NCBI GenBank assembly: GCA_020851635.1
Contig: JADZCJ010000037.1
Span: 1 to 64,000, forward strand
Source: Anaerolineae bacterium
Lineage (GTDB): Bacteria; Chloroflexota; Anaerolineae; UBA4142; SHND01
DNA: 64,000 bases
Reading direction: 5' to 3'
Both the position numbers and the translations under genes were made by a program. A model generated the notes under the pieces. That model did no database searches, had not been told where the DNA came from, and saw only the letters and a list, made by a program, of their open reading frames with translations. Shown piece by piece: positions 1-64,000 of the stretch (the first letter of the stretch is position 1; every line of letters begins with the position of its first letter).

Positions 1-60
1 GCACTCGCCACTGCCTATACTGCGTTGAGTGAACTCAAACCCGTGCGGCTCATCGCATAA
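1..60 (+). CDS. C-terminal end of an unidentified gene (partial)
   Basis: Frame 1 is open from the window edge and reads 19 residues ending in SELKPVRLIA, then a TAA stop at 58-60. The composition looks like the end of a soluble protein. The fragment is too short to assign a family. It is convergent with the acyl-ACP-reductase-like gene. The call rests only on an uninterrupted frame and plausible residues, so it could be chance. Confidence 0.35.
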   Translation, partial: ALATAYTALSELKPVRLIA

Positions 61-95
61 CGCGTGGACACCGGTTCAACGAATAAATTCGTCGC

Positions 96-126
96 TATAG
101 CTCACCCTTGCGTAACGTGAGTTATA
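96..126. terminator. imperfect hairpin between convergent genes
   Basis: TATAGCTCAC (96-105) pairs with GTGAGTTATA (117-126), with one G-T pair and an 11-nt loop. It lies between the end of the partial plus-strand gene and the stop codon of the minus-strand gene. There is no clear T-tract, so it is a weak terminator or part of a repeat. The GAGTTATAAAACTCGA segment resembles one in the fold-back element near 35.1 kb. Confidence 0.3.
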
Positions 127-151
127 AAACTCGATACTCGACTGTAATCAT

Positions 152-2347
152 TCACCGCGCGCGTCTTGACAGCGCGACCACCCCGATAGCTCCCGCCGCG
201 CCCGCCAACAACGCCCACTTTTTCCAATTCCCGTTGGATGATTTGACGCCCTTGGACTGTGCCGGAATCTTTGCCAGCTGCAGCGCGCTCTCGTGTTTCA
301 ACTGCGCCAATTTCTGCGGATTGTTCCGCAGCTCTTCCGCCAGCGCGCGTTTTTGCTCCACATCCTCGGCAGAAACGTATTTGCCAAATGAGCGCAGCCC
401 CGCCAGTTTGAACTGGTGTTTTTTGAACAGCCGATAGATCTCCTTGACGCGCTCCATCTCGATATTCCGCCCCAGCGTATAGTCCTCAAACCGTCCTTCC
501 ATCGCCAGCAGGCACGTTTCGGCAAGACACGCATACGAGGTTTTCGGCGGCAGCCCGATATCATATCCAAAATCAATCTCGCCGGGGATCAGCACCTCGC
601 CGCTTTCAATCACCAGCACGTCGGATCGCAGCGCCGCCTCGGCGGGATAAATGTCGGGCGGACGCGCGACATCGCAAATCACCGCGCCGGGTTTGCATTT
701 CGTAATGTCAATCACGCGCTGTCCAAACGCCGATGTGGCGGTGACAATCAAATCACAATCGCCCAAAAGGTCGTGCGCAACGGTCGCAATCGTAACCTTT
801 GCTCCGGGCGTTTCCGCTTGAATCTTGCGCTTGAGCTCGATCAATTTTGCCGGCTCGATCGAGACGAGAACGACATCGTATATCGCCTGCGCCAGCAGCC
901 GCGCGCACACCGACCCGATCGAACCTGTCGCGCCAATGATCATCACCTTGCCTTTGGTCAAGTCCGTGGCGCCCATTTGGATCACCGCTTGCTTGGCAGC
1001 TTCCAGCGTCGCCGCCACCGTGAGCGAATTGCCCGAGGTGATCGCAATGTCCGCCTCATTCGCAACCGTGATGCCCGCGTCCCCGACAACGCTCGTGAAC
1101 GCGCCCAGCCCCATGATGCGCGCCCCCATCCGCTGCGCCTGACGCGCCGCCCGATTCAAACGCGTATAGGTGAATTTTTCATCGTGCCGCATCATTTCGC
1201 GCGGCGTGGCGCCCAGAGAAAACAAGATTCCTTCCACGCGCTGACCCGTCGTCGGCGATATGGCGCCCGTAATTTTGGACAGATAGATGGGCGGCATATA
1301 GGCGGCAGTCGCCTCGACCAAATCATCGGGCAAATAGCGCGTCCATCCAAGCATCTTGTGCTTGTGCACAAAATCCACCTTGAGCGGATGAATCACGAAC
1401 GCAAAGCGGTTGACGCCCGCCTCGTCGGGACGCAGGTATCGCACATGCGGCGTCCAGTCCAGGTCTGCCATCAGGTCCAGATACGTGTCCTCGCTCAGCG
1501 GCATATTCGTATTGGCGCGGCATGCAACCAGAATCGCCTCATAGACCGAAGCGGGCAGGTCGCCGAGCGAGCCCCTTTCGTTCAAACCGGGCATCAATGC
1601 AACCAGGATGGCTGCGCCGCGCGCCTGCACGTCCGCAATGTCCTGTTCCGTCGCATACTCGACAACGATGGTCTTGTTTTTCAAATCGTGCGGCGCATAG
1701 CGGCGAATTGCGCCAATGTCGCCCGCCAAAATATCCGCATGGGCGAATGGAGCTTGGGCGCGGTGCGCGTGCGGTTTGCCCGGACCGGGGTGCACGCGCT
1801 TGAATGGCAAAGCGGCAAGACGTTCCAGTGTCGGCGCGGCGACTCGGGCAAGCGATTGTCTGCTGCCGACGCCATACAGGTCGGGGAGATTGAAAAATAT
1901 AAAAGGGTCTGCATAGCGCATGGCAGAGCTGTGCTTGACCAGTTCTTCGGTCAGTCCCGTATGATTCAACCCCGGCGCCATGATCACATGCTTTTCGGCA
2001 AAAATACCGGGCTGGGCGCGGCTCGCAAGCATCACCGCCCAACGTTCCAGTCCGTCACGCACCCCGCCCCCGTCAACGATCGGCGTTCGTATGCCGAGTT
2101 TGGCAGCCGCCTCGCGCAATTTCGTGCCCTCGTTGTGAGGATATGTTGCGGCGCCCAATCTCAGCTGCGCGGGCATTCCTTCGAGCGCGATGGCATCCAC
2201 CTGCCCATTCGCCTCGACGATCCATTGTTGAACGAGTTCCGTCTTGCCCTCACTGCCGCAGCGCCTGATTTCGATTTGTTGGTCGGCAAACGTAACCCTA
2301 CGCGTTTCTGTGCCGCTTCCCGGATCAATGACCAGAATGTGTTTCAT
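152..2347 (-). CDS. acyl-ACP reductase (AAR)-like protein with extra N-terminal domain and C-terminal membrane anchor
   Basis: Protein of 731 aa. Residues ~315-660 resemble cyanobacterial acyl-ACP reductases of ~340 aa, which reduce fatty acyl-ACP to aldehyde. Matching segments are [29 protein letters not shown], the Rossmann GATGSIGS (~470-480), VICDVARPP, and ACLAE followed by [10 protein letters not shown]. The Cys of ACLAE (~606) sits where the thioester cysteine of AAR is expected. Residues 1-300 form an additional domain that I do not recognise. Residues ~705-728 form one hydrophobic helix followed by SRRAR, a likely membrane anchor. A GGAGGGG Shine-Dalgarno precedes the ATG. No aldehyde-deformylating oxygenase is adjacent, unlike in cyanobacteria, so the product may be aldehyde or alcohol rather than alkane. 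The family call is good; the substrate is inferred. Confidence 0.7.
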
Positions 2348-2468
2348 ACCGTTCCCCTCCGATTTCTGTGATGCCGCACCAGCTTGCCAACTCCAAGTCA
2401 GAATCCGGTGTCAATCGGGTCACGATTTGGTCATCCGATGCCTGCAAAAATAAAGCGCCGCTACAAGT

Positions 2469-2498
2469 AAAACCGCCTCCATCTGGGGAGGCGGTTTT
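2469..2498 (-). terminator. rho-independent terminator of the sugar/polyol operon
   Basis: Perfect 12-bp inverted repeat AAAACCGCCTCC / GGAGGCGGTTTT with a 6-nt loop, 60 bp past the stop of the zinc alcohol dehydrogenase. Read on the minus strand the stem ends in a T run. It separates the operon from the AAR-like gene. Confidence 0.85.
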
Positions 2499-2558
2499 GT
2501 TCGGACATTCAATTCCGGCGGGAGGTTTGACCCGTCCGCTTGACGGCTTGTCAGGTTG

Positions 2559-3587
2559 TCACTCTGCCAGCGTGATCACGATTTTCGCGACCTGCTCGGG
2601 ATGCGCGTCGGCGAGCTCGAACGCTTGTATGGTCTGCTCCAATGGAAATTGGTGCGTGACCATTTTTTCGACAAGCCGCTGATTCGCCAACACGTAATCA
2701 ATGGCGTTTTGAAATTGATGCAAGTTGTTGCGCGAACCATACACGGCCAGTTCTTTGCGCGTAAAATCCACGCCCCGGACCTGCGCCGTCTGCTCGGTGA
2801 CCCCCTCGATCACCACACGCCCCGCATCAGCAGCCAGCTGGACCGCCAACTCGATCGTGCGCGGCGACCCGACCGCCTCGATCACAACTGCGGGCATGTC
2901 GCCGCGTGTCCATTCACGCAGCTCCTCGACCGGGTCTTTTCTCGTGCTATTGAGCGTGAGCTCGGCGCCGAATGACTGCGCCAGCGCGAGACGCGAATCA
3001 ATCAGGTCCATCACCGCCACATGCGCACCGCGCAGTTTTGCCGCCGCAAGAGTAGCAAGCCCGATGGGACCCGCGCCGATGATGGCGACAAATTCGCTCG
3101 CCTGCACCTGCCCGCGCGCGACCGCTTGAAAGCCAACCGCGAACGGTTCCGCAAGCGCGGCGATGTGCGGAGGAACAGTTTCCGGAATCTTGTACAGACA
3201 ATGCGCCGGGACCACAAAATACTCGCCCAGCGATCCCGGAACACTGATGCCGACAGTGATCATGTTACTGCACGCGTTTGTGCGCCCCTGCCGACACGGA
3301 TAACATCTCCCGCAGTGAATCAATGGTTCAATAATTACGGTCTCGCCCGCCTGAAATCCGGAAACGGTTTCCCCCCATGCCACAACGCGCCCCGTCCCCT
3401 CATGTCCGGGATACATCGGATAACTACGATATGGGTGCGTCCCCTGATACAAGTGCAGGTCCGACCCGCATATTCCGTTGGCGCGCGTTTGAATCAAGAC
3501 CTCGCCCGCCGATGGCACGGGAATTTCCCGCTCCTCCACGACAAGCCGATACGGCGCGTCAAGCGCTATCGAGCGCATCTTGGACAT
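2559..3587 (-). CDS. zinc-dependent alcohol/polyol dehydrogenase (MDR family)
   Basis: Protein of 342 aa, the usual length for medium-chain zinc dehydrogenases of the sorbitol / threonine dehydrogenase type. Catalytic zinc ligands are C40 (GICGSD), H62-E63 (GHE) and probably E147. Structural zinc cysteines are C92, C95, C98 and C106 (CGRCYPCRQGRTNAC). The NAD(P)-binding motif GAGPIG is at 171-176. The start follows GAGGAG with ~8 nt spacing. It is the last gene of a three-gene operon, 27 bp after the Gfo/Idh/MocA gene and followed by a strong terminator. With its neighbours it probably oxidises a sugar or cyclitol. The exact substrate cannot be read from the sequence. Confidence 0.85.
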   Translation of the reverse strand: MSKMRSIALDAPYRLVVEEREIPVPSAGEVLIQTRANGICGSDLHLYQGTHPYRSYPMYPGHEGTGRVVAWGETVSGFQAGETVIIEPLIHCGRCYPCRQGRTNACSNMITVGISVPGSLGEYFVVPAHCLYKIPETVPPHIAALAEPFAVGFQAVARGQVQASEFVAIIGAGPIGLATLAAAKLRGAHVAVMDLIDSRLALAQSFGAELTLNSTRKDPVEELREWTRGDMPAVVIEAVGSPRTIELAVQLAADAGRVVIEGVTEQTAQVRGVDFTRKELAVYGSRNNLHQFQNAIDYVLANQRLVEKMVTHQFPLEQTIQAFELADAHPEQVAKIVITLAE

Positions 3588-3614
3588 GGTTTGACTCTCC
3601 TCAAACGTGCCTCG

Positions 3615-4694
3615 TCACAATCCGTCAATCGCGACCACCCGTCCATCCGCGCGGGCGGAACGATATGCGGCATCCAACAGCTCCACGACCCGGGCTCCGA
3701 TGATGCCGGGCGAACCATTTTTCCCGCGCTTGAGGATAACGTCCACCAGGTTCTTGCCGGGAGCAAACATCGGATAGCGTTTGCGTCCGGGCAGGGGACC
3801 ATACACTTGATTTTTTCCGTCATGCTGATGCACTGTCAGCGTCCCGGTCTCTTGATCGAGATACAAATAGCCCCGTTCGCAATAAACGCGAATGTCCATT
3901 TGCCCTGCGTCGCCGATCCCCAGATTGCCCGTGCTGCCGATCACACTCAGAGGAGCAGAGCCGTCGTTGGATTTGAACTTGCAGTTGATCGTATTCACCA
4001 AATCAACGGGCACATCCCAATTCGCCATAAAACACGAAACCCGCTCGGGTTCCAGACCGGTGATAAACAACAGCGACCCCGCGATATGCGTGACTTGAAG
4101 ATGTCCTTGCCCCCCGCCGGAAACCTTCGGATCGGAATAGGATTTGCCGGGACCCGTGACGGGATAGTTAAACACCTCTTGATACGCCCGGTCGTTGCCG
4201 CGATAAAACTCGATCACCATCGAAGCAAACAAACACGACACAAATTGAATCGGTCCCAACAGCCCCGATTGCAGAATCTCGCGCGCTTTGAGTGTCATTT
4301 CCGTATAGTGATATGGATACCCGACAATCAGTTCGACATTTTTTGCGGCGGCAAGTTCGACCAGTTCCCGCGCGTGTTTCGCCTCCAGCGTCATGGGCTT
4401 TTCCAACAACACATGCAGACCGCGTTCGATACATGTTTTGGCAACCTCGTAATGAGCGCGATGCGTGACCGCAACAATGACGCCGTCAAGGGTTTCACGT
4501 TCCAGCATCGCGCTCAGCGAGCGATATGTTTTCAGTTCGCCAAAAGCCCGACGCACGCGGTTCAACGCAACTTGAGACGTGTCGCAAACGGCGACGAGTT
4601 CCGCGCGGCGATTTCGTGCCAGTCCCGGAATGTGCGCGGTGGTTGACCACCAACCTGCTCCGACGATGCCGATGCGAGCTTTTTCTTTGGTCAT
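3615..4694 (-). CDS. Gfo/Idh/MocA family oxidoreductase
   Basis: Protein of 359 aa with an N-terminal Rossmann fold (GIVGAGWW, residues 9-16, then AHIPG) and the family signature EKPMTL (98-103), followed by the alpha/beta substrate domain. Such enzymes oxidise sugars, inositols or related compounds with NAD(P). It lies 18 bp after the isomerase gene and 27 bp before the zinc dehydrogenase, so all three are probably co-transcribed. The trio resembles pathways that oxidise and epimerise a sugar through a keto intermediate. The substrate is unknown. Confidence 0.85.
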   Translation of the reverse strand: MTKEKARIGIVGAGWWSTTAHIPGLARNRRAELVAVCDTSQVALNRVRRAFGELKTYRSLSAMLERETLDGVIVAVTHRAHYEVAKTCIERGLHVLLEKPMTLEAKHARELVELAAAKNVELIVGYPYHYTEMTLKAREILQSGLLGPIQFVSCLFASMVIEFYRGNDRAYQEVFNYPVTGPGKSYSDPKVSGGGQGHLQVTHIAGSLLFITGLEPERVSCFMANWDVPVDLVNTINCKFKSNDGSAPLSVIGSTGNLGIGDAGQMDIRVYCERGYLYLDQETGTLTVHQHDGKNQVYGPLPGRKRYPMFAPGKNLVDVILKRGKNGSPGIIGARVVELLDAAYRSARADGRVVAIDGL

Positions 4695-4712
4695 GGCAGG
4701 ATCCGTCGGAAA

Positions 4713-5561
4713 TCAACCCCGACTGAGAGCCGCAAGCGCTCGCAAATGATCACGCATCAGGATTGTTTCCGAAAGATTGTCCACTTCATTGCAATGCTCC
4801 CAATCAATCCACGTATATTCCACGCCCACATACCCCGAATAATTCAATTCCGACAGGCGTCGCAGGATTCGCCAATAATCAATCACATTTTCTTTCAAGG
4901 ACGCCTGAATGCGTCCCTCGCGCGCCCCGCGCGCATGAAAATGAGAAGCGTGCGCCAGCAGCGGTTCGACGCGCGCGTCGGGGATCGCCTTGCGCGCAAA
5001 ATGCGTGTAATCGAGCGTTACCGTGAGACCGGGACAAGCCGCGATCAATTCCAGCGCGCTTTCGGGAGTGTCAACGTGTGAGCCGGTGTGCGGCTCGATG
5101 GAAAAGGTCACGCCGCTCTCTGCCGCTCGCTCTGCGCGCCACCACAATTCTTCGGCGCTCCGCTTGAGCGATGTTTCGTGCGCTACGCCCTCCCATTCGA
5201 TGCCGGGCAGCGCCGTCATGTGTCGGGCATTACAACGCAGTGTAAATTCCAACATACGCAGAAATAACTCGCGTCCTCTCGCGCGCTCGTTCAGGTCAGG
5301 GTGGTTCGCGGCGACCGTTTCAAACGTGCTCGCCTGGTAAAATATGTCCGCGATCTCCAGCCCCCGTCCGGAGACCTGTCCGGCAAGCGCGCGGGCGGCG
5401 GTTGCCAGGTTGGGCAGCACGTGTTTGGGTTCAAGATGCGAACGGTCGTCAAACAATCCAATATCTACACCCTGAAAGCCGAGCATGGCAATGACGTCAA
5501 ATGTGTTTTCGTGCGGCAAAAGGGGAAACGCAAAATCCGCGCAGGCAAGTTTGAGGTTCAC
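4713..5561 (-). CDS. sugar phosphate isomerase/epimerase-like TIM-barrel protein
   Basis: Protein of 282 aa of the xylose-isomerase-like TIM-barrel (AP_endonuc_2) superfamily. Visible segments are FDVIAMLGFQGVDIGLFDD near the N terminus, a central SIEPHTGSHVDTPE, the LDYTHFARK strand, and a C-terminal GVEYTWIDWE. The Glu, Asp and His residues in these segments are the expected divalent-metal ligands. It is the first gene of the operon. The start is GTG, preceded by CAGGAGCGG. A partial MITE-like repeat lies 19 bp upstream and could carry or disrupt its promoter. Confidence 0.75.
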   Translation of the reverse strand: MNLKLACADFAFPLLPHENTFDVIAMLGFQGVDIGLFDDRSHLEPKHVLPNLATAARALAGQVSGRGLEIADIFYQASTFETVAANHPDLNERARGRELFLRMLEFTLRCNARHMTALPGIEWEGVAHETSLKRSAEELWWRAERAAESGVTFSIEPHTGSHVDTPESALELIAACPGLTVTLDYTHFARKAIPDARVEPLLAHASHFHARGAREGRIQASLKENVIDYWRILRRLSELNYSGYVGVEYTWIDWEHCNEVDNLSETILMRDHLRALAALSRG

Positions 5562-5579
5562 AAATACCGCTCCTGTTTT

Positions 5580-5643
5580 CTGGCAGGTTGTTGGAGTAAA
5601 ATCAAATTATGGTTATCTTAATACTGCGGCACACGTTCATATC
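5580..5643 (+). repeat. partial copy A of MITE-like element (left half)
   Basis: Starts CTGGCAGGTTGTTGGAG and continues AGTAAAATCAAATTATG up to ACACGTTCATA. It aligns with the left half of the complete element at 35133-35230, and the right inverted repeat is missing. It lies just upstream of the isomerase gene, with the left end towards the start codon. It accounts for part of the 359-bp gap between the divergent genes. Confidence 0.8.
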
Positions 5644-5677
5644 ATATCAAAGATTCCGAGCCGCGGCGTGCGGGGAC

Positions 5678-5686
5678 TGGTATAAT
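5678..5686 (+). promoter_or_regulatory. extended -10 element upstream of the TerY-P operon
   Basis: TGGTATAAT is a full extended -10 (TGn + TATAAT) on the plus strand, 235 bp before the vWA start. No clear -35 is visible. It would give a 5' leader of about 230 nt that includes the 5875-5895 hairpin. Confidence 0.4.
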
Positions 5687-5874
5687 TGGTTTGCATCCAA
5701 AAAGAGTGCTGGACAACCGCAAACCCCACTCTTGTGGAGCGAGGTTCGCCCATTCAACTTGGATTTTAGAGCTTTTCGGATGCAGCCAAAATCGGAGACC
5801 GGTCAAGAGCAACCTTTCCGATAGCTTTGCGTATACATGTCCAGACTCGAAAATGTGTAATCTGCCGAACCTGT

Positions 5875-5895
5875 CGTCACTCGAAACGAGTGACG
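5875..5895 (+). promoter_or_regulatory. perfect hairpin just upstream of the vWA gene
   Basis: CGTCACTCG AAA CGAGTGACG forms a perfect 9-bp stem with a 3-nt loop, 25 bp before the vWA start codon. There is no T-tract, so it is not a standard terminator. It could be an operator half-site pair or a leader RNA structure controlling the operon. Confidence 0.5.
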
Positions 5896-5920
5896 AGCTT
5901 TGGCGTACAAGTGAATTCTC

Positions 5921-6757
5921 ATGTCCTACTCTGCCGAAATTAGCCGCTCGAATCCTTCTTGCTTTTTGTTTGTGATTGACCAGTCCGGCTCGATGGCGGA
6001 CCCGTTTGGCGGTCAAGCGGGGAAACGCAAGGCGGACGGCGTTGCCGACGCCCTCAACCGCCTGCTGCAAAATCTCGTCATCAAATGCGCCAAGACCGAG
6101 GGCGTCCGCGACTATTACCACATCGGCGTCATTGGCTATGGGTCCAAGGTGGGTCCTGCGTTCCTCGGCGCTTTGGCGGCAAGACAACTCGTCCCGATCA
6201 GCCAGGTTGCCGAAAACCCGGCGCGCATCGAAGAGCGCAGCAAAAAAACGGATGATGGCGCGGGCGGACTGGTCGAGCATCAAGTCAAATTTCCCATCTG
6301 GATCGAACCGGTTGCCCACCAAGGCACGCCCATGCGCCAAGCCATGGCCATGGCGCAAGAAATCCTCAATGGATTCGTCGCCGCGCATCCCGACTCGTTC
6401 CCGCCTATCGTCATTCACATCACCGACGGCGAGTCCACCGATGGCGACCCGACCGAGGCAATGCGAAACGTGACAAACATTCAGACCTCGGACGGCAATG
6501 TCTTGCTGTTCAACATTCATCTTTCGAGCAAGGCGGCGCAGCCCATCGCTTACCCCAACGCGTCCGATGGCTTGCCCGATGAGTACGCCAAACTGCTCTT
6601 TGACACCGCGAGCGAGTTGACGCCCTTTATGCAGAGCATCGCCCAAGAACAAGGGTTGGATCCCCAGCCGGGAGCGCGCGGCTTTGTCTTTAATGGCGAT
6701 CTTGCGCTCGTGATTCAATCGCTCGACATCGGAACGCGCCCCAGCAATTTGCGCTAA
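5921..6757 (+). CDS. TerY-like von Willebrand factor A (vWA) protein
   Basis: Protein of 278 aa that is essentially one vWA domain. The metal-ion-dependent adhesion site is intact: D20-Q-S22-G-S24 (VIDQSGSM), the Thr in HQGTPMRQAM, and the Asp in HITDGESTDGD. No signal peptide or membrane helix is seen, so it should be cytoplasmic. It is the first gene of a plus-strand group followed by a PP2C phosphatase and a kinase with an HhH domain, the gene set known as the TerY-P triad. By analogy it is a scaffold or sensor whose ligand binding is controlled by phosphorylation. A terminator follows 24 bp after the stop, so the next genes may be expressed at a lower level or separately. There is no clear Shine-Dalgarno. 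Confidence 0.8.
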   Translation: MSYSAEISRSNPSCFLFVIDQSGSMADPFGGQAGKRKADGVADALNRLLQNLVIKCAKTEGVRDYYHIGVIGYGSKVGPAFLGALAARQLVPISQVAENPARIEERSKKTDDGAGGLVEHQVKFPIWIEPVAHQGTPMRQAMAMAQEILNGFVAAHPDSFPPIVIHITDGESTDGDPTEAMRNVTNIQTSDGNVLLFNIHLSSKAAQPIAYPNASDGLPDEYAKLLFDTASELTPFMQSIAQEQGLDPQPGARGFVFNGDLALVIQSLDIGTRPSNLR

Positions 6758-6780
6758 CTCGACGATTTGCGTACCATTTC

Positions 6781-6823
6781 AACAGGTGCCCGTCGCCGTG
6801 AGGCGCCGCGCACCTGTTTTTTT
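6781..6823 (+). terminator. rho-independent terminator after the vWA gene
   Basis: AACAGGTGC (6781-6789) pairs perfectly with GCACCTGTT (6810-6818) and is followed by a run of T to 6823. It lies 24 bp after the vWA stop. It overlaps the longest reading frame of the phosphatase, which argues that the phosphatase starts downstream. Confidence 0.85.
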
Positions 6824-6944
6824 GCAAGCGCAAGGGACACATCGCAAAAATGCTTTGGCAAACACGCGTTTGTTCGGCGCTCGCTCGGAATTTGACGCCG
6901 GCGTCATCCGAAATCCATTTTTGAGATGCGTCGAGGGCGATTCG

Positions 6945-7769
6945 TTGAGACCTTTTACCACCGACATCTTTTGGCTCCCCAAGGCGGGTAACACCACCGC
7001 CGAATATGAGGACGCGCATTTCGTCGGCAAATGGAAAAAGCGTTTCACGCAGCCCCGGGCGCGTCTTGCGCTTGCCATAGCCGACGGCGCGACCGAAGGT
7101 ATGCTCAGCCGTCAATGGGCAAACTTGCTGGTGAGGCGTTACGTGCGGCACTTGCCGGGACCCGAACATCTCGAGGATTGGTTGAGCGGCACCTTGCGCG
7201 CCTGGCAATATGAAAAGGGTCATTACCTGCAGCAGCGTGAGCGGAACAACAAGCCCGTGCAGTGGTATGAAGAACCGGGGCTGGAAGCGGGAGCGTTTGC
7301 CGCGCTCCTCGGTCTCGTGTTCGATGTCAGAGACGCAGAACGTGACGGGACGCGCCGCGGCTTGCTGAGCTGGCAAGCCGTTTCAATCGGCGATTGCTTT
7401 TTGGTCCAGGAGCGCAACGGAGACTGCAGCTGCATGTTTCCCTTTGACGAGTCGTCCGCGTTAAACAATCGTCCGTATTTGCTTTCCAGTAATCCCGCGC
7501 GCAATCGCGGTATCGCCGAACGGTTCATGTTTGCTGCAGGCAAAGCATCCGCAGGCGACCGCTTTTACTTGATGACCGACGCGCTCGCAGGATGGTTCTT
7601 GCGCGAGTGTGAACGGGGCGCGGCGCCGTGGCTCGTGTTGGATTCGTTTCGCGGCGCGGGCGCAGACCCTGAATTTGTGGAATGGATCGAGACGCTGCGC
7701 GTGGCGCGCGAAATTCGCAATGATGATGTGACCTTGGTCCGTCTTGAAGTTCCCGAACTAGCAGATTGA
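6945..7769 (+). CDS. PP2C-like serine/threonine protein phosphatase (TerY-P triad)
   Basis: Protein of 274 aa from the preferred TTG start. The PP2C-type motifs are ADGATEG (metal-binding Asp, early), SIGDCFLV (central), LMTDALAGWFL and the terminal NDDVTLV. The frame is open back to 6786, but that extension would cross a strong terminator. The TTG at 6945 has GAGGG 7 nt upstream and gives a start at LRPFTTDIFWLPKAG, so it is preferred. The gene sits between the vWA gene and the kinase (51 bp before it). The expected role is dephosphorylating substrates of the partner kinase. No membrane segments are seen. Confidence 0.75.
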   Translation: MRPFTTDIFWLPKAGNTTAEYEDAHFVGKWKKRFTQPRARLALAIADGATEGMLSRQWANLLVRRYVRHLPGPEHLEDWLSGTLRAWQYEKGHYLQQRERNNKPVQWYEEPGLEAGAFAALLGLVFDVRDAERDGTRRGLLSWQAVSIGDCFLVQERNGDCSCMFPFDESSALNNRPYLLSSNPARNRGIAERFMFAAGKASAGDRFYLMTDALAGWFLRECERGAAPWLVLDSFRGAGADPEFVEWIETLRVAREIRNDDVTLVRLEVPELAD

Positions 7770-7820
7770 TAGCAAAACCGTGCGCCTCTTTCCGGCGCAC
7801 ATCCCGAGAGGTTGCCTGCC

Positions 7821-9968
7821 GTGTGGTGGCCCAGTCCTTCTGATTATCAAGATACCGTCCAGAATCCGCGCATCGCCTTTTCCGATCCCGCGCTCCGCGA
7901 CGGCGCGGTCGTGAGCGATGCGCTCGGGCTGCCAAAACCGATTTCGGGAAGTTTCGCGACGGTCTATCAGGTGGACCACGGCGGACGCCGTTATGCTGTC
8001 CGCTGTTTCCTGCGGCATGTGCCCGATATTGCCCAGCGCTACTCCGCCATCAGCGCGTATCTCGGGCAAGTTTCCCTCCCCTATACCGTCGAGTTTCAAT
8101 TTCTCACCCGGGGCATTCGTCTGCGCGGGCAGTGGTTCCCAATCCTCAAAATGGACTGGCTCGAGGGCGAGCGACTCGATGTCTATGTCGCGCGCAACCT
8201 GAACGACCCGACCGCGCTCCTCCAGTTGACGCGCCGGTTCATCGAACTTGCATTTGCGCTCCGACAAGCCGGCATCGCGCACGGCGACCTGCAGCACGGC
8301 AACCTTCTCGTCGTAAATAACAAACTCCGCCTGCTCGATTACGACGGCATGTTTGTGCCCTCGCTCCGCGGGCGCGCGAGCAATGAGGTGGGTCAACCCA
8401 ATTATCAACATCCCATTCGGGCTGCGCGCGATTACGGTCCGCATCTCGACAATTTTTCCGTGTGGGTGATTGCGCTTTCGCTGTTGGGGCTTGCGCTCGA
8501 ACCCGGGTTGCGTTCGGATTTCAACGTCGGTAGTGAGGCGCTGCTGCTGGAGCGTTCCGATTTCGTCAATCCTTCCGCTTCCAAAACTCTGACAACGCTT
8601 CAACAATCCAACAACCCGACCCTCCGCTATCTGACCCTCACATTCGTGCCCTATCTCTTTGCGCGCGACCTCAACTCGATTCCCGCGTTGGAACCAAACG
8701 CCATTGACCGGATGCAGACGGTGGTGGCGGCACAGCCCAGCTTGCCTGATTGGCTGCGTGACAGTGTTCCGGCTGCGCCTGCCGCGACCCCATCACAGGT
8801 CCCCGCGCCGAACGCACAATTGGGCGCGGGCTGGCTGCTCGATCATCTCGAATCCGCCGCCCCCGGCCGTCTCAGCGGGTCATTCCGCGCGGAAAAATCC
8901 CTGCTCGCCCTTGTCGCCCTGCTCTTGCTCGCGCTGGTCGTCGTCATGTTGATGGGTCCCGCCGTACCGCCGACGCTGGGTCTCGCTCTCCTCATCGTTC
9001 TGCCGATAACGACGGTGCTGGCGCTGAGCTTTGGTTTTTCTTTGCGGTACAACAGCCCTGAACGCCGCGACGCCGCCCGCTCTGTGCAGGACTTGATCGA
9101 GTCATCCGCAGACTTGCAGCGTCGCGAGTCCGCCCTCGCATATACATTGACCGGCATGGCACGCGCCGAACAGGACGAAATGGCAATGTTGGTCAAGCAG
9201 CAGACTGCGAACATAAATCAAGAAAAAACGGGACTGGCTGCCCTGGACCAGTCCCTGAATACTGAATTGGCAAAACTACAGGCGCGCCAAAAGGAACTCG
9301 CCGATAAAAAAAGCGCTCTCTTTGAGAGCGCCCTTAAACAGATGCAAAAGGAGCAGTTGGAGCGTAAACTGGAATCGTACCGCGTTTCGGACGCGCTCAT
9401 TCCCGGCATCCTCAGCCGAGAGCTCAAACAAGCGCTTGCGCGGCATGGCTTTATCACCGCAGCGGACATTACAAACTTTCGGGTCAACGTGCTGAACGCG
9501 ACCAAGCGGTTCAGTCTCATCAACCGCCAGGGCGTGGCAGTCTATGTGGAGGGGGTCACACCAAAACACGGTGTGGCGCTGATCTTGTGGCGTCGGACCG
9601 TCGAAGCGCGTGCCAAAGGCGCGCTTGCAACGAGCTTGCCCACAGATACGGCAACCCGGTTGGGCAAACGGTTTCAGGACGAGCTTGTTACTCTCAAACT
9701 GGCGGAAATCAAAGCCAAACAACAAACTCAAAAGAGCCGGGAGCAGCTCACCGAAAGCACGCGCAGAGAGCACGAGCGTCTAACGCGCGCCATGCAAGAG
9801 CTTCCCGCCAACTACCGCAACAAACGGCAGCTGACGGAACAAGAACTGAACCGCGTGCGCCAGGCAATTGCAGAACGCAAATGGGCGCTCGATCTCGCGC
9901 GCCGCCGCCTCCACTCCTTTGCCCATATAAACTTTTTCAATTACCTGCGATCCATCTTTGGGCTATAA
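7821..9968 (+). CDS. YegI-like protein kinase with two membrane helices, coiled coil and helix-hairpin-helix domain (TerY-P triad)
   Basis: Protein of 715 aa. The N-terminal kinase fold has GSFATVYQV (glycine-rich loop), AVRCF (~59-63), the catalytic HGDLQHGN (~154-161) and DYDG (~173). The usual ATP-anchoring Lys is Arg in AVRCF. Residues ~355-410 form two adjacent membrane helices. Residues ~415-520 are strongly charged and predicted coiled coil. Residues ~520-560 read as a helix-hairpin-helix (IPGILSRELKQALARHGFI), as in the kinase of the TerY-P triad. The GTG start at 7821 has GAGAGG 9 nt upstream; the alternative TTG at 7812 abuts that motif and is unlikely. Its neighbours are the vWA and PP2C genes. 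The HhH suggests a DNA- or protein-binding tail; the function is inferred from the family. Confidence 0.8.
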   Translation: MWWPSPSDYQDTVQNPRIAFSDPALRDGAVVSDALGLPKPISGSFATVYQVDHGGRRYAVRCFLRHVPDIAQRYSAISAYLGQVSLPYTVEFQFLTRGIRLRGQWFPILKMDWLEGERLDVYVARNLNDPTALLQLTRRFIELAFALRQAGIAHGDLQHGNLLVVNNKLRLLDYDGMFVPSLRGRASNEVGQPNYQHPIRAARDYGPHLDNFSVWVIALSLLGLALEPGLRSDFNVGSEALLLERSDFVNPSASKTLTTLQQSNNPTLRYLTLTFVPYLFARDLNSIPALEPNAIDRMQTVVAAQPSLPDWLRDSVPAAPAATPSQVPAPNAQLGAGWLLDHLESAAPGRLSGSFRAEKSLLALVALLLLALVVVMLMGPAVPPTLGLALLIVLPITTVLALSFGFSLRYNSPERRDAARSVQDLIESSADLQRRESALAYTLTGMARAEQDEMAMLVKQQTANINQEKTGLAALDQSLNTELAKLQARQKELADKKSALFESALKQMQKEQLERKLESYRVSDALIPGILSRELKQALARHGFITAADITNFRVNVLNATKRFSLINRQGVAVYVEGVTPKHGVALILWRRTVEARAKGALATSLPTDTATRLGKRFQDELVTLKLAEIKAKQQTQKSREQLTESTRREHERLTRAMQELPANYRNKRQLTEQELNRVRQAIAERKWALDLARRRLHSFAHINFFNYLRSIFGL
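9306..9331 (-). terminator. antisense intrinsic terminator inside the kinase gene
   Basis: On the minus strand, GCGCTCTC AAA GAGAGCGC is followed by seven T. This is a perfect 8-bp stem with a T-tract inside the kinase coding sequence, on the opposite strand. No minus-strand gene ends here, so it would stop antisense transcription. It may be a by-product of coding KKSALFESALK. Confidence 0.5.
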
Positions 9969-10036
9969 GGCATCTGTTTCGGACGGATTGTCGCGCGAGC
10001 GATTGACCAAGCGAATTGCAATGGAGGGTCCGACAA

Positions 10037-11125
10037 GTGCAACGGAACAGAATCATTCTAATCCTTGGGGTGATTATCGGGCTTGCAGTTTCGCTTGCCC
10101 TGATCCGGTACGCCTATTCCGTTCCTGAAATCGGTTTTTCAGAGTATATCCCGCCTACGTCGGACACCCAGCGCGCCAAGACGCTGTGGGATTGGCTCGA
10201 GTTGCTCATTGTTCCCGCAGTCCTCGCTGCCGCCGCCATTTTGTTCAATGCCGGTGAACGTCGCCGTGAGCAAAAAAGCGCCGACCAACGCGACAAAACT
10301 TCTCGAGAGATCGCCGATGAGAACCGGCGACAAACTCTGCTTCAATCCTACCTCGACAAAATTACCGAACTGCTGCTTGAACAGAACCTGCAAGACCCCG
10401 CCGCTCCGAGAGCAGTCCGGACCATCGCGCGCGCCCATACCCTCGCCGTGCTTCGCGTCTTGGACCCCAAGCGCAAAGCAGCCGTCTTGCAATTCCTCTA
10501 CGACTCGGAGCTGATTGCGCGCAATCAAAAGAGTGTTGATCTTGGGGGGGCAAATTTCAGTTTTATTGACTTTGATCCGTCGTCGCAATCAATACCCCGA
10601 AATCTCTCGAATATTGATTTGAGCGGCGCCATTCTCACAGGGGCGCAATCGTCCGGACTGGATTTGAGCTCTGCCAATCTAAGCGACTCGGTGTTGTGGC
10701 TGGCAGACCTGGAGCGCACGCGCTTAGTAGGGGCAGACCTGCGAAACGCAAACCTCATGGCAGCCCAATTGGTTTCTGCAGACCTGAGCGCGGCAAATCT
10801 TGCCGGCGCAAACTTGCAGAGCGCAAACCTGACGCGCGCAAAATTGGATGGAGCCATTCTTCGGGGCGCAAATCTCCAGCGAATCTCATCCCTCTTGCCT
10901 CAAGCAATGGAAATCACAATGTCTCTGCCAAACCTGAACGAAAACGCCGCCCGGCAGATCGGCAGCAAGACCGCCGTGGCAGCAATGGTCGCTCCCACAA
11001 GCTTTTTGAGCGCCCTCTCGCAAGTCGCCACACTGGCGGATGCGACCATGCCTGATGGGCGCAAATGGGAGGGGAAAGCGGAGGGTCCCTACTCGATTCA
11101 AGACCTGGCGCCCTATTTTTCCTGA
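10037..11125 (+). CDS. membrane-anchored pentapeptide-repeat protein
   Basis: Protein of 362 aa from the GTG at 10037, which has GGAGGG 8 nt upstream; the upstream TTG at 10016 has none. A hydrophobic helix at the N terminus (IILILGVIIGLAVSLALI) and a second at ~55-75 (LLIVPAVLAAAAILF) are followed by a charged helical region. Residues ~175-290 are pentapeptide repeats of the A(D/N)Lxx type (ANLSD, ADLRN, ANLMA, ADLSA, ANLAG, ANLQS, ANLTR). These fold as a right-handed quadrilateral beta-helix. It follows the kinase by 68 bp on the same strand and may be a partner or output of the triad. Its function is unknown. Confidence 0.75.
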   Translation: MQRNRIILILGVIIGLAVSLALIRYAYSVPEIGFSEYIPPTSDTQRAKTLWDWLELLIVPAVLAAAAILFNAGERRREQKSADQRDKTSREIADENRRQTLLQSYLDKITELLLEQNLQDPAAPRAVRTIARAHTLAVLRVLDPKRKAAVLQFLYDSELIARNQKSVDLGGANFSFIDFDPSSQSIPRNLSNIDLSGAILTGAQSSGLDLSSANLSDSVLWLADLERTRLVGADLRNANLMAAQLVSADLSAANLAGANLQSANLTRAKLDGAILRGANLQRISSLLPQAMEITMSLPNLNENAARQIGSKTAVAAMVAPTSFLSALSQVATLADATMPDGRKWEGKAEGPYSIQDLAPYFS

Positions 11126-11189
11126 CCTGAACAAAACGCGCCCCGGAACCTCTCGCGGCGGACAATCTTGCGCCCGCAGGTCTCGATTA

Positions 11190-13160
11190 TCATTTCTTGG
11201 CTTGGCGCGGACGGCGCTGCTTGCTCTTATTTTTTGAGCTTTTTTCCGGCGCCGCGCTCAAAAGCCATTCGACCGCTCCGGGAGTGCGTCTCCAATAATT
11301 CAAATGCTCGCCCGCATACGAAATCGCCTCGCGTTCATCGCCCATGCCGATAAAATCCGGTTTGCGGCTTGGGATACGCTTTTTGCCGGTGAGATAGGGT
11401 ATCACATGTGGGTTCTGCTCGGTCGCTTTTGCAAGCGCCTTGGCTGCGCGCGCATCGGCGCCATACTGACGAAATGACAGGAGGGCGCGCGTATACATCC
11501 ACTCTGACGACCAATCATCCGGATAGGTCTTGAGCAATTCCTCTATCTCTTTATATCGGTCCATATCCAGCAAGAGATGCAGCATCAAGTAGCGCACCCC
11601 TTGATTGTCGCCCGGATTAAGCGCCAGCATCTCTCGATAGTGTCCGAGCGCATCATCTTTGCGGTTCAGCTGCCACAAGATTCTTGCCACCCCTTCGCGC
11701 GCGCGCATATACGGCCGCGTCTCCAGCAGTCCCCAAAAGTGACCCCGATATTCGTCAAAAAATTCCTTTCCCAACGCGCGTTCGCCCGCCGCCATGCCCT
11801 TTTCGTAATATTCGAGCGCCCGGCTTAACGTATCCGCCTCCTCCTCTGCCAACATGACATAGGCATCCGCGCAATCCGCCGACAAGGCGAGCGCATCGTG
11901 CGCCAACGCAATTCGTCGCGCCGGGTTCGTTTCACCCCACGCCTGATACATCAGGTCCTGCGCGGCATCCAAATCCGCATTACCACTCTCTTCTGAATCG
12001 CCCAGCGGGCCCGCAATCTGTGCCATCATGCCCTCCATCGCGCGGCGGTCCGGCAAGGGCGCCTCATCAACATCGGCATCCGAATCAATCCAATACACCG
12101 GCGCCGCAGACTGCTCCGCCAGAGCGATTTCCCCACCCGGATACTTGACCGCGAAGGAAACTCTGCCCGCATGCGTCATCACGTCAATCGTCGTCTCGAC
12201 CGGCGCAAAGTGATTCGCCGCCAAAATATTTCTCACTTTCAAGGGCTTGAGATGATTCCTGACCAGCTCCGGAATGGCGAGCAGCGCGGCTTCGTACCAC
12301 ATCAGGTCTTTACGCGAGAGGCGACGCGTCGTTCCATCGCGATAAACACATATAGAGATGGGATAGGCATCCGGAGCGGCGATTTCCCATCCATATTTCT
12401 CTATCGCTTCGAGATCGTCAAACGGCATCCGATCTATCGTGTCATACCATAGCGAATGTAACCCATCATCCGGAATCTGTTCTGTGGGGTTGTCTGCATC
12501 CAGAAACTGACGCTCCACATCCGCCCAGCGCAAATACATCAACACACCATATTCGACGCCGCCTTGCCCCATCACAAGCGCATAGCGGTAATCCGACTCG
12601 CCCGCCGGACGCAGCGCAATAGTCTGATAATTGTCGAGTCGAATCCAGGGCGCGGCGCGGTAAAATTCGGCAGCCGCGCGAAACAGCCCCCCTACCAGCT
12701 CGGGCGTCACCCCCTCGACCGACAGATACCCTTTGTGTTCGGGACCACCCCTCAAATTCTCTTCCAAATCCGCGATCATTTCATCCAACTCCGGCGGTAT
12801 CTCGTCCCGATACACCTCAAACTCCAGCTCTTGCGCGCCAAGAAAGGCCAATAGTTCCGGCATATCAGCCCCGGACGCAACAACGACCCTTGCCGGGCGC
12901 GCGGGCTTGCCCGCCTTTGCCGCGGGTTTGCGCATGCCCTGCGCCAGGACATCATACACCTCCTGCACGGACGGCTCTGCGGGGAAAAGATTGGTCGCGC
13001 GAAGCTTGCCGGTTTCACCGGAAACGACCACGACTAGCCAGGGGCGATACGGCGTTTCATCTTCGGGCGTGATCCAGATACGCAGCCGGACGATTCCAAT
13101 CAGCCAGGTTTCAGGCAGGCGGGGGAGTTTCAGTAAAGCTTGTGTGGAATGTGCTGTCAT
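11190..13160 (-). CDS. tetratricopeptide-repeat protein of unknown function
   Basis: Protein of 656 aa. Residues 1-330 contain hydrophilic alpha/beta segments (PYRPWLVVVVSGETGKL, RALVMGQGG-like strands) without a family I can name with certainty. Residues ~400-590 carry TPR-like helical pairs (DLMYQAWGETNPARRIALAHDALAL, DDALGHYREMLALNPGDNQG). The overall shape is like ST7-type TPR proteins. The C-terminal 20 residues are Lys/Arg-rich (KSSKNKSKQRRPRQAKK). There is no signal peptide. It is preceded by AAAGGAAAAGAG and by a partial MITE-like repeat 40 bp upstream. It is convergent with the pentapeptide-repeat gene, so it is not part of that operon. Confidence 0.6.
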   Translation of the reverse strand: MTAHSTQALLKLPRLPETWLIGIVRLRIWITPEDETPYRPWLVVVVSGETGKLRATNLFPAEPSVQEVYDVLAQGMRKPAAKAGKPARPARVVVASGADMPELLAFLGAQELEFEVYRDEIPPELDEMIADLEENLRGGPEHKGYLSVEGVTPELVGGLFRAAAEFYRAAPWIRLDNYQTIALRPAGESDYRYALVMGQGGVEYGVLMYLRWADVERQFLDADNPTEQIPDDGLHSLWYDTIDRMPFDDLEAIEKYGWEIAAPDAYPISICVYRDGTTRRLSRKDLMWYEAALLAIPELVRNHLKPLKVRNILAANHFAPVETTIDVMTHAGRVSFAVKYPGGEIALAEQSAAPVYWIDSDADVDEAPLPDRRAMEGMMAQIAGPLGDSEESGNADLDAAQDLMYQAWGETNPARRIALAHDALALSADCADAYVMLAEEEADTLSRALEYYEKGMAAGERALGKEFFDEYRGHFWGLLETRPYMRAREGVARILWQLNRKDDALGHYREMLALNPGDNQGVRYLMLHLLLDMDRYKEIEELLKTYPDDWSSEWMYTRALLSFRQYGADARAAKALAKATEQNPHVIPYLTGKKRIPSRKPDFIGMGDEREAISYAGEHLNYWRRTPGAVEWLLSAAPEKSSKNKSKQRRPRQAKK

Positions 13161-13199
13161 TCTCTTTTCCTTTCAGCAGCGCTCGAGACAATCAACCCT

Positions 13200-13266
13200 C
13201 TGGCAGGTTGTCGGAGTGAAATCAAATTATAACTTTTGAGATACCACGACGCGCGTTCATAGTTAC
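13200..13266 (+). repeat. partial copy B of MITE-like element (left half)
   Basis: Starts CTGGCAGGTTGTCGGAG and reads on to CGCGCGTTCATAGTTAC, matching copy C at 35133 closely. The right inverted repeat is absent. The right edge supplies the TAA stop of the transporter gene (13263-13265). Read on the minus strand it carries TATAAT 54 bp before the TPR gene start and might act as a -10. Confidence 0.8.
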
Positions 13267-14909
13267 AAATGCTGGTTGAAAATAATCAAGATCAGCTGTG
13301 CCAGCAGGATTTTGGCAATCGTCGCGACGGGATAGACAGTAGTATAACCGAGATTGGGCAAATCGTTTTCCGTCTGTTCCGTCGCAAAACCAAGCACCGC
13401 CGGATTGGTCTGCAAGCCCGCGAGGATGCCGACAAGAAGACCCATCGGTATTTTCAAGAGGCGATAACCGATAAACAAAGTCGCAAACGCAGTCAGCAAT
13501 GTGATCAACGCACCCGCGACAAGCAAGGCGGGACCACCGCTCTGCGATAGTGTGCTGACAAACGCATACCCCGCGCGAGTGCCGATCCCCGCCAAAAAGA
13601 GAATCAGCCCGAATTGGCGCAAAGTCAGATTCGCGCTGTATGGCAATGTCCAAACGAACGGACCGGTGCGCTGGCGGGTGCCCAGAATGAGCGCGACGAT
13701 GAGCGGTCCGCCCGCAATCCCCAGTTTGAAGGTGATGCCCCCCGACAGCGGAATGGGAATCAACCCGACCAAGAGACCTAGCCCCAGCCCAAGACTGAAA
13801 CTCAGAATATCAATCTCGCTGACCGCGCGATATGAATCCCCAAAAAACTTGCCTACCGCATCCATGTTTTCACGCCGCGTTACGATGCGAACGCGGTCAC
13901 CCGGTTCCAACACAGTATCCTCGTGGGCAAGCCATTCGATATCGCCCCGGCGCACGCGCGTCACAATGGCTCCATACTGCTGTGGCAGATTCAGGTCCCG
14001 CAGACGCATCCCGGCAATTTTGGGGTTCGACACAAAAACGCGGCGATAGTCCAGGTCTCGGCGGTCCAGCTCGAGTTGTTCGTCACTCGGCTCTCCGATT
14101 TGCATCGTCGCGCGCTCCAGCTCTTGCTCCGTGCCGACCAAACTCACCAAATCACCAACCCCGAGCTGCGTCTGCCCCGTCGCCAGCGACACCTGTCCGT
14201 CGTGCCGCACGCGCCCAAACACAACGTCCCATTTGTTTTCTTGCACCAACTCTTGAATGGTGGCGCGCGCCGCTCCCGGCTGCGTTACCAGCAAAGTACG
14301 ATTTCGCAGCTGCTGCGCCTGCCCAAGCTCTCGCAGCGACTCGGCTTCGCGCGCATAATCCACGCGCCACGCGCGCGAGGTAGCTGCGATGACCACAATC
14401 ACCCCTATCACGCCAATCGGATAGGCAACGGAATAGCCCAGGACCGGTTCAGCAAGGAGCTGATCAACCGCCTCCGGCGGGGCATACCCCTTGATGAGCT
14501 CCAACACGCCTGCCAGCGCGGGCGTGTTGGTCAAACTGCCGGTAAAGAGCCCTGCCGCAACTGCGGGCGATGGGTGGACGAAAATGACCGCGAGCGCCGC
14601 CAGTGCGGCAGCCAAGACAAGCATGACCAGCACCAGCAAATTGTCACGCAAGCCCTTGCGCCGGAACGAGGCAAAAAAACCCGGCCCGCTGCTCAATCCA
14701 ATCGTATACACAAAGAGTACAAGCCCGAGCGTATAGATAATCTCGGGCAGCTTGAGCTCCGGGTCGAGCGCCCCGACCGCAAGTCCCACAAACAGAACCG
14801 CTGACACGCCAAGACTCACTCCCTTGATCTTGATGCGTCCCAGCGGATAGGCAAGCGCTGCAATGAGAAACAAAAGCAGCAGTGGGTTATCAATCAGCAG
14901 TTGGATCAT
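13263..14909 (-). CDS. AspT/YidE/YbjL-type transporter with two TrkA-C domains
   Basis: Protein of 548 aa with the architecture of the aspartate:alanine exchanger family. The N-terminal hydrophobic block (~1-185) carries GLSSGPGFF and GSLTNTPALAG. Two cytosolic RCK_C-like domains follow (~205-375; GVGDLVSLVGTEQELERA, LEPGDRVRIVTRREN). The C-terminal hydrophobic block (~390-548) carries GTRAGYAF and LQTNPAVLGFA. The family exchanges carboxylates or amino acids; the substrate here is unknown. No Shine-Dalgarno precedes the ATG. Instead a 12-codon ORF with a near-perfect one ends 4 nt upstream, suggesting translational coupling. The stop codon is contributed by a repeat element. Confidence 0.85.
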   Translation of the reverse strand: MIQLLIDNPLLLLFLIAALAYPLGRIKIKGVSLGVSAVLFVGLAVGALDPELKLPEIIYTLGLVLFVYTIGLSSGPGFFASFRRKGLRDNLLVLVMLVLAAALAALAVIFVHPSPAVAAGLFTGSLTNTPALAGVLELIKGYAPPEAVDQLLAEPVLGYSVAYPIGVIGVIVVIAATSRAWRVDYAREAESLRELGQAQQLRNRTLLVTQPGAARATIQELVQENKWDVVFGRVRHDGQVSLATGQTQLGVGDLVSLVGTEQELERATMQIGEPSDEQLELDRRDLDYRRVFVSNPKIAGMRLRDLNLPQQYGAIVTRVRRGDIEWLAHEDTVLEPGDRVRIVTRRENMDAVGKFFGDSYRAVSEIDILSFSLGLGLGLLVGLIPIPLSGGITFKLGIAGGPLIVALILGTRQRTGPFVWTLPYSANLTLRQFGLILFLAGIGTRAGYAFVSTLSQSGGPALLVAGALITLLTAFATLFIGYRLLKIPMGLLVGILAGLQTNPAVLGFATEQTENDLPNLGYTTVYPVATIAKILLAQLILIIFNQHL

Positions 14910-14913
14910 ACGA

Positions 14914-14952
14914 TCAGGACGATACGTCGGAACAAGGATCGGCGGCTCTCAC
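14914..14952 (-). CDS. putative 12-codon leader peptide before the transporter
   Basis: GTG start, 12 residues (MRAADPCSDVSS) and a TGA stop that ends 4 nt before the transporter ATG. It is preceded at 8 nt by AGGAGGTGA (14961-14969), complementary to the 16S 3' end. The transporter itself has no Shine-Dalgarno, so ribosomes ending here could re-initiate on it. Whether it is made, or senses an amino acid, is inference. Confidence 0.45.
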   Translation of the reverse strand: MRAADPCSDVSS

Positions 14953-14985
14953 GTTGCAAATCACCTCCTGTTCAAACGCTAAAGT

Positions 14986-15513
14986 CTACCGCGATGTGCC
15001 GAGTTCTATCGTCATGAATACTCGTTCTTGAGGCATTATTCCCGACTCGGCTTCTTCGCGGCGAATGTCTCGCAAACCCGGCGTCAGTTCCGAATCGTCC
15101 ATAATACGAAAACCCATACGCTCGAAAATCGGCGCGTTCCATGGCACATCGGGAAAGGTCGTCATGGTCAGAGTTGAATAACCGCGCGCGACGCTCCACA
15201 TTTTTATCGCTTCGGTCAAACGGCGTCCGAGACCGCGGTTGGCGTGAGCGGGATGCACGCACAGCAGCGTATAAAAGCCCTGCCTGTCAACCTCTTCGGC
15301 GCAAGCAAAACCAACCGGTTCGCCCTCGCGCTCGGCAACCAAAATCGCGCCGTTTTCAAACCAATCTTGATAAATCTGGTCGTCGTAACCGCCATCTTCG
15401 ACCACCCAGGCATGTTTGGTTGCGCGAAAAATTTCGGTGGCGGCGCGTTCGAGCGCGTGCAGCTGCGTCAACTCGTCTGCCCGTGCCGGACGAATCACAT
15501 AGTCATCTTGCAT
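14986..15513 (-). CDS. GNAT-family N-acetyltransferase
   Basis: Protein of 175 aa covering one GNAT domain. Visible features are the N-terminal IRPARADELTQLHALE, the central strand with FYTLLCVHPAHANRGLGRRL, which holds the acetyl-CoA-binding RGLGRRL loop, and IFERMGFRIMDD near the C terminus. It transfers an acyl group from acyl-CoA to an amine; the substrate is not identifiable. It follows the M24 peptidase by 68 bp on the same strand and may be co-transcribed. No good Shine-Dalgarno is seen. Confidence 0.8.
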   Translation of the reverse strand: MQDDYVIRPARADELTQLHALERAATEIFRATKHAWVVEDGGYDDQIYQDWFENGAILVAEREGEPVGFACAEEVDRQGFYTLLCVHPAHANRGLGRRLTEAIKMWSVARGYSTLTMTTFPDVPWNAPIFERMGFRIMDDSELTPGLRDIRREEAESGIMPQERVFMTIELGTSR

Positions 15514-15581
15514 TGATCGGTTTTGAGCGTTTTCGGATAGGTCCTATGCGGGCGCGCAGCTGGCGCTCCGGTCATTTCGCA

Positions 15582-16778
15582 TCACGAGTCCGCAAAAGCC
15601 CGGTCCGTCCCCAAAGGGTACGGCGCACGTTGAATGGGCGTCGTAACAACGCCTCCGGCTTCGGTGAGGAGCAGGTTCACTTCACTGCGGACGCCAAAGG
15701 GTCCCGGATATACCCCCGGTTCTATCGTAACAGCCAGCCCCGGCAAAAGACTCCGCGTATCATGAGTCTCCCAATCATCCAGGTTGACGCTCTGCCCGTG
15801 CGGAAAATTGCGCCCCAGACTGTGCCCGAGACGGTGGCGGAAATCCGGACCAAACCCGCGCGAGCTAATCAGATCACGCGCCGCACGGTCAACCTGCCAG
15901 CCCGCCTCGACTGCGCGTGTGGTGAGCAGTTGAATCGCCAGGTCGCGCGCGTCGCGCACCGCTTCCCAGGCGCGCAAATATTCCTCCGCCGGTTCGCCCG
16001 CAAACCCGACCCACGTGATATCAGCCATCGGACGATCGCGCAATCCCGCCCATAGATCAATCAACACACATTGACCCCATTCCAGGGCGCGGTCCGTTTC
16101 CACGCTCGGTGCATAGTGCCCGTCGCTCGCGTGACTCCCAAAAGCGACGATGGGCGGGTGGTCAAATTCAAGCCTGCGCCCGGCGAGCTCCCGAACGATC
16201 AGTTCCTGCGCCTGCAGTTCCGTCACGCGCTGCCCTGCCACGAGTCGCTCATGGATCAAACGAAATGCAAGGTCCTTGGCATGAATCACACCTTGCACCG
16301 CCAGGTCGTGTGCTTGCCTATCGCCTTCGCCCCACTTGAGAAAATATTGCAGCAAGTTTGCGCTGGACACAACCTCTACGCCGCAGGCGCGCACCCGCTC
16401 CAGCGTTCCGCCGTCCACATAGCTCACATAGGGGACCTCGCCCATGGGGCTGTACTCTATGGCGATCCGTTTGACGCCGCGCAGGGTCGCGCGCAGCGCC
16501 GCGTCCAGTTCCTCGTGCGCGGCAAAAAGTTCGCGCGTAATGTTCTCATCCGGCAGCAAATGCTGCCACGTGCCGGCTTCGATGCGATGATGAATGAGGG
16601 TCGCGTCTCCCTCTGCGGGCACATACAAAAACCAGCGCCGCGTCAGAATGCCCCCCCCCAACTTGAGCAGCTGTGCCGGGAACGGGTTCAAGCCGCGAAA
16701 ATCGTACAAGAGCCAGCCATCCAATCCGGCGGCGCGGACGACGCTCTGAAGCAAAGAAAGTTTTGATGTTTCGTTCAT
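15582..16778 (-). CDS. M24 family metallopeptidase (Xaa-Pro aminopeptidase-like)
   Basis: Protein of 398 aa with a creatinase-type N-terminal domain (~1-165) and a pita-bread C-terminal domain. The five metal ligands are visible: Asp in LIDLWAG, Asp in MADITW, His in HRLGHSLG, Glu in TIEPGVY and Glu in RSEVN. Members cleave Xaa-Pro bonds or hydrolyse small amides. It overlaps the upstream class IV aminotransferase by 4 bp (ATGA), so the two are translationally coupled and may act together on amino acids or peptides. A remnant of a second M24 gene lies just upstream of the aminotransferase. Confidence 0.85.
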   Translation of the reverse strand: MNETSKLSLLQSVVRAAGLDGWLLYDFRGLNPFPAQLLKLGGGILTRRWFLYVPAEGDATLIHHRIEAGTWQHLLPDENITRELFAAHEELDAALRATLRGVKRIAIEYSPMGEVPYVSYVDGGTLERVRACGVEVVSSANLLQYFLKWGEGDRQAHDLAVQGVIHAKDLAFRLIHERLVAGQRVTELQAQELIVRELAGRRLEFDHPPIVAFGSHASDGHYAPSVETDRALEWGQCVLIDLWAGLRDRPMADITWVGFAGEPAEEYLRAWEAVRDARDLAIQLLTTRAVEAGWQVDRAARDLISSRGFGPDFRHRLGHSLGRNFPHGQSVNLDDWETHDTRSLLPGLAVTIEPGVYPGPFGVRSEVNLLLTEAGGVVTTPIQRAPYPLGTDRAFADS

Positions 16779-17689
16779 AAGTGTGCCTGCTCATCCAGTC
16801 CGGACATGTATAGTTCTCTCAAACGCCGGGTGATCGGACCCGGCACGCCGTCACCAATTACGCGGCCGTCCACCTCGATCACCGGTGTCAAGCCGCCGAA
16901 CGTGCCCGTGACAAAAGATTCCCCCGCCGAATACACCTGGACCAGTGAAAAATCTCGCTCAAATACCTGAATGTCGTTCGCGCGACACAACTCGATTACT
17001 CGTCTGCGCGTGATGCCGTTCAAACAATGCTGTCCGGCAGAGGTGCATACTTGGCCCCGCGTGACGATAAAGAAATTTGTCGAATTGCACGTGCTGACCG
17101 CGCCGTGCACATCGAGCATCAGCGCTTCATCTGCGCCGGCCGCAAGCGCCTGGTTGAGCGCCATCACTTCATGCAGTTTGCTGTGGCAGTTGAGTTTGGG
17201 GTCTAGTGTGTCCGGTGGAGGACGCCGAATCGTCGAGGTAAACAAGCGGATGCCCTGCTCAAACACGTTGGGATTCGATTGTTTGTGCTCGGCAATGATC
17301 ACAATTGTCGGACCGCTTGTCGTCAAGCGCGGGTCCTGGGAGGGTGTCTTTTTGACGCCGCGCGTGACCATGAGCCGAACATGTACACCGTCGTGCATGT
17401 CGTTGGCGCGCACCGTCTGCCATATTGCTTCTGCCAGCTGTGCGGGTGTCATCCCGATGTCGAGGGCGATTGCTTTGGCGCCCTGATAAAGACGGTCCAG
17501 GTGTTCATCGAGAAACACAAGAACGCCATGATGCAACCGCAACCCTTCCCACACACCATCCCCGATCAAAAAACCACTGTCAAACACCGAGACCCGAGCT
17601 TGACCGCGCGGGACCAGCTCACCATTCACATAGATCAGGACGTGTTCATTGCGTTCATCCGCCACCGCGTCATGGGTTCCCCGATACAT
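16775..17689 (-). CDS. class IV aminotransferase (branched-chain / D-amino-acid type)
   Basis: Protein of 304 aa. Motifs are VNGELVPRGQARVSVFDSGFLIGDGVWEG at the N terminus, PKLNCHSKL with the expected PLP lysine, DEALMLDVHGAVSTCNSTNFF, and TGTFGGLTPVIEVDGR. The fold-type IV enzymes transfer amino groups between branched-chain or D-amino acids and keto acids, and the sequence does not settle which. The frame extends to 17713, but ATG at 17689 follows AGGAAGAG at a normal distance and is chosen. It overlaps the M24 gene by 4 bp. Confidence 0.85.
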   Translation of the reverse strand: MYRGTHDAVADERNEHVLIYVNGELVPRGQARVSVFDSGFLIGDGVWEGLRLHHGVLVFLDEHLDRLYQGAKAIALDIGMTPAQLAEAIWQTVRANDMHDGVHVRLMVTRGVKKTPSQDPRLTTSGPTIVIIAEHKQSNPNVFEQGIRLFTSTIRRPPPDTLDPKLNCHSKLHEVMALNQALAAGADEALMLDVHGAVSTCNSTNFFIVTRGQVCTSAGQHCLNGITRRRVIELCRANDIQVFERDFSLVQVYSAGESFVTGTFGGLTPVIEVDGRVIGDGVPGPITRRLRELYMSGLDEQAHL

Positions 17690-17699
17690 ACACTCTTCC

Positions 17700-17792
17700 T
17701 TAATCCACCACAACTAAATCGTGACTCAATCCCGTCAAATTGCGGCTGCCCTCAGGAATGACCACGACAATGTCCTCAATGCGAATTAGGAC
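17700..17792 (-). pseudogene. C-terminal remnant of an M24 (Xaa-Pro) peptidase gene
   Basis: On the minus strand, a frame running out of the permease gene reads LIRIEDIVVVIPEGS then NLTGLSHDLVVVD and stops at 17700. This is the typical end of Xaa-Pro dipeptidases (RIED-V-V, NLT, final V-V-D). Nothing upstream in the frame encodes the rest of the protein; the frame overlaps the 3' end of the ABC permease. It is best read as the scar of a deletion that joined the permease to a former M24-aminotransferase cluster. It is not the end of the intact M24 gene at 15582-16778. Confidence 0.6.
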
Positions 17793-18760
17793 AGCCCGCG
17801 TTCGCCACGGACATAGGGGATCCCCAGCGCGGCGGGCGCTCCGATGCGCTTGCGGATCGCCGCGCGCGAGCCAACGATGAGGACGATCACGGTCAAGGCA
17901 TAGGGGAGCATCTCCAAAAAGAATTGCAGATTGCGGTCATAAAAAAACGGATTGGCGACGCCAAACACCTGTTGGACGCCCTGCATATCCAGAGTAAAAC
18001 GACGCAGCGAACCAAACAAATACGACCCAATCGCCGCCCGCACCGGGTCCCACTGGGCGAAAATTACGAGCGCGATGGCGATCCAGCCAAAACCCGACGT
18101 CGTAAACTCACTAAACCAACCGGGCGAAATGGAAAGCGACAGCGCGCCGCCCGCCAGTCCCGCCATTATGCCGCCGACAAACACATACAAATAGCGCCAC
18201 GCATACACATTAATCCCCAACGAGTCCGCCGCCGCCGGATATTCCCCGATGGCTCGCAGGTGCAATCCCGCGCGCGTGCGATAAATATAGAACCACACGG
18301 CGGGAGTCAAGATATACCCAAAATACACCAGCGCGCTCTTGTTTTCAAAAAAGATGGGTCCGACAAATGGAATTTGCGAAAGCACGGGGATGCTGAATGC
18401 AGGAATCGTGGGGACGCCGGTCGCGCTTGCCAGCCCTTCGCCCAGAACGAGCGAAAGCCCGATGCCCAAAAACGTGAGCGCCAAACCGCTGACAACCTGG
18501 TCCGCGCGCAGTGTGATCACGACAAATGCATGCAAGAGACTGAGTGCGCCGCCCGCAATCATCCCCGCCAGCAGCCCAATCCACGGATCACCCGTCGCGT
18601 ATGCCGTGCCATAAGCCGTCACCGCGCCCATCAGCATCATGCCTTCGACGCCGAGATTCATGACGCCCGAACGTTCGGCGAGCAGTTCCCCCATCGTCGC
18701 AAACAACAGGGCGGTCCCGTTCGACACACCGGCGGAAAAAATGTTAACCCAAAAGTTCAT
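17786..18760 (-). CDS. nucleoside-type ABC transporter permease (YufQ/NupQ-like)
   Basis: Protein of 324 aa with about 8-9 hydrophobic segments. The segments ERSGVMNLGVEGMMLMGA, IGEYPAAADSLGINV, GGIMAGLAGGALSLS and WDPVRAAIGSYLFG are typical of the inner-membrane permease paired with BMP-family purine nucleoside lipoproteins. It lies downstream of a second permease with a partial MITE-like repeat between them. Its usual partners, ATPase and binding lipoprotein, are 8 kb away. The C-terminal end overlaps an M24 gene remnant in another frame. Confidence 0.88.
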   Translation of the reverse strand: MNFWVNIFSAGVSNGTALLFATMGELLAERSGVMNLGVEGMMLMGAVTAYGTAYATGDPWIGLLAGMIAGGALSLLHAFVVITLRADQVVSGLALTFLGIGLSLVLGEGLASATGVPTIPAFSIPVLSQIPFVGPIFFENKSALVYFGYILTPAVWFYIYRTRAGLHLRAIGEYPAAADSLGINVYAWRYLYVFVGGIMAGLAGGALSLSISPGWFSEFTTSGFGWIAIALVIFAQWDPVRAAIGSYLFGSLRRFTLDMQGVQQVFGVANPFFYDRNLQFFLEMLPYALTVIVLIVGSRAAIRKRIGAPAALGIPYVRGERGLS

Positions 18761-18769
18761 ATATGCCTT

Positions 18770-18837
18770 TAATAGTTATCATTGAGACACTATGACGCGC
18801 GTTCATAGTTGCCAAAGTCCCTCCGACAACCTGCTAG
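18770..18837 (+). repeat. partial copy D of MITE-like element (right half)
   Basis: Runs from AATAGTTATC through GACGCGCGTTCATAGTTG to the complete right inverted repeat CTCCGACAACCTGCTAG (18821-18837). The left inverted repeat is missing. The terminal CTAG supplies the TAG stop of the upstream permease (18834-18836). The left edge is 10 bp from the start codon of the next permease. Confidence 0.8.
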
Positions 18838-19964
18838 CGCGCCCGCGTCACACGAATGTGATAACGGTTCAGAACTTCGCTGCTGATCAATGTAAACAAT
18901 AGTATCCCCTGAATCATGCGCGCGAGACCGCTGGGTTGAATCTCGCGGCTTCCGATCAAAAGCCCGCCAAACAGAATCGCTACGGGGACCACTGCCCACG
19001 GATTGAGTTTTGCAAGCCACGCAATAATGATGGCGGTAAAACCATACCCGGGAGATATGCGGTCCTGCAAACGATGGACCACCCCCGTCACCTCAGCCAT
19101 GCCCGCAACCCCCGCCAACCCGCCCGACAACATAAACACCACCACCGTCATCATCGCGATATTCACCCCTGCGTACCGGGCAGCGTTCGGGTTATCGCCA
19201 ATCAGACGAATTTCATACCCAAAGCGCGTGCGTTCGAGCAAATACCACACCAGCGCCACCGCGAGCATCGCAATGACAAAACCGAGATGAAGCAGTATGC
19301 CCGAAAACGCGGGCAAGATTGCGGAAAAATCGGTCAGGCGCGGCAGCCATGCGGCGCGTGGAAATTGCGGCGTCATCTGAAACCCGCGTTCGCTCCATGC
19401 CCCAAACACCCAAAACGCCACCCAATAGACCGCGATATAGTTCAGCATGAGCGTCGTAATGATTTCGTTGACGCCAAAACGCGCTTTGAGCAAGCCCGGG
19501 ATCAAGCCCCACAACGCGCCCAGGAGAAACCCAAACAAGAGCATCAAGGGAATAAAGACCCACGCGGAGGCGTCCTTGCCGAGCACTGCCTCGATCACCA
19601 GCGTTGCGCCCCACGCGCCCAGAAAAAACTGCCCCTCTGCGCCAATGTTCCACAATCGCATGCGGAAAGCCAGCAAACATGCCAGCGACGTCAGAATCAG
19701 CGGTGTTGCCTTTACCAACGTATCCGAAATGACATACGCGTTCCCAAACGCCGCTAAATAAATGGCGCGAAACGTGCGAACGGGGTCTGCGCCCACCCAG
19801 AGCAATATCAGCGCGGTGATGAGCAGCGCCAGGATGACCGAGCCGATGGTCGTCGCCCACGGCAGCCAGCGCGGCGAATCGAGACGCGGCTCCAGGTTCA
19901 CACTGAGCGGAAAATGCCAGCTTGGCGCTTTGGTCTGCGGCGAGGGTTCAATGACGCGCGCCAT
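18834..19964 (-). CDS. nucleoside-type ABC transporter permease (YufP/NupP-like)
   Basis: Protein of 376 aa with about 10 hydrophobic segments after a short cytosolic start. Characteristic segments are NIGAEGQFFLGAWGA, FGVNEIITTLMLNYIA, IGDNPNAARYAGVN and GYGFTAIIIAWLAKLNP. It forms the membrane channel with the next gene and should import purine nucleosides with the BMP lipoprotein and ATPase of the same window. Two starts are possible, TTG 19967 and ATG 19964; ATG is chosen, with GAGG 9 nt upstream. Its stop codon lies in the terminal repeat of a MITE-like element. Confidence 0.88.
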   Translation of the reverse strand: MARVIEPSPQTKAPSWHFPLSVNLEPRLDSPRWLPWATTIGSVILALLITALILLWVGADPVRTFRAIYLAAFGNAYVISDTLVKATPLILTSLACLLAFRMRLWNIGAEGQFFLGAWGATLVIEAVLGKDASAWVFIPLMLLFGFLLGALWGLIPGLLKARFGVNEIITTLMLNYIAVYWVAFWVFGAWSERGFQMTPQFPRAAWLPRLTDFSAILPAFSGILLHLGFVIAMLAVALVWYLLERTRFGYEIRLIGDNPNAARYAGVNIAMMTVVVFMLSGGLAGVAGMAEVTGVVHRLQDRISPGYGFTAIIIAWLAKLNPWAVVPVAILFGGLLIGSREIQPSGLARMIQGILLFTLISSEVLNRYHIRVTRAR

Positions 19965-20040
19965 CAAGAGGTTCCTCTGAGGTCATGCAATCCTTTTTCA
20001 ATAAAGGTGTCCTTTGTCCCGCCGGGCTCCGTCAAGGGCT

Positions 20041-20183
20041 CGTACAAGTATAACTTGCTTGCCGAAATGGAAACCAGTGCCAGTCCCCGGAACGCGAATC
20101 GGCGCGAATCGTTCGCCAAACTGCGGCTTGGCACGAATCTCCACAAAATGCTGGGGACAAAATAAAATTCGCGTAAATTCGTA
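20041..20183 (+). repeat. 143-bp intergenic repeat, copy 1
   Basis: Begins CGTACAAGTATAACTTGC and ends in AAATTCGTA. It matches 29601-29743 at 140 of 143 positions in the same orientation. It fills most of the gap between the acetyltransferase stop and the permease start. Short internal repeats (GCGAATCGGCGCGAATCG, GCACGAATC) are visible. A weaker match continues to GCTCATTCAAGC at about 20228. Confidence 0.9.
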
Positions 20184-20258
20184 ATGATTCGCGAGGATTC
20201 GCGTTTTCCAGTCTCTGGCTCATTCAAGCAAATTCGGGAAATTGTAAATTTACGGGTC

Positions 20259-21767
20259 CTAACGCAAACTCGCCAGGTTCTGATACAGTTTCAGCCCCAA
20301 CCGCGGGTGCGCTTCGCACACCGAGTCGAGCTCCTCCTTGGTGAGCGCAAAGACCCGCGAGTTTTCACAAGCGACTGCGCCGCTGTTGACAAACTCGCCA
20401 AAGGCAATCCTTGCCCCAATGACCTGCCCCTCCCCAAAAGTCCGTTCCCCCTGCCTGAACGCGCCTCTCAACACTAGATAGAGCGGGTCGGGCTCGAGCG
20501 TCTCTCCCTCGGCAACATCAAACGCGTTGCCCGCGCGATTCACCAGATACACTTCGAGCGGCGTAATGTTCTTGAACGCAGGCGATTTTAGCGCGCGCAG
20601 ACGGTTTTCCTGCGCCCGCGCAGCCCGGATGAACTCTGGCGCGACAATCTCAAAATACTCTTGTGAGGATGGGGTCAGCTCGAACGGTCCCAGTTCCCAC
20701 GGCGTGTCGAGCTTGGCAAATTTCACAACATCAATCCTCCCCGTATTGTGAAAGACCATTCCCGGCACATAACTCGTTGGCAAAAAACCCATGTCATACA
20801 GCGTTTGCTGCATGCGCGGACTATACGCGCTGGCATCCACCTCAATGACCTGTGCCGCATATTCGTCCATCGCATGGTCCACCGCCCACCGCAGCAGCGA
20901 ACCCTTTACCGTGCTGTCCTGCGCGATCAATTCGATGATACGCACGCTGTCGTGACGCGGATGATGAATCAAGCCCAATGCGCCGAGTGTGCGGTCGCCC
21001 TCCGACGCAACAACATACTGCGCCTTGCGCGCCTGCAGCTGTGACATGCCTTCGTCAATACTGCCGCCCCCAAAAATTTCTGGCTCGGTCAGGCGCCCCT
21101 GCTCGATTTTCAAAACGCGAATGAGCGACGACGCGGTGAGCGGGTGAATGTCAATCTGTTGATCAACGGGATAAGGATTCACCCCATCGCGCACGGTCAC
21201 CGTTTCATCCAACTCCAGGTTCTTGAGCGAGAGTCTGGCGAGCGGCTCGATGGCGGGAATGATTTCAGCTTGCCCCACCCGCCGCAGCGCTCGCCCATTG
21301 CCAAATAGCTGCCCGCTCAAGATCAGCGTCTCGCGCCACGCCATCATATAATGCAGCGGCAGGACCCCCAGCGGCACCAGGCCAAGACGGTCGTTGATCT
21401 TTTGCGTTTTGGGATGCACCGTGCGCGCTTCGGCAAACACAAATTCCGCGCGGTCGTCCGACGCATCCACCAACGCCGCCAGCATCGCGCGTCCCAACCC
21501 CTTGCCCGCCACGTCCGGGTCAACTACGACGCGTCCGATTTCCCCGATCTGGTCGTTGTAATCGCCAAAATTCAGAATGATCGCGCCCGACGCCACGATC
21601 TCGCCGTTATCCTCAAGCACGAGCCAGATAATATTGTCCGAATAAACCCCGCGTTTCACCCATTGCGGATCATAAAATTCGGGCATGGCATAGTCATCGC
21701 CATAATTCTTGCGAAACAATTCGATGACCGTCTCGATATCAGATTCTTGAATGGGTCGGACGTTCAT
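20259..21767 (-). CDS. two GNAT-like domains with C-terminal cyclic-nucleotide-binding-like region
   Basis: Protein of 502 aa. Residues 1-150 are a GNAT domain (MNVRPIQESDIETVIELF, IGRVVVDPDVAGKGLGRAML with the acetyl-CoA loop). Residues ~220-340 look like a second, degenerate GNAT unit (GALGLIHHPRHDSVRIIELI, LYDMGFLPTSYVPG). Residues ~415-500 resemble a cNMP-binding beta-roll (LYLVLRGAFRQGERTFGEGQVIGARIAFG). Such fusions place acetylation under small-ligand control. The frame extends to 21878, but ATG at 21767 overlaps the upstream stop as ATGA and begins the GNAT fold. It is the last gene of the seven-gene operon. Confidence 0.75.
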   Translation of the reverse strand: MNVRPIQESDIETVIELFRKNYGDDYAMPEFYDPQWVKRGVYSDNIIWLVLEDNGEIVASGAIILNFGDYNDQIGEIGRVVVDPDVAGKGLGRAMLAALVDASDDRAEFVFAEARTVHPKTQKINDRLGLVPLGVLPLHYMMAWRETLILSGQLFGNGRALRRVGQAEIIPAIEPLARLSLKNLELDETVTVRDGVNPYPVDQQIDIHPLTASSLIRVLKIEQGRLTEPEIFGGGSIDEGMSQLQARKAQYVVASEGDRTLGALGLIHHPRHDSVRIIELIAQDSTVKGSLLRWAVDHAMDEYAAQVIEVDASAYSPRMQQTLYDMGFLPTSYVPGMVFHNTGRIDVVKFAKLDTPWELGPFELTPSSQEYFEIVAPEFIRAARAQENRLRALKSPAFKNITPLEVYLVNRAGNAFDVAEGETLEPDPLYLVLRGAFRQGERTFGEGQVIGARIAFGEFVNSGAVACENSRVFALTKEELDSVCEAHPRLGLKLYQNLASLR

Positions 21768-23152
21768 GCTCGCTCCATAAACCCGCGCGCAAACGCCAGA
21801 AACGTCTCTACATCTTGCGTGTTGCTCACCATGCCCAGCGAAACGCGCACCGCGCCGCTGCTCTTGCCGTCCACGCACATACGAAAATCATCCACGGTGA
21901 AACGAGACACATACTGCGGCTGCCGAAAGCATTGCGACAGTTCAGTGCCGGTGATGCCGAGCGCAATTTCGCCGCCGCCGGGATTGCAAAAACAGCCCGT
22001 CCGCAGCGAAATATTCTGCCTATTGGCGCGCCGCTCAATTTCGCGGTGGTCCATGGCGCGCCCGTCGGCATCGTAAAAATTCATCGTGATTGTCCCGCCG
22101 CGCATTTCTGTATCGGTGGGTCCATAGATGCGGACGAGGGTCGCCCCATTCGGATGTTTGAGCTCATTCAATCCGTCCAGCATATGGGCGGTCAGCGCCT
22201 GTACACGTTCATGAATGAGCGCGTGCCCTATCGCCTGAATGTGCTCCAACCCGATGCCAACGGCGGGAATAGACAGGTAATTGAGTGTCCCATCCTCGAA
22301 CGCCGCTTCGCCCTCGCTCATATAATACTTGTCACCCTGCACCGATGCCACCGTGATCGTTCCCCCCGCAAACCAGGGTCGCCCAAGTTTTTTCAGAATT
22401 TCGCGTTTCGCGATCAGCGCACCCACACCCGTGGGATAACCAAAGACCTTGTAGAACGATTGCGTCACAAAATCCGGTTTGTGACGCGACAAATCCAGAG
22501 GATTCGTCGGCGTGAACGCCGCTGCGTCGAGCAAGACATCCCAGCCGCGTTGGTGCGCCCACTCGATAAATTCCAACGGGTGCTGCACGCCCGAAAAGTT
22601 GGATTGGGCGGGATACGCCAGGAGATTATTGCCCTTCGGACCGGGTCTTTCCAGCTCGTTGCGCAGCGTCTCGGCGTCCACACGCATATCGGGAAGAATC
22701 ACGGGCACATAGGTGACTTGCGCGCCTTTGGCGCGCGCAAATTCGCGGATGCCGTTGACCGAATTGTGATTGTCAAACGTCAACACATAGCGGCTCTGCG
22801 GCGCAAACGGATAGGACTCGCCAACCAGTTTGAGCGCGCCGCTCGCATTCTGGGTAAAGATCGCGGCATACTCGGCGGGATCGGCGTTAAAAAATTTCAG
22901 GATCGCCGCCCGCGTCCCTTCGACCAGATCGGTCATGGCTTGCGAGGTCGGGTTGGACGAATGGGGATTGCCAAAGACGTGGGCGCGCAACAGCTCCATA
23001 TGCGCGCGCAATTGCGAGTCGGCATACAGTCCCCCGCCCGTATAATCCAGATATGTATGTCGCTGCGCGTCGAGGCGCGCATACTCGGACGCGCGCAGGG
23101 CGTCGAGTTTTTCCGTCACGCGATATTTTTCGACGAGCGCCGCTTTCATCAT
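21764..23152 (-). CDS. class V aminotransferase (cysteine desulfurase / Moco-sulfurase-like)
   Basis: Protein of 462 aa of PLP fold type I. Motifs are TYLDYTGGGLYADSQL, FGNPHSSNPTSQ, DAAAFTPTNPLDLS, SFYKVFGYPTGVGALI with the PLP lysine, and RTGCFCNPG with a candidate persulfide cysteine. The NPHS and TGCFCNPG segments resemble the aminotransferase part of molybdenum-cofactor sulfurases more than IscS. It overlaps PRPP synthase and the acetyltransferase by 4 bp each, so translation is coupled. The sulfur acceptor is unknown. Confidence 0.78.
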   Translation of the reverse strand: MMKAALVEKYRVTEKLDALRASEYARLDAQRHTYLDYTGGGLYADSQLRAHMELLRAHVFGNPHSSNPTSQAMTDLVEGTRAAILKFFNADPAEYAAIFTQNASGALKLVGESYPFAPQSRYVLTFDNHNSVNGIREFARAKGAQVTYVPVILPDMRVDAETLRNELERPGPKGNNLLAYPAQSNFSGVQHPLEFIEWAHQRGWDVLLDAAAFTPTNPLDLSRHKPDFVTQSFYKVFGYPTGVGALIAKREILKKLGRPWFAGGTITVASVQGDKYYMSEGEAAFEDGTLNYLSIPAVGIGLEHIQAIGHALIHERVQALTAHMLDGLNELKHPNGATLVRIYGPTDTEMRGGTITMNFYDADGRAMDHREIERRANRQNISLRTGCFCNPGGGEIALGITGTELSQCFRQPQYVSRFTVDDFRMCVDGKSSGAVRVSLGMVSNTQDVETFLAFARGFMERA

Positions 23153-24138
23153 ACCCCACCGTGCCCATACACAAACAAATCGCTGATGGACTCGCCAAAA
23201 AAGTTTTTGCGGATCGCATCGGCAAACACATGCGCGACCGAAACGATATGCAGCTTGGGGTGATGTTTGCTGGGCGGCTGATAGATCGTGTCCGTCGTAA
23301 CAATCCCCGTAATTTCGGGCATCGCGCCCAACCGTTCCAGCGCATTGCCGGTAAAAAGCCCGTGGGTACAGACGAGTTGAATTTCCTGAATCCCCTCGCG
23401 CACCAAAATCCTCGACACCTCCGCCATCGAACTGCCGGTCGCAATTTCGTCATCATAGATGAGCGCGCGCTTGACGCCCTGCAGTTGACTGCCAATAATG
23501 CCGCTAATGACGACTTCGGTATCTGAAATCCGTTCCTTGTTGCCCGCCGCAACCGGCAAACCGCCCAGGTCTTTGGCAAAGCGCGCCGCCGATTTGGCGC
23601 TGCCAATATCCGGAGCGATCACAATCGTGTCTGACAGGTCCTGCCTCGCAAAATACTCTTGAAAGACCGGGCGGCTGGTGAGCGGGTCGGTCGGAACGCT
23701 GAAAAAGCCGTGCACTTGCGGCGAATGCAGCATCATGGTCAACACATGTGTCGCGCCCGCCGTCACGAGCAAGTCGGCGATCAAGCGCGCCGTGATCGAA
23801 ATGCGCGGCGCGTCTTTTTTGTCCGAACGCGCAAAGGAAAAATACGGAATCACCGCATGCACCTCCCGCGCCGACGCGGAACGCGCAATATCGAGCATCA
23901 TCAACAATTCCATCAAATGATCGTTAACGGGCGGCGTGAGCGATTGGATGATATAAACGTTGCGCGAACGGACGCTCCGGCACAACTGGATATGCAGGTT
24001 GTCATTGGTAAAGCGCCTGATTTTGGTTTCGCTCAACGGCACGCCCATACAATTCGCAATATCTGACGCCAGCGCATTGTTCGAGCCCCCGCTGAAAACA
24101 CGGATATCATCTGCGTTCAAGGTGTTTTGATCTTTCAT
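23149..24138 (-). CDS. prs: ribose-phosphate pyrophosphokinase (PRPP synthase)
   Basis: Protein of 329 aa from ATG 24138 (a longer frame to 24189 overlaps the upstream gene). Motifs are FSGGSNNALASDIANCMGV, FTNDNLHIQL, SVRSRNVYIIQS, PYFSFARSDKK, ITARLIADLL, IVIAPDIGSAKSAARFA and the PRPP-binding DDEIATGSSM. It makes PRPP from ribose 5-phosphate and ATP. The usual regulatory-loop sequence ARQDRK is changed to ARSDKK. It is embedded in an operon rather than standing with housekeeping genes. Together with adenine deaminase and the nucleoside importer it could feed purine salvage. Confidence 0.88.
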   Translation of the reverse strand: MKDQNTLNADDIRVFSGGSNNALASDIANCMGVPLSETKIRRFTNDNLHIQLCRSVRSRNVYIIQSLTPPVNDHLMELLMMLDIARSASAREVHAVIPYFSFARSDKKDAPRISITARLIADLLVTAGATHVLTMMLHSPQVHGFFSVPTDPLTSRPVFQEYFARQDLSDTIVIAPDIGSAKSAARFAKDLGGLPVAAGNKERISDTEVVISGIIGSQLQGVKRALIYDDEIATGSSMAEVSRILVREGIQEIQLVCTHGLFTGNALERLGAMPEITGIVTTDTIYQPPSKHHPKLHIVSVAHVFADAIRKNFFGESISDLFVYGHGGV

Positions 24139-24173
24139 AAATTTTTGGACAACGCCTGACCTCTTGTCGCCGT

Positions 24174-24956
24174 CTATTGCGCGGTCCAACCCCCATCCAT
24201 GGTGATCGCCGCACCGGTCATTTGATTTGCCGCCTCCGAGCAGAGAAACACAACCAGCTGGGCGACCTGTTCGATGCTCACAAATTGCTGTGACGGCTGC
24301 TTTTCAATCAACAGCCCCCGGGCGGCGGTCGCAATCTCCACACCCGATTGCGCGGCGCGGTCCTCGATCTGTTTCTCGACCAGACTCGTCCGCACCCAGC
24401 CGGGACAGACCGCATTGACGGTGATCCCCGTGCCTGCCGTTTCGAGCGCAACCACTTTGGTCAAACCCACCAAACCATGTTTGGCAGCAACATACGCCGA
24501 TTTGTTGATCGAGCCCACCAGCCCGTGCGTTGATGCAATATTGACGATGCGCCCCCACCCCTTGCGTTTCATCAACGGCAGCGCATCATGGATCGCGTGA
24601 AACGCCGCCGAAAGGTTGATTGCGATGATAGCATCCCACCTGTCGCGCGGCAGCTCGTCCACGGGGGCAACATACTGAATCCCCGCATTATTCACGAGAA
24701 TCTCGACAGGACCCAGCTGCGCGCGCGTCCATTCCACCATCTCGTAGATTTCGTCGGGCGACTGTAAATCGGCGGGATGGTGCATCACACGCACGTTGTA
24801 TGCCTTTTCGAGTTCGTTTTCAATTTGTTCGATTTCGCGCCGTTCCCCAAATCCGTTCAAAACGATATTTGCGCCCTGTGCCGCAAGCGCGCGGGCGATG
24901 CCCAGACCGATGCCGCGTGTCGAGCCGGTTACGAGCGCGATTTTACCCTTGAGCAT
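24174..24956 (-). CDS. D-beta-hydroxybutyrate dehydrogenase (SDR family)
   Basis: Protein of 260 aa, the full length of a short-chain dehydrogenase. Motifs are TGSTRGIG at 10-17, NNAGIQYVAPVDELP, IVNIASTHGLVGS, and the catalytic YVAAKHG. The segments CPGWVRTSLVEKQI and IEKQPSQQFVSIEQVA are characteristic of 3-hydroxybutyrate dehydrogenases, which interconvert 3-hydroxybutyrate and acetoacetate with NAD. It lies 32 bp after the cNMP-binding protein gene and 35 bp before PRPP synthase. A role in polyhydroxyalkanoate or ketone-body metabolism is inferred. Confidence 0.88.
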   Translation of the reverse strand: MLKGKIALVTGSTRGIGLGIARALAAQGANIVLNGFGERREIEQIENELEKAYNVRVMHHPADLQSPDEIYEMVEWTRAQLGPVEILVNNAGIQYVAPVDELPRDRWDAIIAINLSAAFHAIHDALPLMKRKGWGRIVNIASTHGLVGSINKSAYVAAKHGLVGLTKVVALETAGTGITVNAVCPGWVRTSLVEKQIEDRAAQSGVEIATAARGLLIEKQPSQQFVSIEQVAQLVVFLCSEAANQMTGAAITMDGGWTAQ

Positions 24957-24988
24957 TTTTTCCGGTCCTTGTCGTCACACCACACCTC

Positions 24989-25345
24989 TCAGACATCCGC
25001 ATTGCGGCGGACGCGTTCCGCCAACACCTGCATCATTTCGAGAGCAAAAAAGGGGGCGTGCTGAATCAAAAAGTAAAAATCGCCCTCGTTGACTTGAATG
25101 AGGACACAATCGCTTTTTGCCGTCGCGGTCGCGCTGCGCGGTTTTTTGCTGATCAACCCCATCTCGCCAAAAAAACCGCCGGGCCCCACCACTTCGAGAA
25201 ATCTTTTGTGATTGGCGATTTCGACCTGCCCCGTCTCCACCACATAAAAAAACCTGTCGTCGCTGTCGCCCTCGGCAAAGATGGTTTGTCCCGCCGTAAA
25301 GCGCTTGGTGTTGCGTTCACGTTTTACCAGTTCAACAGCCGCCAT
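24989..25345 (-). CDS. cyclic-nucleotide-binding domain protein
   Basis: Protein of 118 aa that is one cNMP-binding beta-roll: FTAGQTIFAEGDSDDRFFYVVETGQVEI, FLEVVGPGGFFGEMGLISKKPRSATATA, FYFLIQHAPFFALEMMQVL. The FGEMGL-x-PRSATA phosphate-binding cassette is intact. There is no effector or DNA-binding domain. The real start is the ATG at 25345, with GAGGAGC upstream; the frame extends further by chance over the aldolase gene. It starts 10 bp after the aldolase stop. It probably acts as a small ligand sensor on a partner protein. Confidence 0.85.
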   Translation of the reverse strand: MAAVELVKRERNTKRFTAGQTIFAEGDSDDRFFYVVETGQVEIANHKRFLEVVGPGGFFGEMGLISKKPRSATATAKSDCVLIQVNEGDFYFLIQHAPFFALEMMQVLAERVRRNADV

Positions 25346-25355
25346 TGATTGCTCC

Positions 25356-26102
25356 TCAAGAGAGTATCGTCTTGACCATGTCCGACGCCGCGCGCACAAA
25401 CAGCAGCCCATCGGTCGCCACAGGCACCAGCGTATATCCCTCGGCAAACGCCCGCCGCGCGCCGTCAACATCGGGACTGAACAAACTGATTGGTATTTTT
25501 TTGGACTGGGCAAACTCACGTACCCGGGTGATGGCGGACTGTACCTCGGCATCATCGGACCGTCCGGGTTTGCCATAACTGGCAGACAGATCACCGGGAC
25601 CAATCATGAGCGCATCAACGCCCTCGACCCCGGCTATCGCCTCCACATTCGCGACCGCATCCTTGTGCTCGATTTGGGCAATCAGCGCAATCTCCTCATC
25701 GGCATTCTCTAGATAACGGGCAAGGTTTGCGCCATACCGGGCAGCTCGGCCTACCCCAATCCCGCGCCCGCCGCGCGGCGGATACTTGGCAGCGTGGACC
25801 GCAGCCCCCGCCTCGGCAGCATTTCGGATTTGCGGAATAATCACCCCCGACACACCCAAATCCAGCACCTTGCCAATCCACATGCGGTCGTTGATTGGCA
25901 CGCGCACCACGCAAGGGCAGCGGTCATTCACTGTCTGCGCGATGCGCTCGACATCGCGCAGTTCGAGCGAGCCGTGCTCCATATCCAAAAAAAGCCAATC
26001 GAATCCGGCGTCCGCGCATATTTCCGCGAGCGCGGGAAGGGGCATCGTGAGCAAGATGCCTAAAAGGCGGTCGTGGTTACAAAGACGAGACCGAAAATTC
26101 AT
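25356..26102 (-). CDS. HpcH/HpaI family aldolase
   Basis: Protein of 248 aa. Motifs are LGILLTMPLPALAEICADAGFDWLFLDMEHG near the N terminus, VVRVPINDR, DLGVSGVIIPQIRNAAEA, KYPPRGGRGIGVGRA, IAQIEHKDAVANVEAIAGVEGVDALMIGPGDLS. These cover the metal ligands (Glu in QIEH, Asp in GPGDLS) and the substrate Arg. The class II pyruvate aldolases cleave 2-keto-3-deoxy sugar acids or related hydroxy-keto acids. It overlaps the preceding small gene by 4 bp. The substrate is unknown. Confidence 0.88.
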   Translation of the reverse strand: MNFRSRLCNHDRLLGILLTMPLPALAEICADAGFDWLFLDMEHGSLELRDVERIAQTVNDRCPCVVRVPINDRMWIGKVLDLGVSGVIIPQIRNAAEAGAAVHAAKYPPRGGRGIGVGRAARYGANLARYLENADEEIALIAQIEHKDAVANVEAIAGVEGVDALMIGPGDLSASYGKPGRSDDAEVQSAITRVREFAQSKKIPISLFSPDVDGARRAFAEGYTLVPVATDGLLFVRAASDMVKTILS

Positions 26103-26308
26103 TGGGTGTGCCCATTCCCATTCGCCGCTTTAATTTTTTTGCCATACTCGACGCTAAAAAACCGCACACATTCGGGCGCAAGCTCAATCGCCCCTTCATC
26201 ATACGCATTTGTTTCCGGATTCAACCAAATTAAGGCGTAATTGCCGATGACGCGCTTGAACCGATCATTGTTTTTGAGCCCAGTAAAAACGCCGCCGTGA
26301 TTGTGCAA
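26099..26308 (-). CDS. small conserved-looking protein of 69 aa
   Basis: Frame with a TTG start (26308), no convincing Shine-Dalgarno and no family I recognise. It is supported by a 4-bp ATGA overlap with the aldolase gene and a protein-like composition (VIGNYALIWLNPETNAYDEG, VRFFSVEYGKK). The frame stays open for a few codons upstream (EIFLL) before a stop, so it could be the remnant of a longer protein. No membrane segment. Confidence 0.5.
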   Translation of the reverse strand: MHNHGGVFTGLKNNDRFKRVIGNYALIWLNPETNAYDEGAIELAPECVRFFSVEYGKKIKAANGNGHTQ

Positions 26309-26459
26309 GAGAAATATTTCTTGATTTCAATCCGATAACTGCTAAAATCATTCTGGTACTTGCATGTAGGTGTGGTGGGTCGTGATCGTTCTAGTTCAAA
26401 AACATCACGATGCCATCCTTTTTGAGGGGGCGTGAGACAGGCGGCATAGTAGGATAGGG

Positions 26460-27983
26460 TCAGGAGTCTACTTTGGTTCCCGCCATCATCAAACCGATCT
26501 TTTCCATATCCGCGTTTTCGGCAGGCATTTCGCCGACAATCCGCCCATCAAAAATGACGGCGATGCGGTCCGAGATCGCCAGCAGCTCATCCAGGTCTTC
26601 TGAAATCAAAAGAATGGCAGCGCCCTGCTCGCGCTGTTCCAACAGCAGTTTATGCACCGCTTCGGTCGCGCCCACATCCAACCCGCGCGTCGGATGCACG
26701 GCAACCAGCAGGTCGGGACGCGTAGAGATTTCGCGCGCGAGGATCACCTTTTGCGTGTTGCCTCCCGAAAGCGCGCCGACGCGTGTATGAACGCCGGGCG
26801 TCGCAATATCAAAGCGCTCGATCAGGGTGCGGCTGATCCTGTTCGCGGCGCCCCAATTGATCGCAATCCCCCGCGCAATCGGTTCCTGTTTGTAACGCCG
26901 CAGGATCAAATTGTTCATCACGCTCAAACCCGATGCCAGACCCGTGCCGAGCCGGTCTTCCGGGACATGCCCGACTCCGATGTCAAAGATGTGTCCCGGT
27001 GAGCGATCGGTCAAGTCATACGCTCCCAGATGAATCCGCCCACTGACGACGGGACGCAGTCCTGTAATCACTTGCGACAGCTCGCGCTGTCCGTTCCCCG
27101 CCACGCCCGCAATGCCCAAAATCTCGTTGGCGCGCACCTCGAGCGAAAAATTCTGCAGCGCGGGCAGCCCGCGGTCGTTTAGGGCGCGCACGTTTTCCAT
27201 TTTGAGCCGCGCCTCGCCCGGATCCATCCTGGCTTTGTCGAGCGCAAACACAATCTCGCGCCCGACCATCAGCCGCGCCAGGTCATTTTTCGACATCCCT
27301 TTGGCGGCAAGCCCCGCCGCCGTCACCTTGCCTTTTTGCATCACCGTCACGCGGTCGGCAATTTCAAGGATTTCGTCGAGATGATGGCTGATAAAAATGA
27401 TCGAGCGTCCCTGCGCGCTCATGCTGTGGAGCGTGGCAAACAATTCGCGCGCTTCGATCGGCGTGAGCACGGCGGTCGGCTCGTCCAGAATCAAAATCTG
27501 GGCGCCGCGATACAGCATTTTCCAGATTTCGACTCGCTGCTGTTCGCCCACCGACAACTGCCAGATATAGGCGCGCGGATCAACTTGTAACGAGAATTGT
27601 TTTGACAATTCGGCGACGCGTTTTTCTGCCTGCGGCAAGTTCAACAAGAAACGCGGTTCGTCCAACCCAAGAATTATATTTTCTGTGACTGTCTGCGAAG
27701 GCACCAGCATAAAATGCTGATAGATCATGCCAATGCCCAATTGAATGGCGGCACGCGGGGAGCCAATTTCGGTGCGCGTCCCATTGACAAAAATTTCGCC
27801 TTCGTCGGCGCGGTAGAGACCCGCAAAAATGTTGGTGAGGGTGGATTTGCCTGCGCCATTCTCGCCCAACAGCGCGTGAATTTCGCCGCGACGCAGTTCA
27901 AAATCAACATGGTCATTCGCAAGCGTCCCCGGAAAACGCTTGACGATTTGGCGAGCTTGCAGGACGGGAGTGGCTTCGGACAT
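26460..27983 (-). CDS. nucleoside-type ABC transporter ATPase (two ABC domains, YufO/NupO-like)
   Basis: Protein of 507 aa with two ABC cassettes in one chain, as in BMP-linked nucleoside importers. First cassette: Walker A GENGAGKST (40-48), signature LSVGEQ, Walker B LILDEPTAVLTP. Second cassette: a degenerate Walker A region (GVAGNGQREL), signature LSGGNTQ, Walker B LLVAVHPTRGLDVGA. One active and one degenerate site is normal for this subfamily. The ATG has no Shine-Dalgarno and lies 10 nt after a strong stem-loop (27993-28036). It follows the BMP lipoprotein gene; the permeases are not adjacent. Confidence 0.9.
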   Translation of the reverse strand: MSEATPVLQARQIVKRFPGTLANDHVDFELRRGEIHALLGENGAGKSTLTNIFAGLYRADEGEIFVNGTRTEIGSPRAAIQLGIGMIYQHFMLVPSQTVTENIILGLDEPRFLLNLPQAEKRVAELSKQFSLQVDPRAYIWQLSVGEQQRVEIWKMLYRGAQILILDEPTAVLTPIEARELFATLHSMSAQGRSIIFISHHLDEILEIADRVTVMQKGKVTAAGLAAKGMSKNDLARLMVGREIVFALDKARMDPGEARLKMENVRALNDRGLPALQNFSLEVRANEILGIAGVAGNGQRELSQVITGLRPVVSGRIHLGAYDLTDRSPGHIFDIGVGHVPEDRLGTGLASGLSVMNNLILRRYKQEPIARGIAINWGAANRISRTLIERFDIATPGVHTRVGALSGGNTQKVILAREISTRPDLLVAVHPTRGLDVGATEAVHKLLLEQREQGAAILLISEDLDELLAISDRIAVIFDGRIVGEMPAENADMEKIGLMMAGTKVDS

Positions 27984-27992
27984 GGAGGTGGT

Positions 27993-28036
27993 ATAGGGGC
28001 GGGTTTCGGCAGGTTCGCCTTGTGCCCCGCCCCTAT
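27993..28036 (-). promoter_or_regulatory. stem-loop 10 nt before the ABC ATPase start
   Basis: ATAGGGGCGGG (27993-28003) pairs perfectly with CCCGCCCCTAT (28026-28036). It lies between the BMP lipoprotein and the ATPase genes and should be transcribed. Such intercistronic stems often stabilise the upstream message so that the binding protein is made in excess. Confidence 0.6.
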
Positions 28037-28037
28037 T

Positions 28038-28128
28038 CGCGCAACAACACGATCAAGGCGTCAAGCCATGTGCCGGACACGAGAGATACAGTCCGATACT
28101 CGAATCTGCGGTCTCGTGTTGTTGCGCG
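28038..28128. repeat. fold-back element E (15-bp inverted repeat)
   Basis: CGCGCAACAACACGA (28038-28052) is perfectly inverted as TCGTGTTGTTGCGCG (28114-28128). The arms and part of the interior (CGATACTCGA) resemble the element at 35041-35130. It lies in the intergenic region downstream of the BMP lipoprotein gene. Confidence 0.75.
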
Positions 28129-28137
28129 TCCAAGCTG

Positions 28138-29421
28138 TTACTGCAATTTCGGCAATTCGGCGATGACGTTCTCGTTCCACCAATAGTTGCCGTACTTCGC
28201 CGGACAATCAGGGTTCTCCGGCTGCGCCGGTGGAGCAAACTGGTCTACATCGCACTGATTCCATTTTTCACCTGCGGGGATGACCGTGTTGCCCTTGTTG
28301 TCTTTGATCGGTCCGCTAAAAACGCTAAAGCGGTCGAATTTTCCGTCCAGCGCATCCTGAAGCGTTTGCTTGACAAGCGGAATCACGTCCTCGGGCACAC
28401 CCGCCTGCGGAGTTTGCCCTTCCATAAAACCAAACAGCCCCAGACCGCCGTCCTTGACATCAAAATATTCGGAACCGCCGACCCATGTGCCGTCTTTCAT
28501 TTTCTGAATGTCTGCGGCATAAATCGGACCCCAGTTCCAGTACATGGTCGTCAGGCACGATTCCAGTTTGCAGTTGCCGATATAGTCATACGTGATCGCC
28601 CATTTGCCGAGGTCTTTGGCAGCTTCGGCATTCGCGGGCGTATCCGCGCCGGTCATGACCACTTGCGCGCCGGCATCAAACAATGACGAGGCGGCATCCT
28701 TTTCTTTGATCGGGTCGTGCCAGGTATTGATAAAGCGCACATCCATTTTGCATTCGGGACAGGTCTTTTGTACGCCCAACGCAAAGGCATTGCCGAGACG
28801 GAATTCTTCGGGAATCGCAAAAGTGGCGATATAACCCACCTGGTTTGTTCCATCGGCTTTGGCGCGCGCGCCGGCGATCATGCCCGCCATATGCTTGATG
28901 GTTTCCATCCCGCCAAACATATTGCCAAAATTCTTGCCGTTGGATTTGAAACCGGAAACATGCAGGAAATTAATGTCCGGAAATTCTTCGGCGACGGTCG
29001 CCATCGGGTCCATATAGCCGAACGAAGTGGCAATGATCGCGTCGAATCCTTTGCGCGCCAGCGAGCGAATCACCTGCTCTGCTTCCGCGCCCTCAGGCAC
29101 CAATTCCACGTATGCCGTGTGAACGTCGGGCATATGCTCTTCGACATAGAGGCGACCCAGGTCATGCGCTTGCGAATAGCCCGCGTCATCATGGGGTCCG
29201 ATGTAAACAAACGCCACATTGTATTTGCCCGCTTCGATTTCAGGAATCTGGAATGCCGCGCTGCCGGTGTCAGCCGTAGCGGCGGGAGCTGCCGTTGCTT
29301 GTGCAGCCGCGGTCGGCGGCGCGGATGTGGGTGGAACGGCGACGGGAGCGGCGCACGCGGCGAGCATCGCCAAAACGATAACTGCAAGCGCCGTCATTAC
29401 AAACAGTTTGTTGCGAAACAT
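28138..29421 (-). CDS. BMP-family nucleoside-binding lipoprotein of an ABC importer
   Basis: Protein of 427 aa. The signal peptide ends in the lipobox MLAAC with C23 as the lipid-anchored residue, followed by an Ala/Thr/Pro linker to ~50. The mature part reads as a periplasmic-binding fold of the BMP/Med family: YNVAFVYIGPHDDAGYSQAHDLG, ARKGFDAIIATSFGYMD, FPDINFLHVSGF, NMFGGMETIKHMAGMIAGA, GYIATFAIPEEFRLGNAFALG, AQVVMTGADTP. These bind purine nucleosides or related ligands. The start follows AGGAGGAGGAG. It is the first gene of the uptake unit, and the 441-bp region upstream holds repeats. Confidence 0.88.
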   Translation of the reverse strand: MFRNKLFVMTALAVIVLAMLAACAAPVAVPPTSAPPTAAAQATAAPAATADTGSAAFQIPEIEAGKYNVAFVYIGPHDDAGYSQAHDLGRLYVEEHMPDVHTAYVELVPEGAEAEQVIRSLARKGFDAIIATSFGYMDPMATVAEEFPDINFLHVSGFKSNGKNFGNMFGGMETIKHMAGMIAGARAKADGTNQVGYIATFAIPEEFRLGNAFALGVQKTCPECKMDVRFINTWHDPIKEKDAASSLFDAGAQVVMTGADTPANAEAAKDLGKWAITYDYIGNCKLESCLTTMYWNWGPIYAADIQKMKDGTWVGGSEYFDVKDGGLGLFGFMEGQTPQAGVPEDVIPLVKQTLQDALDGKFDRFSVFSGPIKDNKGNTVIPAGEKWNQCDVDQFAPPAQPENPDCPAKYGNYWWNENVIAELPKLQ

Positions 29422-29600
29422 TTTGTCTCCTCCTCCTAAAAAATGGTAGATCGGTGTCGCTGTGTGAACGCGCGCGACGTTCGAGTTGACGCGTCACCTC
29501 CTTGTATAACGCGATAGTTCGGTGTGCGTCCTATTTAAGTAGGGCACGCTCGCCGCAGCGGGCCGGGCAGGGAACGAAACGGCGTTCGTTCCTTAGGGTT
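29422..29600. other. leader region upstream of the BMP lipoprotein gene
   Basis: Contains the lipoprotein Shine-Dalgarno, and on the minus strand at 29494-29503 an orphan AAGGAGGTGA with no start codon in range. The 26-bp palindromic repeat is at 29570-29595. No promoter hexamers could be called with confidence and no reading frame looks real. The rest of the gap to 29863 is the 143-bp repeat and its extension. Confidence 0.5.
29570..29595. repeat. 26-bp imperfect palindrome, copy 1
   Basis: GGGAACGAAACGGCGTTCGTTCC plus CTTA-like end occurs here and in inverted orientation at 40772-40797 without mismatch. The ends GGAACGAA / TTCGTTCC are inverted repeats of each other. Confidence 0.7.
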
Positions 29601-29743
29601 CGTACAAGTATAACTTGCTTGCCGAAATGGAAACCAGTGCCAGTTCCCGGAACGCGAATCGGCGCGAATCGTTCGCCAAACTGCGGCTTGGCACGAATCT
29701 CCACAAAATGCTTGGGACAAAATAAAATTCGCGCAAATTCGTA
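29601..29743 (+). repeat. 143-bp intergenic repeat, copy 2
   Basis: Matches 20041-20183 at 140 of 143 positions, same orientation. It lies between adenine deaminase and the BMP lipoprotein gene. It is followed by a perfect hairpin GTTACGC-TTT-GCGTAAC (29759-29775). Similarity to copy 1 resumes at GATTCGCGTTTTCC and GCTCATTCAAGC, which ends at the adenine deaminase stop. Confidence 0.9.
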
Positions 29744-29863
29744 TTGGCACGAATCATTGTTACGCTTTGCGTAACGACGAATAAAAATCAAAATTAGCCC
29801 AAATTCGTGCAGATTCGCGTTTTCCTCCGAGTTGTCAAGACAGAGTTTGTCAGCTCATTCAAG

Positions 29864-31585
29864 CTAGTTGGAATAATCGGCGAGAACATCTACAAAATCA
29901 AATTTTCTAACATCTACCGGTCCGCGGTCGGTCAATTTCAAATCGGGAATCACGGGGAGCGCGAGAAAAGAGAGCGCCATAAAGGGCGTTTCCAGATCGC
30001 ACCCCAGTTTGCGTGTCGCTTGATTGAGATGATCGAGTTCGGCGCGTACACGTTCGATCGGCTGCTCACTCATCAAGCCCGCAATCGGCAGCGGCACACG
30101 CCCCAGAATCTGCCCGTTGTTGACCGCCACAAAACCGCCCTGCATCGAGGCAATCGCCCGCGCCGCGCTCAGCATGTCGTCGTCATTCGTGCCCACGACC
30201 AAAATATTGTGCGAGTCGTGACCCACAGACGAACCGATGGCGCCGCTCTTGAGCTTGAATCCGCGCACAAACCCCAGCCCCACGTTTCCCGTCGCATGAT
30301 GGCGTTCGATGACCGCCATTTTCAAAATATCGCGCGACGGGTCGGCGACAATCTGGTCGTTTTGAATCAACGCGCGGTCAAATTCTTCATGTGTCACCAG
30401 CTGTCCGGGCACCAAGCCGATGACACGCATGGTCGTCGCCCCCGGTCTGGCAGGGACACGCAAATCCACGCGCGACCAGTCCACATTCATCGTATTCTTG
30501 ATGGGTGGGCGCGAACGTTCATGGTCGTCCGGTTCCAACTTGCCGCGATACACCACGCGTTTGCCGCCAAAATAAACGCGCTCGATTTTCATTTCCTCAA
30601 AGTTGTTAAATACACACAAGTCGGCGCGTTTTCCCGGCGCAATCGCGCCGCGATCATTCAATCCAAAATACTCGGCGGCGTTCAGCGTGGCAATGGTGAT
30701 GGCGGTTATGGGGTCAAGCCCGTGCCGGATGGCTGTGCGGACAATATAATCAATGCTCCCCTTGTCCATCAGGTCATCGGGGAGGCGGTCATCGGTGCAA
30801 AACAAAACGCGGCGTGAGGTGCGTTCGTTAATGATGGGGAGGAGGGTCAAAAGGTTGTGCGCGTTTGACGCCTCGCGGATCATCACATACATTCCACGCC
30901 GCAATTTCTCGTTCGCTTCGTCCACAGTCGTGCATTCGTGGTCGCTTGCAATCCCCGCCGCCACATACGCTTCCAGGTCGCGCCCCGCCAGCCCCGGGCA
31001 GTGTCCGTCTATGCGCTTGTCCGCAAAGGCGCGCAGCTTGTCCAATACCTCCGGGTCGCCGTTTATCACTCCCGGATAGTTCATCACCTCGGCAAGCCCC
31101 AAGACCCATGGGTCATTCTTGAATTCGATCAAATCGCTCCAGCGCAGACCCGCGCCGCTCGTCTCGAGATGCGTCGCCGGAACGCACGAGGACGCCATCA
31201 CATACACGCTAAACGGCGTATACTTGGAGGCGTCAAGCATATACCGTATGCCCGCGCTGCCCAGCACATTCGCAATCTCGTGGGGGTCAATCACCACGGT
31301 AGTCACGCCGTGCGGCACAACGGCGCGCGCAAATTCATAGGGCGGAACGAGCGCGCTTTCGATGTGCACATGCGCGTCAATAAATCCCGGACACACATAC
31401 GCGCCGTTCAGGTCTGTCACTTTGACGGCATCATAGTCGCCCAACCCCACAATGCTCGATCCGGAAATCGCGACAGAAATTTCTTCGATCTCGCCCGTAA
31501 ACACATTGACCACTCGCCCATTTTTGAGCAAGAGGTCCGCGGGCAGATTGCCGCGCGCCGCCTGAATCAGCGTGCCCAGTTCCAT
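29864..31585 (-). CDS. ade: adenine deaminase
   Basis: Protein of 573 aa, the length of bacterial Ade. Motifs are LLKNGRVVNVFTGEI at the N terminus, the metal-binding GFIDAHVHIES (~68-78), TTVVIDPHEIANVLG, SSCVPATHLETSGA, GLAEVMNYPGVI, RIDGHCPGL, ASDHECT, LFCTDDRLPDDLM and GAIAPGKRADLCV. It converts adenine to hypoxanthine and ammonia. ATG at 31585 is preferred over TTG 31591. It starts 2 bp after the VOC gene stop. With the nucleoside importer and PRPP synthase nearby it points to purine salvage. The stop codon abuts the 143-bp-repeat extension. Confidence 0.93.
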   Translation of the reverse strand: MELGTLIQAARGNLPADLLLKNGRVVNVFTGEIEEISVAISGSSIVGLGDYDAVKVTDLNGAYVCPGFIDAHVHIESALVPPYEFARAVVPHGVTTVVIDPHEIANVLGSAGIRYMLDASKYTPFSVYVMASSCVPATHLETSGAGLRWSDLIEFKNDPWVLGLAEVMNYPGVINGDPEVLDKLRAFADKRIDGHCPGLAGRDLEAYVAAGIASDHECTTVDEANEKLRRGMYVMIREASNAHNLLTLLPIINERTSRRVLFCTDDRLPDDLMDKGSIDYIVRTAIRHGLDPITAITIATLNAAEYFGLNDRGAIAPGKRADLCVFNNFEEMKIERVYFGGKRVVYRGKLEPDDHERSRPPIKNTMNVDWSRVDLRVPARPGATTMRVIGLVPGQLVTHEEFDRALIQNDQIVADPSRDILKMAVIERHHATGNVGLGFVRGFKLKSGAIGSSVGHDSHNILVVGTNDDDMLSAARAIASMQGGFVAVNNGQILGRVPLPIAGLMSEQPIERVRAELDHLNQATRKLGCDLETPFMALSFLALPVIPDLKLTDRGPVDVRKFDFVDVLADYSN

Positions 31586-31587
31586 GT

Positions 31588-32370
31588 TCAACTGACCCGC
31601 CCGGTCACCGCCATGGGCGCGCCCAATGTCTCGAGCGGTTGGAGCGTGATGCCCATGCCGCCAATGATCTGTTGATCATACAGCACCTCACCACCCTGCC
31701 ATGCGTTGATCACTTCGAGCGGGTTGTCCGCTTCGAGCACAATCTGCAAAAGCCGCGCGGTATCCACATCCTTGAGAATAATGGCGCCGCGGTACAACTC
31801 GAACCAACCCTCTTCGCCGTCAATCCCCAGCAGTTTCTGATATTCCGCCTGTGCCGTCGCCGCGTCCACTACCCCGACGTTGACGTCGTTGAGATGCAGG
31901 GTCTGTCCCACCCCAAAGGTGGGCAAACCGATCCGCAATTCGCGCGGCGTCACATCCTGAATCAAAAAGGGCATCCACGGGTCGGCAGGGTGCGCGCTGC
32001 GCCATGCGACGCGCTGCCCATCGGGACGCAGACGTTCTCCGTCAGACGGGTCGCCGATTTCCAAACCGCGATTGCGAATCGCAGCCACATCGGCGTCAAT
32101 ATCATTCGTTTCGAGCACAAACCCGCCGAGACGATTCGAGCTGTGCAGAGCCCGCACCAGATGCGGCACCGCCGTTTCCGCCAGCGCCATGTCAAAGAAA
32201 CCGATCAACTCCAGATACGTGCCATCCGCCAGCGGCGCCAGCGCATTCTGCGTGCCCATTTTGGGGTGCCGCCCGCCCGGTAACACTTGAAACCCCAGCT
32301 TTTGATACACCTCGCTGGCAAGTTCGAGGTCCTCGACAACAATCAGGATATGGTCCACTCCGATAATCAT
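31588..32370 (-). CDS. VOC (glyoxalase-like) family protein
   Basis: Protein of 260 aa from ATG 32370. It has two betaalphabetabetabeta units. The first has IIGVDHILIVVEDLELASEVYQKLGFQVLPGG, with His8 as a likely metal ligand, and TYLELIGFF with a Glu. The second has LHLNDVNVGVVDAATAQAEYQKLLGI. It matches glyoxalase-like domain proteins of ~260 aa with unknown reactions. It is the first gene of the unit with adenine deaminase, 2 bp before it. A candidate promoter lies at 32615-32623. Confidence 0.75.
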   Translation of the reverse strand: MIIGVDHILIVVEDLELASEVYQKLGFQVLPGGRHPKMGTQNALAPLADGTYLELIGFFDMALAETAVPHLVRALHSSNRLGGFVLETNDIDADVAAIRNRGLEIGDPSDGERLRPDGQRVAWRSAHPADPWMPFLIQDVTPRELRIGLPTFGVGQTLHLNDVNVGVVDAATAQAEYQKLLGIDGEEGWFELYRGAIILKDVDTARLLQIVLEADNPLEVINAWQGGEVLYDQQIIGGMGITLQPLETLGAPMAVTGRVS

Positions 32371-32614
32371 AATCGTTTTGCGGCAAATCACGTCAACGCG
32401 AACACTATAATACGCGTTCCCTGTGACAGAGTTTCCGTTCTCCTTGTATTCGTTTTGATGCCGTGCTGTAAAGTGTGATTATCGCCAAAAGAATTTTCTC
32501 CGTCCCTGCGCGTGGCGGCGCGAAAATTGGCGACCGGTGAGGGCAAGCGCGTGCGCTTGGGGAGTTATCGCCACTTGAGGAATCCCCGACGAATCCAAAC
32601 AACGCTCTGGATGG

Positions 32615-32623
32615 ATTATAGCA
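32615..32623 (-). promoter_or_regulatory. extended -10 upstream of the VOC-ade unit
   Basis: On the minus strand TGCTATAAT is a perfect extended -10, preceded by TA as in the dnaE promoter. It overlaps the stop codon of the zinc-ribbon gene at 32616 and would give a ~235-nt leader. Nothing else is recognised in the gap 32371-32615. Confidence 0.5.
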
Positions 32624-33704
32624 TAGTCCCCTTTGCGGATACATTAACCCGATTGTATTGCCATGCCACGATCATGGGCACGGGCGCGGCAAGCGTCAAC
32701 AGCAAAGTGGCAACCAACAAAATCCCCGCCGCGTTGAGCGCCTGTCGCGTCAAAATCAGCCCCAGCGCTATCAGAACGGTCAGCAGAAATGCCAAAAGCG
32801 CCACTGCCCCCAGCCCCAGCGACCAGCTCTGCGCCTTTTTCATGGACGCCCGTTTCAACCCGCTTACGTGCCCCGTCTGACCGTTGATCCGCACCGGCAG
32901 CCGATTGTTGTCGTCGTCGCTGTAACTCGTGACATAGGTGGGCAGCAGCATAAGAGTCCAATGCGGTTCGCCAAACGCGGCGCGCCAAGAGAATTTTTCC
33001 TGACGCTGCGCGCCGGCTGCCGCGCGACAGTCGTTTGCCGCGCGCCGTTCCAATTCGAGACGCGCAATGTTCCACGCCGCCGCATTTTCGATTTCGGATG
33101 CGCGGACCAGCGCGTTCTTGAGGACCTCGCCGGAATAGGGCACGGCGCGCGACGTGTCGTATGGAAAAACATTGCTGTCGCCCAGCGCCGCCATCAACGC
33201 GGCGTGGTTTTCGAACGCGGGCGCGGGAATATTTTCATACTGGCGTGAAATCTCCCCCGCCCGCGGTTCCCAACGCGTCCGCGTTTCGTTTATCCGTTGT
33301 GACACCCATTGACCGTTGCTGTAACGTTCCTCGCTGCTCGCCACCAAATAGTCATATCCCATTTGCGCGTCCCATGTGCCCCACACACTCGCATCTGCGA
33401 GATACATCGGCACATAGACCGGCATCAATTGTTTGCGCAGCGCAGCAAGCTCAAGCGACGCGGGTTTAAAAGGAATATCGCGCCGCCAGCGCTCCAAATT
33501 CGCATCCAGCGTCGCATCGGCGACCGAAAACGGCAAGATCAGTTCGGGCGGCTCTGTATGTTCGAGCGCGGGGATCGGTTCGAGTCGCGCTGCCAGACAT
33601 CCGGGGCAAAGCGGCGCGCCTGCGTTCGGGGCAACCAGAAATTCGGACCGACAGTTGGCGCACTGCGCCGCGTGCAATTCCAGACCCCATGCGGTCCCGC
33701 TCAT
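32616..33704 (-). CDS. zinc-ribbon membrane protein
   Basis: Protein of 362 aa. An N-terminal zinc ribbon (CANCRSEF...CPGC, ~15-35) is followed by a domain starting LPFSVADATLDANLERW that recurs in the neighbouring protein. That domain contains MPVYVPMYLADASVWGTWDAQ and a strand ending MLLPTYVTSYSDDDNNRLPVRINGQTGHV. The C-terminal ~70 residues form two membrane helices. ATG at 33704 overlaps the upstream stop as ATGA; the frame upstream to 33887 is a shadow. The family is widespread but uncharacterised, often annotated as zinc-ribbon or PriA-like by similarity of the ribbon only. Confidence 0.7.
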   Translation of the reverse strand: MSGTAWGLELHAAQCANCRSEFLVAPNAGAPLCPGCLAARLEPIPALEHTEPPELILPFSVADATLDANLERWRRDIPFKPASLELAALRKQLMPVYVPMYLADASVWGTWDAQMGYDYLVASSEERYSNGQWVSQRINETRTRWEPRAGEISRQYENIPAPAFENHAALMAALGDSNVFPYDTSRAVPYSGEVLKNALVRASEIENAAAWNIARLELERRAANDCRAAAGAQRQEKFSWRAAFGEPHWTLMLLPTYVTSYSDDDNNRLPVRINGQTGHVSGLKRASMKKAQSWSLGLGAVALLAFLLTVLIALGLILTRQALNAAGILLVATLLLTLAAPVPMIVAWQYNRVNVSAKGTML

Positions 33705-34996
33705 GCTTCGCCTGCTTGCATCGCGCGCTGAACCAACACAACTGCAATCGCAGCTCCGACGATAAAAATCAAACCGCCCACCACAAAAAGCCAGCCGGAA
33801 CCCGAACGCGCCAGCAGCAGTCCGATCCCCGCCAGCGCCAGACCCGGGACGACGAGCGCGGCGACAAACGCCCACACCTTGAGCCATGCCACAGGTTTGT
33901 CACCCGCCACCTTGCCCGTTTGCCCGTTTATGACCAACTGATAGGTCTTGTCTTGAAATTGATACGCGGCAATAAAAACCGGCAGCAGCAACAGCCGCCA
34001 CGCTTCATCGTCAAACAGCGCGTTGAGCGAAAAATTACGCACATGCGGCGATTCGATCTGCGCGAATGCCGCGCCGCGCGTTTTCTCGCGCATCTCGATG
34101 CGCGCGGCATCCCACGCCTGTTCCAGCCCAATTTCATAGCTCTGCGCCCGCCAGCCCGCGAGATACCCGGGATCATACGTGACAAGCTCCTCCAGATCGT
34201 AGGGTTCCAGCCGCCGCAGCAAACGCGGCGCGATGCGCGTGGTCGCCGTTGCCAGTTGATTCTCAAAGGGCACAACCACATCGCCCTCCCGCCATCGCCA
34301 ATCAATGACCTGTCGCCGCTTGAACGTTTTCGAGCCCATATCAAAATACTGCTCGCTGCGTTCGGTCCCCACCTCGGCGCGCCAGCGCCCGCTCACTCGC
34401 GCCCGAAACGTCCAGAATGACAAATAGATACCCGTAAATTGCGCCCCATACGCCGCCCGGACCAGGTCGCGCGGATACATCCAACCGCGCTCGAGCCACT
34501 CGCGCGCCAGCGTCACACATTGGGCGCGTTCGATTTTGAATGGAATGAGATAGCGCGGGCGAAACGCATCGGGGACGGCGGTGCGCGCCGCCACATGGTT
34601 CGATCCGCAAAACGGGCACGTCGTCGCCAGTTCGGTCGGCGCGACCGATGTCGTTGCGCCGCATTTTTCACAGACCAGATCGCGCCGCGTGGAACCCCAC
34701 CCGCGCGGCGTGCTGTTGAGCGTATCGAGCGTAAATTCCAGTTCGTTTGCGTTCCGCCCAACCTGTCGGGTGTTCAGCGCATAGACCGATCCGCAGTTGG
34801 AGCAGGTGACGCTCCCCGCCCGCGGGTCAAACGCGGTGGTCGCGCCGCAGTTCGGACATTTGAAATTCCGGGCATTGTCAGCCTGGTCCGCGCGCGGCGC
34901 GGGCGCATACACTGTAATGCCGTCGAGTTTGGATTCGACGCGCACAAAACTCTCGGGAATAGCCGCCGAGGCAAAAGGGGATGGAGAGGCAGACAT
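33701..34996 (-). CDS. zinc-ribbon membrane protein with two ribbons
   Basis: Protein of 431 aa from ATG 34996. Two zinc ribbons lie near the N terminus: CPNCGATTAF...CSNCGSVY (~47-70) and CEKCGATTSV...CPFCGSNH (~110-135). The core reads RYLIPFKIERAQCVTLAREWLERGW, YLSFWTFRARVSGRW and LLLLPVFIAAYQFQDKTYQLVINGQTGKV, matching the next gene. Two membrane helices end the protein. It is translationally coupled to the 32616 gene and is probably a paralogue or a hetero-oligomer partner. TATAAT on the minus strand ends ~20 nt before the ATG, so its leader is very short. Function unknown. Confidence 0.72.
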   Translation of the reverse strand: MSASPSPFASAAIPESFVRVESKLDGITVYAPAPRADQADNARNFKCPNCGATTAFDPRAGSVTCSNCGSVYALNTRQVGRNANELEFTLDTLNSTPRGWGSTRRDLVCEKCGATTSVAPTELATTCPFCGSNHVAARTAVPDAFRPRYLIPFKIERAQCVTLAREWLERGWMYPRDLVRAAYGAQFTGIYLSFWTFRARVSGRWRAEVGTERSEQYFDMGSKTFKRRQVIDWRWREGDVVVPFENQLATATTRIAPRLLRRLEPYDLEELVTYDPGYLAGWRAQSYEIGLEQAWDAARIEMREKTRGAAFAQIESPHVRNFSLNALFDDEAWRLLLLPVFIAAYQFQDKTYQLVINGQTGKVAGDKPVAWLKVWAFVAALVVPGLALAGIGLLLARSGSGWLFVVGGLIFIVGAAIAVVLVQRAMQAGEA

Positions 34997-35040
34997 GATG
35001 ACGATGCAGAGTCTATTATAGCGAAAACAAAGAGGACTTG

Positions 35041-35130
35041 GTGCAACAACATGGTGAAATTGCCGGGTCAAGTGATGGCACGCGAGTTACAAAACTCGAC
35101 GCTCAACCCCGCAATCTCATGCTGTTGCAC
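35041..35130. repeat. fold-back element F (13-bp inverted repeat)
   Basis: GTGCAACAACATG (35041-35053) is inverted as CATGCTGTTGCAC (35118-35130) with one mismatch. It is the same size as element E and its arms are similar (GCGCAACAACACG there). The middle contains GAGTTACAAAACTCGACGCTC, echoed at 117-141. It abuts MITE copy C. Confidence 0.65.
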
Positions 35131-35132
35131 TA

Positions 35133-35230
35133 CTAGCAGGTTGTCGGAGTGAAATCAAACTATAACTATTTTTGAGATGCTACGACGCGCGTCCATAGTT
35201 ACAATTGAGGTCTCTCCGACAACCTGCTAG
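35133..35230 (+). mobile_element. complete MITE-like element, copy C
   Basis: 98 bp with perfect 17-bp terminal inverted repeats CTAGCAGGTTGTCGGAG / CTCCGACAACCTGCTAG. A second inner pair AACTAT...ATAGTT is present. The TA inside each CTAG end could be the TA target duplication typical of IS630/Tc1-mariner elements. It has no coding capacity, and no transposase is present in the window. Partial copies lie at 5580, 13200 and 18770. Confidence 0.8.
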
Positions 35231-35258
35231 AAAAAATATTTTCGTCCTCGCTTGCTTG

Positions 35259-36941
35259 TCACGGTTTCGGGATCGCAGAGATCTCGAATTTGCGCCATTT
35301 CGTCCGTTCACAGCGCACCGAGCTGCACGCCGCGACGCGGTATTGATACTGCCCGCCGGCTTCAAGCGCTTGTGTTCGGAATTTGGACGCAGTCACAAGC
35401 ACAACCTGCCCGCCGCTGCCATCCTGTTTCTGTATTTTCACCCGATAAAAATCAGCGCACGGTTCATCGGTCCAATCCAACCGTACTCTTGCCTTGTTCG
35501 TCATCGTATCCTCAGAGGGCTTGAGCAGCAGCGGTCTTCCCGGCGCACACGGTGTCCGCGTGACGGTCGGCGTCAGAGTTTCGGTCGCCGTCGCGGTATT
35601 GGTAGGTATGGGAGTTTCCGTGGGCGTCTCTGTGAGTGTTGACGTCGGCGACGCCGTCGGGGTATCTGTTACCGTCGGCGTATCTGTTGGCGTCGGCGAC
35701 GTTGTCGGGGTATCTGTTATCGTCGGCGTATCTGTTATTGTCGGTGTGTCTGTTATCGTCGGGGTGTCTGTTATCGTCGGGGTATCTGTTATCGTCGGCG
35801 TCGGTGTCTCGGTCAACGGCGAATTATGCGTCACACGCCAAATCTCACCACCGCCGCGCGCAAGATAATACAACGCGCCGTCAGAACTCACGTGCAAATC
35901 TACCGGAACCGAAAGCCCGCTTGCAAACGGAGTCTCGCTGTCCGCGACAGCATCGTAGCGGCGAATCCAGCCGCTGCACAAGTCCGCAAAAAAATAGTCG
36001 CCAACATACTCGCCGGGAAACTGCTGCGTCGTGGGGTTATAGAACGCGCCGCCGACGATGGCGCAGCCGAGCGAATTTCCCGGTCCATGCGGGTATGCGT
36101 GCAGCGGGTCACGAAAATTCGCGTTCGGCGGATTGCACACGCCCTCGCACGTGTTCCAGCCATAATTGGAGCCCGCAATCCCATCGTTGATTTCTTCCCA
36201 CAACCCGCCCCCCACATCGTTGATAAACATCCGTCCCGTCCCGGGTTGAAACGCAAACGTATACGGGTTGCGCAAACCATACGCCCAAATCGCATCGGCA
36301 TTCGGACCCGCGTCGTCATAGAACGGGTTATCGGTCGGAACATTCCCATTTTCGTCATACCGCAAGATTTTGCCGAGCAGGTTTGTCAGAGTCTCGGCGT
36401 TGTTCGGGTTCGCATTGTCACCCACACCCGCGTACAAAAAACCATCCGCGCCAAAATGGATCGCCCCGCCGTTGTGGTTCTCGGCGCTGCTCAAATCTTC
36501 GAGGTCCACCAGAATTTCCTCGCCTCCCGCAGCGACATTCCCGTTCGCCAGAAAACGACTGATGCGGTTGTGAGCCGGATCGCCGGGGACTGTATAGTAC
36601 ACATAAACATACGCGGTCGTTGGAAAATCGGGATGCAGCGCAATCCCCAGCAGACCGCGCTCGCCGTTAGCATCCACCGCAAGAGAGGTGAACGGCGTCG
36701 CCAGCAGCGTGTTGCCCTCCACCACCCGCACAGCTCCGCTCTGCTGGGTCACAAAAATGCGTCCATCCGGCGCAAAGGCAAAAGCCGTCGGGTCTGCCAG
36801 CCCTGACGCAATCATCTGCTCGCTAAACCCCGCCGGCAAGGTTGCAGCTTGAACCGGCAGAGCCGGGCTTGACAACACAAGCGCCGTAATAGCTATCAAG
36901 ACCAAAAGAACAAAGAAGGCCGCGCGGTGGGTAACACGCAT
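35259..36941 (-). CDS. exported PQQ-type sugar (glucose/sorbosone) dehydrogenase with Thr-Pro linker and Fn3-like domain
   Basis: Protein of 560 aa from ATG 36941. A signal peptide (~1-33, ending VQAA) is followed by a beta-propeller of the glucose/sorbosone dehydrogenase family (~35-370): PTAFAFAPDGRIFVTQQSG, RGLLGIALHPDFPTT, ENHNGGAIHFGADGFLYAGVGD, AYGLRNPYTFAFQP. Residues ~375-465 are a Thr-Pro-rich linker with TDTPTI-type repeats, and the last ~95 residues read as a fibronectin-like fold with three cysteines. It should oxidise an aldose outside the membrane with PQQ. It is the downstream member of a tandem pair, 23 bp after its paralogue. Confidence 0.85.
   Translation of the reverse strand: MRVTHRAAFFVLLVLIAITALVLSSPALPVQAATLPAGFSEQMIASGLADPTAFAFAPDGRIFVTQQSGAVRVVEGNTLLATPFTSLAVDANGERGLLGIALHPDFPTTAYVYVYYTVPGDPAHNRISRFLANGNVAAGGEEILVDLEDLSSAENHNGGAIHFGADGFLYAGVGDNANPNNAETLTNLLGKILRYDENGNVPTDNPFYDDAGPNADAIWAYGLRNPYTFAFQPGTGRMFINDVGGGLWEEINDGIAGSNYGWNTCEGVCNPPNANFRDPLHAYPHGPGNSLGCAIVGGAFYNPTTQQFPGEYVGDYFFADLCSGWIRRYDAVADSETPFASGLSVPVDLHVSSDGALYYLARGGGEIWRVTHNSPLTETPTPTITDTPTITDTPTITDTPTITDTPTITDTPTTSPTPTDTPTVTDTPTASPTSTLTETPTETPIPTNTATATETLTPTVTRTPCAPGRPLLLKPSEDTMTNKARVRLDWTDEPCADFYRVKIQKQDGSGGQVVLVTASKFRTQALEAGGQYQYRVAACSSVRCERTKWRKFEISAIPKP
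35700..35815. repeat. 18-bp minisatellite encoding TDTPTI linker
   Basis: Repeating units of the type GTATCTGTTATCGTCGG (18-bp period, coding TDTPTI on the minus strand) occur about six times in succession with few changes. They lie inside the linker of the downstream sugar dehydrogenase and are probably length-variable. Confidence 0.8.
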
Positions 36942-36964
36942 CTTCAAGACCTCTCTCTCACCTC

Positions 36965-38623
36965 TCACGGCGCCGGCGCAAGAGTCGCTATCAAATTCGA
37001 TGTTGCAACAGTCGTAGGCGTCGCTGTCTTGGGCGTCGCCGAGACAGCAAAGCGAATCCATTTGCTCCTTTCGCAATCAAATGTGCTGCACGCAATGATC
37101 CGGTATTGATACAGCCCGCCGGGTTCGAGCGCGTCCGTGCGGTATTTCAACGCCGTCAGTTTGAGGTTCTGCCGCGCGCTGCCGTCCTGCTTTTGCAGCT
37201 TGATACGATAAAACTCTACGCACACATCGTATCCCCATTTGAGTCGAACGCGCGCGTTTTTCGAGACAGCCCCCTCCACCGGTTTCAATCCTGTGGGTTT
37301 CGAGACCGGGCATGTCGTCGGTGTAAACGTGGGCGTAATCGTCGGCGTTTGAGTGATGGTCGGGGTTTGAGTGATCGTCGGCGTTTGCGACGCGGTCGGC
37401 GTGATCGTGGGCGTGGGAGTGCTTCCGGGCGGGTTGTCATACGTCACGCGCCAAATCTGACCGCTGCCCCGCGCAAGATAATACAACGACCCATCCGGGC
37501 TGACATGCAAATCCACCGGCGCAGGAATGCCTGACGCAAATTCAAAGACACTGTCACTGCCCGGATCATAACGGCGAATCCAATTCCCGCACAAGTCGCC
37601 AAAAAAATAACCGCCGCGATATTCGTGAGGAAACTGTTGAAACGGCGGATTGTAAAACGCACCCCCGACAATCGCGCACCCATTACCACTCAAAGGTCCG
37701 TGAGGATACGAAAAGATTGGGTCGCTCAAATCGGGGTCGGGAGAGGCGCAGGGTCCTTCGCACATGGGCCAGCCATAATTAGCGCCCGCAACCCCATCGT
37801 TGATCTCTTCCGGTCCGCCCCACTCCACATCATTGATAAAGACCCGTCCCGTATCGGGCTGAAACGCAAACGTGAATGGGTTGCGCAACCCATACGCCCA
37901 AATCGCATCGGCGTTCGGACCGGCGCCGTCATAAAAGGGGTTGGTGTCAGGGATGCCGCCGTTCGGGTCATACCGCAGAATTTTCCCCAGACGTTTCGTC
38001 AACGCTTGCGCGTTTTGCGAATTGCCGGCGTCCCCAACCCCCACATACAAATTGCCATCCGGTCCAAAATGGATCGCCCCGCCGTTGTGGATGAGCGGGC
38101 TGCCCAGGTCGTCCAGGTCAACCAGGATTTCTTCGCTGTTCGGAGCAGCCACATCCCCGTTCGCCGTGAAACGACTGATGCGATTGTGCGCGGGATCGCC
38201 GGGGACCGTGTAATACACATACACATACGGCGTCGTTGGAAAATCGGGGTGGAGCGCAATTCCAACCAGTCCGCGTTCGGCAGTACTGTCCACCGTGAGC
38301 GTCGTAAACGGGGTGGGTAAAAGCGCCCCCCCCTTTACAACACGCACCGGTCCCCGCTGTTCGGCGACAAAAATGCGTCCATCCGGCGCAAACGCAAACG
38401 CCGTCGGCAACGTCAGCCCCTGCACAACCCGGGTCTCGGAAAAACCGGTGGGCAGAGTTGCCGCTTGAACAGGCAAAGCCGCATTGAGCAAGACCGGCAA
38501 ACCAATCACAACTACTATGCCAACGAACCAACTTGCAAGAGGATTTACTTTGGGATGCAGAGCTAGCTCCTTTTCCCGCGTCTCATTGCGCGGGCGTCGT
38601 CTCGATAATGTTCCCCAGCCCAT
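36965..38623 (-). CDS. exported PQQ-type sugar (glucose/sorbosone) dehydrogenase, upstream paralogue
   Basis: Protein of 552 aa in the longest frame, with the same layout as the next gene: signal/anchor helix (WFVGIVVVIGLPVLLNAALPVQA), beta-propeller (PTAFAFAPDGRIFVAEQRG, LIHNGGAIHFGPDGNLYVGVGD, AYGLRNPFTFAFQP), a TP(T)ITQ linker, and an Fn3-like end with an extra TPTTVATS tail. The two propellers are about 70% identical by eye, so this is a recent duplication. The start is uncertain. ATG 38623 overlaps the upstream gene by 41 bp; AAGGAG lies 6 nt before a CTG (LHPKVN) and this may be the real start. Confidence 0.85.
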   Translation of the reverse strand: MGWGTLSRRRPRNETREKELALHPKVNPLASWFVGIVVVIGLPVLLNAALPVQAATLPTGFSETRVVQGLTLPTAFAFAPDGRIFVAEQRGPVRVVKGGALLPTPFTTLTVDSTAERGLVGIALHPDFPTTPYVYVYYTVPGDPAHNRISRFTANGDVAAPNSEEILVDLDDLGSPLIHNGGAIHFGPDGNLYVGVGDAGNSQNAQALTKRLGKILRYDPNGGIPDTNPFYDGAGPNADAIWAYGLRNPFTFAFQPDTGRVFINDVEWGGPEEINDGVAGANYGWPMCEGPCASPDPDLSDPIFSYPHGPLSGNGCAIVGGAFYNPPFQQFPHEYRGGYFFGDLCGNWIRRYDPGSDSVFEFASGIPAPVDLHVSPDGSLYYLARGSGQIWRVTYDNPPGSTPTPTITPTASQTPTITQTPTITQTPTITPTFTPTTCPVSKPTGLKPVEGAVSKNARVRLKWGYDVCVEFYRIKLQKQDGSARQNLKLTALKYRTDALEPGGLYQYRIIACSTFDCERSKWIRFAVSATPKTATPTTVATSNLIATLAPAP

Positions 38624-39659
38624 TCACTTTTAATAGCCAGCGCGAACCGGGTCGGAACTGCGTATATTCATTCACAGTGTTTGGCGTGTAGGTATACTGC
38701 TGCCCTCCGCCGTCAAAAATGACGCGATACTCTTCGGCGCGATTGCCTTCGCGTTCCCCTGTTGCAAGAGAATAGAGGGGCCAGTTGGGCTGTAGATCAG
38801 TGCCGCGCGCGGCGACCGTGTTAATCACAGTCCACTGCATACGCGTAAACGAACAATATTCTTCCGACACCTGATACTGGCAGTCTTGCACGACTTTGCC
38901 CGCCCCGGTCCCCTGGTCCAACACATACGGCGTGCCGCACACCTTGACCGAATTGGGCTCTTCAACCTGAGACATTCGTCTCGGCTTGAGCTCACACCCC
39001 AGCACCGTGGCGTCCGTCGGAATACGGTCTTGCCAATCGGCGCCGCGCACAGGGGTCAAAGCCATGATCGCAATCGTGCGCTGCCAGCTCGTGCCCGCCA
39101 CCGTGCCAACCGTATCCGACGTGCGGAAAAAAAGAAAATACGCTCCGGCGGCGCACAGCAGCAAAACTGCCACAATCCCCGCGATCATCAGCGGGCTGAT
39201 GCCCCGCGTGGGGACGCTCGTCTGCGCTGCCGGCGCCGGTTCGGGCGCGCGCTTGAGCGATGCGCCGCAGTTGGAGCATTTGAACGCCCCCGCCGGGTTC
39301 AGAGTGCCGCAGCTCGGGCATTTGACATCCGGCTGTTTGGTGGCGTCGAACGCCCCCAACACCCCTCCCGCCTCGCGCGCCTGCCCGCCCTTGAGATCGC
39401 CACCGCACTGCTTGCAGCTGGTTGCCGTCGAAGGATTGCGCGTGCCACAATACGGACATGCGATATCCGGCGCCGCCGCGGCGGCGGACAACTTGCCCGC
39501 GTCCTCGATCAATTCCTGCTGCGCGGGCAGTTCGAATTTGGTTTTCGCGTCCATCGCCGCGCCGCACGAAACACAATTTTTCCGCGTCCCCGGATTGCGT
39601 GTCCCGCAATTCTGGCACGTCCATTCCAACTCTACATATCCGAGTTCTTCCTGGGGCAT
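38583..39659 (-). CDS. triple zinc-ribbon protein with one membrane helix and extracytoplasmic domain
   Basis: Protein of 358 aa. Three CxxC...CxxC ribbons are present: CQNCGTRNPGTRKNCVSCG (~15-33), CPYCGTRNPSTATSCKQCG (~68-86) and CPSCGTLNPAGAFKCSNCG (~113-131). A single membrane helix (PLMIAGIVAVLLLCAAGAYFLFF, ~155-177) follows, then a ~180-residue exported region with four Cys and no family I recognise. The ribbons would be cytoplasmic and the C-terminal part outside. TGAGGT precedes the ATG. It is upstream of the sugar dehydrogenases and may be co-transcribed. Confidence 0.8.
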   Translation of the reverse strand: MPQEELGYVELEWTCQNCGTRNPGTRKNCVSCGAAMDAKTKFELPAQQELIEDAGKLSAAAAAPDIACPYCGTRNPSTATSCKQCGGDLKGGQAREAGGVLGAFDATKQPDVKCPSCGTLNPAGAFKCSNCGASLKRAPEPAPAAQTSVPTRGISPLMIAGIVAVLLLCAAGAYFLFFRTSDTVGTVAGTSWQRTIAIMALTPVRGADWQDRIPTDATVLGCELKPRRMSQVEEPNSVKVCGTPYVLDQGTGAGKVVQDCQYQVSEEYCSFTRMQWTVINTVAARGTDLQPNWPLYSLATGEREGNRAEEYRVIFDGGGQQYTYTPNTVNEYTQFRPGSRWLLKVNGLGNIIETTPAQ

Positions 39660-39681
39660 TGCAAATTACCTCATAAAACGT

Positions 39682-40665
39682 TCACCCATTCGCTTCTACG
39701 GCACGACGCGCCGCGCGAATATTGACGTCGGGAGTATCCGTCGAAATCACACATCCCGCCGCCACAATCAAACCGATGCCGTCGGTCTGTCGGATCGCGT
39801 CTTGCACCTGCGCCTGCACCTCCGCAGGGGTGCCGTCGGCGACGACCTTCCATTCTTCCAGACCCCCGGCCACCGCGCCGTGAAACAACTCCTTGCCCTC
39901 TTTTAGCGTCGGCGGAGTTTTGCGGTCGTGCCAGTTTATGATCTGCACGGGATACTTGGCAAGTTCGTTGAAATAGATATTTTCGCCGTGAATGTGCAGC
40001 AGAACAAAATCAATCGAACCCGAGACCTCTCGAATCAATGTCACATCGTGTCTGTGCCCATAGGCGTGCGACTCGTCGGGAGTGAGCACATCACTGCTTG
40101 CGACCTGCGTCGCAAAAAAGATCGCATCTGCGCCCGCGTGGACAGACCTGTGCGCAAAACGTTCCATCGTCGTCCCGAGATGGTGCAGCGCTTCCATCAT
40201 CTCACCGGGGTGTTCGCGCAAGTCCTGCACCAGACGCTCTCCCGCCAGCGAGCGCGCACACGACAACGGCGAGAAAAGCGTTTGCAGCACCGGGACCTCT
40301 TTGCCCAACCCTTCACGGATGCGCCGGACTGCCTCGCACTCGCGCAAAATGATCGGGTCATCGTCCGGCAGCGCCCTGATTTTTTTCCAATCGCGCCAAT
40401 CGTTAATCACGCGCCGCACATGAACGCGCGTGCCCTCGCGGTTGCCCGCATCTTGCAGCACGCCGCCGTACATCTCCGCCACAAAGCTGGCGGCAGGCGT
40501 CACCTTGCAAAAGTCAAAATCATATTCGCTTTGAAACTCGATCACCCGGCGCGCAAATTTGACCGGGTCCAGGTCATCACCCGGAAAATGCCGCCACAAG
40601 GCAATCGGTGGGCGGTCAACCGTCTTTTTGTGAATCGCCGCATCAAGGCGTTGTCGTTTGTTCAT
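39682..40665 (-). CDS. uroporphyrinogen decarboxylase (URO-D)-family protein
   Basis: Protein of 327 aa with the URO-D TIM-barrel pattern: RLDAAIHKKTVDRPPIALWRHF, DFDFCKVTP, QTLFSPLSCARSLAGE, HAGADAIFFATQ, DFVLLHIHGENIYFNELAKYPVQIINWHD, AAGCVISTDTP. The GENIYF and HIHGE strands correspond to the substrate pocket of corrinoid methyltransferases and related proteins. True heme-pathway UroD motifs (RQAGRY-like N-terminal) are absent, so it is unlikely to be heme synthesis. A methyltransferase role is inferred. It lies 22 bp upstream of the triple zinc-ribbon gene. Confidence 0.78.
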   Translation of the reverse strand: MNKRQRLDAAIHKKTVDRPPIALWRHFPGDDLDPVKFARRVIEFQSEYDFDFCKVTPAASFVAEMYGGVLQDAGNREGTRVHVRRVINDWRDWKKIRALPDDDPIILRECEAVRRIREGLGKEVPVLQTLFSPLSCARSLAGERLVQDLREHPGEMMEALHHLGTTMERFAHRSVHAGADAIFFATQVASSDVLTPDESHAYGHRHDVTLIREVSGSIDFVLLHIHGENIYFNELAKYPVQIINWHDRKTPPTLKEGKELFHGAVAGGLEEWKVVADGTPAEVQAQVQDAIRQTDGIGLIVAAGCVISTDTPDVNIRAARRAVEANG

Positions 40666-40771
40666 ATCTGAATCCGGACCTCTCTACAACCATGTCGGCT
40701 CATTGTAACGCATTTTTCCTCTCATCCCGCAAACCAACCCGAGACAGGTATACATCATACCCTTGGAACAG

Positions 40772-40797
40772 TAAGGAACGAACGCCGTTTCGTTCCC
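40772..40797. repeat. 26-bp imperfect palindrome, copy 2
   Basis: Reverse complement of 29570-29595 with no mismatch. It lies in the 222-bp gap before the phosphopantetheinyl transferase gene; the rest of that gap shows nothing I can name. Confidence 0.7.
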
Positions 40798-40887
40798 CCA
40801 TGCTGCCATACAAATAGCCGCCGGGAGCATTTTCGAGTACACTCTGCATTCGACGACTCTGGGCACAGATTTCTTGATTCACTGCTG

Positions 40888-41535
40888 ATGCTTTCTCGCC
40901 AAATCCACATCTGGCGCGTCCCCCTCGACACGCCGCCGACCCAATCCGATATCCTCTCTCCGGACCAACGCGACCGCGCCGCTCGCTTTTTTGCCGAACG
41001 CGACCGCACCCGCTTTCACAACGCCCACACCGCGCTCCGCCATATTCTCGCGCGCTATGCCCGGATACAGCCCCGCGCTCTCGAATTCCGGGTCAATGCC
41101 TACGGCAAGCCCTCGCTCGTCAACGCGCCCGGCATCGAATTCAACCTCGCTCATTCCCATTCCTTTGCGCTCATCGCCGTCGCCTCATCGCCTCTCGGCA
41201 TTGACATCGAGCGCGTGCGCGCCGATTTCGACGTTATCGCGCTCGCTCACCGCTTTTTCGCCCCCGCCGAGACCGCGCTTGTCCGGGCAGACCCCGGTCG
41301 CTTTTTTGAATTTTGGACGCGCAAAGAAGCATTCATCAAAGCGATTGGCATGGGCGTCTCTTTTCCCCTGCAAGGATTCGACACCTGCGCCGACCGCGTC
41401 AACATCTATTCCCCGACCGACTCGACCGCGTGGTACGTTCAAACCCTTCGCCCCGACCAGGATTACATCGCCGCCCTCGTTACCACACAGCCAAACATCA
41501 ATCTAGAACAATTTGATTGGACGGGACCTTTCTGA
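40888..41535 (+). CDS. 4'-phosphopantetheinyl transferase (Sfp-type)
   Basis: Protein of 215 aa. Motifs are IHIWRVPL at the N terminus, GKPSLVNAPGIEFNLAHSHSFALIAV, GIDIERV (Mg-binding Asp and Glu) and FWTRKEAFIKA (catalytic Glu and Lys). It transfers the phosphopantetheine arm of CoA to carrier proteins. No polyketide, peptide-synthetase or fatty-acid gene lies in the window, so the carrier is elsewhere. It stands alone on the plus strand, convergent with the MutS-like gene. No clear Shine-Dalgarno is seen. Confidence 0.9.
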   Translation: MLSRQIHIWRVPLDTPPTQSDILSPDQRDRAARFFAERDRTRFHNAHTALRHILARYARIQPRALEFRVNAYGKPSLVNAPGIEFNLAHSHSFALIAVASSPLGIDIERVRADFDVIALAHRFFAPAETALVRADPGRFFEFWTRKEAFIKAIGMGVSFPLQGFDTCADRVNIYSPTDSTAWYVQTLRPDQDYIAALVTTQPNINLEQFDWTGPF

Positions 41536-41611
41536 AATCCCCCCCAATCTCTCTGCGCCTCTGCGCGAGTCTCCGCTCTCCACTCTTCAGCCCTCACACA
41601 GTCTCCGGTCC

Positions 41612-43432
41612 TCATCGCCCGGTCCGCTCTCCAACCGGCAGCCCTTCCATCTCCATAATCTTGAGCGCGTTTGTCGTGGGACAAGGTCCCTCACGCAGGC
41701 GATAATCGAAAATCAAACGCCCATTGCTCACATCGTCGCGAAAATGATAGTTGCGCGCCAGCGCGTTGTTTTCGGCGAGATGCGCCAATTCCAGATCGTG
41801 CGTCGCAATCAAACCCACACCTCGCGCGCCCAGCAAGGTCTGAATATACGCGCGGCTCCCGATCAATCGCTCACGATTGTTCGTCCCCCGAAAAATCTCG
41901 TCCACCAGATACAACAGCGGCAGCTCTTGCTCCGCTTGCAGCTCCTCCAGCAGCGTGCGCAGACATTTCACTTCGGCATAAAAATACGAAAACCCATCCA
42001 CAATCGAATCGCTGATCCGAATACACGCGTGCAGGCGGAACGGACGCGCGACAAAGGCGCTTGCGACAACGGGCGCGCCCGCATAAGCGAGGCAAAAATT
42101 CACGCCGACCGTCTTTAAAAATGTGCTCTTGCCCGCCATGTTCGAGCCGGTCAAAATATCCACCTGCCCGAGCGTTCCAATCTCGAGACCGTTCGTCACG
42201 CGCTCCCTGACGGGAATCAACGGATGCCCCAGCTCGCTTGCCGACAAAACGGGGGTCGCATCAGCCCGAATCTCGGGAAAGGTCGCTTCAGGATGCAGCG
42301 CCGCAAAATTAGCCAGCGCAATGAGCGCGTCCAATTCCTGCGCCACGCGCACCCATTCCGGCAGTGTCGCTGCCACCCGCGTCCGCTGTCGGTCTGCAAG
42401 ATACGCAAACAAGAAATCCCACGGCAGAATCACATTCAAAAGCACCGCCAGCAGCGGATTATTCCGCAATCCCACGCCCGCCGTGATAACTTGCGTATCG
42501 CGCAGCTGGCGGGAAGGCGTCGGCGCCCGATTCAAAAACGACGCGCACAGGGTTTCCAGGTGCGGAGCGTTGCGATACGACGCGCGTTCCAGATACTGCA
42601 CGATCGCGCGAAACTTGTCCAGCTCTGCGTTCACGCGCGCCATTGCGCCAAGCACGTTTTCCAGCGCCTTTTGATTCCAATAATAAAACGCGATATACGC
42701 CGCGAGCGTCAAAAAAAACCAGGGCGGATACAAAAAAAACTGCCACAACACAAACAAGACCAGATTTGCCGTCACCAGAATTGCAGCTATGGGCAGCGCC
42801 CGCGCCAGGCGCGCCGATGGAAAATCAGTTTTTAACCACTCTAGCAGATTCTCACCTTCCAACTCGCGCCTGAGCGCCAACCGGTATGTCAACCGAAACC
42901 GTTCGCGAAAACGATCGCGCAGTTTTAATTCGCGCACAATCCTCTGACGCGCCGTCAGCGCCGCCACATCCGGGCGCGACCCGGTCAGCCATTCCGCCAA
43001 CAGCTGCGTCCCCTTGCGCGAAATCGTGGTATCGAGCAATTGATGCACCGAACGCTGACCTGTCAAATCCAGATCGAACGCCAGCGCTTTGTCTTTCAAG
43101 TCAATCGGACGCGGCGGCGACAAATTTTCCCAATCGAGCTGCAGGCGCATCAGTCGGTCCTCTTTGAGCGCGCGCCACAGCGTCAGCGTCTCGATCCAAT
43201 GCTCGAACCGCCGATGCCAAATCACCACCCCCAAAAACACCACCAGCGCCAAACCCAAAACCAGCCACGCCGCCGTCCCATTCCACAACAGCGCGGTCAA
43301 AAAAGCCGCGCCGATCCCGACTCCCACAATCGCCAATCGCAGCAGCGCAACCCGATTGCTCCGCTCCTCCAGCGGCTTGATCCGCTTGCCCAATCGTTCT
43401 ATTTCAAAATTCAGAATTCCTTCAGAATCCAC
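41612..43432 (-). CDS. membrane-anchored MutS-family ATPase
   Basis: Protein of 606 aa from GTG 43432. Two hydrophobic segments near ~30-70 and two near ~215-250 flank a helical core related to the MutS lever and clamp domains. The MutS-type ATPase is at the C terminus: Walker A GSNMAGKST (~430), then the STFLKTVGV helix, YLVDEIFRGTN (Walker B, ~505) and LIATHDLELAHL. The mismatch-recognition domain is absent, so it is not the canonical MutS. Homologous membrane MutS-like proteins are known in several phyla without a defined role. It is convergent with the phosphopantetheinyl transferase. Confidence 0.82.
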   Translation of the reverse strand: MDSEGILNFEIERLGKRIKPLEERSNRVALLRLAIVGVGIGAAFLTALLWNGTAAWLVLGLALVVFLGVVIWHRRFEHWIETLTLWRALKEDRLMRLQLDWENLSPPRPIDLKDKALAFDLDLTGQRSVHQLLDTTISRKGTQLLAEWLTGSRPDVAALTARQRIVRELKLRDRFRERFRLTYRLALRRELEGENLLEWLKTDFPSARLARALPIAAILVTANLVLFVLWQFFLYPPWFFLTLAAYIAFYYWNQKALENVLGAMARVNAELDKFRAIVQYLERASYRNAPHLETLCASFLNRAPTPSRQLRDTQVITAGVGLRNNPLLAVLLNVILPWDFLFAYLADRQRTRVAATLPEWVRVAQELDALIALANFAALHPEATFPEIRADATPVLSASELGHPLIPVRERVTNGLEIGTLGQVDILTGSNMAGKSTFLKTVGVNFCLAYAGAPVVASAFVARPFRLHACIRISDSIVDGFSYFYAEVKCLRTLLEELQAEQELPLLYLVDEIFRGTNNRERLIGSRAYIQTLLGARGVGLIATHDLELAHLAENNALARNYHFRDDVSNGRLIFDYRLREGPCPTTNALKIMEMEGLPVGERTGR

Positions 43433-43720
43433 AATCTCCCGTCACCTTTTCTCGGTCACGAATCCTGGCACACAGGATAAAACCTATTCTCTCTCGCACT
43501 CCGCCCCATCCTGCGTGAGAAATACGTAAAAAATCCGCAAAATCTACGTAAAACATCCGTGATACACGTATTTACTTTTCCCTGCTCTCACCGTACACTC
43601 GCCTCATGCCCTCTTTCCATCAACAATCTGGATTTTTTGGCGCGCAATCCTACAAACCTTGTGCCTCACCCAACGCGTACCCCCAGTTTCCACTCGACGC
43701 CGAAACAAAAGGACCGGTCT

Positions 43721-45001
43721 CTAACTCACCCAATCCAAAAACCGGTAATACAACGCCGCGAACGGCAAAAACCACGGATTCCCCCAAAAGAGCGGCATTG
43801 TCGGAAACGGCATCCCTTCAAAGGGATTGTCCCACGCCTGCCCCGCGATTCGATTCGCCAGCTGCTGACCCAGATACGTCGCCAACGCGACCCCATGCCC
43901 TCCATACCCCATCGCATAATATATCCCGTCCGCCTGCCCCGCGTGCGGATACATGTCAAACGTGAACCCCAGCGTCCCACCCCACGCATAGCCGGTCGGA
44001 TACGCGGTCACCTCGGGAAAAATCTTCAGCATCCCCTTGCGCAAGATATGTGCGCTCTCGCGCACCGTGTCGGGCGTCGCCGGAAAAAACGCCGCTCGCC
44101 CGCCAAACACAATGCGGTCGTCGGGCGAGCGTCGAAAATAATACAAAAAATTCTTGGTATCAAAAATCATCCGATTGTTCGGAATCAATTTCCGCGCCAA
44201 CTGCGGGTCCAGCGGTTCAGTCGCAATAATATAACTGCCGAGCGGAATGATGCGCTTTTGCAATTGCGGCGTTGCGCGTCCCGTGTACCCGTTCGTTGCC
44301 GCAATCACATTCCGCGTCACAATCGTTCCCCGCGCCGTTTTCACGCGGAACCCGTCGTCCGCTTTTTCGATTTCCATCACCGCAGTCTCATCGTGCAATT
44401 CCGCGCCTGCGCGCTGCGCCGCGCTTGCCAGTCCACGCACATATTTCGCCGGATGCAGCCCCGCCGACCGCTCGTCCACCAGCCCGCCGTAATAAACATC
44501 CGTGCCCAGCTCTTCGCGCATTCTTGCTCTCGGTACCAGCCGCGTCGCGTAGTCAAATTCCCGTTCCAACAATTCGTGTGTCGCTTCGAGCCCCTTGACG
44601 TGAGCTGGCTTGTATGCCGCATCCATGTGCCCGCTGCGCGCAAAATCGCAATCAATCGCTTCTTCCTGCACTATCGTCGCCACCGTTTCAAGCGCCGCCA
44701 GCGAAGCGTTCCACAATTCGCGCGCGCGCGTCACCCCAAGAGCCTGTGTGATCTCGCCGATACCGTGTTTGTGCCCCGTCAACACCATTCCGCCGTTCCG
44801 CGAGCTGGCGCCCCAGCCAATCGTCTCTTGTTCCAGGACACTCACCCGCGCGCCCAATTTCGCCAACCGCAGCGCCGCCGACAGCCCGGTGTATCCGCCG
44901 CCCACCACCACCACATCCGTCCGTTCCGCGAGCGGTCGGTCTGCAAACGATTCCAACTCGGGCGCCGTCGCCGCCCACAGCGATTTCTCTTGAAAAGACA
45001 T
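43721..45001 (-). CDS. FAD-dependent amine oxidase (DAO/PuuB-like)
   Basis: Protein of 426 aa from ATG 45001 (GAGAGGAAC upstream); the frame further up is a shadow. N-terminal region SLWAATAP, then the FAD-binding DVVVVGGGYTGLSAALRLAKLGARVSVLE (~28-56), GWGASSRNGG, and near the C terminus YAWGGTLGFTFDMYPHAG and YAMGYGGHGVALATYLG. This pattern is shared with gamma-glutamylputrescine oxidase and D-amino-acid/sarcosine-type oxidases. It oxidises an amine to aldehyde or keto acid with H2O2 release. It is downstream of a membrane protein and a beta-propeller gene. Confidence 0.8.
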   Translation of the reverse strand: MSFQEKSLWAATAPELESFADRPLAERTDVVVVGGGYTGLSAALRLAKLGARVSVLEQETIGWGASSRNGGMVLTGHKHGIGEITQALGVTRARELWNASLAALETVATIVQEEAIDCDFARSGHMDAAYKPAHVKGLEATHELLEREFDYATRLVPRARMREELGTDVYYGGLVDERSAGLHPAKYVRGLASAAQRAGAELHDETAVMEIEKADDGFRVKTARGTIVTRNVIAATNGYTGRATPQLQKRIIPLGSYIIATEPLDPQLARKLIPNNRMIFDTKNFLYYFRRSPDDRIVFGGRAAFFPATPDTVRESAHILRKGMLKIFPEVTAYPTGYAWGGTLGFTFDMYPHAGQADGIYYAMGYGGHGVALATYLGQQLANRIAGQAWDNPFEGMPFPTMPLFWGNPWFLPFAALYYRFLDWVS

Positions 45002-45066
45002 GTTCCTCTCTGCGCCTCCGCGTCTCTGCGTGAGCCACCCCATTCAGTCGTTCAATCCGTCGTTCG

Positions 45067-45136
45067 TCATTCGTCGTCCGTCATTCGTCGTCCGTCATTC
45101 GTCGTCCGTCATTCGTCATCCATCGTTTGTCATCCG
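45067..45136. repeat. 14-bp tandem repeat array
   Basis: Unit TCATTCGTCGTCCG occurs three times exactly (45067-45108), then twice in degenerate form (to 45136), with further degenerate units on the left. It lies between the membrane protein and oxidoreductase genes. The last units hold the membrane protein stop codon and code its DDADG tail. It is not a CRISPR: the units are contiguous, with no spacers. Confidence 0.85.
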
Positions 45137-46983
45137 TCAGCATCGTCCTTGGGGTCCGCACTTGGAATCATCGCATCGTCCTTGATCAGTTTGCTTATCG
45201 TTACCACCCCCACCGCATACAAGAACGGCAGCCCAAACAGCTCCATCCCGCGCCAGGCGACGCTCCCCGTCAATGTCTCGATGTTTTTCAGATCATGTGA
45301 TGCCAGCGCCCAGTTCACAATCATTACGCTCAACAGCACATAGCCCAGATATATAAAGATGCGTCCCCCGCGCGGAAAAGTTTTTGATTCGGCGTTCGCC
45401 CAGACGCCTGCCGTGACCGCGTCATACAAAATGCCAAACGCCACGAACCCAATCCCCGCAAATCCCAGAAACGGACTGAACGGGCTGGAAATAAAGTCTG
45501 TTTGCCGCGTCAATCCGGTCAACAGCGTCAAAAAAAACAATCCTGCCATCCGTTCGCGCGTCAGCGACCGCGTCGCTGTCCAATAGAGCGCCAGCGCGAC
45601 CAGGAGCAGCATCACCAGCGCATCAATGCGCTCGGCGCTCGCCCCGCTCAGCGCGCCCAACCAGCCCTCCGGCGCCGTCACTCGATACCACAAAGCCAGC
45701 CCCGCCGTGATCGCCAGATATAGCGCCGCTTCGCGCGCGGCTCGCCGCGCCAGCCAAAACGCCGCGCCCAACGTCAGCACGCTCACCAGTATCCTCCATG
45801 GATCAAACACCTGCGCCAGCAAAAAATCATTCACGCCAAACAAAAATGCCCGCACCGGGTCCCACGTTCTCAGAAAAGGTGTCGCCTGCGCAATGCTGAT
45901 CAACACAAATTCGATCAAGGTGATCGCGCCCGTAGCCAGGATCAACCACAACGCAATGCCGCGCACCCGCTGCGTCAATGTGTCCGTTGAAAACGCGCGG
46001 CTTGCCGACAGGCGCGTCACGCCCAGATACGCGACAGTCAAAATCAGGAACAGCCCCGCCGCGCCGGCTCCCGCTGCCATTTCACGCGCAAACCCCAGCT
46101 CGCTCACGCGCCCCAACGTCTCATTCATCACTGTCCACACACGCAGACCCAGCGCAATCACCAGCGCGGCTGCAAACGCCTTGCGAGACAAGCGTCCATC
46201 CGCCATCTCGGTCGTCCAGCGCGCCGCCTGATTGGCAAACAGCGCAATGTTCACGCCAGCCAGCAACAACAGCGGCGCCACAAACCCCTGATAGGATGCA
46301 AGGTTCGACTGGAGCACGCCCACGATCAACGGGATTTCAAACTGACGCCAGTTCGCAACCCCGCGCGCCTGGATCAGCACAAAAAACGCGGCAGTGCAAA
46401 CAAACAGCACCAACCATTCCCACGCCTGTCTCTTGGCGCGGCGCGCCCGCGCCAGATAAACTGTCGGCACGGCAGCGACCGACAATATCAGTATCCCCAA
46501 CTCGAGCAACTCGATTGGCTCGAATGTTGTCGGCGCGGCAAATTGTGCCAGCGTCCCGGTCGTATTCAGCCAGCCCAGCGCAAACAATATATAGAGTGCG
46601 TTCACCGCAATCCGCACAGCCCAGTGAGTGTGCAGCGCGCCCGCCAGCCCATACGCCCACGCAACCGCGACCAGAAAAAAGGTCACCGGCAATAACGCAT
46701 TCGGCGCCAACGTCCCCCGCCCCACCGCGCCGCTCTGCTGCGGCACCAGCGCAAATTGTTCGCGCCATGTCTCATTAAACAACAATGCCAGCACGGTTCC
46801 AACCAACAGCCCAAAACCCGCCACCACCAAAAAGCGCGTGGGCGCGTCCAACCCGCGCAGATCCACCAACCCCGCGCGCACATCCGCCCACACAAAATCA
46901 CGCACCAGCTGCGCGGGCACATCGAGGAGCTCGCGCAAGCGGCGCTGTCCATCCGACGGCGGCTGTGTCACCTCAACGCTCAT
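45130..46983 (-). CDS. polytopic membrane protein of unknown function
   Basis: Protein of 617 aa. The N-terminal ~50 residues are hydrophilic (RRLRELLDVPAQLVRDFVWADVRAG). Some 12-14 hydrophobic segments then run to ~600, ending in a short acidic tail. No family signature is recognised, and the composition (Leu, Ala, Phe rich) is that of a transporter or assembly protein. It overlaps the propeller gene by 4 bp, so the two are likely co-translated and may form a complex. The 14-bp repeat array sits at the 3' end. Confidence 0.65.
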   Translation of the reverse strand: MSVEVTQPPSDGQRRLRELLDVPAQLVRDFVWADVRAGLVDLRGLDAPTRFLVVAGFGLLVGTVLALLFNETWREQFALVPQQSGAVGRGTLAPNALLPVTFFLVAVAWAYGLAGALHTHWAVRIAVNALYILFALGWLNTTGTLAQFAAPTTFEPIELLELGILILSVAAVPTVYLARARRAKRQAWEWLVLFVCTAAFFVLIQARGVANWRQFEIPLIVGVLQSNLASYQGFVAPLLLLAGVNIALFANQAARWTTEMADGRLSRKAFAAALVIALGLRVWTVMNETLGRVSELGFAREMAAGAGAAGLFLILTVAYLGVTRLSASRAFSTDTLTQRVRGIALWLILATGAITLIEFVLISIAQATPFLRTWDPVRAFLFGVNDFLLAQVFDPWRILVSVLTLGAAFWLARRAAREAALYLAITAGLALWYRVTAPEGWLGALSGASAERIDALVMLLLVALALYWTATRSLTRERMAGLFFLTLLTGLTRQTDFISSPFSPFLGFAGIGFVAFGILYDAVTAGVWANAESKTFPRGGRIFIYLGYVLLSVMIVNWALASHDLKNIETLTGSVAWRGMELFGLPFLYAVGVVTISKLIKDDAMIPSADPKDDADG

Positions 46984-49877
46984 GGCGCCTCTCTCAATCC
47001 CATCAAGATCGTCCCATACGGCACGATCACTGTCTCACCAACGACGATGGGATGCTGCGTCACTCCACTCAAGGTTATTGCCACATCCGAAAACTGCGCC
47101 GTAATTTCGCCGGTTTCGGCGCTCACCGCGATTACACGCCCATCCTGGAGCATCATCCAAACCTGTCCGTCCTGCGCGTTCAACGTCCCCAACTTGGGCG
47201 CGGGCGGCTTCAGACTCCACCGCAGTCCGCCGTCCGCCGCATTCAGCGCGGCTACCGTCCCATCCAGTCCGGCAACAATCACCGCGTCGCCCACGCGGTG
47301 TGCCTTGTCCACAAAGCTCGGCGTGTTGGTGGTGGTTGGTTTCTGCCACAAGACCTCGCCATCGCTCGTATCCAACGCCAACACCAATCCCTTTTCTGCG
47401 CGGGATGCAGGCACATACAGCACCTGCCCGTCGGCGCTCGTCACCGGCTCGCCCGCCGTCCATCCGTCAAACGCCGCGCGCCATTTCTGCGCGCCTGTCG
47501 CCAGATCATACGCCGCCGGTTCCGCCGTATAGACGGTCCCATCACGCACCGTCACGCCGCTCGGAAAGCCCCTCCCCTGCATCTCATTCTGCCATCGCAC
47601 TTCACCCGTCGAGCGGTCGAGCGCCGTCACTGTCCCCTTTGCGACCCCTGCGCCCGTTTGGTCAAACTCCAGCTGGGTCCACAAGACCGTGTTTTCAGCA
47701 ACGGTCACCGGGCGATAACTTGGCGTCGTCCCCTCGCCCAGCCATGCTTGCGACCCGCCGACCAAATTCGTCGCAACCAGCGTTGTGCCAATAATCGTAA
47801 ACAACGTGTCTCCGGCAACGACCGAATCGAGCCGCGACGCGTTCGATCCTTCCGGCAAGATTTGTCCCACCCGCTCTACCGCGCCATTCTGCGGGTCAAC
47901 CACATAGACATGCGCCCCCTCATCCAGCACGACGGCGCGCTCGCCATATTCCACTGCGCTCGTCGTCAGACTATATTGTTGAAACGGCGGTTCCCCGACG
48001 CTTGCAGTCCACACGGGGTTCAATGTCGCGATCTTGGCGCGCGGTCTGCCGAGCCGCCACAACCCAGCGCGGTCGTCCACCAGCCAAATCGCATCATTGC
48101 CCATCGCGGGCGATTGTCTAAAAACCGCCGGAGCATTCGAAACATCCGCGCCCGTCCACGTTTGCACGACCTTGCCGTCACGGTCGAGCCGTGACACCTT
48201 GCCCCCGGTCCCCGCCACGATCAACGCATCATTCACCATCAAAGGCGTTCCACTGAAACTCGAATTGTGCGTTTTCCACAACTCGTCGCCGGTTGCCGCA
48301 TCGAATGCCGACAAGTTTCCATCGCTCCCCACAACATAAACACGTCCGTCTGCGAGCAAGGGCGCATAGTCCAATGCCGCGCCTGCATCGGCGCGCCACC
48401 GTTCTGCGCCATTCGCCGCATCCAACGCAAATAACGTCCCGCCGCGACTTGCCACATACACCGTGTCATCAGCCACAATGATCGGCGCTTGCACCGCATC
48501 GTCTGCGTCAAACGTCCAGCGCGTTTGGCTCCCAGTCTCATCCAGAGCATACACCGTGCCATCATCCGACCCGACAATCACATTCCCATTCGCAAACGCG
48601 GCGCCGGAAACAATCGGACTTGCCAACTCGACGCTCCAATCCAACGCTCCGCTCTCGGCATTGACCGCATACACATGTCGGTCTTCACTGCCAAAAATCA
48701 CCCTCTTGTCTGTCAACAACGGGCGCGCCGCGATATTGTCGTGTGCGCGAAAACTCCACAAAAAGATTCCCCGCGCATCCAGCGCATACAGCCGCTTGTC
48801 GCTCGCGCCGAAATAAATGCGCCCCGTCGCCGCGTCCAAGACCGGCTGACTATAGACTGTCCCCTTGACCGGAAACGACCACAACGCCGTGGCTGCCGGT
48901 TCATCTGCGTCATAGGCAAAAAATGCGCCGAGATACCCCGACGCCAACACGCTCGGCGGATTCGTGGGCAGCCATGTCGGCGGGATCGTCCCTTCGCCTG
49001 CGCCGATATTTTTTCCCACGCGACCCAATCGCGTTAGCGTCCAGTTCTCGAATTGCGGGTCGAGTGCTGCGCGACTGGCAGCGGGCTCGGGCGGAAACGC
49101 ATCCAGCGCACCCGACGCAAGCGGCTCATCACGGAAATAAACCTCTGTCTGCCCGATCAGCGTTCCCCCCGCGTCAAAGGAACGCGTCGCAACCATCCCC
49201 TTGCCGCCGCAATAATCAGTCTCCCTGCGCGACGGACCCGGCTCTTGGATCTCTGTCTCAATTGTCCAACAATCCGCCGCCGCGTTGCGCTCAGCCACCC
49301 GCATTTTCCAGACATAGCGCATACTGCCCGCCATCCCGTCACCCTGCCATTGCTTGCCCACTTCAAATGTCGCGGGCAGGATCAACACCGGCGGGTCAAA
49401 AACTATTTCAACCCGGTCCTGCGGAAACCAGGAGCTAATGACCGTCTCGCCGCGCTCGTCGCGAATCCCGATTGTCACAATTTCCAAAAGCTGCCCATCC
49501 ACCTGCAGTGCTCGGTCCGTCTCTCGATAAATCACCACCCGGTCCAAGCGCGCGGCGAGTGTGTCCAGATCAATCTCTTCCTCGCCCTCCTGTCGCATAA
49601 ATTTCTGAATCGCGCCGCGCGTCTCGGAGCTCACTTCTCCCGCCAGCGCGCGCGACGTCGGCAGTATCTCGATCGTGCGACTCGTCCAATCCAGCGGCTG
49701 CCCGCTCCCGTCCCGACCCAACAAAAAAAACGCGTCGCCATCGCCAAGCGGTGCGTAACGCTCCAGCATCGGGACGCTCGCTTTTGGCAGAGGCGCCCAC
49801 GGCAGCGCAAATGCCGCCGCCGCCGCCACCAGCGCCGCGACAATCAACCCAATCCCAAAAACTGTCCGCAAATTCAT
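46980..49877 (-). CDS. PQQ-like (BamB-type) beta-propeller protein
   Basis: Protein of 965 aa from ATG 49877. A hydrophobic signal/anchor helix (FGIGLIVAALVAAAAAF) is followed by a ~280-residue domain of unknown type with two Cys. From ~320 to the end come at least nine PQQ-like repeats of the form VYALDAxTG-x-W: YALDARGIFLW, HVYAVNAESGALDWSV, TVYALDETGSQTRW, FALDAANGAERW, SAFDAATGDELW, TALDRSTGEVRW, LALDTSDGEVLWQK, AALNAADGGLRW. It is probably an extracytoplasmic scaffold. It overlaps the polytopic membrane protein by 4 bp. A TTG start at 49898 is also possible. Confidence 0.78.
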   Translation of the reverse strand: MNLRTVFGIGLIVAALVAAAAAFALPWAPLPKASVPMLERYAPLGDGDAFFLLGRDGSGQPLDWTSRTIEILPTSRALAGEVSSETRGAIQKFMRQEGEEEIDLDTLAARLDRVVIYRETDRALQVDGQLLEIVTIGIRDERGETVISSWFPQDRVEIVFDPPVLILPATFEVGKQWQGDGMAGSMRYVWKMRVAERNAAADCWTIETEIQEPGPSRRETDYCGGKGMVATRSFDAGGTLIGQTEVYFRDEPLASGALDAFPPEPAASRAALDPQFENWTLTRLGRVGKNIGAGEGTIPPTWLPTNPPSVLASGYLGAFFAYDADEPAATALWSFPVKGTVYSQPVLDAATGRIYFGASDKRLYALDARGIFLWSFRAHDNIAARPLLTDKRVIFGSEDRHVYAVNAESGALDWSVELASPIVSGAAFANGNVIVGSDDGTVYALDETGSQTRWTFDADDAVQAPIIVADDTVYVASRGGTLFALDAANGAERWRADAGAALDYAPLLADGRVYVVGSDGNLSAFDAATGDELWKTHNSSFSGTPLMVNDALIVAGTGGKVSRLDRDGKVVQTWTGADVSNAPAVFRQSPAMGNDAIWLVDDRAGLWRLGRPRAKIATLNPVWTASVGEPPFQQYSLTTSAVEYGERAVVLDEGAHVYVVDPQNGAVERVGQILPEGSNASRLDSVVAGDTLFTIIGTTLVATNLVGGSQAWLGEGTTPSYRPVTVAENTVLWTQLEFDQTGAGVAKGTVTALDRSTGEVRWQNEMQGRGFPSGVTVRDGTVYTAEPAAYDLATGAQKWRAAFDGWTAGEPVTSADGQVLYVPASRAEKGLVLALDTSDGEVLWQKPTTTNTPSFVDKAHRVGDAVIVAGLDGTVAALNAADGGLRWSLKPPAPKLGTLNAQDGQVWMMLQDGRVIAVSAETGEITAQFSDVAITLSGVTQHPIVVGETVIVPYGTILMGLREAP

Positions 49878-49899
49878 CCCTCGACCCGTTCCGCTCAAC

Positions 49900-49928
49900 G
49901 CTTTCTGATTTGGATCGAATCAGAAAGC
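49900..49928 (-). promoter_or_regulatory. leader hairpin of the propeller operon
   Basis: GCTTTCTGATT (49900-49910) and AATCAGAAAGC (49918-49928) are perfect 11-bp inverted arms with a 7-nt loop. It lies within the leader between the TATAAT at 49946 and the start codon. It lacks a T-tract and could control translation or stability. Confidence 0.6.
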
Positions 49929-49945
49929 ATAATCCATATCCGCCA

Positions 49946-49951
49946 ATTATA
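49946..49951 (-). promoter_or_regulatory. -10 box of the propeller operon
   Basis: TATAAT on the minus strand, ~69 bp before the ATG at 49877. No consensus -35 was found. Confidence 0.45.
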
Positions 49952-49984
49952 CCCTCACCCCGCCTTCTTGTGCGCGCCCCAAAA

Positions 49985-50020
49985 TAAAAAAACCCGAAGC
50001 ATCCCTGATTCGAGTTTTTT
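49985..50020 (-). terminator. rho-independent terminator of the terC-family gene
   Basis: On the minus strand CTCGAA pairs with TTCGGG (one G-U pair) around a 10-nt loop, with a run of A before and seven T after. It lies 20 bp after the TerC stop. Confidence 0.75.
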
Positions 50021-50039
50021 CATCCCTTTATTTCGCCGC

Positions 50040-50810
50040 TCACGCTGGCTTGACCGGCGCGGCTCCCGACGGCGACGCTTCACGCACCACCTCTTCATGC
50101 AGTTTTACCGGATGCGTGCCGCGAATCCGCAAATTGAGCAGCTCCACCATCACCGAAAAACCCATCGCAAAGTAAATATAGCCCTTGGGAATATGCACGT
50201 GAAGCGCTTCGACAACCAGCGTAAACCCGATGAGCAGCAAAAAGCTGAGCGCCAGCATCTTGACCGTCGGGTGTTTCTCCACAAACGCGCTGATCGGACC
50301 CGACGCAACAATCATCACCCCCGCGGACACGATCACCGCGATGACCATGATCGGAATCTCATTCACCATGCCCACAGCGGTAATCACTGAATCCAGCGAA
50401 AACACAATATCGAGCAGCAAAATCTGAATGATGACCCCTTGAAACGAGGCAGGCACCTTATTCGAGATATGCCCCTCTTCCCCTTCCAGCTTTTGATGAA
50501 TTTCCTGGACGCTCTTGACGATCAAAAACAGACCGCCAACTACAAGCACAATATCCCGCCCCGACAATGTAAACCCTGCAACGCTGACGATGGGCGCCGT
50601 CAGACCGACAATAAAAGACAACGACAGCAAAAGTAAAATGCGCGTAATCACCGCCAGCGAAATGCCGACGGTGCGGGCGCGCGCTTGCTGTGCTTGAGGC
50701 AGTTTGCCTGCCAGAATCGAAATGAAAATCACATTATCCACGCCCAACACCAACTCGAGCGCGATCAACGTGACCATTGCGATCAGCATTTCGGGATTCA
50801 ACCAGTCCAT
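50040..50810 (-). CDS. TerC-family integral membrane protein
   Basis: Protein of 256 aa with seven hydrophobic segments. The two conserved half-motifs are LELVLGVDNVIFI (~19-31) and LLDIVFSLDSVITAVG (~130-145), each with an acidic residue in the membrane plane. The family is linked to tellurite resistance, Mn/Ca export and metalation of secreted enzymes. It is 39 kb from the TerY-P genes, so there is no operon link. It has its own promoter and terminator, and AGGAGC before the ATG. Confidence 0.9.
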   Translation of the reverse strand: MDWLNPEMLIAMVTLIALELVLGVDNVIFISILAGKLPQAQQARARTVGISLAVITRILLLLSLSFIVGLTAPIVSVAGFTLSGRDIVLVVGGLFLIVKSVQEIHQKLEGEEGHISNKVPASFQGVIIQILLLDIVFSLDSVITAVGMVNEIPIMVIAVIVSAGVMIVASGPISAFVEKHPTVKMLALSFLLLIGFTLVVEALHVHIPKGYIYFAMGFSVMVELLNLRIRGTHPVKLHEEVVREASPSGAAPVKPA

Positions 50811-50842
50811 AGGCGAGAGCTCCTAAAAATGAATTGTTCGGA

Positions 50843-50870
50843 ATTATAGGCAACCTGCGCCATTCTGCAA
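50843..50870 (-). promoter_or_regulatory. terC-family promoter
   Basis: On the minus strand TTGCAG (50865-50870), 16 bp, TATAAT (50843-50848). It is placed 33 bp before the TerC ATG. It is divergent from dnaE. Confidence 0.6.
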
Positions 50871-50926
50871 GGACGCAATCGGACTCTCTATGCCTTTCCA
50901 CTTGTAACATATCACCGCCTCAAGAG

Positions 50927-51020
50927 TTCTCCACAACGAATCTCGGCTTATCCCCAACCGACGTTGATGAAATGTGCGTATTCTCCGAGCAAATGGCGGC
51001 ACGTCACCGAGTTATCCACA
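50927..51020 (+). promoter_or_regulatory. DnaA-box-like cluster upstream of dnaE
   Basis: TTATCCACA at 51012-51020 is a perfect DnaA box. TTATCCCCA (50948-50956) and TTCTCCACA (50927-50935) differ by one base each. All three are on the plus strand within 94 bp, in the terC/dnaE divergent region, and may be DnaA sites regulating dnaE. No AT-rich unwinding element is evident, so an origin is not claimed. Confidence 0.45.
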
Positions 51021-51081
51021 GTCTCGCACAACGGCGAAACCCTGTTGATAAAAACTTTAAGGAGCTCCCGCACAATTACTA

Positions 51082-51090
51082 TGCTATAAT
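51082..51090 (+). promoter_or_regulatory. dnaE extended -10 promoter
   Basis: TGCTATAAT is a perfect extended -10, 92 bp before the dnaE ATG. The same TATGCTATAAT core occurs (minus strand) upstream of the VOC-ade unit. No -35 is needed for an extended -10. The predicted start of transcription is about 51097. Confidence 0.6.
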
Positions 51091-51182
51091 CCGCGTAGAA
51101 CACCCATTCGTCCGATTCAAGATGCGCGCCTGCTCCTTCCCCTGCCACGTTTCCCTGTCGGTAGGGGTTGTTTTGTCATCTC

Positions 51183-54100
51183 ATGTCCGATTTTGTCCAC
51201 CTTCACGTCCACTCTGAATATTCCCTTTTGGATGGGCATTCCCGGACCAAAGCTCTTGCCGCCCGCGCTCAAGAATTGGGCATGTCTGCCGTTGCCCTCA
51301 CCGATCACGGCACCATGTTCGGCGTCATCGAGTTTCACGACGCCTGCAGGGCGCAAGGCGTCAAACCCATCATCGGCGTCGAAAGCTATATCGCCCCCCG
51401 CAGCATGAACGAGCGCGACGGCAAACTTGACCGCTCCAACTACCATCTCCTCTTGCTGGCGGAAAACGAGACCGGCTACAAGAACCTCCTCAAGCTCTCT
51501 TCGACCGCTCAACTCGAAGGATTCTATCAAAAACCACGCGTTGACAAGACGTATTTAGCAGACGTGGCTGACGGACTGATTGCCACCACCGGCTGTCTTT
51601 CCGCCGAAATCCCCACCCTGATCGCTCAAAACAAGTCAAAACAGGCGCGCGACCTGGTTGATTGGTATCGCCAGGTCTTTCAAGACCGGTTCTATGTCGA
51701 GCTTCAGGAGCACGGGATTCCCGAACTGACGCGCGTCAATACCGAGCTGATTGCCATCGCCCGCGAATTTGATCTCAAACTCGTTGCCACCAATGACGTT
51801 CACTATGTGGCAAAACAAGACTGGTTCGCGCAGGATGTGCTGCTCTGTGTCCAAACCGGCGCGACACTCAGCTCGACCGACCGCATGAAAATGGACGCGC
51901 GCGACTATTGGTTCAAGTCGCGTGATGAAATGTTCGAGGTCTGGCGCGAATTTCCGCAAGCGCTTACCAACACTCTTGAAATCGCGGAACGCTGCAACGT
52001 TGACCTGTCGTTCAAGGGGTATCATCTCCCCAATTTTCCCGTCCCCGACGGCTATACCGCCGAGAATTATCTGCGGCTCATCTGCGAACAGGGCTTTCGC
52101 CAGCGCTATCCCGATTCCACCCCGTTCCAAACAGAACGCCTGAATTACGAACTCGGTGTCATCCACAAAATGGGTTTCGACACCTATTTTCTCATTGTTT
52201 GGGACCTGACCATGCATGCCCGCCAGCATGGCATCTGGGCAAATGCGCGCGGCTCGGCCGCGGGTTCGATGGTCGCCTATTGTTTGGGCATCACTCACCT
52301 CGACCCGCTCGAGCACAACCTCATATTCGAGCGATTCCTCAACCCCGACCGCATCTCGATGCCCGACATTGACCTCGATTTTCCGGACGACGCGCGCGAG
52401 CACATGATCCGCTATACCGTCGAAAAATATGGCAAAGCGAACGTCGCCCAAATCATCACGTTTGGCAAAATGCTCGCCAAAGCAGCCATTCGCGATATCG
52501 GGCGCGTGATGGACTATCCGTTGAGCGAAACCGACCGCGTCGCCAAGCTCATTCCTGTCGGTCCGGGACAGACCATCGAAGGGTCGCTCGAAAATGTGCG
52601 CGAACTGCGCGAACTGTACGAGAGCTCTGACTATATCAAAAAGCTCATTGACAACGCCAAACTCGTCGAAGGTCTCACGCGCAACGCGTCCACCCATGCG
52701 GCGGGCGTCGTCGTCACCGACAAGCCCGTCATTGAATACACCCCCCTCCATCGCCCGACCCGGGGTGACGAATCGGGCACGCCCGTCACACAGTATGCGA
52801 TGGGCGACATTGAGCACATCGGACTGCTCAAGATTGATTTTTTGGGTCTCGCTCATCTCACCATCGTGCGTGAAGCGTGCGCGCTCATCAACGCCCGTCA
52901 CGACTCTGCTCTTGACCTCAACACCATTCCCGTCGAAGACGACGAAGCGTTCAAACTCTTGGCGCGCGGAGATGTGATTGGGGTCTTTCAGGTCGAAGGC
53001 GGCGGCATGAAGCGCGTGCTGACACAGATGCGCCCGACCCGGTTCGATCATCTGGTCGCCACCATCGCGCTCTATCGCCCCGGTCCGATGGACTATATCC
53101 CCACTTATATCGCGCGGTTGCACGGGCAGGAAAAAGTCGAATATCGCCACCCTGCCCTCGAGCCGATTCTGTCCGAGACCTTTGGCATCATGGTCTATCA
53201 GGAACAGATCATGCGTATCGCCCGTGACCTTTGCGGCTTTACAGGTGGCGAGACCGACACCTTGCGCAAGGCGGTGGGCAAGAAAAACAAAGAAGCGATT
53301 CTCAAGCAGCGCGAGAAATTTATCGCGGGCGCGGGCAAAACAGGCATCATTGGCGAGGAGATTGCGACCCAGATTTTTGACGACATTGAATTCTTTGCCC
53401 GCTACGGTTTCAACAAGGCACATGCCGCCGTCTATGGCGTGCTCACGGGTCAGAGCGCATATCTCAAAGCGCATTACACCATCGAATACATGACCGCGCT
53501 CTTGTCCACGGACATCGGCAACACCGATAAAGTTGCCATGTTCATTGCCGAAGCGCGACACCTCGGCATCCAGGTCTTGCCGCCCGACATCCGATACAGC
53601 GGCGTCAAATATACGATTGATGACACAGCCGCTCCGGGTGGCGCCATCCGCGCGGGCTTGCTCACCATCAAAAATGTCGGTGAAGGTCCCCTGCAAGCGG
53701 TCCTCGAAGCGCGCGGCGCCGAACCGTTCACGAATCTGGACGATTTCTGCACCCGTGTGGACTTGAAACAGGTCAACCGGCGTGTGCTCGAATCACTCAT
53801 CAAAGCGGGAGCGTTTGACGGCTTTGGGCATCGCGCCCAATTGCTCCAAGCCATTGATCGTATGCTTTCGATCAGCGCGTCGCATCACAATGCGCATGCG
53901 GCAGGACAGCTCAGCATGTTTGGCGGCATCTTGGCAGCAGATACCTTTGGCGACCTGCCGCAGGCGCCCGAAATTGACATCAAGACCCAGCTCGAATGGG
54001 AAAAAGAGCTGATGGGGGTGTACTTTACCCCCCATCCCTTGCTCAAACTTGCGGCGACCGGCAAAAAACTCGTTGGCGCTTATACGGGCGAGATTTCCCA

Positions 54101-55322
54101 AGAGAGCGACGGACAGCAGGTCACCATCGGCGGGATTATCAAGAGCGTGCGCCAGATTGTCACCAAAAAAGGCGATGCGATGGCATTCCTCCAAGTCGAG
54201 GACCCGCAGGGAAGTATCGAAGTAGTCACGTTCCCGCGCACGTTCAATGACTGCCGTGATGTGATTCACCAGGATGCTCTCGTGCTGGTGCGCGGCAAAG
54301 TGCAAGTGCGCCAGGAAAAAATTGCCGTGCTTGCCGATTTGGTTTGGAACTATCCCATCGAGACGCCCAAACCCGAAGCAGTTGATCGGGCTGATCGCCC
54401 CATTCCCGGCATTTTTTCCAACACTCCAATCATTGTCGCGCCAACAACGCCCGCCGCGCATGAATATATCGAGCGCATCGAGGAAAACTGGGTCCCCGAC
54501 GCGGGCGATTGGGATGAACAAGCCGCGGAAGACGCATCAGTACAATCCGCCGCGGTTGCCGAGGCCCGCTCATCCGAACCAGCCGTCACCGAGAGCGTCG
54601 AGGAATTCGAGCCGGAACCAAGCCCCACCGAGCCGACTTGCGCGCCCCTTGCCACCCAAGCTGTGGTCGAACAAATTGTGCCGCCGGAGACCGCGTCCGC
54701 GCCTGTCGTCGCACAAACCGTTTCCTTTGATTCCGAATCTGCCGCGCCCACAGCCGCGGTGGAGGACCTTGACGATCAAGATCTGTGGTTCAGCCGTGAC
54801 GACAAAGATGAGTTGGTCTCGGAACCCGACCCGCCCGCTAATTCCGACAAGCTCGTATCGGAACAGGGAGCCATTTTACAACCCCCTGCCGCCAAAGAAA
54901 CCGTGAATGAATTCCCCCCCCCTGCGCCCGTCCCCGAAATCAAACTCGGCGGCGGCGTTGCCATTCCGAGCAAAAACGGCGGCGTCAGCTCCCGTCCCCA
55001 ACCTGCCGCGCCGCCCCCGCGCGGCAATGTAACCCCTGCCGCGCGCGAGAATGCGGCTGCCTATCCCAACTCTCGCAGCGCGCGCCGTATTCGCATCCAT
55101 CTGGAACGCACAAACGATGACCCGCTTGACACCAGGCGCATGCGTCAGGTTGTCAAACTCTTGCGGAGCGCCGAAGGGCGCGATCGTTTTGCGCTCGTCG
55201 TTCCCTCTCAAAAGAGCTGGGTCGAACTCGACTTTCCAAATTTCTATACCAACATTGACCAGGTCCGCTCCCCGCTCGAAGAAATGGTCAGCGACTGGGG
55301 CGGTTACATCGAGCTGGGCTGA
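51183..55322 (+). CDS. dnaE: DNA polymerase III subunit alpha
   Basis: Protein of 1379 aa from ATG 51183. The N-terminal PHP domain starts HLHVHSEYSLLDG. The catalytic palm has DIDLDFPDD (D396, D398, as in E. coli D401/D403). Fingers and HhH follow (IMVYQEQIMRIARDL, RYGFNKAHAAVYGVL). The OB fold is at ~975-1060 (VTIGGIIKSVRQIVTKKGDAMAFLQVEDPQGSIEVVTFP). A 215-residue Pro/Glu/Ala-rich, probably disordered insert (~1068-1283) precedes a ~90-residue C-terminal domain (RIRIHLERTNDDPLDTRR...DWGGYIELG). The usual DnaE length is ~1160, so this one is longer. It is the main replicative polymerase. It has its own extended -10 promoter. Confidence 0.95.
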   Translation: MSDFVHLHVHSEYSLLDGHSRTKALAARAQELGMSAVALTDHGTMFGVIEFHDACRAQGVKPIIGVESYIAPRSMNERDGKLDRSNYHLLLLAENETGYKNLLKLSSTAQLEGFYQKPRVDKTYLADVADGLIATTGCLSAEIPTLIAQNKSKQARDLVDWYRQVFQDRFYVELQEHGIPELTRVNTELIAIAREFDLKLVATNDVHYVAKQDWFAQDVLLCVQTGATLSSTDRMKMDARDYWFKSRDEMFEVWREFPQALTNTLEIAERCNVDLSFKGYHLPNFPVPDGYTAENYLRLICEQGFRQRYPDSTPFQTERLNYELGVIHKMGFDTYFLIVWDLTMHARQHGIWANARGSAAGSMVAYCLGITHLDPLEHNLIFERFLNPDRISMPDIDLDFPDDAREHMIRYTVEKYGKANVAQIITFGKMLAKAAIRDIGRVMDYPLSETDRVAKLIPVGPGQTIEGSLENVRELRELYESSDYIKKLIDNAKLVEGLTRNASTHAAGVVVTDKPVIEYTPLHRPTRGDESGTPVTQYAMGDIEHIGLLKIDFLGLAHLTIVREACALINARHDSALDLNTIPVEDDEAFKLLARGDVIGVFQVEGGGMKRVLTQMRPTRFDHLVATIALYRPGPMDYIPTYIARLHGQEKVEYRHPALEPILSETFGIMVYQEQIMRIARDLCGFTGGETDTLRKAVGKKNKEAILKQREKFIAGAGKTGIIGEEIATQIFDDIEFFARYGFNKAHAAVYGVLTGQSAYLKAHYTIEYMTALLSTDIGNTDKVAMFIAEARHLGIQVLPPDIRYSGVKYTIDDTAAPGGAIRAGLLTIKNVGEGPLQAVLEARGAEPFTNLDDFCTRVDLKQVNRRVLESLIKAGAFDGFGHRAQLLQAIDRMLSISASHHNAHAAGQLSMFGGILAADTFGDLPQAPEIDIKTQLEWEKELMGVYFTPHPLLKLAATGKKLVGAYTGEISQESDGQQVTIGGIIKSVRQIVTKKGDAMAFLQVEDPQGSIEVVTFPRTFNDCRDVIHQDALVLVRGKVQVRQEKIAVLADLVWNYPIETPKPEAVDRADRPIPGIFSNTPIIVAPTTPAAHEYIERIEENWVPDAGDWDEQAAEDASVQSAAVAEARSSEPAVTESVEEFEPEPSPTEPTCAPLATQAVVEQIVPPETASAPVVAQTVSFDSESAAPTAAVEDLDDQDLWFSRDDKDELVSEPDPPANSDKLVSEQGAILQPPAAKETVNEFPPPAPVPEIKLGGGVAIPSKNGGVSSRPQPAAPPPRGNVTPAARENAAAYPNSRSARRIRIHLERTNDDPLDTRRMRQVVKLLRSAEGRDRFALVVPSQKSWVELDFPNFYTNIDQVRSPLEEMVSDWGGYIELG

Positions 55323-55338
55323 ATCCCATCGCAGCAAC

Positions 55339-55369
55339 AAAAAATCGCCGCAGCGTGCGGCGATTTTTT
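55339..55369. terminator. bidirectional rho-independent terminator between dnaE and the GT-C-like gene
   Basis: AAAAAATCGCCGCA / TGCGGCGATTTTTT is a perfect 14-bp stem with a 3-nt loop and T runs on both strands. It serves both convergent genes and overlaps the stop codon of the minus-strand one. Confidence 0.9.
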
Positions 55370-57272
55370 ATCTGCAATACAGCGTGACGCGCTCTAGTTG
55401 AATTTCCGCGGGCATGTCGGCAGGGTCGAGCCGCAGCCGTAATAATGGCGCATCGCCGCGGACCGACAGGTGCAGCTCATAAGTGTGAGATTCGCCATCG
55501 GCGGTCACCTGAAACGATGTCCGCGCCTCTTCGGAAAAATCCTGCATGTCTGTCGTGAGCCAGTACAATGCCGCATTGAACGTCGGCGCATCTGCGCGGG
55601 CAAGCATTCGAATCTCGACGCGGTCCAGCTCTTGTGGCTCGATTTCCAGAAACGGACTCCCCATAAAAGGGTCGGCGCCGTTCGTTCTCACATACAGCGA
55701 CCCTTTGCGCGCTTCGAACGAGTCAATTTCGTTCCACGCCTCCCACCCTTCCGCCCCTTCTCGGAATGTCCACCGAACAAGGTTCTCCGGCGCGTCCGCA
55801 CAGCGGCGGCGGTCCCGCATCGCCTGCACCAGGTCGGCGCGTTCAATGATTTTGCGTCGGTCATATTCAAAGAAATAAGTGCGGTCCAACGCGGTCAGCG
55901 TAACCGGAAAGTTTTCCGCTCGCGTCGCGCGCAGCGTGCGGTCGTCACCATACAACATCTGAACACCATACTGCATCTGCAAGTCCGAGTTGAACAGATA
56001 GCCGCCGCGAATGACCTCGGGCAAGCCGACAAACACAAAACGCGAACCCTCAGGCACCGTCGGATGCAGGGTCTTGACTTGTTCAAACACACTCGCCACG
56101 ATCTCGCCCGCATTGCGAAAACTGGTCGTGCGCTGCCACGCCCCATACGTCAGACCGACCACCAGCGCCGCCGTCACGATGCCGCCCGCCCACTGCGCCC
56201 AACGTACGCGGGCAGAGAGCGGCTGCGCCAGAATGCTTCCCAGCGCCAGCGCGATCCCCGCGGATGCGGTAAAGAGATAACGCTCCTGCGGGGGCGACGC
56301 ATACGTGACCAGCAAAGTAATCGGTACCCACAAGAAACCAAAGATGACCGCGCCGCGCGAACGATATACCACCATCAAGAGCGCGATGACGACAAAAACG
56401 ATAATCGCCTGCCACTCGAAAATATCCGCCAAAAACGGCGCCAGCGCATACAGCATATAGCCCTGCACCTGGTACGTCCACTCCCACGACCCCAGACCAT
56501 AGCTCGAACTCGACAGCCGCCCGAACAGGTAAAAACGCAGGGCGATCAAACCAAGCACAATCAACCAAAAGGGCAGCTGCCGCCAAACCACCGCGCGGGG
56601 ATTGCGCCATATCTCTGCGCGGTGAAACACGAGTTCATAGACGGCGAGGAGCGCGGGAATCACGAGGGCAGTTTCCTTGGAGCCGACCGCCAAAATACAA
56701 AAGAGACAAGCCGCGAGCGTGTTGCGTCGCGAGCGCGGCAGCACATAATACAGGACGCACAGCACCACAAACAGCCCTGCAAGCACGTGCCCGCGCGATG
56801 CCATTTCCGAAACCGGAGCCGTATGCGCCGGCATCACCGCAAACAATATTCCGCTGATGACCGCTGCGCGACGCTGTTTGGTCAAACGGAACGTCAGCAG
56901 CGCGACCGCAAAACAGGTCGCCAGATACAAAAGCCAGTTTGTCAGGTGATAACCAAACGGTTCGAGTCGCCAGACAAAGTAATCTGCCCAGAAAATCGTC
57001 TGCCGCGTGGGTCGAAAGATCTCTTGGCCCGATACCGGGTCAATGAGCGCGCGCTCGATAAAGCGCTCGAACCAAATTGTATTGTCGCCGTTATACAAGC
57101 CATCCCGCGCGTCAAAATGCCGCGCGCCGACTTCGATGAAATCGTCAGTGACAAACCCCATGCCAAACGTCGGCGCATAGAGAATGCCCAACACGAGCGC
57201 GAGACCTATAAACAGGAGCGCAATCCAGTGTTTCGAGACCCACGCCTGTCGCTGTGTTGTCCATGTCCCCAT
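55368..57272 (-). CDS. GT-C-like polytopic membrane protein (putative glycosyltransferase)
   Basis: Protein of 634 aa. An N-terminal helix is followed by FVTDDFIEVGARHFDARDGLYNGDN, with the acidic DD expected in the first loop of GT-C glycosyltransferases. About 9-10 further hydrophobic segments run to ~385, with a large exported C-terminal region (~385-634) that looks beta-rich. Substrate segments such as SRGHVLAGLFV resemble the PMT/ArnT and TMTC groups. It should use a lipid-linked sugar on the outer face. A TATAAT only 8 nt from the ATG suggests a leaderless transcript. Confidence 0.6.
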   Translation of the reverse strand: MGTWTTQRQAWVSKHWIALLFIGLALVLGILYAPTFGMGFVTDDFIEVGARHFDARDGLYNGDNTIWFERFIERALIDPVSGQEIFRPTRQTIFWADYFVWRLEPFGYHLTNWLLYLATCFAVALLTFRLTKQRRAAVISGILFAVMPAHTAPVSEMASRGHVLAGLFVVLCVLYYVLPRSRRNTLAACLFCILAVGSKETALVIPALLAVYELVFHRAEIWRNPRAVVWRQLPFWLIVLGLIALRFYLFGRLSSSSYGLGSWEWTYQVQGYMLYALAPFLADIFEWQAIIVFVVIALLMVVYRSRGAVIFGFLWVPITLLVTYASPPQERYLFTASAGIALALGSILAQPLSARVRWAQWAGGIVTAALVVGLTYGAWQRTTSFRNAGEIVASVFEQVKTLHPTVPEGSRFVFVGLPEVIRGGYLFNSDLQMQYGVQMLYGDDRTLRATRAENFPVTLTALDRTYFFEYDRRKIIERADLVQAMRDRRRCADAPENLVRWTFREGAEGWEAWNEIDSFEARKGSLYVRTNGADPFMGSPFLEIEPQELDRVEIRMLARADAPTFNAALYWLTTDMQDFSEEARTSFQVTADGESHTYELHLSVRGDAPLLRLRLDPADMPAEIQLERVTLYCR

Positions 57273-57280
57273 CGGCAGCG

Positions 57281-57286
57281 ATTATA
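57281..57286 (-). promoter_or_regulatory. -10 box of the GT-C-like gene (leaderless)
   Basis: TATAAT on the minus strand with 8 nt between it and the ATG at 57272. Transcription would start at or next to the A of the start codon. No Shine-Dalgarno is present. Confidence 0.5.
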
Positions 57287-57378
57287 TCCACAAAGGCGTT
57301 TGCGCGCACGGCCTGACCGACGCTCATTCACCGACCTTGACAACCGGACGCCGGGAGCGGTCTTGGTGTGGTTCGGGA

Positions 57379-57384
57379 TATAAT
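57379..57384 (+). promoter_or_regulatory. -10 box of the Big_5-type gene (leaderless)
   Basis: TATAAT on the plus strand with 10 nt to the ATG at 57395, so the leader would be 3-4 nt. A consensus TTGACA lies at 57337-57342 but 36 bp away, too far for a -35. No Shine-Dalgarno. Confidence 0.5.
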
Positions 57385-57394
57385 CACCCTGCTC

Positions 57395-58414
57395 ATGTCC
57401 CGTGTCCTCATCGTTCTCGGCATCCTCGCCGCCATCCTGCTTGCCGGTCTCATCCTCGCTTTTATCCTCATCCCCACACCGCGCGTTGTCCAAATCCAAC
57501 CTGCCGACGGCAGCAGCTCTGTGCCTCCCACCACTCCCATTACCATCACTTTTTCCGCGCCGATGGACCGGGTCCGCACCCAATCCAACGTCCGCATCGA
57601 ACCCCGCGTCCTCGGCATTTTTGACTGGCAGGACGACCAAACCTTGACCTGGACTCCCCGCGCTCGCCTGCCCCTTTCGACCACCATGACGGTGCGCGTG
57701 ACCGCCGATGCGCTTTCCGCGTTCCGACGGCCGCTCGCGGACGCAAGCGCGTCTCGTTTCACCACGTTGGGTCACACCACTCTTGTGGCAAGTACGCCCG
57801 CGCTCGATGCGCGCTTTGTCTATCTGCCCGACCACGTCACCATGACATTCAATCGCCCGTTGGACGGCGGGTTGCTTGCCGACAGCATATCTATCGAGCC
57901 GTCGCTCAAGAACCAACAGCGGGCGGTGAACGGCAGCACCGTCACCGTACGCGGTTTCTTTGAACCGCACACTCGCTATCAAATCACCATCCCCGCAGTC
58001 GTGACGGATAGCGAATTTGGCATCGAACTCGATCGCGATTACGTCTGGTCTTTTACCACGACGTCACAATACCCACATTTCTCGATTCTCAACCGTGACC
58101 GCACCCTGAACGCTTCCGCCGACGTTCCCGCCTCTATTCCCACGCAGTTCATCAATGTCTCGCGTCTCGACATCGCGCTTTACCCTCTTACGACGCGCGA
58201 ATTTGAAACCCAATCCACCGCGCCGTTCGAAACCTGGTCCGCGTTGCGTCCAACCTCAACGCCGCTCGTGTCACAATCCATCATCACAAACGCCCAACTC
58301 GATCAATACACACAGCAAGCCGTTGATCTCGGCGCCCTCCCCGCAGGCGCGTATTATCTCCGCATCACCACACCCGAAGAGGTCGGCGACACGCAGCTCC
58401 TCCTGCTCAAATAA
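57395..58414 (+). CDS. anchored exported protein with bacterial Ig-like (Big_5/SbsA) domains
   Basis: Protein of 339 aa from ATG 57395. A membrane anchor (VLIVLGILAAILLAGLILAFILI, ~5-27) is followed by two Ig-like domains of the Big_5 type. The first runs from VVQIQPADGSSSVPPTTPITITFSAPMD to ~125. The second runs from TMTFNRPLDGGLLADSISIEP to the YVWSFTT strand at ~225. A C-terminal unit at ~235-339 is similar to the start of alpha-2-macroglobulin-like proteins (FINVSRLDIALYPL, YYLRITTPEE). No catalytic residues are evident, so a binding or structural role outside the cell is likely. Confidence 0.65.
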   Translation: MSRVLIVLGILAAILLAGLILAFILIPTPRVVQIQPADGSSSVPPTTPITITFSAPMDRVRTQSNVRIEPRVLGIFDWQDDQTLTWTPRARLPLSTTMTVRVTADALSAFRRPLADASASRFTTLGHTTLVASTPALDARFVYLPDHVTMTFNRPLDGGLLADSISIEPSLKNQQRAVNGSTVTVRGFFEPHTRYQITIPAVVTDSEFGIELDRDYVWSFTTTSQYPHFSILNRDRTLNASADVPASIPTQFINVSRLDIALYPLTTREFETQSTAPFETWSALRPTSTPLVSQSIITNAQLDQYTQQAVDLGALPAGAYYLRITTPEEVGDTQLLLLK

Positions 58415-58438
58415 AAAAAAGCGCCGCAGTTGCGGCGC
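58413..58438 (-). terminator. rho-independent terminator of the exported hypothetical gene
   Basis: On the minus strand GCGCCGCA / TGCGGCGC (8-bp stem, 2-nt loop) is followed by eight T. It lies 5 bp after the stop of the 58443 gene and overlaps the end of the Big_5-type gene. Confidence 0.85.
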
Positions 58439-58442
58439 CCTG

Positions 58443-59516
58443 TCAATCGGGTTCTCTTTTCAACACATTGGATGATACCCAATAAAGCCGATTGTTCACT
58501 CGAACCAGATACAACACAGACCCTTCCGTAGTCGCCCTCTGCAGCGCTTCCCCATCCGTCACATCCGGGATATTGTTGCACAAGCCCAAAATCAGCGGGC
58601 GCGGGTATTGCGCTTCGCAGGCGTAAATTGTGCTGCTCACAAACTCGACGTTTGCTCCCGCGACGGTGTCATCAAAAGTGGGCGCAGACGCAGGCGACAC
58701 AACGACATTGTCATTCAACGTCCAAAAATTCAGCGTCCCGCCAGACGACAACAGACGCGAAAATGCCCCCTCACGCGCCATCAATTCAAATGGCGCGGCC
58801 GGATCGGGCGCGGTATACAACCACAATTGGTCTGCCGGAACGGGCGCATCCTGATTCAACGCCAGGACCTGCGCAAACGGTTCGAGATATACGATCCCTG
58901 TCACGGGCGGCGTAATCGGAGGCGCCGTCAGCGGCGCCAACGCACTGTTCTGAACAATCACCAGCGGCTGCCCCGTCCTGTCAACCCGTGTTCGGAGGAT
59001 ATATTCGCACCCCGGCGCATAGCCCACCGTGCCGGTCACTTCAAGGTGATTTTCAATATTCGGCGCGAGCGGCACCTCCAATTCGGCGGGTCTCGCCGCC
59101 GTAAAGTCGCCCTGCAAACTGATGGTTCCGCCCTCGCTCGAAATCTCGATCTCTTTGCCGCGCCCAAGCGTGACCGAAACCCTTTGCGTCAAGAGGTCCG
59201 TCGGTGAAACGACCGGGTCAACCCACAACGGTTCCGGGGTAGCAAGTTGCGGGCAGGTGGGCGCGGGCGCCGTCGGCTCGATGGTGGGCGCAACCACCGC
59301 CGGCGTATCAGTCGGCGCGTCCGTTGCAGTCGGCGGCAGCGCGGTGTCAGTTGCCGGAGGTAGAGTAGGCGAGGCGTCCAACACGGCGACCTGGACAGTC
59401 GGCGTAGCGCGCGGTGACGACGCAAGGTTGCTAAACAGCGCAATCAACAGCGGCAGCGCAATGATCAAGATTACCACCAGCGCCAATGCGGCGATGCGCG
59501 CAAATCGTTCAGGCAT
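58443..59516 (-). CDS. membrane-anchored exported protein of unknown function
   Basis: Protein of 357 aa. One N-terminal helix (IAALALVVILIIALPLLIALF) is followed by a Thr/Pro/Ala linker (~35-85; TDTALPPTATDAPTDTPAVV). The exported domain has strands such as TQRVSVTLGRGKEIEISSEGG and LRTRVDRTGQPLVIVQ, and two SH3-like units near the C terminus (DQLWLYTAPDPAAPFELMAREGAFSRLL; YLVRVNNRLYWVSSNVL). No enzyme family is recognised. It lies 18 bp after the VirB4/HerA-like ATPase gene and may be its partner. Confidence 0.65.
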   Translation of the reverse strand: MPERFARIAALALVVILIIALPLLIALFSNLASSPRATPTVQVAVLDASPTLPPATDTALPPTATDAPTDTPAVVAPTIEPTAPAPTCPQLATPEPLWVDPVVSPTDLLTQRVSVTLGRGKEIEISSEGGTISLQGDFTAARPAELEVPLAPNIENHLEVTGTVGYAPGCEYILRTRVDRTGQPLVIVQNSALAPLTAPPITPPVTGIVYLEPFAQVLALNQDAPVPADQLWLYTAPDPAAPFELMAREGAFSRLLSSGGTLNFWTLNDNVVVSPASAPTFDDTVAGANVEFVSSTIYACEAQYPRPLILGLCNNIPDVTDGEALQRATTEGSVLYLVRVNNRLYWVSSNVLKREPD

Positions 59517-59534
59517 GTCTGCTCATATTCCCGG

Positions 59535-62021
59535 CTATTTGAACGCCAACTGCGGCGTCACATCCGATGTCTCTTCCACATCCAGCCGCTGAATGATTTC
59601 CTTTTCTTCCGGCGTCACCAGCACTTTGAGCGTGGTATAAAACCCGTCCGGCAGCACCAGCACACAATACCCGCGCGGACGGCGGCGCGCTCCGATGATC
59701 AGGTCAATCAGCGCGGGTTCGTACCCCTTTTCGATCAACATTTCGCGGTCTTCAGGACCCACCTGGAAATACGCCACCGTGCGAAATTTTTGCAAGGCGA
59801 TGCCGAGATTGCTGCCCAACAAATCACGCAGGGTCTGCGTTGCCGCCGCAATCACCAGCTTGCGCTCCGCCCAGTCCTTGAACGCTTCCGCAACATACGT
59901 CGCGACTCGCTGAGCATTGTCCGAAAGGTCACGGTCCTTGGGCATCAACCGGTGCACTTCGTCAATCACCAGCGCCGCGGGCGTGTTGCGCGAAGGGAGC
60001 CATTCTTCATAAAAGATTCTGATGAACGCCAGCAGGCAGGGGTCGTCCGCCAGCGCATACGGACGCGTGCCTTTGACGGGTTGATACAATACAGCCCGGT
60101 CCGACAAGAGCGCGGCGCGCGTCTTGTCCTCGAACCATTTCAAATCGTCGGTCGGATGCAGCGTCACGCCGCCGATCGCCTCCATCGCCGCCTGCATACG
60201 CGTCGAGTACTTGAGATTGATTGCGACCGTCTTGTAGTTGAGCATCTGCAAACGCAGCAAGAACCAGATGATGAGTGTCGAAGATTTCCCGCCGCCCTGA
60301 TCGCTGACCAGCAATACGGGTCCCGTATCCGAACGAAAGTCGGCATAGCGTAAACCTTCCTTGCCCGCCGTCACGCTGCGCCCCAACAGAATCCTGCCGC
60401 GCGCGTCTGCCAGGTGAATATCACTCCCTTCTTCACGCGCCAGCGTCGTCAACACCTGCGTCGTCAACAATCGCTGTGCGGGCGGACGAGGCGGCGCGGT
60501 CAGCCAATTTATCGCCCTGACCATCCGATTCGGCGTCTCGCGCGCCGCCTGCAGCACGGGCAGCCATGACACAAGCGACTCGTCCAGCGCGCGGTCGGTC
60601 AACGGCGTCAAATTCAAGCCCGTGAGATATGATGCCGCAAAATTCTGATTGACTTGCGCTTCGCGTTCGTCCTTGCCCCACGTCACCAAATACGTTTCCG
60701 TATCAAACAAATATTCGAGCGAGCGCTTGTCCTCGAGTTTCTCCAGTGTGTCGTGCAGTTGTCGTGCCTGGCGCGCCCGTCCCAGTCCGGGCACACGCGC
60801 CGCCAATAGCTCCCCGCGAAGCCGCGTCGCGCTCGCATCACGCGGCAGCGGCGTGATCGTCACGCTCAACAGCCCATCGGCAGCGCCCAGCGCGCGCATC
60901 AATGCGTCGCGCGCCTCATCAAAGGGCGTATTGACCCGCAAGACCTGGAGGACATTCTTTTGCTCGCGCGCCCGGGATACCAGCTGTGCGCCAAATGAGA
61001 GTTGTTCGGGAATAAAACCCCGATATGCCACACGCGGCAGGGTCCCCGCATCCATGAGCGTCGCCTGCGAAATCTGTCCGAGCAAACTCTCCCCGCCAAA
61101 CAACATACGCATCAACGATTCCGCAGCAAACGCGCCCAGCGGCGCAAGCCCCATATCCAGCGCGCCCAGCCAGTCTCGAATGCGGTCTTCGACATAAACG
61201 GGGTACACAATCCCCGAAATAACGACCCGCGCGCGCCGTGCGCCGCTCGCCGCCAGCTCTTGCAGCGCATCCAGATATTCTTGCGGAACGCGGCGCGTGC
61301 CGTCCGTGTCCAAATCCAGCTGCCCCAAATGATAATCGGTCAGCCAGAACAACTTGATAGGCGCCGCTCCTTCTTCGTGCTGCGCCAGATAGGCGAGAAA
61401 TTTCGTGAGCGTATCCGCTACATCGGCGGCGGCTAGTGCAGGTTTGTATCCCGTGCGCCCGAGCGTCAAGAGCGAGACCTTGACGCGCGTGCCATCGCGC
61501 GCCACGATCGCCCCCTCGCTTTCTATCTTCAAGAGAGGCAGCCGTCCTGCCACCGTCTCTAGATTCAGCGTTCCGCCGTTCGTTTCGCGTTGGGCAATCA
61601 GCCAGAACAAGACCGCGCTCGCGCCAAACGCCAGCGCGCACAACATCCCGATCCGCCAATCCATCAGCCCCAACAGCAGGATAGCGATCAGCCCCGCTGC
61701 CACAATTGCCAGCAGATAGAATTTGGACTCGCGTTTCTGCGACGGCAATGTCAGCGGCTTGTACAGCCACTCATACAGCGCCCGCAGCCATCCGACCACC
61801 GCCCGCCAGCGCGCATAGAAACCAAAAAGGATCAGATAGACCGCAATCGGTCCCAGCAGCTGGATGCCCGCAAAATTCCGCAGACCGGTCCATGCCAGCA
61901 TCAACGCGGCAAGGATGAGCGCGAGCAATTCCAACCACGTCAAGCCAATCGTGGTCTTGTAATTCAGAAAAGCCCACAAGCGCGCCCAAAAAATCGCGCG
62001 AGGCGAAGCGTTCGTTTTCAT
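59535..62021 (-). CDS. membrane-anchored VirB4/HerA-like ATPase
   Basis: Protein of 828 aa. Four hydrophobic segments lie in the first ~150 residues. A long alpha/beta region (~160-520) precedes the RecA-type ATPase. Walker A is SDQGGGKSS (~574), with HLADARGRILLGRSV just before it as in conjugation ATPases, and Walker B is ALVIDEVHRL (~685). A sensor-like ATQTLRDLLGSN follows. This is the pattern of the VirB4/TraC/HerA superfamily. No other type IV secretion, relaxase or plasmid genes are in the window, so it is not obviously part of a conjugation system. Role unknown. Confidence 0.72.
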   Translation of the reverse strand: MKTNASPRAIFWARLWAFLNYKTTIGLTWLELLALILAALMLAWTGLRNFAGIQLLGPIAVYLILFGFYARWRAVVGWLRALYEWLYKPLTLPSQKRESKFYLLAIVAAGLIAILLLGLMDWRIGMLCALAFGASAVLFWLIAQRETNGGTLNLETVAGRLPLLKIESEGAIVARDGTRVKVSLLTLGRTGYKPALAAADVADTLTKFLAYLAQHEEGAAPIKLFWLTDYHLGQLDLDTDGTRRVPQEYLDALQELAASGARRARVVISGIVYPVYVEDRIRDWLGALDMGLAPLGAFAAESLMRMLFGGESLLGQISQATLMDAGTLPRVAYRGFIPEQLSFGAQLVSRAREQKNVLQVLRVNTPFDEARDALMRALGAADGLLSVTITPLPRDASATRLRGELLAARVPGLGRARQARQLHDTLEKLEDKRSLEYLFDTETYLVTWGKDEREAQVNQNFAASYLTGLNLTPLTDRALDESLVSWLPVLQAARETPNRMVRAINWLTAPPRPPAQRLLTTQVLTTLAREEGSDIHLADARGRILLGRSVTAGKEGLRYADFRSDTGPVLLVSDQGGGKSSTLIIWFLLRLQMLNYKTVAINLKYSTRMQAAMEAIGGVTLHPTDDLKWFEDKTRAALLSDRAVLYQPVKGTRPYALADDPCLLAFIRIFYEEWLPSRNTPAALVIDEVHRLMPKDRDLSDNAQRVATYVAEAFKDWAERKLVIAAATQTLRDLLGSNLGIALQKFRTVAYFQVGPEDREMLIEKGYEPALIDLIIGARRRPRGYCVLVLPDGFYTTLKVLVTPEEKEIIQRLDVEETSDVTPQLAFK

Positions 62022-62085
62022 TCTCTACTACAATTCATCAAGCGGACCCGCCGCTGCCAAAAGGCAAGTCCAAGCATTGGCATTT

Positions 62086-63012
62086 CTAGACCCAGCGCGC
62101 AATACTCGCGTTCAATTCCTGTGTGGTGTAAAAATGTCTCGCATAACGTGACGAGTGCATCTCGCGCACAAATTCGGGCGACAGGCGCAGCGCAGTTCGA
62201 AAATCTCGATAAAGCGTGCCCACTGCCTTGTCTTCACCCACATTCCGCTGGACGAGTTGAAAATTCTCCAACCCGAGAAACTCGCGCATGGCGTCCGACG
62301 CAACACGGTTCAGGTCCTCGAGACGGATTATCAAGAGTCTCAAAGATCCATGCCGATAGATCTGAAACCCGCGCGCTGTCTCGAACGGCTCTGCAAATAC
62401 ATCCAGCCCAAATGGCTCATACAGCTGACCGTCAAACCATCCCTCCGCCCACCCCTCCCGAAACTGATCCGTAAAATAGTCCAAAACCTGCTGTAACTTG
62501 AGTGTGCCGGACTGATACCGCTCTGCGGCATTCGGAATATCGTTATCAATTCCCTGAAAAAAGACCGAAATCAACCGCGGCACTGGGGCGCGCGTCAACG
62601 TGATTAGATTCCATTTCTTCTTCGGCTTGGTTACCATCTCGGCGCGAATGCGGCGTGCAATCTCGATCTGTCGGTATGCAATCTCTGCTTCTTGGCGCGT
62701 TCGGGTGACGCGTTCCATCTTGTCCAAATCGCTCATGAAATGCAACTGATAGAGCGGCACATTCAGCTCCATACGTTTCAACGACATGAAAACTGAGGTG
62801 GAGCCAACCTTGCCCATTTGATAGACGATTATGGGGTCCCGTACGGGAAACGCGCCGAGTGATTTTCCGGCGCGCTTGGCAAGCTTGCCGAATGGCGTGT
62901 TCCAGTACAACCAACGGTACCCCCAGTAAGGGACCCCGCCGAGCCCCTCTCTCTGCCACGCCTGTTTCAATCCCCGAAAGCCCGACCTTGTTTTGGACAT
63001 CCTTGGACTCAT
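62086..63012 (-). CDS. sulfotransferase-like / putative capsular polysaccharide synthesis protein (copy 2)
   Basis: Protein of 308 aa. PIIVYQMGKVGSTSV resembles the PAPS-binding P-loop of sulfotransferases and the conserved core of 'putative capsular polysaccharide synthesis' proteins. NLITLTRAPVPRLISVFFQGI, IIRLEDLNR and the conserved MHSSRYARHFYT end follow. It is a clear paralogue of the next gene upstream. The start at 63012 gives a 4-bp ATGA overlap with it; two alternative ATGs are near. It may modify a surface polysaccharide. Confidence 0.65.
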   Translation of the reverse strand: MSPRMSKTRSGFRGLKQAWQREGLGGVPYWGYRWLYWNTPFGKLAKRAGKSLGAFPVRDPIIVYQMGKVGSTSVFMSLKRMELNVPLYQLHFMSDLDKMERVTRTRQEAEIAYRQIEIARRIRAEMVTKPKKKWNLITLTRAPVPRLISVFFQGIDNDIPNAAERYQSGTLKLQQVLDYFTDQFREGWAEGWFDGQLYEPFGLDVFAEPFETARGFQIYRHGSLRLLIIRLEDLNRVASDAMREFLGLENFQLVQRNVGEDKAVGTLYRDFRTALRLSPEFVREMHSSRYARHFYTTQELNASIARWV

Positions 63013-63947
63013 TCGCGCCACCGCGCGACGCTCGCCTCCAAGTCCTCGGGCGTATAAAAATGCCGCGCGTACGCAGTCGAGTGCATTTTTTGAATATACG
63101 CATCCGGCAGTCGCAGTTGGTCGCCAAACTGCCGGTACAGATCGCCGTGCGCTTTCGTGCTGGCGCTGTTTTTTACTGTCAAGGGCAGGTCTCGCAATCC
63201 AAAATAGTCGTCCAGCGCCCGCGGCGCGCAGCGGTTCAGGTCTTCAAGCCGCATCAAGAGCAAGCGAGCGCGCTCGTTCTGATATATTGCAAACCCCCGC
63301 GCATGTGGAAAGGGCGCTGCATAGACATCTATTCCAAACACGTCGCGCACCTGGTCATCGAACCAGTGAATCGGCGAAAAATCCTGATAGCGCGTCCAAA
63401 ATGTTTCGCTCACTTCCGCAAGGGTAATTTCACCTCGCTCGAATCGCCCAAAGAAATCGGGAATATAGGCAAACACATTTTCAAAAAAATCCGAAACGGC
63501 TCGGGGGATCGGCGCACGCACCAGACTTATCAACGACCACGCACGCCACCGCCCGCTGTCCACGATGCGGCGCATGGCGCGTCCTTCGGACAAAACATCC
63601 AGGTCATTGCCCGGAGCCGCGCGCGTCTCGCGCACGCCCGCCTCGTATACGTCAAAGCGGTTCAATACATGCGCGTGATAGACCGGCACATCCAGATCGA
63701 GATCGCGCAAGGCATCATAGACCGACGAAGAGCCAACCTTGCCCATCTGATACACGATGATGGGGTCGGTGATCCCGTATTTCTTGTGCGGCTGCCGATA
63801 TTTTAGTTCCGTGCGCAGGCGCGTCGCAACCGGGATGCGGTACAGTCTGCCGTTCCAGTACGCCCATTCAGCAGCCCAGCCCGGCAGCGCGCCAAGCCCC
63901 TGCTCGCCAAGATGCCTGTTTAGTTTTTCCCAACGCGTTATCGTCAT
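63009..63947 (-). CDS. sulfotransferase-like / putative capsular polysaccharide synthesis protein (copy 1)
   Basis: Protein of 312 aa with the same layout as its neighbour: GALPGWAAEWAYWNG, PIIVYQMGKVGSSSV, SLISLVRAPIPRAVSDFFENV, LLLMRLEDLNRCA and MHSTAYARHFYTPEDLEASVARW. The two share roughly 40% of visible positions, so they are an older tandem duplication. The upstream gene ends with a TGA that overlaps this ATG. Function is inferred only from the family; substrate unknown. Confidence 0.65.
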   Translation of the reverse strand: MTITRWEKLNRHLGEQGLGALPGWAAEWAYWNGRLYRIPVATRLRTELKYRQPHKKYGITDPIIVYQMGKVGSSSVYDALRDLDLDVPVYHAHVLNRFDVYEAGVRETRAAPGNDLDVLSEGRAMRRIVDSGRWRAWSLISLVRAPIPRAVSDFFENVFAYIPDFFGRFERGEITLAEVSETFWTRYQDFSPIHWFDDQVRDVFGIDVYAAPFPHARGFAIYQNERARLLLMRLEDLNRCAPRALDDYFGLRDLPLTVKNSASTKAHGDLYRQFGDQLRLPDAYIQKMHSTAYARHFYTPEDLEASVARWRE

Positions 63948-64000
63948 TCGTCCAGCATGCTCCGCCGCGCATGATCAATTTCGGCCGCGCGCGCCGCTTC
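63944..64000 (-). CDS. C-terminal end of the next upstream gene (partial)
   Basis: On the minus strand the window edge reads 18 codons ending in IDHARRSMLDE and TGA (63944-63946). The TGA overlaps the ATG of the sulfotransferase-like gene. The charged, helical composition and ATGA overlap are typical of this operon style. The family cannot be told. Confidence 0.5.
   Translation of the reverse strand, partial: EAARAAEIDHARRSMLDE

What the first reader, a model, noticed from the sequence alone, without database searches (positions are those of the whole stretch)
5921..11125. TerY-P signalling triad with an added membrane pentapeptide-repeat protein
vWA, PP2C and a kinase with HhH match the gene set called the TerY-P triad, which comparative genomics links to stress or DNA-related responses. 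The kinase here is membrane-anchored with a coiled coil, and a membrane pentapeptide-repeat protein follows on the same strand. This would be a four-component variant. The output and the ligand are unknown.
Basis: partly seen in the sequence, partly recalled or inferred. Interest (0 to 1): 0.6.

Follow-up and report, generated by a model that had tools for sequence, protein, structure and literature searches.

The report
TerY-P triad; pentapeptide gene unrelated neighbour
Three neighbouring genes form a known kind of bacterial protein-phosphorylation switch, relatives of which protect against phages, while the fourth gene proposed as a new part sits beside it only in this one genome of those examined and is probably an unrelated neighbour.

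Summary
The triad is real. Window 5921-9968 (+) encodes a TerY-type vWA protein, a PP2C phosphatase and a Ser/Thr-kinase-like protein; all three match PADLOC's TerY, PP2C and STK_OB models, the set reported as the TerY-P antiphage system. The kinase has a TM hairpin, coiled coil, degenerate tandem HhH and a second coiled coil instead of an OB fold or zinc ribbon. That architecture recurs in several Chloroflexota, so it is a branch trait, not a local oddity. In 32 other Chloroflexota genomes with a linked TerY-PP2C-STK set, and 8 further kinase loci, no pentapeptide gene lies within the surveyed flanks (up to about 8 kb); two same-genus orthologues are followed by an aminotransferase gene. The pentapeptide family occurs in 24 of 400 Chloroflexota; seven genomes have both gene types, never adjacent. 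Side results: a hairpin in the TerY-PP2C gap is conserved in the three same-genus loci; the VAIK Lys is Arg in nearly every kinase of the family. Verdict: a member of a known kind with an incidental neighbour.

The parts
5921..6757 (+). TerY-type vWA protein, 278 aa, MIDAS motif D-x-S-x-S / T / D present (VIDQSGSM, HQGTPM, HITDGES)
   Evidence: Pfam VWA 2.1e-6; PADLOC TerY 9e-109 over the full length; 82-83% identical to same-genus orthologues
6781..6823 (+). RNA hairpin followed by a T run in the TerY-PP2C gap; possible attenuator or processing site
   Evidence: z -3.3, 0 of 200 shuffles as stable; hairpin at the same place in G004 and G002, core shared; the core sequence occurs once in the genome
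6945..7769 (+). PP2C-type phosphatase, about 274 aa (start codon inferred); metal-site motifs EDAHF, ADGAT, TDALA, DDVTL readable
   Evidence: PADLOC PP2C 4.9e-26; Pfam PP2C_2 2.2e-4, below the cut-off; 53% identical to same-genus orthologues
7821..9968 (+). TerY-P kinase, 715 aa: kinase domain about 1-290 (HGDLQHGN, DYDG; VAIK Lys is Arg, AVRCF), TM hairpin about 355-410, coiled coil 413-519, degenerate (HhH)2 about 525-600, coiled coil 608-713
   Evidence: PADLOC STK_OB 3.6e-78 on residues 6-293 only; alignment and hydropathy; AlphaFold2 pLDDT 90.7 for residues 413-715
10037..11125 (+). Pentapeptide-repeat protein, 362 aa, with hydrophobic N-terminus; judged a separate gene that merely follows the triad
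   Evidence: Pfam Pentapeptide 1.5e-23; no PADLOC match; no homologue beside any other triad examined

Best explanation
Window 5921-9968 is a TerY-P phosphorylation triad of the Chloroflexota branch whose kinase is membrane-anchored, most likely an antiphage or stress-signalling cassette. Shown by sequence: a metal-binding-type vWA protein, a PP2C phosphatase, and a kinase-like protein whose kinase domain and coiled-coil arm lie on the same side of the membrane if the TM hairpin spans it twice, with an HhH-derived head between two coiled-coil helices. Inferred: the arm and head sense an infection- or DNA-related event near the membrane; the kinase then modifies TerY, itself or a host target; PP2C keeps it off or resets it; the hairpin after terY lowers PP2C and kinase expression relative to TerY. 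The pentapeptide gene is not part of the system: it belongs to a widespread family of membrane pentapeptide proteins and sits downstream by local rearrangement, though it may be co-transcribed in this genome. The confidence given is for the triad identity and the incidental pentapeptide gene together; antiphage function alone is put at about 0.55.
For: Three full PADLOC TerY-P component matches, also in same-genus G004. Linked TerY-PP2C-STK in 32 other Chloroflexota genomes and on two cyanobacterial plasmids. No pentapeptide gene beside any of 40 other kinase loci, about 36 of them with at least 1.4 kb visible downstream. Pentapeptide family in 24 of 400 phylum genomes; in the seven genomes with both gene types the two lie on different contigs or at least 80 kb apart. 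Several other pentapeptide-repeat genes in the same genome. The kinase architecture recurs in G002, G004, G017 and G282 and in shorter form in G122, G101 and G113. Patchy presence (3 of 6 genomes of the genus) and a different site in the window genome fit a mobile cassette. Antiphage activity of TerY-P: PMC7699616, PMC10889362.
Against: No function is shown for this locus or for any TerY-P with this kinase type. The C-terminal region differs from the tested antiphage form (OB fold). The VAIK Lys-to-Arg change and the degenerate HhH motifs leave kinase activity and DNA binding open. Neighbours in the window are not defence genes. Only 68 bp and no clear terminator separate the kinase and pentapeptide genes, so co-transcription is possible.
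Confidence: 0.8

Rival explanations
1. A four-component variant: the membrane pentapeptide protein is the output or scaffold of the triad.
For: Same strand, 68 bp gap, own ribosome-binding site, both proteins predicted membrane-associated.
Against: Absent beside 40 other kinase loci, including same-genus orthologues 57-59% identical in the kinase; its family members elsewhere are not next to a triad.
Confidence: 0.06
2. The triad is a metal or envelope stress signalling switch unrelated to phages, as TerY-P was first proposed from comparative genomics.
For: TerY MIDAS motif; membrane kinase; no defence genes next to it; in same-genus genomes the flanking genes are a penicillin-binding-protein-like gene and an aminotransferase-like gene.
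Against: Patchy distribution and variable site are more typical of defence cassettes; relatives are reported as antiphage (PMC7699616, PMC10889362).
Confidence: 0.3
3. The kinase is a pseudokinase or non-canonical phosphotransferase, and the triad signals by binding and conformational change.
For: VAIK Lys is Arg in 17 of 18 aligned Chloroflexota kinases and in both cyanobacterial plasmid kinases; Pkinase scores lie below Pfam's cut-off.
Against: Catalytic-loop HGDLQHGN and DYDG are conserved, and a PP2C with metal-site motifs is nearly always alongside, which suggests that phosphate is transferred.
Confidence: 0.15

Closest known systems
TerY-P triad as a stand-alone antiphage system (Gao et al. 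2020; PADLOC TerY, PP2C, STK_OB)
   Same: All three components, gene order and strand; TerY matches over its full length; the kinase domain matches
   Different: The kinase C-terminal half is TM hairpin, coiled coil, degenerate (HhH)2, coiled coil instead of an OB fold; the STK_OB match stops at model position 290 of 562
[quoted passage not shown] PMC11090510)
   Same: vWA, PP2C and kinase set
   Different: No zinc-ribbon match, and no CnuH/CnuE or McrBC-like genes recognised among the neighbours read here
Ktedonobacterial-type TerY-P loci with double-GTPase and GAP1 genes (for example L097)
   Same: TerY, PP2C, STK order
   Different: Long 1020-aa kinase, followed by DO-GTPase2 and GAP1-domain genes, absent here
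Membrane pentapeptide-repeat proteins of Chloroflexota (for example in G218, G405, G210)
   Same: N-terminal region 45-47% identical to the window protein, then pentapeptide repeats
   Different: Not beside a TerY-P triad

Membership tests
TerY-P triad | TerY-like vWA protein with MIDAS motif | tested here: met
   PADLOC TerY 9e-109; motif read in the sequence
TerY-P triad | PP2C phosphatase gene in the set | tested here: met
   PADLOC PP2C 4.9e-26
TerY-P triad | Ser/Thr-kinase-like gene in the set, linked on one strand | tested here: met
   PADLOC STK_OB 3.6e-78 on the kinase domain; order conserved in relatives
TerY-P antiphage subtype (STK_OB) | C-terminal OB fold on the kinase | tested here: not met
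   The model match covers positions 3-290 of 562; the AlphaFold2 model of residues 413-715 is two long helices with a small head
TerY-P antiphage system | Protection against phages | not testable with these tools
   Reported for relatives in PMC7699616 and PMC10889362 only
TerY-P of CoCoNuT systems | Zinc-ribbon kinase next to CoCoNuT genes | tested here: not met
   No zinc-ribbon match; the adjacent genes scanned are a TIM-barrel gene and a TPR gene
Four-component TerY-P plus pentapeptide system | Pentapeptide gene conserved beside the triad | tested here: not met
   0 of 40 other kinase loci

The most novel reading that the evidence does not exclude
A membrane-tethered TerY-P subtype in which a coiled-coil arm with an HhH head senses DNA arriving at the membrane, built on a kinase with a family-wide Lys-to-Arg change, with terY expression set apart by a conserved attenuator hairpin.
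Probability: 0.15. Interest if true: 0.5.

Novelty: new member of a known kind. Interest (0 to 1): 0.2.

Why it matters
It settles a tempting but wrong reading: adjacency in one genome had suggested a new partner. What remains useful is a compact set of Chloroflexota TerY-P loci with a membrane-anchored kinase, which asks whether the antiphage function needs the OB fold and whether the TerY-P kinase, with Arg at the VAIK position, is catalytically active.

Tried and rejected
Pentapeptide gene as fourth component: rejected by the neighbourhood survey. PDB sequence searches: vWA and PP2C gave nothing, the kinase only weak eukaryotic kinase matches. Fold searches of the C-terminal region gave only generic coiled coils such as SMC arms and chemoreceptors, so no family can be named from them. 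The AlphaFold2 kinase domain was poor with four sequences, so the Arg position rests on motif alignment. Empty-site test for the window insertion was inconclusive: the upstream flank gene had no match in the five same-genus genomes searched, the downstream one in only one.

Full report
Observation. Reading the window and scanning the proteins confirms four genes on the + strand: a vWA protein (5921-6757), a PP2C phosphatase (ending 7769), a kinase-like protein (7821-9968) and a pentapeptide-repeat protein (10037-11125). The PP2C start is probably TTG 6945, because the same-genus orthologues begin at the matching place; the longest ORF starts inside an intergenic hairpin. PADLOC models for TerY (9e-109), PP2C (4.9e-26) and STK_OB (3.6e-78) all match; the pentapeptide protein matches none.

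The kinase. Only residues 6-293 match STK_OB, positions 3-290 of 562. The rest is a hydrophobic hairpin (about 355-410), a long helix (413-519), a small head (about 525-600) and a second long helix (608-713); AlphaFold2 gives mean pLDDT 90.7 for 413-715. Comparison with G282, where Pfam HHH_5 scores 5e-4 (under its cut-off), identifies the head as a tandem HhH with an insertion; in the window genus the second Gly of each hairpin is lost. The same layout occurs in G002, G004, G017 and G282, and shorter versions in G122, G101 and G113. The VAIK Lys is Arg (A-V/L/I-R-C-F/L) in 17 of 18 Chloroflexota kinases aligned and in the Calothrix and Acaryochloris plasmid kinases, while HGD...N and DYD are kept in nearly all.

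Neighbourhood test. A search of 99 relatives, then of 400 Chloroflexota genomes, gave kinase loci whose surroundings were fetched and compared by tblastn. Of 40 loci besides the window, 35 have TerY nearby and 32 have all three genes; G346 has them in another order. None has a pentapeptide relative within the flanks fetched, up to about 8 kb. In four loci the contig ends close downstream of the kinase (G157, G315, G131, G376), so about 36 are informative on that side. In the same-genus genomes G004 and G002 the next gene is a class IV aminotransferase-like gene (named by eye from the sequence). Triads on two cyanobacterial plasmids also lack it.

The reverse test. The N-terminal region of the pentapeptide protein finds relatives in 24 of 400 Chloroflexota genomes, the window genome included. 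Four such loci were read in full and have no triad. Seven genomes (G118, G145, G202, G218, G405, G412, G436) have both a TerY-P kinase and a relative of the pentapeptide protein, on different contigs or at least about 80 kb apart. The window genome carries several other pentapeptide-repeat genes, so one next to any cassette is not remarkable.

Site. In G004 and G002 the triad lies between a penicillin-binding-protein-like gene and the aminotransferase-like gene. In G005 and G003 that interval holds other genes, and in the window genome the two flanking genes end separate contigs while the triad is elsewhere. Three of six genomes of the genus have the kinase (the G003 hit is an unlinked ordinary kinase). 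This patchiness fits a mobile cassette but does not prove defence.

Hairpin. The TerY-PP2C gap folds into a strong hairpin followed by T residues in the window genome (z -3.3); G004 and G002 have hairpins of the same core at the same place. The core sequence occurs once in the window genome. A partial terminator that favours TerY is the simplest reading; it is untested.

Literature. TerY-P is described as vWA, PP2C and kinase, with a zinc ribbon in CoCoNuT loci and an OB fold in stand-alone antiphage systems (PMC11090510). PMC7699616 summarises activity against T7-like phages, and PMC10889362 reports protection against Autographiviridae in P. aeruginosa. The primary papers (Anantharaman 2012, Gao 2020) were not available (for Gao), so whether the HhH kinase form was described there could not be checked.

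Conclusion. The triad is a member of a known kind with a branch-specific kinase tail. The pentapeptide gene is an incidental neighbour with high probability.

Noticed in passing
window 6781-6823; L015 about 5109-5145; L016 about 6348-6385: Conserved hairpin with T-rich tail between terY and the PP2C gene in three same-genus genomes; unique sequence in the window genome. G017 has an unrelated strong hairpin in the same gap.
   Followed up: partly
window about 7995-8009 (AVRCF) and aligned kinases: The VAIK lysine of the TerY-P kinase is arginine in nearly all Chloroflexota and both cyanobacterial plasmid kinases, while other catalytic motifs are kept.
   Followed up: partly
L097, L098, L132, L136: Ktedonobacterial-type TerY-P loci with a 1020-aa kinase followed by two further genes on the same strand; in L097 these match DO-GTPase2 and GAP1 domains. 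A conserved extension, unlike the pentapeptide gene.
   Followed up: partly
L015, L016, L154, L155: The interval between a penicillin-binding-protein-like gene and an aminotransferase-like gene is variable in this genus: TerY-P in two genomes, a SurE-like gene in one, a 2679-aa ORF with sensor-like neighbours in another.
   Followed up: partly
L131, L133, L134, L138: TerY-P loci with a long PP2C protein (720-780 aa) and a further gene after the kinase whose L131 copy has helical, apolipoprotein-like Pfam matches.
   Followed up: no
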